Shown here in pieces: positions 1 through 23,766 of a stretch of DNA of 23,766 nt (within the stretch, counting starts at the first letter, position 1; every line of letters starts with the position of its first letter). Source of the DNA: a virus. The DNA lies in the IMG/VR virus record IMGVR_UViG_3300047366_000094, positions 1 through 23,766 of that record; one strand, 5' to 3'. The notes below the pieces were generated by a model. That model did no database searches. It was given only the letters and a program-made list of their open reading frames with translations, and was not told where the DNA came from. The position numbers and the translations under genes were made by a program.

Positions 1-2085
1 AGGAGCCAGCCGCATCGCTGTGCCTTCACGCTCTGCAGCTTCTTTAAGATAGGGGGTGGGATTGATGCCATAGTGTTCTGCTTGCAGTTTCAGAAAGGTA
101 GCCATTGGCATGTGTGCTGGCTTGATTCGTGGATCACGAGCCCTGCCAGTCAGTTGCTGATTATCGCGGAACCTTTCTAAATTAGCTTTGACTTCGTTCT
201 CTGTCAACAGAATGCTATTTTCTGGATGATCGTAACGATTGTCTAATTGATCAACACGAACATTACTATTATCGTAAACAGGCTCACCATCAGCGTTCTT
301 ACGAATCGTCATGGCCTCTTTAGTGCTTTTACGAGGCTTTCCTTTAGAATCGTAATATTCTAAAAAGACTCGTTTAGAGATTTTTTCTAACTCTTTAGAC
401 AGCTCATCCTGTGTTGGATAAACACCCTTAGTGTTTTTGTACTGTTCTCTATATTCAAACAGCTGATCTTCAACTGCTTGTTGATAAGCATAATAAGCTT
501 CAGGGTTTTGGCTTGGTTTACCAGTAATATCAAAGGAAACCTCACCAGCCTCAGCCAATACTTGCTGAGTAGAATCCCTTACTTGCCTACCATAAGTCTT
601 TTCATATTCTTTACGTTCTCTATCAACTGCTTGTCCACGCAGGTTTTCTTTCAAGCTATCAGGAATCTCTAACGCATCAATCATTTCAAGCGTCATGTCA
701 TCACGAGCAAGAGCTGTATTGTAAATAGCATACTCTTGAGGCAGAAGGCGCTCGGTCTTGTCTTTAGCTAAGAAGATGCGTGATTCGGCATTATCATACT
801 TAGCAATGCGCTCAAGCAATATCTTTTCTTGTTGAGCATATTGAGATGAGTCTGTAGTCGAGGCTCTTAATTCTGTCAGCTCAGCAATCAAATCATTAAC
901 TTCACGAGCTTCTTGCTGGCGAATATACGATTGCTCTTGACGACCCTTTTGGCGGAGCCTGGCGCGTGCTGCGCGGAATTGATCCGCATTAAGCTTGCCT
1001 AGGTTACCACTCTTAGGATCGCCTTCAATTTTCGTAAGCCGTTCTAAACGCTGCAATGCAGCTTCTGCTTCTTCTGGAGGTAAAGATTCCGCAGACGAAA
1101 TCATACCTTCTAGTGCCAGTTTGGCGGCTTTACCTTTACTAAGACCAGCCAGTGTTTGCAAGTCTTTAACAGCCTGCTGATAGGTATTGCCTAGTTCTTG
1201 ATCTGTAATGTTCTCAGTAGTTGCAGCAACCCTAAGACCACTAAGAATGTTATATTCGTTGGTCTCACGCTCGTTAGCAATAACTTGACTAACAGTGTTG
1301 GATTTGATTTGTGACTTTGCGGCCTGGAATGTAGGGGCAAAGTTCTCAGCCAAGACAACAGGGTTGAGACGAGAGATACCCCGAGATTCAAACAGTTCTT
1401 CTGAGCCTACAGCCAGAGCTGCTTCAATCTCGTACTCGTCACCAGACTGAGCAATCTCTGCTGGTGATTTCCTTGTGCCATCTGGAAGAACAACAATAGG
1501 ATCAGTCCGTGTCATGAAGGAGGTAAGGAAAGGCTGAACCTCAAGGGCTGCCTTCTTTGCCATACCAACCGCACGACCATAAGCACGCCAACCTGAAACA
1601 GCTGGGCTGCTCTTACGGATCTGCAGGCTGAGCTCTTTGTTGCCCTCTTCTTCTAGACTATTGGCAACTTCACCATCAGCTTCGGCTGCGTTAGCAAGCA
1701 CCTCAGCTTCTTTCTTGTGTTCAGTATAAACAGACTCAGGAAACTGAGCACGTCCGTTCATGATTTCCGCAAGGCCAGCATTGTATTCTGCTTTGTTGCG
1801 ACGCTCGGTACGGTCTTCTAAATCTTTCTGAAGGGTAGAGCTAAACTTTGCTAACGCATCTAGGTTCTGCTTACCACGCTCTTCAAACTGCGAACCAATC
1901 TGTTGCAGCTGGTTACGGTACTGTTCTTCAGACCGGTTCAGCTGTTTGCCATAGTCAGCAGCAGCACGTTCACGCTTACGGGCAGCAGAGTCTTCTTGTT
2001 TTTGAATTTGAGAGGAAGGATCATAAGCCGTAGCAGCCTTAAAGCCTCTAGGACCTTGATACCCAGTAAGTTGAATGTCTGCCAT
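1..2085 (-). CDS. Internal virion core protein, T7 gp15-like (3' end outside window)
   Basis: An uninterrupted frame of 695 codons runs from an ATG at 2085 to the left edge, so the C-terminus is missing. It begins MADIQLTGYQGPRGFKAATAY and is rich in Gln, Glu, Ala, Lys and Arg, with long amphipathic helical stretches (for example a QLQQIGSQFEERGK segment near residue 60). It directly follows the gp14-like gene, and the two overlap by one base in a TAATG junction. In T7 the gene after gp14 is gp15 (about 747 residues), which with gp14 and gp16 forms the ejected internal core that builds a DNA conduit across the cell envelope. The assignment rests mainly on position, size and helical composition, because gp15 sequences diverge quickly. 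At least 50 more residues are expected to the left. Confidence 0.82.
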   Translation of the reverse strand, partial: MADIQLTGYQGPRGFKAATAYDPSSQIQKQEDSAARKRERAAADYGKQLNRSEEQYRNQLQQIGSQFEERGKQNLDALAKFSSTLQKDLEDRTERRNKAEYNAGLAEIMNGRAQFPESVYTEHKKEAEVLANAAEADGEVANSLEEEGNKELSLQIRKSSPAVSGWRAYGRAVGMAKKAALEVQPFLTSFMTRTDPIVVLPDGTRKSPAEIAQSGDEYEIEAALAVGSEELFESRGISRLNPVVLAENFAPTFQAAKSQIKSNTVSQVIANERETNEYNILSGLRVAATTENITDQELGNTYQQAVKDLQTLAGLSKGKAAKLALEGMISSAESLPPEEAEAALQRLERLTKIEGDPKSGNLGKLNADQFRAARARLRQKGRQEQSYIRQQEAREVNDLIAELTELRASTTDSSQYAQQEKILLERIAKYDNAESRIFLAKDKTERLLPQEYAIYNTALARDDMTLEMIDALEIPDSLKENLRGQAVDRERKEYEKTYGRQVRDSTQQVLAEAGEVSFDITGKPSQNPEAYYAYQQAVEDQLFEYREQYKNTKGVYPTQDELSKELEKISKRVFLEYYDSKGKPRKSTKEAMTIRKNADGEPVYDNSNVRVDQLDNRYDHPENSILLTENEVKANLERFRDNQQLTGRARDPRIKPAHMPMATFLKLQAEHYGINPTPYLKEAAEREGTAMRLAP

Positions 2086-2846
2086 TAGTTACCGGCGGGT
2101 TTAGTTTGTGTGTTATTACCACCAGAGGTATCACCTGCTGCTGGAGCTTTGGTTGAAAGATATGCAGAACCACCTGCAAGGGCACTCTGACCCAGACCTA
2201 GAACAAGGCTCGTAGCAGACGGCCCCATAGGGCGAACTGGGTTGAGAGGATCCATAGGCCGTGCGACAATACTTTGGACAGGTTGAAACATCCTACGGCT
2301 AGCTGCCGCAGCATTAGCAGAGCGCTGATCCAATGAAATTCTTTCAGCTTCTAGTTCATACGCATCGGCTGCGTATCCAAGGTTGGTACCCAAACGTGCA
2401 AGGTCGCGGCCATAGTCACGTTCAGCATCAGACACAAGATTAGAAATACTCTGACCAGTACGGCCAGCAGCAAGGGTTGTGCCCATCTTCTTCATCTTCT
2501 TGATCCAAAGATCTTGCGCTGTCGCTGCTGCCTTCTCACGCTCACCTTGTAGCCTTAGCTGTTCGTAACGATACGCACGGTTGGCAGCATTACGATTCTG
2601 TTCTAGCTGCTCTTCATAGGCTTGCTGGCTTGCATTATACGCACGCATTTGGCCTGCATACTCTGCATCAGCATTAGCTTTCTGAATAGCGTAGTTACGG
2701 TTCTGGACTTGAATCTGATAATCACGAGCTGCCTGGGCAGACTCATGCTGGTATGCCGCTTGCTGTTGTTGCGTCTGGTATCCAGCAATAGTCTGAACAC
2801 CACCAATAACAGCTGTAGCAATACCTAAAGTAATAGGTTCACACAT
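2085..2846 (-). CDS. Internal virion protein, T7 gp14-like
   Basis: The 253-residue protein starts MCEPITLGIATAVIGGVQTI. This is a short Met-Cys leader and a glycine/alanine-rich hydrophobic segment (residues 5-21), as in T7 gp14, which also starts with Met-Cys. Residues 23-110 are a Gln/Ala/Asn-rich helix. A GRTGQSISNLVSDAERDYGR stretch (about 127-147) matches the part of gp14 proteins around an RR(D/E)Y element. The tail is Gly/Thr/Asn-rich. T7 gp14 (196 residues) is ejected first and is thought to form the outer-membrane part of the DNA conduit. Its ATG overlaps the end of the gp13-like gene by 8 bases (ATGTGTGA), and its stop overlaps the gp15-like start by one base. Confidence 0.85.
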   Translation of the reverse strand: MCEPITLGIATAVIGGVQTIAGYQTQQQQAAYQHESAQAARDYQIQVQNRNYAIQKANADAEYAGQMRAYNASQQAYEEQLEQNRNAANRAYRYEQLRLQGEREKAAATAQDLWIKKMKKMGTTLAAGRTGQSISNLVSDAERDYGRDLARLGTNLGYAADAYELEAERISLDQRSANAAAASRRMFQPVQSIVARPMDPLNPVRPMGPSATSLVLGLGQSALAGGSAYLSTKAPAAGDTSGGNNTQTKPAGN

Positions 2847-3294
2847 GGTTAGTTAATTTAGCAAACTCTACATAGGTTAATTTTTGTGGCCCAACTGTCA
2901 CATAGCTCAGCTTCTTAAACCCCAACATGTGGAGAAGCTTCATGTGCATATGGTTCCTTGGATCAGCGATGTTGTGAAGTACGGAATAGGAGGTTTGTTG
3001 ATCGACCCACTTCTTGGCCTCCTTAAAAAATAGCTTTGGATATGGGCGGACGTGATCGGTGGTCAACATCCAGATTGCTCCACAATGGGCATCTGTTCTG
3101 GATACCCCAGCCATGCCGCAGAGCTTATCTTTAACAAGAAAAGCAATAGGATCTTCTAGTTGGTCAAAAGATTTGGGTAGGACCTGATAAGGATTGTGGC
3201 CCCACCCAAGAATTTCACGCAGATCGTCCGTCTGTAGGTGTGCAGCTAAATAGGAAGCATCCTCTAATGTAGCTGGACGGATTTCATGGATCAT
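2839..3294 (-). CDS. T7 gp13-like protein with GNAT-type fold
   Basis: A 151-residue protein starting MIHEIRPATLEDASYLAAHL, which looks like the first strand and helix of a GNAT acetyltransferase. Later come a CGMAGVSR strand, a GAIWMLTTDHV strand (about 72-82) and a ...NHMHMKLLHMLGFKKL segment (about 113-128) resembling the last GNAT helix and strand. T7 gp13 (138 residues) sits at the same place between gp12 and gp14, has a similar fold and is needed for virion morphogenesis. I see no clear acetyl-CoA pyrophosphate loop (Q/RxxGxG/A), so enzymatic activity is doubtful. The start overlaps the stop of gp12 by 4 bases (ATGA). Confidence 0.8.
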   Translation of the reverse strand: MIHEIRPATLEDASYLAAHLQTDDLREILGWGHNPYQVLPKSFDQLEDPIAFLVKDKLCGMAGVSRTDAHCGAIWMLTTDHVRPYPKLFFKEAKKWVDQQTSYSVLHNIADPRNHMHMKLLHMLGFKKLSYVTVGPQKLTYVEFAKLTNHV

Positions 3295-5972
3295 ACTGCT
3301 CTGATACCTTTGTTGTTATAAGTGCCTTCCCAGATTAGCGTTACAAGAGCGAGAGGAAAAGGAGAGTTGCAGATAATTTTAAGATCTACATCACGGCCCT
3401 TAGCCATAACTGGAATGATGTTTTCGGCAGACCGAATCATCGGTGGTGTGTTTGCGGTACTTGAGTTGGCTTGAATCTGTGGCAGAGTCAATGTGAAAGT
3501 AGATCGTCCAGGGACATCAAGACTGATCTCATAAGGACCAGATTCATGACTATACAGACGAACACGGTGAATTGTTGGAACGTTAATCTCGTCTGCTTGC
3601 TTATCTTTCTTAACATAGAAACCAGGCAAACGTGCTTCAGAGGTAATGCGATAGCCCAAGGCATATTGCACAGCTGATTGATCACCTTCGACAGCGACAT
3701 AGTACTGCTGTCCTGGTGCCCCCGCTGCATCAAACTGCATCGTGGGGAACTGTGTAAATGAGTTGTCGTTTGGATCGATGGTTACCAGACAAGGTTGAGC
3801 AGCTGCAATGTCACAACCATCTTTAAAAAAGATACGGGTTTCGTCAGATGCAGGCACATAGGTTTTGGCTGGATTGTAATCAAACAAATCCATCCGCAGG
3901 TCTACATATTGATTGTCAAAGAAGATTGCACCGCCAGGGCTTTCTGTCATCAGACCAATATGGATCAGCACAGAACCACTATCAGTCTTGAGCACACCAA
4001 AGACTTCATCCTCATGGAAATCCACCAGCTCTACTTCGCCTGGGAATGTCCACTTGAACCAAGACGCAATCAAACGCTCAGTGTCTTGGGTGTAATACCT
4101 AAACAAATACAGTTCTTCTTTTTCTTGTACGCTTCTAAAAGCAAACAAGGAAGCACTGACGCTGTTGCTGGTCTGATCGATGCCAGTAGGAATGTAAGAC
4201 GGAATGAGTTTGCTTAGCTCTTTCCGCAAAGGGTTGGCCCCTTCTGAGATGGTGAGCTCGTTGACTGCGATAGAGGTGTTGTTTTCCTCCACCACAACCA
4301 CAGTGTTGCCAAGGTCAACCGGCTTGACGTTAACGCTATGGCTAAAGCTAGACATCAAGTTAAGTTCAGCAGTGGTAGGCGAGAACGCTTCGGTTCGCGT
4401 CTGCAGCACATACTGAGAGTTGTCTGCAAACATCAGCAAACCATTGGTACGCTGCAACGCATGACGAAACTCAATCCGAGTGACAGAACCTGCGGACAGG
4501 TCAATAGGGTCACTGTCAATTGTAGTAATTACAGTCTGAGGATAAAACTTAAGAAACTCTGCAGCCTGAGAACAGACAACGTTTTCACTACTCATCAAGA
4601 CAAGTCGGTTCTTAAAGAACGACATGCCTGTAATAGAGTTACCTACAAAAGTAGGGTCTTTGGCTGTCTCTGCATCACCAACGGTACGGCCTTCCCAGTA
4701 CTGGTTTGCCCAGGTGCTACCGCTAATTGTCTGTGTACCTACGGTGTTGATGGTAAATGTATCACCCTCATTATTAGATACAACATCAGCTGCTGTATAG
4801 TCTTGACCAGCACGCACAATCTTGATGCCAGTGATCTGACGGTTGGCATTGATTGATGTTACTTGTAGGCGCAGGTTTTTACCAGTACCACCATAGACAG
4901 GAAAGCTTTGGCCAATGTGCCAACGAGCGTTTCCGTTGCTAGTCACAGAAGCCGTCAAGGGAATGCCGTTGACAGACGTGGATAGAACGTAAGAGTTCGC
5001 AGCAGATTCACTCAGCTCACGGAAGGTGTAGCTACCGTCAGCCTCACGAATGATGGCATGAGGCATAGTTGAGGCATCAACACCAAGGTTAGTGCCAGGG
5101 CCTACCGTCTCTTGCCACACACCGGCACCTTCGCCAGATCCTGTTTCGGTTTCAAATTTTAGAAAATAATCATCACCAGTAGAATCACCACTGGCAGCAA
5201 TGCGAACAATCTTGCCATGCACAAACTGAGCAGGCAGATCTTCGACGCCATCAATCGTGCCTTTATATGCTTCGAGACCAGTACCGGAGACACTACCAGA
5301 TGCCTTCAACGAAAAGTCCGCACCATTCGTACGCTCGATATAGATGTAGTTGGCGACCCCGATCGCGTTGTAATTTGCATTACCGTTGATTGAGGTAACC
5401 AACGCATCAACGATAGTGTTTGTGTTAAGACGACTACCACTGGAGGTTGGAGACTGGTAAACAAAAGGAACACCATCGATTGTAATCTTGTACTCGGTGT
5501 CGTACGCAATCGTTGTCAGTTCGGCCCAACCGAATGGTGTCTGTGTTGGTGATGTTGCAGTTCCGTTGGCAACTAGAATGTTTCTATTAAGAACAAAGAT
5601 AAAATCGTTAATCTGTAGAACTTCTAGTTCCGTTTTAGAATCATGGGTTGCATAAGTAGTAGCACTAGACGACAACGCATTGACTGTCTGTGCAATACCA
5701 CTCTGAGCATCCCAAAGCTTTACACCACCTGTTTTGCTAATCTGTAGCAAAAGTTTTTCGTCAAGTCCTTTACAAATAAAGAACCATGATCCATCAGCGT
5801 AAGGGCTGTCTAACTTGCGAACGTGTTTGGCGCCTGGTCTTTTCAGCAGACCAAAGGTTGGGTCAGGGTAGTAATTATCACACTCTCGGAATTGGCCCGG
5901 AAGCATAAGAGAATCAGGCTGTTGAGATACCCCACCAACCAGGCCAATGATTTTTTGTGAGATAGCAGCCAT
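3291..5972 (-). CDS. Tail tubular protein B (nozzle), T7 gp12-like
   Basis: An 893-residue protein starting MAAISQKIIGLVGGVSQQPD. This carries the family signature seen in T7 gp12, where the equivalent start reads ...ISQSIKNLKGGISQQPD. It continues with a YYPDPTFGLLKRPGAKHVRKL region, in which the L-KRP element is also conserved. The rest is beta-rich with many Thr, Ser, Gly and Asn residues, as expected for a beta-propeller nozzle. T7 gp12 has 794 residues, so this copy is about 100 longer. It closes the tail tip, binds the tail fibres and is part of the DNA exit channel. The gene lies 3 bases after gp11 and overlaps gp13 by 4 bases. No obvious Shine-Dalgarno sequence precedes the ATG. Confidence 0.93.
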   Translation of the reverse strand: MAAISQKIIGLVGGVSQQPDSLMLPGQFRECDNYYPDPTFGLLKRPGAKHVRKLDSPYADGSWFFICKGLDEKLLLQISKTGGVKLWDAQSGIAQTVNALSSSATTYATHDSKTELEVLQINDFIFVLNRNILVANGTATSPTQTPFGWAELTTIAYDTEYKITIDGVPFVYQSPTSSGSRLNTNTIVDALVTSINGNANYNAIGVANYIYIERTNGADFSLKASGSVSGTGLEAYKGTIDGVEDLPAQFVHGKIVRIAASGDSTGDDYFLKFETETGSGEGAGVWQETVGPGTNLGVDASTMPHAIIREADGSYTFRELSESAANSYVLSTSVNGIPLTASVTSNGNARWHIGQSFPVYGGTGKNLRLQVTSINANRQITGIKIVRAGQDYTAADVVSNNEGDTFTINTVGTQTISGSTWANQYWEGRTVGDAETAKDPTFVGNSITGMSFFKNRLVLMSSENVVCSQAAEFLKFYPQTVITTIDSDPIDLSAGSVTRIEFRHALQRTNGLLMFADNSQYVLQTRTEAFSPTTAELNLMSSFSHSVNVKPVDLGNTVVVVEENNTSIAVNELTISEGANPLRKELSKLIPSYIPTGIDQTSNSVSASLFAFRSVQEKEELYLFRYYTQDTERLIASWFKWTFPGEVELVDFHEDEVFGVLKTDSGSVLIHIGLMTESPGGAIFFDNQYVDLRMDLFDYNPAKTYVPASDETRIFFKDGCDIAAAQPCLVTIDPNDNSFTQFPTMQFDAAGAPGQQYYVAVEGDQSAVQYALGYRITSEARLPGFYVKKDKQADEINVPTIHRVRLYSHESGPYEISLDVPGRSTFTLTLPQIQANSSTANTPPMIRSAENIIPVMAKGRDVDLKIICNSPFPLALVTLIWEGTYNNKGIRAV

Positions 5973-5975
5973 GAT

Positions 5976-6575
5976 TTATCGAGAGATAGCGCGGAAAGGA
6001 GTGTAGCTAATGTATGTATTCTGACCGTTTTCTTGGCCAAAGATATTTACCTCAGAGGTAGAAGTATCGTAAGCCAAACAATTAGCTCGCAGGATAGCTT
6101 CGTCTTGAGCATTGAAGGTAACCATCTCTTGTGAGCCTAGGACTCGCCCAGCAAACACACGAGCTGCTCGTTGCGTAATGTAGTCTTGGAAAACATGGGG
6201 CATGTCTTCAAAAGCTACTTTCCATACTACATCACATTTGATTGTTGCACCAGCTGTAAATGTGTATGTATGATTAATTTTGTCGTAAAGTTTACCATTC
6301 CGTAATACGGTCTGGTACTTTTGAGAATTGGCAAACTTGTTGTCAGACAGCTGGAGTACGTTGGTAGGAACCACAATATCTCCACTTGCATCAGCGACAA
6401 AAGGGTACGCCACCTCGGTGTTGAAGTGCCAGCCTTCGCCTTGGACTTCACCTTCTACTGCTTCTAGGATATTCAAAGCAATAGCAATCTCTGGGTTAGC
6501 AACATCGAGGGCCACCACGGGGGCTTGCCCGATACCGCTAAGCATTTGGTTAACAGCTTGAAGTTGAGTTGTCAT
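5976..6575 (-). CDS. Tail tubular protein A (adaptor), T7 gp11-like
   Basis: I start this gene at the ATG at 6575, giving 199 residues beginning MTTQLQAVNQMLSGIGQAPV. That is the typical N-terminus of gp11 tail tubular A proteins, and T7 gp11 has 196 residues. The frame is open further upstream to 6731, but that stretch runs through the terminator and into the capsid gene and is not protein-like. Conserved features include EVQGEGWHFNTEVAYPF (about 42-58) and the YITQRAARVFAGRVLGS region (about 136-152). The protein forms the ring joining the portal to the nozzle. It is the first gene after the strong terminator, so its transcription depends on readthrough or an unseen promoter. It is followed 3 bases later by gp12. 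Confidence 0.92.
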   Translation of the reverse strand: MTTQLQAVNQMLSGIGQAPVVALDVANPEIAIALNILEAVEGEVQGEGWHFNTEVAYPFVADASGDIVVPTNVLQLSDNKFANSQKYQTVLRNGKLYDKINHTYTFTAGATIKCDVVWKVAFEDMPHVFQDYITQRAARVFAGRVLGSQEMVTFNAQDEAILRANCLAYDTSTSEVNIFGQENGQNTYISYTPFRAISR

Positions 6576-6589
6576 TTTATTCGGGCAAG

Positions 6590-6617
6590 AAAAAAGGACC
6601 ACCCCGAAGGATGGCCC
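6590..6617 (-). terminator. Rho-independent terminator after capsid gene (T-phi-like)
   Basis: On the minus strand GGGCCATCC, a TTCG tetraloop and GGGTGGTCC form a nine-pair stem with two G-U pairs, followed at once by six T residues (6595-6590). It lies 38 bases after the capsid stop codon and 15 bases before the tail tubular A start. T7 has its main late terminator T-phi at exactly this place, behind gene 10, where it boosts capsid transcripts relative to tail genes. Confidence 0.88.
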
Positions 6618-6654
6618 TATAGCGACGATAGATATTAAATGATGGAAGTGGCCA

Positions 6655-7650
6655 TCAAACGTTGCGGAAAGCACCAGCAACGGACACGCGGACGGCACCA
6701 GCACCGTAGGCCAAGCGGCCGACGATAACATCGCCTTGGTAGATCACCTTAGTGTCTGCCCCGGTGGTTTGAACAGAAGGACCAATAGCTTCCACAACGC
6801 CAGCAGCGTCACGGTGGAAGATAAGGCCGCAGCTGTTAGTGAAGTCGGTACGAACACCATAGCTGTTGTTCTCACCAGTCACAGCAGCTGCGTCGATCAG
6901 CTCGCCAGAAGCGGAGCCGTAACGGGTCAGGAAGGGGATGTTGTTGGACTTGTAGATCTTGATACCAGCGATCTCATAGAGGCCCTCACCGGAGTTCATA
7001 GAACCCTGGCTGTTGCCCAGGTCGCGGTTCAAGATGTTCGTGTCTACTTGTGAGATCAGCGCATAGTATTGTCGGGGGGACAACACGGCGACACGTCCGT
7101 CCTGGGGTGCTGCAACCTCGTCGAGACGAGCTGCGGCTTCGAAGAAGCCATCCACCAGTGCTTGAGCGTTGTACTCGTTACCAGAACCGAGGTTCACCTC
7201 GAAGCCACCGGGCTCACCAGTCACAGCGGCGGTATCGCCAGCTGCTTGGTCAAGCACACGGAAGATACGACGGTCATAAAATTCTGCGAGGCTCTGGCCA
7301 ATCTGACGCGAGATCGGGCCGCGAATATCGTACTGAGCCAGAACTTCGTCAAGGTTGTCCACAAACGCGGAGGCGACGAGCAAATCGTCCATCGCGATGG
7401 TGGTCTCTGCCACCGGAGGATCACCCGAACCCAAGATCGCAGTGCCGGCCGTATGATAGCCTGCGCTGACACGTCCTGTATGGATGAATTGTGCCTCTTT
7501 GCCATTTGTCAGGCTCCGGTTCATCACCAGACCCTTAGCAATCGTGCTGTTACGGAAGGCCTCATAGACCTCACCGGTAAACAGCTTCAAATAAAGAGCT
7601 TTAGTATCGCCAGCCTTATTAGCCTGGCCTAGTTGAGTAAGAGTTGCCAT
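6655..7650 (-). CDS. Major capsid protein, T7 gp10-like
   Basis: A 331-residue protein, close to T7 gp10A (345 residues). It starts MATLTQLGQANKAGDTKALY and continues LKLFTGEVYEAFRNSTIAKG. The F-GEV---F motif is characteristic of T7 group capsid proteins. DDLLVASAFVDNLDEV (about 88-103) and an ISRQIGQSLAEFYDRRIFRV region (about 111-130) resemble the spine helix and neighbouring regions of the HK97-type fold. The gene lies between scaffold and gp11, has its own 173-base leader with several hairpins and is followed by a strong terminator, which fits high-level late expression. I see no obvious slippery sequence near its end for a T7-style gp10B frameshift product. Confidence 0.95.
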   Translation of the reverse strand: MATLTQLGQANKAGDTKALYLKLFTGEVYEAFRNSTIAKGLVMNRSLTNGKEAQFIHTGRVSAGYHTAGTAILGSGDPPVAETTIAMDDLLVASAFVDNLDEVLAQYDIRGPISRQIGQSLAEFYDRRIFRVLDQAAGDTAAVTGEPGGFEVNLGSGNEYNAQALVDGFFEAAARLDEVAAPQDGRVAVLSPRQYYALISQVDTNILNRDLGNSQGSMNSGEGLYEIAGIKIYKSNNIPFLTRYGSASGELIDAAAVTGENNSYGVRTDFTNSCGLIFHRDAAGVVEAIGPSVQTTGADTKVIYQGDVIVGRLAYGAGAVRVSVAGAFRNV

Positions 7651-7823
7651 TTTAATTAATGAACTAGATATTTACAATAGGGTTCCCGGGAAAAGTATTT
7701 AGTTGTGGGTTCGCTTTCACCAAGGGTATCCACCGCAGCGGGCCAAGGTTCCAGTCATGACTGGGTTTTTAACGAGGTTATCCCATCCTCAATAGACAGG
7801 GGGACATTGCAGTCCCCACGATC
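7651..7823 (-). promoter_or_regulatory. Capsid leader / longest intergenic region of the window
   Basis: This 173-base stretch between the scaffold stop and the capsid ATG has no gene. It contains two tandem hairpins at its upstream end, a 14-base perfect palindrome at 7751-7764 and an AT-rich stretch just before the capsid ATG (ATTAATTAAA). In T7 the phi10 promoter and the gene 10 leader occupy the equivalent place, so a promoter for the phage RNA polymerase is likely here. I cannot point to a promoter sequence, because the specificity of this polymerase is unknown. No clear Shine-Dalgarno motif precedes the capsid start. Confidence 0.5.
7751..7764. repeat. Perfect 14-base palindrome in the capsid leader
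   Basis: CCAGTCATGACTGG reads identically on both strands and can form a five-pair hairpin with a CATG loop. On the plus strand it is followed by GTTTTT (7765-7770), which makes it look like a weak terminator for plus-strand transcription. On the minus strand, the direction of the genes, the hairpin is followed by AACC and would not terminate. It may be a leader structure, a protein-binding site or a barrier to antisense transcription. Confidence 0.55.
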
Positions 7824-7836
7824 TTACAGAAGATCG
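7800..7836 (-). repeat. Two tandem RNA hairpins at the scaffold-capsid junction
   Basis: On the minus strand, CGATCTT-CTGT-AAGATCG (7836-7819, seven pairs) is followed after one base by GGGGAC-TGCAAT-GTCCCC (7817-7800, six pairs). The scaffold stop codon TAA (7826-7824) lies partly in the first loop. No T tract follows on the minus strand, so this is not a standard terminator. It could be a processing or stability element for the capsid transcript. Confidence 0.6.
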
Positions 7837-8660
7837 CCGCTTGCAGCCAGCTTTTCTTGAACATCAAGACGATAGCCTGGATCATTGCGATAGCGAGGGT
7901 CACTAATAGCACGAGCCAGTTCGGCTTGGCTACGGTAACCTTGGACACTACTGCGAATAGATTTGCCAGACACACGAGCACCCTCAAACCCAACAGCATC
8001 TTTGTAGCGCTGGGTCAAAGAATTAACAGCAAAGAAGATAGCATCTTTGTTACCACTGTTAATCACATTGTCATAAGCTGCCACTTCATCTGGACTCAGA
8101 TTGTCAGCAGCCCATGCCAGGGTTTCGTTGTAAGCCTGATCTCCGCCTGCTGCGGTCATGATTGCGCTTGCATCTGCATCAGACAGGGCACCTGGCTCAG
8201 GGGCCAGGTCCTTCTGCATCTGTAGATAAGCATCAATCAGCTGCTCAGACGGCATCTCCTTTAGCTTTTGAACTGTCTCAGGTTTGAGTTGGTTCTCGTT
8301 ACTAAAGTACTCATCTGACGCATCGCGGATGAACTGAACAGTATCATCCAGCGGAGTGCTTTCTTCGGAGGTTTGGGCCTCAGCTTCAGGCTGATCAGTC
8401 GTCTCAGTAGGACTGTCTTCCTTCTGGCCAAGCTTCTTCTCAAGTTCCTTGTAGGCATTTTCGAGATCTTCAGCAGATTTGAATTTACCAGCGTACCGAA
8501 GTTCTGATTCTTCAGCAGCTTTGGCGCGATCATAAGTATCTTGCTGACGAGCTTCCTCATCATTGATAACCTTTTCACCAAGCTCAATAAGACGAGCCTC
8601 TTCGGCTTGCCTAGCTTCTGTAGCCTGTGGATCGGTAGCGTCAAAAGTAATCTCTGCCAT
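7824..8660 (-). CDS. Capsid assembly (scaffolding) protein, T7 gp9-like
   Basis: A 278-residue, strongly acidic protein starting MAEITFDATDPQATEARQAE. It has long charged helices and a KSAEDLENAYKELEKKLGQK segment (about 61-80) that is typical of podovirus capsid assembly proteins. A low-complexity Glu/Thr/Ser linker follows at about 81-110. The C-terminal part (PRYRNDPGYRLDVQEKLA) is compact and charged, as expected for the capsid-binding end. T7 gp9 has about 307 residues. Scaffold guides prohead assembly and leaves before DNA packaging. The stop codon sits inside a hairpin that opens the capsid leader. Confidence 0.9.
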   Translation of the reverse strand: MAEITFDATDPQATEARQAEEARLIELGEKVINDEEARQQDTYDRAKAAEESELRYAGKFKSAEDLENAYKELEKKLGQKEDSPTETTDQPEAEAQTSEESTPLDDTVQFIRDASDEYFSNENQLKPETVQKLKEMPSEQLIDAYLQMQKDLAPEPGALSDADASAIMTAAGGDQAYNETLAWAADNLSPDEVAAYDNVINSGNKDAIFFAVNSLTQRYKDAVGFEGARVSGKSIRSSVQGYRSQAELARAISDPRYRNDPGYRLDVQEKLAASGDLL

Positions 8661-8671
8661 AGGTTTGTGGA

Positions 8672-8842
8672 TCAGTGGGTGGTGAGAGAGACCATGCCAA
8701 GGCCAGGAGTAGTGACCTTTTTCTTGGCGAGGGGTTTGTTATGAACAGAAGGCTTGACGGCCTTCTTACGGGTAGAGAGTTCAGTAGGGGATGCGCTAGG
8801 CAGGGGGCTGGGCTCCACCGGACGCTTGTTCTTGGATTCCAT
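8672..8842 (-). CDS. Small basic Ser/Pro/Lys-rich protein between portal and scaffold
   Basis: A 56-residue frame starts at the ATG at 8842 (MESKNKRPVEPSPLPSASP) and fills the otherwise empty 135 bases between portal and scaffold. It overlaps the portal C-terminus by 47 bases. The codons in the non-overlapping part end mostly in C or T, as in neighbouring genes, which favours real coding. The protein is basic (KKAVK, KPLAKKKV) and proline-rich, with no membrane segment and no recognised family. The frame is open to 8872, but that start lies deeper in the portal gene. A shorter GTG start at residue 8 is possible. Position suggests a minor virion or assembly role. This is inference only. Confidence 0.5.
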   Translation of the reverse strand: MESKNKRPVEPSPLPSASPTELSTRKKAVKPSVHNKPLAKKKVTTPGLGMVSLTTH

Positions 8843-10436
8843 CGACAGTATTTTGTACGGCTTCGAGAGCATCAGGGTTCTTAGATGGATCCAGCATAGG
8901 AGCCTTAGCCAACTGGCCTGCCTGTTGTACCATCGAAGCTTGCATTTGCTGTTGTTGTGCCTGCTGCATTTCCTGTTGCCGTTGCTCAGCAGTCTTGATC
9001 AGTTCAACTGGATCAATACCTTGGGCAGCAGCAAGACGCTTGATAGCCTCTTCAGGATTTACATACTTAACCAAAGCCTCAGGCCCAAGAGCTTGAGCAA
9101 TGGTCTGCATGAATTGCATCAGTGATTCCCTGTCTTGGCCGCGACCGATACCTTCGATACCAGCGATGACCGTGGGGAACACAACACCTTTGGGTAGTTT
9201 AGGCAACACGCCAGAGCGTTGAAGCGTAAACAGTTTTCTTTGCAAATAGGGACGAAGCAGTTCGGTCGTCAGGTTACCGTAGATGCCACCTAATTGCTCG
9301 TTTAATTCTTGTGAAACGTAACGAATTTCTTCGGCTGTTGTACGCTCTGACTGGCGCACGGTCAACACAAGGAATGCTTCGCTCAACCTTTGATTGAGCT
9401 GAGTAATCATTTGGTAGGCGGTTGAGAAGTCTGCTTGCTTCTGGACCTGAACTGCAGACACATCATCAGGGCGGCCCTGAATGATTGCACCATTTCCCGC
9501 CTTCGCCAGAATAGAAGGCTTGACGGTTGCAGAAGGAGATACCAAAAACACCACCTTACTGGCAGCAGCAGAGCCTTCGACCATAGCTTGCATGAGTCCT
9601 TCGAGTGACTTAAGATCACCCAAGTACTCTTCGATTCTGCCTCTTCCGTAATCTTCACCATCGCAAACATTAAAGCGAAGGGGCAAAAATGGGCAGATAG
9701 ATTTAGGCGATTTGCCGTAACTATCTTCAATGATTTCACCGTCTACTTCTTGACGCCAACGCCACTGACCATCCTTGAGCTTGGCCCAAGTGTAGACAGC
9801 AGCTTCATCCTCACCCACAGTCACATCAACAGCTGGCATTGATGTATTGTCATCAACACTGTTGACAGTGCGCTTGGGCTTCTGGAATTGTTCAGGAAGG
9901 AATTGACGATTAATAGATTCAACAGTAACGATCTCGGTGGGCTGACCCTCTCCATCACGGACGACCACATAACGGTCAAGAGGATACAGTTTTACACCAC
10001 TCGAACCCATGTAGACCAGCACATTGCCGGTTACAATTAGATGCTTCATTGCCTGGTGTAGGACCACACGGTCCTGTGATTCAGCAATGTGTTGCATGAT
10101 AACCCGCTCCATTTTGGAGAGGCTCAAGTCAATCTCTGATTTGATCGTAGCATCTAACTCAGGGTCAGAGGCGAGCTTCCCGTCATTAATCTGTAGCTTA
10201 AAAAATGTAGCCGTCACAGGGAACAAACTCAACATGAGCTTACTCGCCATGACGTTACATCCTTTGGCTCCGATTGACTGCCAGGGTGTAGGAAGCTTCT
10301 GCCCATTGGTAACGCCCGTTGTAGGCGTCAGGAGATAGGGCAGAGAGAGCTTCGCACAATCCCTAGCAGTGTCAAGAAAGATCGTTCTGTCGCTTGCTAG
10401 TCGAGCGTAGCGTGATGCGGCAGATTGATTTTCCAT
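8796..10436 (-). CDS. Portal (head-tail connector) protein, T7 gp8-like
   Basis: A 546-residue protein, close to T7 gp8 (536). It starts MENQSAASRYARLASDRTIF and includes the family hallmark LPYLLTP...LPTPWQSIGAKGCNVMASKL (about 33-67), which corresponds to the T7 region ending in GA-GVNNLASKLMLALFP. The following MLSLFPVTATFFKLQI also matches. The C-terminal third holds a Gln-rich helix (EQRQQEMQQAQQQQMQASMV), like the tail of T7 portal proteins. Twelve copies form the vertex through which DNA is packaged and ejected. A GGAG lies 9 bases before the ATG, and the start overlaps the preceding stop by one base (TAATG). Confidence 0.95.
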   Translation of the reverse strand: MENQSAASRYARLASDRTIFLDTARDCAKLSLPYLLTPTTGVTNGQKLPTPWQSIGAKGCNVMASKLMLSLFPVTATFFKLQINDGKLASDPELDATIKSEIDLSLSKMERVIMQHIAESQDRVVLHQAMKHLIVTGNVLVYMGSSGVKLYPLDRYVVVRDGEGQPTEIVTVESINRQFLPEQFQKPKRTVNSVDDNTSMPAVDVTVGEDEAAVYTWAKLKDGQWRWRQEVDGEIIEDSYGKSPKSICPFLPLRFNVCDGEDYGRGRIEEYLGDLKSLEGLMQAMVEGSAAASKVVFLVSPSATVKPSILAKAGNGAIIQGRPDDVSAVQVQKQADFSTAYQMITQLNQRLSEAFLVLTVRQSERTTAEEIRYVSQELNEQLGGIYGNLTTELLRPYLQRKLFTLQRSGVLPKLPKGVVFPTVIAGIEGIGRGQDRESLMQFMQTIAQALGPEALVKYVNPEEAIKRLAAAQGIDPVELIKTAEQRQQEMQQAQQQQMQASMVQQAGQLAKAPMLDPSKNPDALEAVQNTVDGIQEQASGGAQPPA

Positions 10437-10714
10437 TATTGAGATGCTCCAGGAACATTAATACCAGTTGCCTGGCCAGTGATAGTAGGAATAGGAGCAC
10501 GCGGCCGACGCATTGCTGCAGCGCCTTTGCCATCATCTTGGGGACCACGGACAGAAGCAGAACGTTTGATGGTTGCAACTTTCTGACCAGCTGACTCAGG
10601 AGGAGGCAGAGGTGCCGGGGGCGGAGCCGGCGGCGGCGGTGGTGGGGGCGGGGGAGGTGCCGGGGGTGCCGGGGGTGGAGCTTCCACCTTCGGCCTTCTA
10701 GGGGCTAAGCACAT
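10436..10714 (-). CDS. Proline-rich small virion/tail assembly protein, possibly T7 gp7.3-like
   Basis: A 92-residue protein starting MCLAPRRPKVEAPPPAPPAP. A nearly pure Pro/Ala segment spans about residues 12-39. A basic tail with SASVRGPQDDGKG and a Gly-Ile-Asn motif (TGINV) near the end follows. T7 gp7.3 (99 residues), immediately upstream of the portal gene, is also basic and ends in a GGGINI motif. Many podophages have a short Met-Cys, proline-rich protein here. The match is by position and general character, not by alignment. The coding DNA of the proline tract is a G-rich low-complexity run (10617-10680), prone to length change. The stop overlaps the portal start by one base. Confidence 0.7.
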   Translation of the reverse strand: MCLAPRRPKVEAPPPAPPAPPPPPPPPPPAPPPAPLPPPESAGQKVATIKRSASVRGPQDDGKGAAAMRRPRAPIPTITGQATGINVPGASQ

Positions 10715-10716
10715 TG

Positions 10717-10929
10717 TTATTCGAGTTTAGATTTTAGAAACCTGACAATGTGAATACAACCAGACCGAAAGGCCAGGTCACGTTCAGAGATGTTGCTGTC
10801 AGGAAAAACATCTGGGTACATCTCATCCAACTCCTTGATTAGAGTTTTGAGATTTACCTTCCCCCCTACTACACGAGCAAGGGGAACATCAACGGAGTAA
10901 ACATCATCATCCATACTGTGGTAGGTCAT
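10717..10929 (-). CDS. Small unknown protein downstream of RNR beta
   Basis: A 70-residue protein starting MTYHSMDDDVYSVDVPLARV. It is acidic at the N-terminus, with a helix at about residues 25-38 and a C-terminal HIVRFLKSKLE. It overlaps the end of the RNR beta gene by 23 bases. A second in-frame ATG at 10914 would cut the overlap to 8 bases, which is more typical of this genome. The next gene starts 2 bases after its stop. I do not recognise the family. Its place at the junction of nucleotide metabolism and virion genes matches the T7 gp6.5-7 region, but no homology is claimed. Confidence 0.65.
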   Translation of the reverse strand: MTYHSMDDDVYSVDVPLARVVGGKVNLKTLIKELDEMYPDVFPDSNISERDLAFRSGCIHIVRFLKSKLE

Positions 10930-11635
10930 TATTAGAGGCTTCGAAGAACGCAGGCATACGGCTGCGCTGTGTGTCCTTTAGCCCCGGAGCCTTGCCCCGA
11001 GCATAAAGACTGTCGGACTGTTTAATCCAGAAGTCTTTGTTGAGGTATTTGTTCTCGTCCATACCAAGACTATCCATTACCCAAGCGACTGTGGCTCGGC
11101 GCAAACGATTGAGGCTTGATGTGGACTTGAGGCCCAGCTCGGAACATACCATCGTATGGATCGCAACGTGGCACTGTTCGTCTCTTGACACGTCGGCTGC
11201 CGTCGAGCGGAGGCCGATGTCTCCGTTGAATCGGAAGAAGGGGAGGATGACGAAGAAGACACTGCGTTCGAGAATAGCGGCTTTAAGAATAGGATGCTCA
11301 GGCGCATCGAGCCATGCTCTCAAAATATGTTTGGCTTCGTCTTCATATTTTTCTTCCGCACCATGCGCCTTAATGACATAATTAAGGGCAAGGTCATGGT
11401 TCTCTTCATCCTTTTGATTGGACAAAAGAGCTTCGCGCAACCCTGGAGTGTTTGGCAGTTCGCGGTCTAATCCTTGTTGGAGAAACTCGCGTACGGGAAG
11501 TTCGAGGTGGCGGAGTCCGAGTGCTCTTTTCAGAGCATCTTCAGACCCCTCAACTACCTCCCCCTTCTGAACTGCTAAAGGCGTCCACTTGCGCTTCCGA
11601 CTAATAACTTGATCGTAGGGTGATAGCTGTGTCAT
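10907..11635 (-). CDS. nrdB: Ribonucleotide reductase beta (R2-like) subunit, ferritin-like
   Basis: I start at the ATG at 11635, which overlaps the alpha-subunit stop by 4 bases (ATGA), giving 242 residues. The two ExxH motifs of diiron/dimanganese ferritin-like proteins are visible: E77-E-N-H80 in KDEENHDLAL and E153-Q-C-H156 in RDEQCHVAIH. A further likely ligand, E123, lies in ILERSVFFVI, as on helix E of R2 proteins. The protein is shorter than usual (about 320-375). The residue four after the first histidine, where E. coli R2 has its radical tyrosine Y122, is Leu84. The beta subunit would generate the radical used by the adjacent alpha subunit. Cyanopodovirus RNRs of this kind have been described as an unusual class I group earlier mistaken for class II. 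Confidence 0.85.
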   Translation of the reverse strand: MTQLSPYDQVISRKRKWTPLAVQKGEVVEGSEDALKRALGLRHLELPVREFLQQGLDRELPNTPGLREALLSNQKDEENHDLALNYVIKAHGAEEKYEDEAKHILRAWLDAPEHPILKAAILERSVFFVILPFFRFNGDIGLRSTAADVSRDEQCHVAIHTMVCSELGLKSTSSLNRLRRATVAWVMDSLGMDENKYLNKDFWIKQSDSLYARGKAPGLKDTQRSRMPAFFEASNNDLPQYG

Positions 11636-13047
11636 TCTCCGCAGGGAATACAAATGTTGTCTTCTTTTAGGTTAGGGGTGGAACTGCTATCTGGATCAAG
11701 CTCTTCCTCGAACTTAAACATTTCGTGGAAGTCATCATCCAATGCGGCAAAGGCATCATCCTTTGCTTGGGTATCAGGTTGCACCTGCAGACTGTAGTAG
11801 AGACTGGTCTGTGGCGACCTCAACCATTCTTGTAGGAAACGCTCGTCATAGGTACACACATCACTCCAAGAGTTGAAGGAGTACCCGTGGAAAAGGTTTG
11901 TCTTAGTCAGCATCGTTACGATGCCATCGGCAACTCGCTTGTATGCTTTCCAACCTACCTCTGATGCAATCTCACAGTCGGGTGGATAGTCGAAGCTTTG
12001 AGTACCGAACGTGCCGGAGTCACGGTCAACCTGCCGAGAGATAGGAGGTGCAATCTCAGGGGTGGTGGTGAAGCCACGCAGGTCAACGTTCTGATAGCTG
12101 CAGCTGGCTGTCGGTGCAATGGCAAAGGCACGATCCATGTCCATTGCGCGAGCTTCGATAGCTGCAAGCTCAATGCCTAGCCCAATGTTAGAAGCAAGGC
12201 GATAAGCCACAGACTCATTAGGTTGGTTGTTGTTGTAAGCATCAAGTGCTTCACCAAACTCAGCGTATGTGACTTTGTTTTGTGCCAGGAAATTTGCTAG
12301 GCCAAGCATTCCAAGGCCAACCTGACGGTCAATGGTGGGGCTCAAGTATTCACCACTCTTGTCAACACCAGTGCGACCATGAAGTTCACACAGACTCCGC
12401 ATCCCATCACGGAAAGCAATGGATACTTCTTCTGGCTTACAAGCCGCAAGGTTGATGTGCTGCAAGAGGCAGGTGCCACGGCTCTTGAGATACACCTCAA
12501 GGCAAACATTGCTACGGATGCGCTCACCGTTCTGGTCATACTTGATCTTCGATAGCCAGAGATCACCCTTCTTGATGGCGTCAAGAGTGGCACGGATCAG
12601 TTCGGGGTGGGCTTCTTCAAGGAAGTTAGGGTCTACGTTGAGACACTTCTTCATCCAAGGCAGCTGATCACGGGTAGCTGTGACAAACTCAAGAGCGTCC
12701 TTGTGCCAGTAATCGAGGTGAGCCACTGTCGCGCCGTTCTTGTACACTCCACCGCGCCTTAAGGTCTGGTTAAGAGCTGAGTAGAGGTAGGCGAAAGAGA
12801 CAGGACCGCTTGCCGTAAGACCCTTTCCGTTCTCAGCGCCACGGGGACGGAGATCAGAAAGATGAATAGCAACACCAGCTCCGTGGCGTAGCGCGAAAGA
12901 GGCAAAGCGCCAAGAGGCTTCGATGCCTTCGGGTCCCTCCATGCTGTCCGACACGTTAAAGATCGTGCAGCTGACTGGCAAACGGGACTCCGGGTTGTCA
13001 ATCCAATTTTGAACACGGCCGGTACGAACAATTTTTTCAGGTTTCAT
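11632..13047 (-). CDS. nrdA: Ribonucleotide reductase alpha (catalytic) subunit, short cyanophage type
   Basis: I use the ATG at 13047 (MKPEKIVRTGRVQNW, 471 residues), which overlaps the mazG end by 11 bases. A TTG at 13056 is also in frame. Catalytic elements are visible: LPVSC (C27, matching E. coli C225), SNVCLEV with N180, C182 and E184 (the N437-C439-E441 triad, C182 being the thiyl radical site), and C193 (matching C462). APTASCSYQN (about 311-320) is the substrate phosphate loop. The C-terminus ends CIPCGE, a swinging redox pair. The protein is far shorter than bacterial alpha subunits (over 700) and lacks a recognisable ATP-cone at its N-terminus. It reduces ribonucleotides to deoxyribonucleotides for phage DNA synthesis. 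Confidence 0.92.
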   Translation of the reverse strand: MKPEKIVRTGRVQNWIDNPESRLPVSCTIFNVSDSMEGPEGIEASWRFASFALRHGAGVAIHLSDLRPRGAENGKGLTASGPVSFAYLYSALNQTLRRGGVYKNGATVAHLDYWHKDALEFVTATRDQLPWMKKCLNVDPNFLEEAHPELIRATLDAIKKGDLWLSKIKYDQNGERIRSNVCLEVYLKSRGTCLLQHINLAACKPEEVSIAFRDGMRSLCELHGRTGVDKSGEYLSPTIDRQVGLGMLGLANFLAQNKVTYAEFGEALDAYNNNQPNESVAYRLASNIGLGIELAAIEARAMDMDRAFAIAPTASCSYQNVDLRGFTTTPEIAPPISRQVDRDSGTFGTQSFDYPPDCEIASEVGWKAYKRVADGIVTMLTKTNLFHGYSFNSWSDVCTYDERFLQEWLRSPQTSLYYSLQVQPDTQAKDDAFAALDDDFHEMFKFEEELDPDSSSTPNLKEDNICIPCGE

Positions 13048-13435
13048 CTGCAACAAGGTCAGTGAGAACAGGTGGTTGATAGTTCTTCCCCTTCAGTATC
13101 TTACCATCGTCACGGCGTAGGGGCTTGCCATCAACGAGTTTGCTCATATTTGATTCATAAACACGGCGCATGGCTGTGTCCAAATCCCAACCGCGAGCAG
13201 CGGCATATTGAAAACAGACGAACACCAAGTCAGCCAGCTCTTTCAGCTGGTGTTCCTTGTTCTCTAAACGAGAGATGTTGTTGTCTGAAAACTCAAGATC
13301 AAATGCTTCATCAAATTCGTTGAGCTCTTCAACGATTAGACGATGCTGCATTTCATGGACGCATTCGTCCTGGGTGTTGACCAGTTGACCCATAGCCACT
13401 CGAAATTCGATGGCCTGTTGCATTAGCGATGTCAT
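13037..13435 (-). CDS. mazG: MazG-like nucleotide pyrophosphohydrolase
   Basis: Started at the ATG at 13435, which overlaps the preceding stop by 4 bases (ATGA), giving 132 residues from MTSLMQQAIEFRVAMGQLVN. The frame is open to 13489, but that extra part lies inside the upstream gene. The magnesium-binding pattern of the all-alpha NTP pyrophosphohydrolase family is clear: E36-E37-L-N-E40 in VEELNEFDEAF, then E66-L-A-D69 in KELADLVFVCF. A C-terminal SNMSKLVDGKPLRRDDGKIL segment matches the phosphoribosyl-ATP-diphosphatase-like phage proteins. Such enzymes hydrolyse NTPs or dNTPs. In cyanophages they have been proposed to act on nucleotide pools or ppGpp, but the substrate here is unknown. 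It lies directly upstream of the RNR genes. Confidence 0.9.
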   Translation of the reverse strand: MTSLMQQAIEFRVAMGQLVNTQDECVHEMQHRLIVEELNEFDEAFDLEFSDNNISRLENKEHQLKELADLVFVCFQYAAARGWDLDTAMRRVYESNMSKLVDGKPLRRDDGKILKGKNYQPPVLTDLVADET

Positions 13436-13824
13436 TGTTGGTGCAGTTGCTGGAGCTTGCGGTTGACATAAGCATGGACCTTTAGCCAATCATCGAGTTC
13501 AGATTCCCCCGACTTGTGGCCAGCACGACAAATGTATTTTACACAGTTGCCTGCCAAATAGTCAAGCTCTTGATCGACAATGAAATCCCAGATCTCAATC
13601 GTCCCCCTCTTGTAGTGGGCCGGATTGCTTTTGGAAGTTTCCTTTGAAGAGCTCTCGGTAGGCTGGGTTTCTTCTGATGGCGAAGAGTTCTGCTTCCCGT
13701 AGAACACGTCCCAGGGGTCCTGGCTTTCTTGATAGTAGGTCAAAGTAGATTCGTAATCGAAAAAGGATTCTATGTCTTCGTAGTTCAACTTGGACAAGAA
13801 GTTCCTGGAGGGCGACTTGAGCAT
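13432..13824 (-). CDS. DUF3310 protein, T7 gp1.7 (nucleotide kinase)-like
   Basis: The C-terminal 60 residues form a recognisable DUF3310 domain: HYKRGTIEIWDFIVDQ, then LAGNCVKYICRAGHKSG and DDWLKVHAYVNRKL. The family is marked by the HY, GN--KY--R and D--K--Y elements seen here. T7 gp1.7, which carries this domain, is a nucleoside monophosphate kinase acting on dTMP and dGMP. The N-terminal half is a Ser/Thr/Glu linker (about residues 46-66) plus an aromatic, acidic segment. The start is uncertain: ATG at 13824 is used (130 residues), and a GTG at 13836 is in frame. Neither has a good Shine-Dalgarno motif. The N-terminal half overlaps another open frame (13595-13909) almost completely. Confidence 0.85.
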   Translation of the reverse strand: MLKSPSRNFLSKLNYEDIESFFDYESTLTYYQESQDPWDVFYGKQNSSPSEETQPTESSSKETSKSNPAHYKRGTIEIWDFIVDQELDYLAGNCVKYICRAGHKSGESELDDWLKVHAYVNRKLQQLHQQ

Positions 13825-13909
13825 AGAAGAACACACGAGGATCTACAACGTAGATAAAGAAGGCAATACCTATGCAGCTCCAAACTCCTATGGCGGTGTA
13901 GTTGGCCAT
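13595..13909 (-). CDS. Possible overlapping membrane protein ORF
   Basis: A 104-residue frame starts at an ATG at 13909, 22 bases inside the end of nblA. It begins MANYTAIGVWSCIGIAFFIY, a convincing single membrane helix. Its first 25 or so codons end mostly in C or T, like genuine genes here, and this part fills the gap between nblA and the DUF3310 gene. From about 13836 on it overlaps the DUF3310 frame, which is offset by one base, and its codons become arginine-rich and unlike neighbouring genes. It could be a real overlapping gene, or the first part could be joined to DUF3310 by a +1 frameshift or a sequence error. No homolog is recognised. Confidence 0.38.
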   Translation of the reverse strand: MANYTAIGVWSCIGIAFFIYVVDPRVFFYAQVALQELLVQVELRRHRILFRLRIYFDLLSRKPGPLGRVLREAELFAIRRNPAYRELFKGNFQKQSGPLQEGDD

Positions 13910-14085
13910 TGTTTTATCAGGTTAGAAAGATTATTAGACAGAATAAAATTCTGCTTTTGCAACTGCATGTATAGATCAAGCAGATCTTGCTTGTCTATTT
14001 GTGTTGCGAGATCTTCTATCCTTCGGAGTTTGAACTGTTGCTCCAGGGTCAGCTCGACAACTGGGGGTGGAGGGAAGGGTTCCAT
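13888..14085 (-). CDS. nblA: NblA-like phycobilisome degradation protein
   Basis: A 65-residue protein starting MEPFPPPPVVELTLEQQFKL. The LTLEQQFKLR segment (about 12-21), a two-helix pattern of alternating hydrophobic residues and an N-x-L-x-x-L-I-K-Q end match the NblA family (about 60 residues, usually LSLEQQF-LR near the N-terminus). NblA is a small adaptor that binds phycobiliproteins and the ClpC chaperone, so that host phycobilisomes are broken down. In phages it is an auxiliary metabolic gene, reported from several cyanophages. The gene overlaps the exonuclease end by 37 bases, and the proline-rich start is coded in that overlap. It implies a host with phycobilisomes. The gene after it overlaps its 3' end if the membrane ORF is real. 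Confidence 0.9.
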   Translation of the reverse strand: MEPFPPPPVVELTLEQQFKLRRIEDLATQIDKQDLLDLYMQLQKQNFILSNNLSNLIKQWPTTPP

Positions 14086-14813
14086 AGGATAGGTTCTTTG
14101 GTTGTTGAGTTGTACTCGCCTGGTCGCAGAATCCTTGCCAGCCTTGCGTTACGCAAAGCATCATCGATAGTCAACCCCGCCTTTTCATAAGACGTTACGA
14201 TTGCTTCCCACGGATCTTCTGCCTTAGCCAAGATTTTTTCTGCGCCCTTGCTACCAACGCCAGGTACGCCTTTGTATCCATCGACTGGATCACCGGTAAG
14301 GCATTGAGTCCAGAACCAGTAATCAGCCTCTTCAGTAGTGACCTGTAATAATTCGTTGCCATTGAATAAGTTGCAAGATATTTGCTTCAGGTCTTTGTCA
14401 GGAGATACAAGGATAAAATCGCTAGGATCACAATGGCATTCCAGACCCAATGCGTCATCAGCTTCGAGGTTTTCATAACGAATAGTTTTGTAATTGGCAT
14501 TGCACCATTCCAAAAGCCGCTTGTAACCTACTGGTTTTCGCTTGGTGCGCTTGCCTTTGTATTCAGGGTCGATGGTCTTTCTGAAGTTCTTACTGCTAGA
14601 GAAGAACAACAGCACACGTTCTGTGTTAAATCTTTTCTTGAGACAATCAATGTCATAGTTAAATGATCTGATCACCTCTTTGAAATTAGAAGCGATGGTT
14701 ACAAGATCATCGCCCCAATCTAGTTCTGTCTCGTTTACCTGGCAACTACGGTAAGCATAGAAGTCTGCGTCAATCCGCAGCTCCGGCTCAGTGACAGTCG
14801 GCCCAGGTCGCAC
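14049..14813 (-). CDS. 5'-3' exonuclease, T7 gp6-like
   Basis: FEN/5' nuclease family motifs appear in order: RIDADFYAYRS (D15 and D17), KPVGYKRLLEW, LEADDALGL (E117, D119, D120), VSPDKDLKQI (D139, D141) and GDPVDGYKGVPGVGSKGAEKIL (D175, D178, then the helix-hairpin-helix). These acidic residues bind the two catalytic metals. T7 gp6 removes RNA primers, degrades host DNA and aids recombination. The start is ambiguous. I choose the GTG at 14813 (254 residues, 26-base overlap with the polymerase gene, weak GGAA upstream). An ATG at 14903 would add 30 Ser/Lys/Arg-rich low-complexity residues coded inside the polymerase gene. The end (LWNPSLHPQLSS) runs a few residues past the LW-P end of T7 gp6. 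Confidence 0.92.
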   Translation of the reverse strand: MRPGPTVTEPELRIDADFYAYRSCQVNETELDWGDDLVTIASNFKEVIRSFNYDIDCLKKRFNTERVLLFFSSSKNFRKTIDPEYKGKRTKRKPVGYKRLLEWCNANYKTIRYENLEADDALGLECHCDPSDFILVSPDKDLKQISCNLFNGNELLQVTTEEADYWFWTQCLTGDPVDGYKGVPGVGSKGAEKILAKAEDPWEAIVTSYEKAGLTIDDALRNARLARILRPGEYNSTTKEPILWNPSLHPQLSS

Positions 14814-16569
14814 CGTCTTTTGCTTCCGCTGCGAGCGGGACTTTGAGCCCGAGTTGCTCGCCCGCTTGGACGATTGACCATTCGAGTTGGAACTTGGCAT
14901 CATTCAGAATGTGTGGTGCTACGGATAGCTGGATTTCGTCGTGGATCCATCCAAGCCATTGGAAGTCGTCGCCCCATTTATACCCCAGTTCAATGAACTG
15001 TGCAAAGGCGATGTTGTTCCACAGCTTACAGCAGATGGCTCCAGCACTTTGGAGTAAGTAGTTGGTAGCTGCGTGTCGCTTTCCTTGTAAACGTATTGGT
15101 CTGCCATCGAGAGCGACCAACACGTCAGAATCAGCCCGACGGTTGATATGCGCGAGAAGTGGTTCCAACCCAGGAATAGCCGCCAAAAATTTTTCCCGGA
15201 TTTCTTTGCCGAGTTTTCTGGCATGGACATCATCTAAGGTGTTGTCAAGGGACAGGGCTAACTTTTTATCGGAAGCCCCGTAGATAAACCCATAAGTAAG
15301 GGTCTTCACTTCTTTCCTTGTACAACCCACACGGTCTGCATTCTGTTGATGGATGTCTCCGTTGATTACAACGTCAGCGAAAGCACCATTATCGAAATAA
15401 GACAAATAATGCCCAAGCATCCTAAGCTCCAAGCCGGAAGCATCTGCACCCAACTGGATCCGATCATGACCAGGATTAAATAGTTCGCGGCAACGAGGAT
15501 CCGAACTCGTCTGGCCCAGATTTGGTCGGCTGTGCGCGTTTCTCCCTGTGTTCGTAGCCAGTTGGCAGGTGTGGTGAATCCTTCCCTCCTTGGTGACCAT
15601 CTTGAGCCAGGCGTTTGTGCCGTCGCTGAGTTGTCCAAGGGCTTTCTGAAGTTCCAGAATCCGTGCGAAGGTTCTAGCTTCTTCAGTGTCGATGGCTTTA
15701 AGTACTCCTTCATCGATCTTCGGGTTCCCGGTATCTGTGAACTGTTCTGGTTTCCAACCACGCCAGGTAGCAAAAGCAAAAGCAATGTGCTGCCTGCTGG
15801 TGGGGTTGAACTCCTTCAGCTTAGTAAATTCAGCACCCTCAATGTAGCCCTTTGTCTTGTTGTTGCGCTTGGGGGTCATACTCCCACCGTCCACATACGG
15901 GAACGTCTCTCGCATGTGGTCAGCAAGTTGATCCATCTCTGTTCGGAGAGTGGATTCAAGCTTCTGTGCTTTCTCAACATTAAAGGGCCAGCCAGACCAC
16001 TCTTGTAGAGACATGATTTTTGCAGTCTCATGCTCGATGTGGATGGCGCAGTCGTACAGGCGGATCTCCTTGTAGAAGGTCTGCAGCAGCGACTCACAAA
16101 CATGCACGTCCTGTTCGCAATAGTCTTCCATCTCAACGGACCACTCAGACCAATCGGTTGACTTACCGAACTGTCCCTTGTAGTTGCCGAGACGATAGCC
16201 CCATGCTTCTAGACTGTGCCTGCCATACAGTTGACCAGCCATGCCAGGTGGCCGCTTCCTGATGTCCTCTGAGAGGATATTGGTGCGGAACATCCGTGAC
16301 AGGATGAGGGTGTCAAATGTCTTTCCTGAGTACTCAAAGAAAGGAAACAAGTGCTTGATCACTGGGAGGTCAAACCCCAGGATGTTGTGGCCAACCAACA
16401 CATCAGCCTCAGCCAATAGGTTGATGCCTGTGGTGATTGATTCTGTGTTACCAACGTCGTTGTACCTGTTCACCTGGCCGGTTTCGAGGTCCTTGGTAAC
16501 AATGCAGTGGATACAGCTCAAGCCTTTACGCGGAAGGCCGTCTGTTTCAATGTCGAACAGTAGCTTCAT
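14788..16569 (-). CDS. Family A DNA polymerase, T7 gp5-like
   Basis: A 593-residue protein. The N-terminal 3'-5' exonuclease has LFDIETDGL (D6, E8), GHNILGFD (D67) and EDYCEQDV (Y150, D154). The polymerase has motif A GADASGLELR (D376), motif B RKEVKTLTYGFIYG (R418, K422, Y426, aligning with T7 R518, K522, Y526) and motif C WIHDEIQL (D545). It ends WADCH, like the WAICH of T7. T7 gp5 has 704 residues. Much of the difference lies in the thumb: only about 30 residues (224-253) separate ETF from FNPTSR, against about 72 in T7, where the thioredoxin-binding loop is. The start overlaps the previous stop by 4 bases (ATGA). Confidence 0.96.
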   Translation of the reverse strand: MKLLFDIETDGLPRKGLSCIHCIVTKDLETGQVNRYNDVGNTESITTGINLLAEADVLVGHNILGFDLPVIKHLFPFFEYSGKTFDTLILSRMFRTNILSEDIRKRPPGMAGQLYGRHSLEAWGYRLGNYKGQFGKSTDWSEWSVEMEDYCEQDVHVCESLLQTFYKEIRLYDCAIHIEHETAKIMSLQEWSGWPFNVEKAQKLESTLRTEMDQLADHMRETFPYVDGGSMTPKRNNKTKGYIEGAEFTKLKEFNPTSRQHIAFAFATWRGWKPEQFTDTGNPKIDEGVLKAIDTEEARTFARILELQKALGQLSDGTNAWLKMVTKEGRIHHTCQLATNTGRNAHSRPNLGQTSSDPRCRELFNPGHDRIQLGADASGLELRMLGHYLSYFDNGAFADVVINGDIHQQNADRVGCTRKEVKTLTYGFIYGASDKKLALSLDNTLDDVHARKLGKEIREKFLAAIPGLEPLLAHINRRADSDVLVALDGRPIRLQGKRHAATNYLLQSAGAICCKLWNNIAFAQFIELGYKWGDDFQWLGWIHDEIQLSVAPHILNDAKFQLEWSIVQAGEQLGLKVPLAAEAKDGATWADCH

Positions 16570-16754
16570 AGTGACCAGTTGCCAGGTTCTTCACGATCAA
16601 GCTTGGCTTGCGTAACGAAGTCAGGCTTGCCACATTCTGTGCAGAAGTATCCATCAGGATCCATCTCAGAATAAAAGAATGTGGTGGATCCACAGGAACA
16701 AAAGCCTCTCTGTTCATCTATGTCAAAAGGGAAGTCCTCGGTCATCGGTGTCAT
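16566..16754 (-). CDS. Small four-cysteine (zinc-ribbon-like) protein
   Basis: A 62-residue acidic protein with C19-S-C21 and C38-T-E-C41, spaced like a small zinc ribbon (FCSCGSTTFFY ... GYFCTECGKPDFV). The two pairs are separated by aromatic and acidic residues. It sits between primase-helicase and DNA polymerase, overlapping the primase end by 32 bases (23 if the second in-frame ATG at 16745 is used) and the polymerase start by 4 bases. T7 has small genes of unknown role in the same interval, but I recognise no family. A nucleic acid or protein-binding role in the replisome is a guess from position and the cysteine pattern. Confidence 0.75.
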   Translation of the reverse strand: MTPMTEDFPFDIDEQRGFCSCGSTTFFYSEMDPDGYFCTECGKPDFVTQAKLDREEPGNWSL

Positions 16755-18339
16755 CAGCGGGTGTGTTGAACTCTGCTGTCAAATCTTCGACCATTCTACC
16801 TGTGTTTTCTTGGTATGACACCACCGTAGCCTTGCCACATTTGCCATTGAAACGATTTTTTAAGCATCGAACAACGGTTGCAGTTTGACCAGAGGATACG
16901 GAGCGTTCGAGCGAAAGTACAAGGTCACTGAGTTGCACAATGCTGTGACTTCCCCTGAGTTGTCCCAGGCTTACAGCAAGGCCATCCTCGTGTCCTTTGT
17001 CGCCCTGTGGCCTACGCAGGTGGCTGATAAGAATCATGCCAACACTGGTCTCTTCCACAAAACTCCGTAGCTTTGTCATGGTGACATCGATAAGCTTGCG
17101 CTCATCATGACTGTCATTGCCTGACATCAAGATAGAAAGGTGATCAAGGATTATCCATCGAACCCCTTTCGCCTGTACTGCGAACCGACAATCGCTGAGG
17201 ATTGCATCTGGATCAACCGATCCAAAACCGTCACGAAGAAATACCTGGCCCGTACCAATGGATTGATCGAACGCTTGCTTGAAATCTTCGTCAGGTAGTT
17301 CATTGTTCAGATGAAGTGGGCGGTTGGCCTTAATCGACATCAGCCGGAGGGCTGTGCGTTGTAGACCTTCCTCCATGGCAATGTAGAGAACCTTGAACCC
17401 TTGGTCAACCAGACTCTGAGCAACTTCACCACATACGGTGCTTTTGCCCACGCCTGAGCCTGCGGTGAGGGTCACCAGCTCAGACAGCCTCAGACCACCA
17501 ACCATGTTGTTCAGCCCAACGTAGGGCCAGTCAGCGTCTTTGCCGTGGAGAGGCTTACGAACCAGATCAAACAGGTCGCTCGCATCAACAACGGTCTTTG
17601 GCGAGTATGGCTTCTTTTGCCAGAATGCCTGGCGGATGGCTTCTGCATCCTTGGCCACTATGGCCTCGTTGGCATCCTTGTACTCAGACAGCCGGGCAAT
17701 GAATACCTTGGCGTGGTTGAACAGCTGAGCACATTCCTGTGCTGCAAGCTGGCCAGCATCGTCTGAGTCGAACAGCAGAACAATTTCGTCGTATCTATCA
17801 ACGAACTTGTATTGGTGCTGGAGGCTACGCTTGGCCGACTTTGCTCCGTTGTCAAGGCTGACGACGGGCCAGTTGGGCCGAGCTTGCCAGACACTCATGG
17901 CGTCTAGCTCACCTTCAGTAATTACAAGGGTCTTGTTGTTACCCTTGGCGCCACCAAACAGCTGTTGTCCAAACAGTTGGTGGTCTTCATTCTTGCCGGA
18001 CCAGGAAAACTCCTTGTCAACATTGCGAGCCTTGAAGGCTACAAGCTGGCCCCCACTGTTGTAGTAGGGAAAGCGCAGAGTTTTGGTGTAAGCATCATAG
18101 CGGACATTGAACTTTTTACAAGTGTCCTCTAGGATTGCTCTTCCTTTGAGGGGTATGATGTCCCCGGTGAAGTCCATGGTGCGTTGCGGCTTGTGAAAAG
18201 AAACTGAACCATCGCCATGCTCATAATGGCCACAAGAGAAGCAGTGAGCATGATTGTCGCTATAGCGAGCAAGGGCATCACTACTTCCACAGGCAGAGCA
18301 TGGCTCATGGCGTACAAACTCACTGTCGGAGTCAATCAT
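16723..18339 (-). CDS. DNA primase-helicase, T7 gp4-like
   Basis: A 538-residue protein (T7 gp4A has 566). Domains in order: a primase zinc-binding domain with C14, C17, C33 and C36; a TOPRIM RNA polymerase domain with TEGELDAMS (E142) and LLFDSDDAG (D191, D193); a linker; and a RecA-like hexameric helicase with Walker A GSGVGKST (294-301), Walker B IILDHLS (D399), the ISHLRRP strand-end sensor and a central DNA-binding loop near GQLRGSHSI. It unwinds the fork and makes primers for the polymerase. The C-terminus is acidic and ends in phenylalanine (DDTDDRGLPF), like the T7 gp4 tail that contacts the polymerase. Start by ATGA overlap with the small basic gene. Confidence 0.96.
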   Translation of the reverse strand: MIDSDSEFVRHEPCSACGSSDALARYSDNHAHCFSCGHYEHGDGSVSFHKPQRTMDFTGDIIPLKGRAILEDTCKKFNVRYDAYTKTLRFPYYNSGGQLVAFKARNVDKEFSWSGKNEDHQLFGQQLFGGAKGNNKTLVITEGELDAMSVWQARPNWPVVSLDNGAKSAKRSLQHQYKFVDRYDEIVLLFDSDDAGQLAAQECAQLFNHAKVFIARLSEYKDANEAIVAKDAEAIRQAFWQKKPYSPKTVVDASDLFDLVRKPLHGKDADWPYVGLNNMVGGLRLSELVTLTAGSGVGKSTVCGEVAQSLVDQGFKVLYIAMEEGLQRTALRLMSIKANRPLHLNNELPDEDFKQAFDQSIGTGQVFLRDGFGSVDPDAILSDCRFAVQAKGVRWIILDHLSILMSGNDSHDERKLIDVTMTKLRSFVEETSVGMILISHLRRPQGDKGHEDGLAVSLGQLRGSHSIVQLSDLVLSLERSVSSGQTATVVRCLKNRFNGKCGKATVVSYQENTGRMVEDLTAEFNTPADDTDDRGLPF

Positions 18340-18443
18340 CGGCGACCCTGGCCACGGTAGGCTTTACCGTTTTTCTTGGGTCGCTTGCTCTTTTTCTTTT
18401 TACCAATGAACACCTTACCAGCAAGTGATTTGGTGATTTTCAT
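18336..18443 (-). CDS. Tiny highly basic protein between endonuclease and primase
   Basis: A 35-residue frame (MKITKSLAGKVFIGKKKKSK and then RPKKNGKAYRGQGRR) exactly fills the 100 bases between endonuclease I and the primase-helicase. Its ATG overlaps the endonuclease stop by 4 bases (ATGA), and its stop overlaps the primase ATG by 4 bases, so both junctions fit this genome's coupling pattern. About half of the residues are Lys or Arg, and there is no acidic residue at all. It should bind nucleic acid or an acidic partner. No family is recognised. T7 has its lysozyme gene (3.5) at this place, and this protein is unrelated to it. Confidence 0.7.
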   Translation of the reverse strand: MKITKSLAGKVFIGKKKKSKRPKKNGKAYRGQGRR

Positions 18444-18796
18444 TCGAGCCAGTCAGAGGGAATGTTACGCTCATGGCACCAAGGGAAACCGTTTTTAGTT
18501 GCCCACATGCCATAAGTCGTTTTAGATTGTTTAGTCAATGTGTTATGTGGAGACTGAAAGACTAAACGGATGTCCAGATCTGGATGCTGCTTTTTGACGG
18601 CAAGCATTTTTCTTCTGTCTTCCGGTTTGAAATAGCCCTTAGCCTCCAGAATAACTCCATTGGGTAGTATGAAGTCTGGTTTGTAAACGGCTTCGATCTT
18701 GTAATCAAGTTTGAGGGATTCATATTCAAAGGCGAATCCATTCAGGTCTAACCACTTAGCTAACCGTTCCTCCAGACGAGAACGGTAGCCGGCCAT
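18440..18796 (-). CDS. Endonuclease I (Holliday junction resolvase), T7 gp3-like
   Basis: A 118-residue protein that aligns by eye along most of T7 gp3 (149 residues): RSRLEERLAKWL, then FEYESLKLDYKI, the core YKPDFILPNGVILEAKGYFK, RRKMLAVKKQHPDLDIRLVF and TTYGMWATKNGF. The PD-(D/E)xK active site is present: E9, D41, E51 and K53. T7 gp3 cuts branched DNA and, with the exonuclease, breaks down host DNA to supply nucleotides. This copy lacks about 11 N-terminal residues and the basic C-terminal tail of T7 gp3. The neighbouring 35-residue basic protein resembles such a tail in composition only. The start overlaps the SSB stop by one base (TAATG). Confidence 0.95.
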   Translation of the reverse strand: MAGYRSRLEERLAKWLDLNGFAFEYESLKLDYKIEAVYKPDFILPNGVILEAKGYFKPEDRRKMLAVKKQHPDLDIRLVFQSPHNTLTKQSKTTYGMWATKNGFPWCHERNIPSDWLE

Positions 18797-19356
18797 TAGA
18801 ACGGAATGTCGTCGTCAGAGTCTTGAGTTTCGTTGGGAACATAAGCAGGAGATGAGGCTTTGAAACCATCAACCTTGCCAAAGATCTTGGCAACGTCTTC
18901 GGTGTCCAGATCTCCAGAGTCAGAGCCACCGGGGCCAACAAGCTTGATGACTTGGGCACCTTTGACTTTGAGGCTCAGTCCAACTTTGGAAGCCATGGTG
19001 TATGGCTTCAGATCGATGATCAGGCGGACCTTAGTACCTTTCCAGATAGGGGTCTCCAGATCAACGGGTTGTCCCTCGGTGTCAATCCAGGGGAACATCG
19101 GCTTACCCTGCTCACCGCCATAGCTGTATTTGATGAAGCCAGACTCATCCCATTTGGGAAGTTCTTTGGTGAATCGCTTGCCTGCCATTTGGTTCTCACC
19201 CCATGACATAGCATTCTCATACGTCTCATCAAACTTGCCAAGCGTTTCCTTGTCAACAGAAAAGGAGAAGCAGCAGTTGTTGTATTTGCCAGATGGTTTG
19301 AGGGCATTTACATAGCCCTCCAGTGTGGTGTCAACGATGAAGCGGGATTCAGACAT
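18796..19356 (-). CDS. Single-stranded DNA-binding protein, T7 gp2.5-like
   Basis: I start at the ATG at 19356 (MSESRFIVDTTLEGYVNALK), which overlaps the previous stop by 8 bases (ATGTCTGA). The open frame continues upstream to 19455, but that part lies in the preceding gene. The 186-residue protein has an OB-fold-like beta-rich core (for example KVRLIIDLKPYTMASKVGLSLK, cut here by about residues 109-130) and ends in an acidic tail, QDSDDDIPF. T7 gp2.5 (232 residues) also ends in acidic residues and phenylalanine. That tail binds the polymerase and helicase. The DDDIPF end is identical in style to bacterial SSB tails. It coats single-stranded DNA at the fork. The position between RNA polymerase and endonuclease I matches T7. 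Confidence 0.9.
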   Translation of the reverse strand: MSESRFIVDTTLEGYVNALKPSGKYNNCCFSFSVDKETLGKFDETYENAMSWGENQMAGKRFTKELPKWDESGFIKYSYGGEQGKPMFPWIDTEGQPVDLETPIWKGTKVRLIIDLKPYTMASKVGLSLKVKGAQVIKLVGPGGSDSGDLDTEDVAKIFGKVDGFKASSPAYVPNETQDSDDDIPF

Positions 19357-19513
19357 CGTAAAGCAGCTCGGTGTAGTCAGCAATGAGCGTTCGACGCTCG
19401 TGTTCAACAAGGCAATCATAGACCTCCCAGACAGAATTGTCAAGCTGTGGATCATAGAGCCTTTCGGCTAGGTCCCACAAACGGGAGTCTAGATAATCAT
19501 CCTTCTTCGTCAT
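19349..19513 (-). CDS. Small unknown acidic protein upstream of SSB
   Basis: A 54-residue protein from the ATG at 19513 (MTKKDDYLDSRLWDLAERLY), overlapping the end of the 93-residue gene by 17 bases. The frame is open to 19579, but the extra N-terminus is arginine-rich shadow sequence. It is predicted to be mostly helical, with several Trp and Tyr residues and a net negative charge. Its stop overlaps the SSB start by 8 bases. No family is recognised. In T7 the host RNA polymerase inhibitor gp2 lies directly upstream of gp2.5, so the position would fit a small host-takeover protein, but no sequence similarity to gp2 is visible. Confidence 0.7.
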   Translation of the reverse strand: MTKKDDYLDSRLWDLAERLYDPQLDNSVWEVYDCLVEHERRTLIADYTELLYDV

Positions 19514-19778
19514 CGGAGGTGTCCGCAAGTGTGCTGAAAGCCTCGTCGTACGCCTCCAGACACTCCACGACATTGCCACCGTTTAGGGCAGCAACCATGA
19601 AGGCACAGTTAGACAGCTCTTCTACCATGTAGGTGAAGAAGTCCAGATCTGTGTCAAAGCGTTCGACCTCTGCTTCGTATTCTTCGTAGATGTTTTCAAT
19701 GACACTCTGCTGCATACCGAAGTACTCAGCGTAGCGTTCAAGGTTGGCAGTCAAGCCATGGTAACTGGTGGTGGTCAT
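19497..19778 (-). CDS. Small acidic unknown protein downstream of RNA polymerase
   Basis: A 93-residue protein starting MTTTSYHGLTANLERYAEYF. It is strongly acidic (IYEEYEAEVERFDTDLDFF near residues 30-48, ending TSDDEEG) and probably all-helical. Its ATG overlaps the RNA polymerase stop by one base (TGATG), so it should be translated with the polymerase message. No family is recognised. A small acidic protein made early next to the polymerase could act as an inhibitor or DNA mimic, but nothing beyond charge supports that. Confidence 0.8.
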   Translation of the reverse strand: MTTTSYHGLTANLERYAEYFGMQQSVIENIYEEYEAEVERFDTDLDFFTYMVEELSNCAFMVAALNGGNVVECLEAYDEAFSTLADTSDDEEG

Positions 19779-22123
19779 CAGCAGAAAAAATAGGAACTTG
19801 CTTGAACATCGTTGATGTCCAGTGTGTTCTTCATGATGGACTCGTCAAAGTCAACGCCAACTTCTTTGGCCCAGTTTTCGAGCACAGGTTCGGAGTAGAT
19901 CTTGACGAACTCATCACGAATCTTCTTACCCATTTCATCCATATCGCATGACCGACCCAAGACACAATCATGAATCACTGTAAAGGGTTTTTCCCAATCA
20001 GCAAACGTGTTGTGAATCAGGGCAGCATCGATCGAATGTACCAGATTGGGACTGGCTGCTGTCTTTGACTTTTGTAGATCAACCTGACGCTCTTCATAGG
20101 GTTTGAGTAACTCTGTTCTGAGTCGTTGACCCAAGAGTTTGGTGTTGACCATTTCACAGTCGTTCTTGCGGTACTCCTGTACAACAGGAAAACCAGAAGG
20201 GGTAGTCCAAGTAATAAATTGTTTGCCTTGTTTGATGGCTTCTCCTGCTGCCTTCTGAATAAAATCCATAGACGCACAAGGACCAGCAAACACCTCTCTC
20301 ACTGCATAGCGATAGATGGCTTTGACAATTGCTTGAAGTTCCCCCTTCTCAAGTTCGACACCCTTTAGTTCTTGACGAATGTAATCTCGTGCGGAGTTCT
20401 CCGTCACCCCATATGGCGTGGTCATCACCGTTCTCTTGCAAGTTTTCCTTGTAATCAATTGGTGAAGATGTCCAGGAAGAATCTCCTTCGCCTTGTCGGC
20501 AACAATGGCATACCCGTCAGACGGTTTCGTTGTGGGGACAACGTTGACCATTGCTGCTGCTGTCTTGTCCAGTGCAATCGCACTAAGATGCTGTAGACCA
20601 GAACAAGTAGCATCAACTGAGATAGGATGGGATGAGTGAGACTTGCTCTTAACAATGACACATTCATAGAACTCGATGGCTGAAGAAATAAAAGACCAAG
20701 GCTCTTCGGCTTGTGACCATTCAGGGATGGTTCCCTTCGGGTCAGTAGCAACACGAGTGATGAGGTTGTGGTTGTTAGCCACCCACTCAATTCTCTCGTT
20801 CATCGGTGCTTTGTCAAGTCCATTGCCCCAAGTCGTAGCTACCTGAAAAGATAACCACCACTCATTGACAGGACCAGACTCAGCAAAGATCAAAAGCGCC
20901 TTGTCGAAATCGGTTCCCTGTGGGGACAGGGATGTGGCTATTGGGTAGACCCGACCACGGAAATCGAAACTCCAACCATGCCAGAAGGCTTCTTCGTCTT
21001 TGTACTTATTTGCAACAAACAAGCACTCAGTCGTTCGATAGTTTTTCTGCGCCAGTGCAGCATTCTTGTCTTCGATCTCTGTTCGAGCTCGTCGATAAGC
21101 AAGCTTGTCTTCCTCAGAAGCAGACTCCCAAGGATCTGGCTTTGGCGGTGGAGGCAATGGCTCCTCAGCTCTGAACTTACCCACACTGATGCGGTGTTCA
21201 TGGCAGAAATTGGCTATCTCCAAAACCGCAGGGTTGATGCGGTATGGAACCTTCTGTAACCGGTTCAGCGCCCGCATTGCGGAGCTTTCCGGTATTAGGT
21301 GGCACCTTCTTGGGGCATGGCTCCGAACCAGCTTGTTGAGCTGCCTCAATTCGTTGGTCAGATACCCCCCTCGATTCTTCCCATCCCAGTCGTTTGGCTC
21401 ACACAGCATGGGCCACAGGCAGGCAGCAAAGCTCTCAGACTGCGCTAGCAGCGCCTCCTTGGCCTCCAAAAACTCTTTTGAGTAGGTGACTATGCGAAGG
21501 CTCTTCTTGGCTGTCTTCTGAGCGATCCGCACATTGACCCATCCAGTCGCTGTTGCCAGACGATCAAGGCACCATCCACCAACGAGGTGGCGCACAGCAG
21601 GCGACCAGTGCAAAGCCTTCACATTGTTCTTCCGCATTGCTGCTCGGAACCGTTGGACCTTGTACAGGTACCCCTTGTGGGCATGGATGAACAGGTTGGC
21701 TTGAGCAAAGAGATCCTTGTGCTCTGCTGCAAACTGATCCAGCATGATCTGATCAAAGACCAGCCGACCAATGTGGGCAGACACTGCGGCGTAGGTTGGA
21801 TGATCCAAACGCCGAGCACCAAGCACATCCAGCACACCCTTGGCAGTGATCAAAGCAATCACCGCAGGGTCGCTGTCTTTCACAGCCAGAACAGCCTCTG
21901 CCTTTTCAGAAGGCCATCCTTGGCTGATTCGATGAACCTTGCTCTGGATCTCATCGGTGATCTTTTCAAGTCCAGCCTTGATAAATGCACTGCCATAGGT
22001 GGTGGCAGATGCGTAGGTCCTCTCCTCTGCCGTCCGCGTCCTTTCACGGAGGCGTTTGATCGCTTCGGTTCGTGCATCGAGTTCACGCTGAAATTGGCGG
22101 GCGAGTTGCTCTTTTGTTGCCAT
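19778..22123 (-). CDS. Single-subunit DNA-directed RNA polymerase, T7 gp1-like
   Basis: A 781-residue protein (T7 RNA polymerase has 883, with the shortfall largely N-terminal). Motifs are clear: DFRGRVYP (387-394), motif A SVDATCSGLQHLSA with catalytic D504, motif B KRTVMTTPYGVT with K563, R564 and Y571 (T7 K631, R632, Y639), and motif C VHSIDAALIHNT with catalytic D699 (T7 D812). The specificity loop (about 648-672) keeps LGQ but differs from T7 at promoter-contacting positions. The C-terminus reads ASSYFFC, like the FAFA foot of T7 in hydrophobicity, but with a terminal Cys. It transcribes replication and virion genes from phage promoters. The start overlaps the previous stop by one base. 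Confidence 0.97.
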   Translation of the reverse strand: MATKEQLARQFQRELDARTEAIKRLRERTRTAEERTYASATTYGSAFIKAGLEKITDEIQSKVHRISQGWPSEKAEAVLAVKDSDPAVIALITAKGVLDVLGARRLDHPTYAAVSAHIGRLVFDQIMLDQFAAEHKDLFAQANLFIHAHKGYLYKVQRFRAAMRKNNVKALHWSPAVRHLVGGWCLDRLATATGWVNVRIAQKTAKKSLRIVTYSKEFLEAKEALLAQSESFAACLWPMLCEPNDWDGKNRGGYLTNELRQLNKLVRSHAPRRCHLIPESSAMRALNRLQKVPYRINPAVLEIANFCHEHRISVGKFRAEEPLPPPPKPDPWESASEEDKLAYRRARTEIEDKNAALAQKNYRTTECLFVANKYKDEEAFWHGWSFDFRGRVYPIATSLSPQGTDFDKALLIFAESGPVNEWWLSFQVATTWGNGLDKAPMNERIEWVANNHNLITRVATDPKGTIPEWSQAEEPWSFISSAIEFYECVIVKSKSHSSHPISVDATCSGLQHLSAIALDKTAAAMVNVVPTTKPSDGYAIVADKAKEILPGHLHQLITRKTCKRTVMTTPYGVTENSARDYIRQELKGVELEKGELQAIVKAIYRYAVREVFAGPCASMDFIQKAAGEAIKQGKQFITWTTPSGFPVVQEYRKNDCEMVNTKLLGQRLRTELLKPYEERQVDLQKSKTAASPNLVHSIDAALIHNTFADWEKPFTVIHDCVLGRSCDMDEMGKKIRDEFVKIYSEPVLENWAKEVGVDFDESIMKNTLDINDVQASSYFFC

Positions 22124-22398
22124 CAGTTGTGGATGTTCTTCCTGGCTTTGCGGATAACAATTATGTTGGAGATAACACTGATAAGATGTTGGGTCTGTTC
22201 AATCTCGTCTTCGGATCCGTCCAATCCAAGTTGAGCAACCAACAATCTACCTGCGTCGTCTCCAGGCTCATCGGGGTCCAAGACATCGGAGTGAGCATTG
22301 ACTTGGCCAATGAGGTCTGTGCATCTGTCAACAGCAACGTGCTGTAAAGTATAAAGCAGATCATCATATTCCTCACTGTTTGGGGTGGGAAATGCCAT
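22123..22398 (-). CDS. Small unknown acidic protein upstream of RNA polymerase
   Basis: A 91-residue protein starting MAFPTPNSEEYDDLLYTLQH. It is acidic in the middle (DVLDPDEPGDDAGR, GLDGSEDEIEQ) and ends in a hydrophobic and basic segment (HLISVISNIIVIRKARKN). It overlaps the upstream gene by 26 bases and the RNA polymerase ATG by one base (TGATG). No family is recognised. The coupling to the polymerase suggests it is made together with it. The C-terminal segment is too short and too charged at its edges to be called a membrane helix with confidence. Confidence 0.7.
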   Translation of the reverse strand: MAFPTPNSEEYDDLLYTLQHVAVDRCTDLIGQVNAHSDVLDPDEPGDDAGRLLVAQLGLDGSEDEIEQTQHLISVISNIIVIRKARKNIHN

Positions 22399-22567
22399 TG
22401 CGTTTCGCTCGGTTGAAGGACTGAATAGCCAAGGCAGTAGCTAACGCTTTCTTGCCAAGGTAGGAGTACTGTTTGATCTTATTCTGTTTTGCTAGCTTCC
22501 TGAGTTGACGCCAGGTGAGCACATCCTCAAGGTGGTGAGCTAGCATATCAACCGTGATGATTTCCAT
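22373..22567 (-). CDS. Small Rho-N/SAP-like helical protein
   Basis: A 64-residue basic protein starting MEIITVDMLAHHLEDVLTWR. Residues about 19-50 (WRQLRKLAKQNKIKQYSYL followed by GKKALATALAI) look like the helix-extended loop-helix of Rho N-terminal or SAP domains, where an LR-LAK element is followed by a basic loop and a K--L---I helix. Such domains bind nucleic acid. The assignment is by pattern only. It starts 2 bases after the stop of the small membrane protein gene and overlaps the next gene by 26 bases. A role in DNA or RNA binding early in infection is possible. Confidence 0.7.
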   Translation of the reverse strand: MEIITVDMLAHHLEDVLTWRQLRKLAKQNKIKQYSYLGKKALATALAIQSFNRAKRNGISHPKQ

Positions 22568-22569
22568 AG

Positions 22570-22704
22570 TCAGTCATGGTGTGGTGTACAATGCTCAGAA
22601 GGGGTGCCGAGCTGTTCATCATGATACTTTAGGTGGGCTGTTTCGACAATGGCTAGGAAGCCAAGTAACAGAATAATTGCAGAACCTGGGCTTAGCCAAT
22701 TCAC
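22570..22704 (-). CDS. GTG-started 44-residue single-helix membrane protein
   Basis: A short frame fills the gap between two small genes. It starts with GTG at 22704, overlapping the preceding TGA by 3 bases, and has the best Shine-Dalgarno of the region (GGGAGG, 8 bases before the start). The protein begins MNWLSPGSAIILLLGFLAI, a single hydrophobic helix of about 14 residues (7-20), and continues into a His-rich polar tail ending HCTPHHD. The stop lies 2 bases before the next ATG. It would be a small inner-membrane protein. No family is recognised. Confidence 0.65.
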   Translation of the reverse strand: MNWLSPGSAIILLLGFLAIVETAHLKYHDEQLGTPSEHCTPHHD

Positions 22705-22907
22705 TTGCGGGGCCTCCCTCGTTTCTTGAGTTTGTAACAATAATCTAGGTGGGCTTTCTGAATCATCAGAACCACCTTCATCAGCTCTTCGTTTTGTGTT
22801 TTAGCTGCAGCCTTGAAGACCTCAACGATAAACAATTGCTCAGGATATGTGAGCCCTTTATGCCCACCTTGCTCCAGCTTTTCAATCACCTCAAGTGGAT
22901 CAATCAT
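22701..22907 (-). CDS. Small helical protein with AT-hook-like C-terminus
   Basis: A 68-residue protein starting MIDPLEVIEKLEQGGHKGLT. Predicted helices cover about residues 3-13, 20-37 and 38-58. The C-terminus is KKRGRPRK, which fits the AT-hook core (R-G-R-P flanked by basic residues) that binds the minor groove of AT-rich DNA. It overlaps the upstream gene stop by 4 bases (ATGA). The hook codons also hold the GGGAGG ribosome site of the next gene, so the tail may be shaped by that. No family is recognised beyond the motif. Confidence 0.75.
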   Translation of the reverse strand: MIDPLEVIEKLEQGGHKGLTYPEQLFIVEVFKAAAKTQNEELMKVVLMIQKAHLDYCYKLKKRGRPRK

Positions 22908-23254
22908 TGTGTGCGTTGTACAATTAGATACTCTGAGTTAAAAGAATTGACTAGCACGCTATCTTGCGCGAAGTCTTCCGCATACTGTTTGGCTATTTGG
23001 TGGATCTGTCCAGCCGAGTCACCATTGGTGATGATGGTAACAATCCACATCCTCTCCATCCTGCCCTTCCATCGGCCCGTGCCCTCAGTCACAGTAAAGT
23101 GAGGGAAGACAGTGCCCACAGCATTTGCCAGGAAGTCATCGAAGTCCTCTTGGGCGATGTCAAAGCGGATGATGGACTCATCAAAGCCCTCATCAGTCAT
23201 GGAGCCGTCGAATACAACGCGGCGGCCAAACATCAATTGATAGGTGGTGCTCAT
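22904..23254 (-). CDS. Unknown 116-residue early protein
   Basis: A protein starting MSTTYQLMFGRRVVFDGSMT, with probable beta strands (GRWKGRMERMWIVTIIT, about 60-76) and a following helix (GQIHQIAKQYAEDFAQDSVL), giving an alpha-beta sandwich-like pattern. It ends SEYLIVQRTQ. It overlaps the tiny upstream ORF by 4 bases and the downstream gene by 4 bases. No Shine-Dalgarno sequence is visible before its ATG, so it may depend on translation of the tiny ORF before it. No family is recognised. Confidence 0.78.
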   Translation of the reverse strand: MSTTYQLMFGRRVVFDGSMTDEGFDESIIRFDIAQEDFDDFLANAVGTVFPHFTVTEGTGRWKGRMERMWIVTIITNGDSAGQIHQIAKQYAEDFAQDSVLVNSFNSEYLIVQRTQ

Positions 23255-23361
23255 TTGATAACGTAGGGGAGGCGGTAGGGGCGATCTTGACCGGTCTGTT
23301 TTTTGTTCTGCTTCGGCTTACCAGTCTTAGCCTCGGCAGTCTTCTGATCATTAACAAACAT
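23251..23361 (-). CDS. Possible 36-residue basic leader ORF
   Basis: An ATG at 23361 opens a 36-residue frame (MFVNDQKTAEAKTGKPKQNK and then KQTGQDRPYRLPYVIK) that ends in an ATGA overlap with the next gene. It is the first frame after the terminator at 23384-23406. It is basic, polar and without a hydrophobic segment. No ribosome site is obvious, so support comes from the exact overlap and from the lack of any other content in the gap. No family is recognised. Confidence 0.45.
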   Translation of the reverse strand: MFVNDQKTAEAKTGKPKQNKKQTGQDRPYRLPYVIK

Positions 23362-23383
23362 AGGCGTGGCGGCTTGTGAACAG

Positions 23384-23406
23384 AAAAAAAGAGGGCATTA
23401 GCCCTC
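23384..23406 (-). terminator. Rho-independent terminator with stop codon in its loop
   Basis: On the minus strand GAGGGC, loop TAAT and GCCCTC form a six-pair GC-rich stem, followed directly by seven T residues (23390-23384). The loop holds the TAA stop codon of the gene to the right (23400-23398), so the stem begins inside that coding sequence. It should separate the rightmost gene from the small-gene cluster that leads into the RNA polymerase. Confidence 0.85.
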
Positions 23407-23766
23407 CTGTATGAGTCTGCGATATGTGACCCAGGTGGTAGCTTGAACCTCAGCAGGGGTGAGCTTCATGCCGCACAGGTCATAGCTGTGATCTGAAGCG
23501 ATTTGGTAGCTACGCTCTATGGCTTCATAGAGACCCTTACCAATAGACGGTGTTTGAGTCGTTGGGATGCGCTCACCCATGAAGATGGCGTAAGCATGGC
23601 CATCGACGCACACAGAATCATCGTAACCTGAGATACAACGGTAGAACGCTTGGACCTTGCGACCGCTCAGGATGTCGAGCGGATCAGTGTCTGACTCTGA
23701 CAGGATGCGCCAGGCTTTATCCTTGTTTGCGTTAAAGGTGCAAACCTTGACGGAATCCATCTCAGC
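23398..23766 (-). CDS. Unknown protein, probably 5'-truncated by the window edge
   Basis: The frame is open to the right edge. The first ATG inside is at 23760 (120 residues from MDSVKVCTFNANKDKAWRIL), with two more in-frame codons before the edge. The pattern GRKVQAFYRCISG, then VCVDGHAYAIFMGERI, a YEAIERSYQIAS helix and a C-terminal VQATTWVTYRRL reminds me of a phage family (possibly DUF7178) with a conserved D-x-HA core and a final QA--W---R helix. Members I recall have additional N-terminal helices, so the true start is probably upstream of the window. A DNA-glycosylase-like helix-hairpin-helix relation is possible but unproven. The stop codon lies in a terminator loop. Confidence 0.72.
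   Translation of the reverse strand, partial: AEMDSVKVCTFNANKDKAWRILSESDTDPLDILSGRKVQAFYRCISGYDDSVCVDGHAYAIFMGERIPTTQTPSIGKGLYEAIERSYQIASDHSYDLCGMKLTPAEVQATTWVTYRRLIQEG

What the first reader, a model, noticed from the sequence alone, without database searches (positions are those of the whole stretch)
13888..14085. Phage-encoded NblA inside a T7-like replication module
The 65-residue protein carries LTLEQQFKLR and the two-helix layout of NblA, the adaptor that directs phycobilisome breakdown. Well-known T7-like marine cyanopodoviruses (P-SSP7 type) carry psbA and hli rather than nblA, as far as I recall. Here nblA sits between exonuclease and nucleotide-metabolism genes, and no photosynthesis gene is visible in the window. 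This suggests a strategy of recycling amino acids from, or uncoupling, the host antenna, and a phycobilisome-bearing host.
Basis: partly seen in the sequence, partly recalled or inferred. Interest (0 to 1): 0.75.

Follow-up and report, generated by a model that had tools for sequence, protein, structure and literature searches.

The report
NblA gene in a T7-like cyanophage
A virus of photosynthetic bacteria carries a small gene whose protein very likely makes the host take apart its light-harvesting antenna; such virus genes are already known and tested, and what is unusual here is only that this branch of the virus family normally lacks the gene.

Summary
The minus-strand ORF 13888-14085 encodes a 65-aa NblA: PF04485 33.5 bits, cut-off 25; solved NblA chains are its only significant PDB relatives; two helices are predicted. 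Many T7-like cyanophages carry nblA in this slot, between exonuclease and nrd (16 of 16 intact copies in fetched phage records). P-SSP7 has a diverged member, so the contrast with P-SSP7 is wrong. At least 583 IMG/VR stretches encode relatives. Nadel 2019 predicted nblA in 14 cyanopodovirus isolates and Nadel 2025 studied it; both are seen only through citing papers.

New here: the window is not a P-SSP7-type (clade B) phage. It belongs to an uncultured lineage, sister to clade A (Syn5 type), in which no psbA was found. There nblA is rare: 2 of 35 clusters at 95%, sisters in the polymerase tree. Six clade A records and P-RSP2 lack nblA.

Likely function: a ClpC adaptor that causes phycobilisome proteolysis (inferred; not tested for this protein). 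New member of a known kind; modest interest.

The parts
13888..14085 (-). nblA, 65 aa: proline-rich start, helix 14-27, turn, helix 32-59
   Evidence: PF04485 33.5 bits; PDB NblA 3cs5 E 2e-5 with one sequence and 7e-8 with the profile; AlphaFold2 pLDDT 87, two helices
14049..14903 (-). T7-like 5'-3' exonuclease; its 3' end overlaps the nblA start by 37 nt
   Evidence: PF02739 and PHROG 107
13595..13909 (-). 104-aa protein with a hydrophobic N-terminus, no family hit; start overlaps the nblA end by 22 nt; relatives in 68 of 70 lineage loci
13432..13836 (-). DUF3310 ('nucleotide kinase' PHROG) protein
   Evidence: PF11753 42.7 bits
13037..13489 (-). MazG-like nucleotide pyrophosphohydrolase
   Evidence: PF01503, PHROG 671
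11632..13056 (-). ribonucleotide reductase large subunit
   Evidence: PF02867, PHROG 367
10907..11653 (-). ribonucleotide reductase small subunit; 64-67% identical to Syn5, S-TIP28 and SS120-1
   Evidence: PHROG 6799
14788..16569 (-). DNA polymerase in one unsplit ORF (clade A style); used to place the phage
   Evidence: PF00476

Best explanation
It is a phage-encoded NblA. Shown: sequence homology to NblA, two-helix prediction, purifying selection on the family, and a fixed place in the exonuclease-to-nrd segment. Inferred: made during infection, it dimerises, binds phycobiliproteins through its C-terminal helix region and the host ClpC chaperone through the conserved N-terminal LTLEQQFKLR stretch. 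It thereby brings the antenna to the host ClpC-ClpP protease, lowering light harvesting and freeing amino acids while the phage replicates its DNA. The gene sits in the slot used by clade B T7-like cyanophages, but in a lineage beside clade A that mostly lacks it and in which no psbA was found. The simplest history is one gain in the small subclade made up of the window's virus and L209/L210.
For: PF04485 above cut-off. PDB NblA chains are the only hits below 0.001, four of them, with the family profile. Two-helix model, pLDDT 87. The nblA-family gene lies between exonuclease and nrd in 16 of 16 fetched phage records with an intact copy, and within 150 nt of the exonuclease end in 100 of 100 IMG/VR nblA loci that hold an exonuclease match (9 more of the 109 hold none). 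Median dN/dS 0.085. In the window's lineage nblA is present in 4 of 70 covered loci, 2 of 35 clusters, which are sisters in the polymerase tree (SH-aLRT 99). Mechanism of the family from reviews: PMC7966870 (passages), PMC4103541 (passages), PMC7760959 (passages). Activity of marine phage NblA expressed in Synechococcus elongatus PCC 7942, as told by PMC9602691 (section read).
Against: No function was tested for this protein. The host is unknown. Foldseek found no NblA structure with the model (best E 7.6), so the fold rests on predicted helices and on sequence. Identity to the host NblA loci L070-L109 is only 29-38%. The invariance of ELTLEQQF in my alignment is partly built in, because that stretch was one of the search patterns. 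A single gain is parsimony only: retention from a common ancestor with many losses is not excluded, the NblA tree (57 columns) is poorly resolved and does not join the window with L209/L210.
Confidence: 0.88

Rival explanations
1. The protein keeps the NblA fold but has been turned to another target, for example a non-phycobilisome ClpC substrate or a host defence protein. It would work as a generic ClpC adaptor.
For: Diverged relatives persist in phages of Prochlorococcus, which lacks phycobilisomes: P-SSP7, NATL1A-7 and P-GSP1 carry family members without any Pfam NblA match, though family profiles find P-SSP7's at E 4.8e-28 and P-GSP1's at 1.9e-14 and NATL1A-7's at 3.3e-26.
Against: The window protein itself has the highest NblA score of the nine phage proteins scored, 33.5 bits, above L209's 32.6 and S-TIP37's 28.6.
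Confidence: 0.08
2. nblA was ancestral to all T7-like cyanophages and was lost many times on the clade A side; the window's subclade is a relic, not a gain.
For: Same slot in clade B and in the window. The window and L209/L210 NblA fall outside the clade B NblA group (SH-aLRT 93).
Against: Needs separate losses in clade A and inside the lineage (33 of 35 clusters lack it). The NblA tree has few columns and long branches, and on it the two nblA of the subclade do not form one group.
Confidence: 0.3
3. The ORF is a chance or decaying frame between exonuclease and its neighbour.
For: It overlaps both neighbours, and I see no clear ribosome-binding site before its ATG (by eye). S-RIP1 shows a broken copy.
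Against: Above-threshold Pfam hit, intact in three contigs of this virus, purifying selection in the family.
Confidence: 0.01

Closest known systems
NblA of S-TIP37 (clade B T7-like cyanophage, MH540083); phage NblA of Nadel et al. 2019 and 2025
   Same: Same family, 60% identity, same slot after the exonuclease. Nadel 2019 predicted nblA in 14 cyanopodovirus isolates, as told by PMC9602691. PMC12892361 says many oceanic cyanophages encode NblA, citing Nadel 2025 (passage). That S-TIP37 was used in the 2025 work is recalled, from no call.
   Different: S-TIP37 has a split polymerase and psbA. The window phage has an unsplit polymerase, no psbA found, and a backbone beside clade A.
Cyanobacterial NblA (PF04485; PDB 3cs5, 1ojh, 2q8v, 2qdo)
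   Same: L-x-x-EQ core, two helices, 54-65 aa.
   Different: Phage-encoded, proline-rich N-terminus, diverged C-terminal helix, embedded in a replication module.
NblA of freshwater cyanophages Ma-LMM01, MaMV-DC, PaV-LD
   Same: Phage-encoded NblA, reported expressed during infection with phycobilin decline (PMC9602691).
   Different: Different phages. PMC9602691 places marine/estuarine phage NblA apart from theirs. Not compared here by sequence.
Clade A T7-like cyanophages (Syn5, S-TIP28, S-CBP42; with them in the tree S-CBP2, P60, SS120-1)
   Same: Nearest backbone, unsplit polymerase (S-CBP42: two overlapping matches), no psbA. The first three are called clade A in PMC9381782; the other three by their place in the polymerase tree.
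   Different: All six lack an nblA-family gene over the whole record.

Membership tests
NblA (PF04485) | Scores above the curated profile cut-off | tested here: met
   33.5 bits against 25; 33 bits in a six-frame search of the record
NblA (PF04485) | About 60 aa, two-helix hairpin | tested here: met
   65 aa; helices 14-27 and 32-59, pLDDT 87; pTM 0.54
NblA (PF04485) | Structural match to solved NblA | tested here: inconclusive
   Foldseek gave no match to NblA, a weak test for a short hairpin; by sequence the PDB NblA chains match
NblA (PF04485) | Dimer / four-helix bundle | not tested
   only the monomer was predicted
NblA (PF04485) | Conserved N-terminal motif (reported ClpC-binding region) | tested here: met
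   The window has ELTLEQQF, as in solved NblA 1ojh (ELSLEQQF). It is invariant in 22 of 22 rows of A1, but it was a search pattern. In phage records found by tblastn the stretch varies (EQQF, EQDF, EQEF, EQDL). ClpC binding not tested; motif role from PMC4103541
NblA (PF04485) | Binds phycobiliproteins and triggers their proteolysis | not testable with these tools
   needs expression in a cyanobacterium
Clade B (P-SSP7-type) T7-like cyanophage | Split DNA polymerase, psbA present | tested here: not met
   polymerase in one ORF, psbA not found in window or in the 40.8-kb record
Clade A (Syn5-type) T7-like cyanophage | Groups within clade A in core-gene trees | tested here: inconclusive
   sister to six clade A phages in the polymerase tree (98/96) and beside three in the nrdB tree (100/99); inside them in the primase tree (weak, long branches); unresolved in the exonuclease tree; own lineage apart from clade A (96 and 100). 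Best called a sister lineage
Clade A (Syn5-type) T7-like cyanophage | No psbA | tested here: met
   records may be fragments
Clade A (Syn5-type) T7-like cyanophage | Thioredoxin gene (most clade A, PMC9381782) | not tested
   none noticed between primase and polymerase, where S-TIP28 has it; no profile was run

The most novel reading that the evidence does not exclude
nblA entered, once, a lineage beside clade A without psbA at the very slot (exonuclease | mazG/nrd) where clade B phages carry theirs. The slot would then be a shared docking site for antenna-control genes, and antenna dismantling can be selected without any phage photosystem gene, giving a natural with/without comparison inside one lineage.
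Probability: 0.5. Interest if true: 0.4.

Novelty: new member of a known kind. Interest (0 to 1): 0.27.

Why it matters
Phage NblA lowers host light harvesting; one review cites an estimate of up to 5% of global photosynthetic light capture (PMC12892361, passage). Knowing which phage lineages carry nblA bears on that estimate. This record extends nblA to a lineage beside clade A in which no psbA was found, and its nblA-free close relatives give a comparison of phages that differ at this slot.

Tried and rejected
Chance ORF: rejected (Pfam hit, conservation, dN/dS). P-SSP7-type phage that merely lacks photosynthesis genes: rejected (trees, unsplit polymerase). Recent transfer from a sampled clade B phage: not supported; no other fetched nblA exceeds 68% identity and the window NblA falls outside the clade B group, with weak support. 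Foldseek against PDB: no useful match. A search of genome contigs with the L028 NblA confirmed nothing; with alignment A1 it gave 44 loci, four of them phage-like (L066-L069) and most of the rest filamentous cyanobacteria, so picocyanobacterial host NblA is missing from my tree. Hli search with PF00504: 0 of 13 IMG/VR records and not Syn5; its one match, S-TIP37, was below the cut-off, so the test is insensitive, and the window record itself was not among those searched. Promoter scan and dimer prediction were not run. The tools do not tell the habitat of the IMG/VR contigs. In one search the exonuclease tree was finished only by the quick method and leaves the window unresolved, and part of the primase output was cut. 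P-RSP2, which I first counted as clade A from recall, lies on a long branch in the polymerase tree and among clade B rows in the nrdB tree; I now leave its clade open. On checking, an earlier figure of 48% for the best polymerase identity of other nblA loci was wrong; one search gives 55% for segments of 150 aa or more.

Full report
Observation. The window is an IMG/VR virus record of 23,766 bases. The ORF lies on the minus strand at 13888-14085 and encodes 65 residues. It matches Pfam NblA at 33.5 bits against a cut-off of 25 and PHROG 27006 of unknown function. Among solved structures the single sequence finds four NblA chains (best 3cs5, E 2e-5; the other three 0.019 to 0.25). A profile of 22 phage relatives finds the same four as the only hits below 0.001. 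AlphaFold2 on that alignment gives two helices, residues 14-27 and 32-59, pLDDT 87, pTM 0.54. Foldseek against the PDB did not find NblA (best E 7.6); a short hairpin is a poor query, so I count this as inconclusive, not as support.

Neighbourhood. The main genes run on the minus strand: RNA polymerase, primase/helicase, DNA polymerase, exonuclease, nblA, a 104-aa ORF with a hydrophobic start, DUF3310, MazG, ribonucleotide reductase large and small subunits. nblA overlaps the exonuclease by 37 nt and the 104-aa ORF by 22 nt. psbA was not found in the window, nor in a 40,785-base record of the same virus (99.99% identical over the 16.8 kb compared). Both records may be fragments.

How common it is. 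tblastn with the 65-aa protein hit 37 of 50,697 phage records at E up to 1, all with cyanophage names or uncultured deep-chlorophyll-maximum phages. I fetched 28 phage records: 16 of those 37 (the rest are duplicates, near relatives such as KBS-P-1A, WH11-B, 7B11-B and P-SSP3, and one short record), and 12 picked from the exonuclease and DNA matches that were not among the 37 (P-SSP6 and S45-C18 were left out). A profile grown from the window protein finds an intact nblA-family gene in 16 of 28, a frame-broken one in S-RIP1, and none in the fetched region of 11. The 11 were searched over the whole record with alignment A1 and stayed negative: Syn5, S-TIP28, S-CBP2, P60, S-CBP42, SS120-1, P-RSP2, NATL2A-133, P-SSP10, 9515-10a, P-SCSP-R27W. 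In the 16 the gene lies between exonuclease and nrd in 16. psbA is in 19 of the 28. Of the 17 with an nblA-family gene (intact or broken) 15 have psbA; S-SRP01 and S28-C3 do not. P-SSP7's, NATL1A-7's and P-GSP1's proteins have no Pfam NblA match, which may be why they are easily overlooked. Of 109 nblA loci and 70 other than the window's own virus, 100 hold an exonuclease match and in all 100 nblA starts within 150 nt of its end; of the other nine, five (L028-L032) come from another kind of phage and four begin just before nblA.

Prior art. PMC9602691 (section read) says Nadel et al. 2019 predicted nblA in 14 cyanopodovirus isolates and one cyanomyovirus, and that nblA from marine viral metagenomes expressed in S. 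elongatus PCC 7942 caused shifts associated with phycobilin loss. PMC12892361 (passage) cites Nadel et al. 2025, Nature 648:434, for many oceanic cyanophages encoding NblA and an estimate of up to 5% reduction of light capture. Neither Nadel paper is held. So the kind is known and tested.

What is different here. [quoted passage not shown] The window polymerase is one ORF. In the polymerase tree it is sister to six clade A phages (98/96), and in the nrdB tree it groups with the three that have nrdB in the fetched region (100/99). The primase tree puts it inside clade A but is flagged for long branches; the quick exonuclease tree leaves it unresolved. P-RSP2 lies on a long branch and I leave its clade open. 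Among the 109 nblA loci, 82 hold a polymerase segment of 150 aa or more, and the best of these is 55% identical to the window, against 71-77% in the window's lineage. That lineage came from a scan with the window polymerase: 461 relatives in IMG/VR, of which the best 80 were kept, two of them the window's own virus. 70 of these 80 cover the slot after the exonuclease; 4 carry nblA: the window's virus twice, and L209/L210. At 95% identity the 70 fall into 35 clusters, 2 with nblA; relatives of the 104-aa neighbour are in 68 of 70 loci and missing only from L209/L210. In the 11 nblA-free loci that I listed, the exonuclease is followed directly by that neighbour, and comparison with the window gives a net extra of about 150 nt where nblA sits. 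Eight nblA-free records of the lineage searched whole have no nblA elsewhere, and 0 of 11 lineage records have psbA (several are fragments). The two nblA clusters are sisters (SH-aLRT 99) inside a lineage (96) that is sister to five clade A phages (100, quick method). Parsimony favours one gain. The NblA tree is short and weak, but puts the window and L209/L210 outside the clade B proteins (93) and does not join the window with L209/L210, which leaves an ancient relic or two gains possible.

Mechanism. NblA is a ClpC adaptor that brings phycobiliproteins to the Clp protease (PMC7966870, passages). PMC4103541 (passages) reports a conserved N-terminal motif that binds ClpC and a C-terminal motif that binds phycobiliproteins. 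The window protein keeps the N-terminal stretch seen in solved NblA; its invariance in my alignment is partly built in by the search patterns. The family is under purifying selection: median dN/dS 0.085, 486 pairs, all below 0.5, with the same caution. I infer the same action for this protein. Shown: family membership, position, selection. Inferred: expression, dimer, ClpC and phycobilisome binding, benefit to the phage. The host is unknown; clade A infects mostly Synechococcus, so a phycobilisome-bearing host is likely.

Verdict. A real nblA, new member of a known kind, in a lineage where it is rare. I saw no statement on nblA beside clade A in the search listings or in the passages that I read, but the two key papers could not be read, so I do not claim that it is unreported.

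Noticed in passing
L036 3968-4276, L050 3468-3740, L052 3471-3695: Phages of Prochlorococcus (P-SSP7, NATL1A-7, P-GSP1) keep diverged nblA-family genes although Prochlorococcus has no phycobilisomes; their target is an open question.
   Followed up: partly
L059 (S-RIP1) 3990-4399: The nblA of S-RIP1 lies in two frames in the deposited record: broken gene or sequencing error.
   Followed up: no
L061-L064 (NATL2A-133, P-SSP10, 9515-10a, P-SCSP-R27W): A Prochlorococcus-phage group with psbA but no nblA; the IMG/VR relative L184, its sister in the polymerase tree, has nblA.
   Followed up: partly
L028-L032, e.g. L032 9950-10204: A different phage with an NblA (PF04485 30.6 bits) next to ORFs that look, by eye, like an HNH nuclease and a large terminase; L032 lies in a 125,842-base contig.
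   Followed up: partly
L069: A contig of a Prochlorococcus single-cell genome (AG-363-G03) holds T7-like polymerase, exonuclease and nrd matches with an nblA relative between exonuclease and nrd.
   Followed up: partly
L035 3001-3204; L043 3501-3704: nblA is not annotated in the GenBank records of S-TIP37 and S-RIP2, and is a hypothetical protein in several others.
   Followed up: yes
window 13595-13909: A 104-aa ORF with a hydrophobic N-terminus, with relatives in 68 of 70 loci of the lineage and none (tblastn, E 1e-3) in the eight clade A and clade B loci compared; function unknown.
   Followed up: partly
window 2839-3294: A 151-aa ORF that looks like a GNAT acetyltransferase by eye; no profile run.
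   Followed up: no
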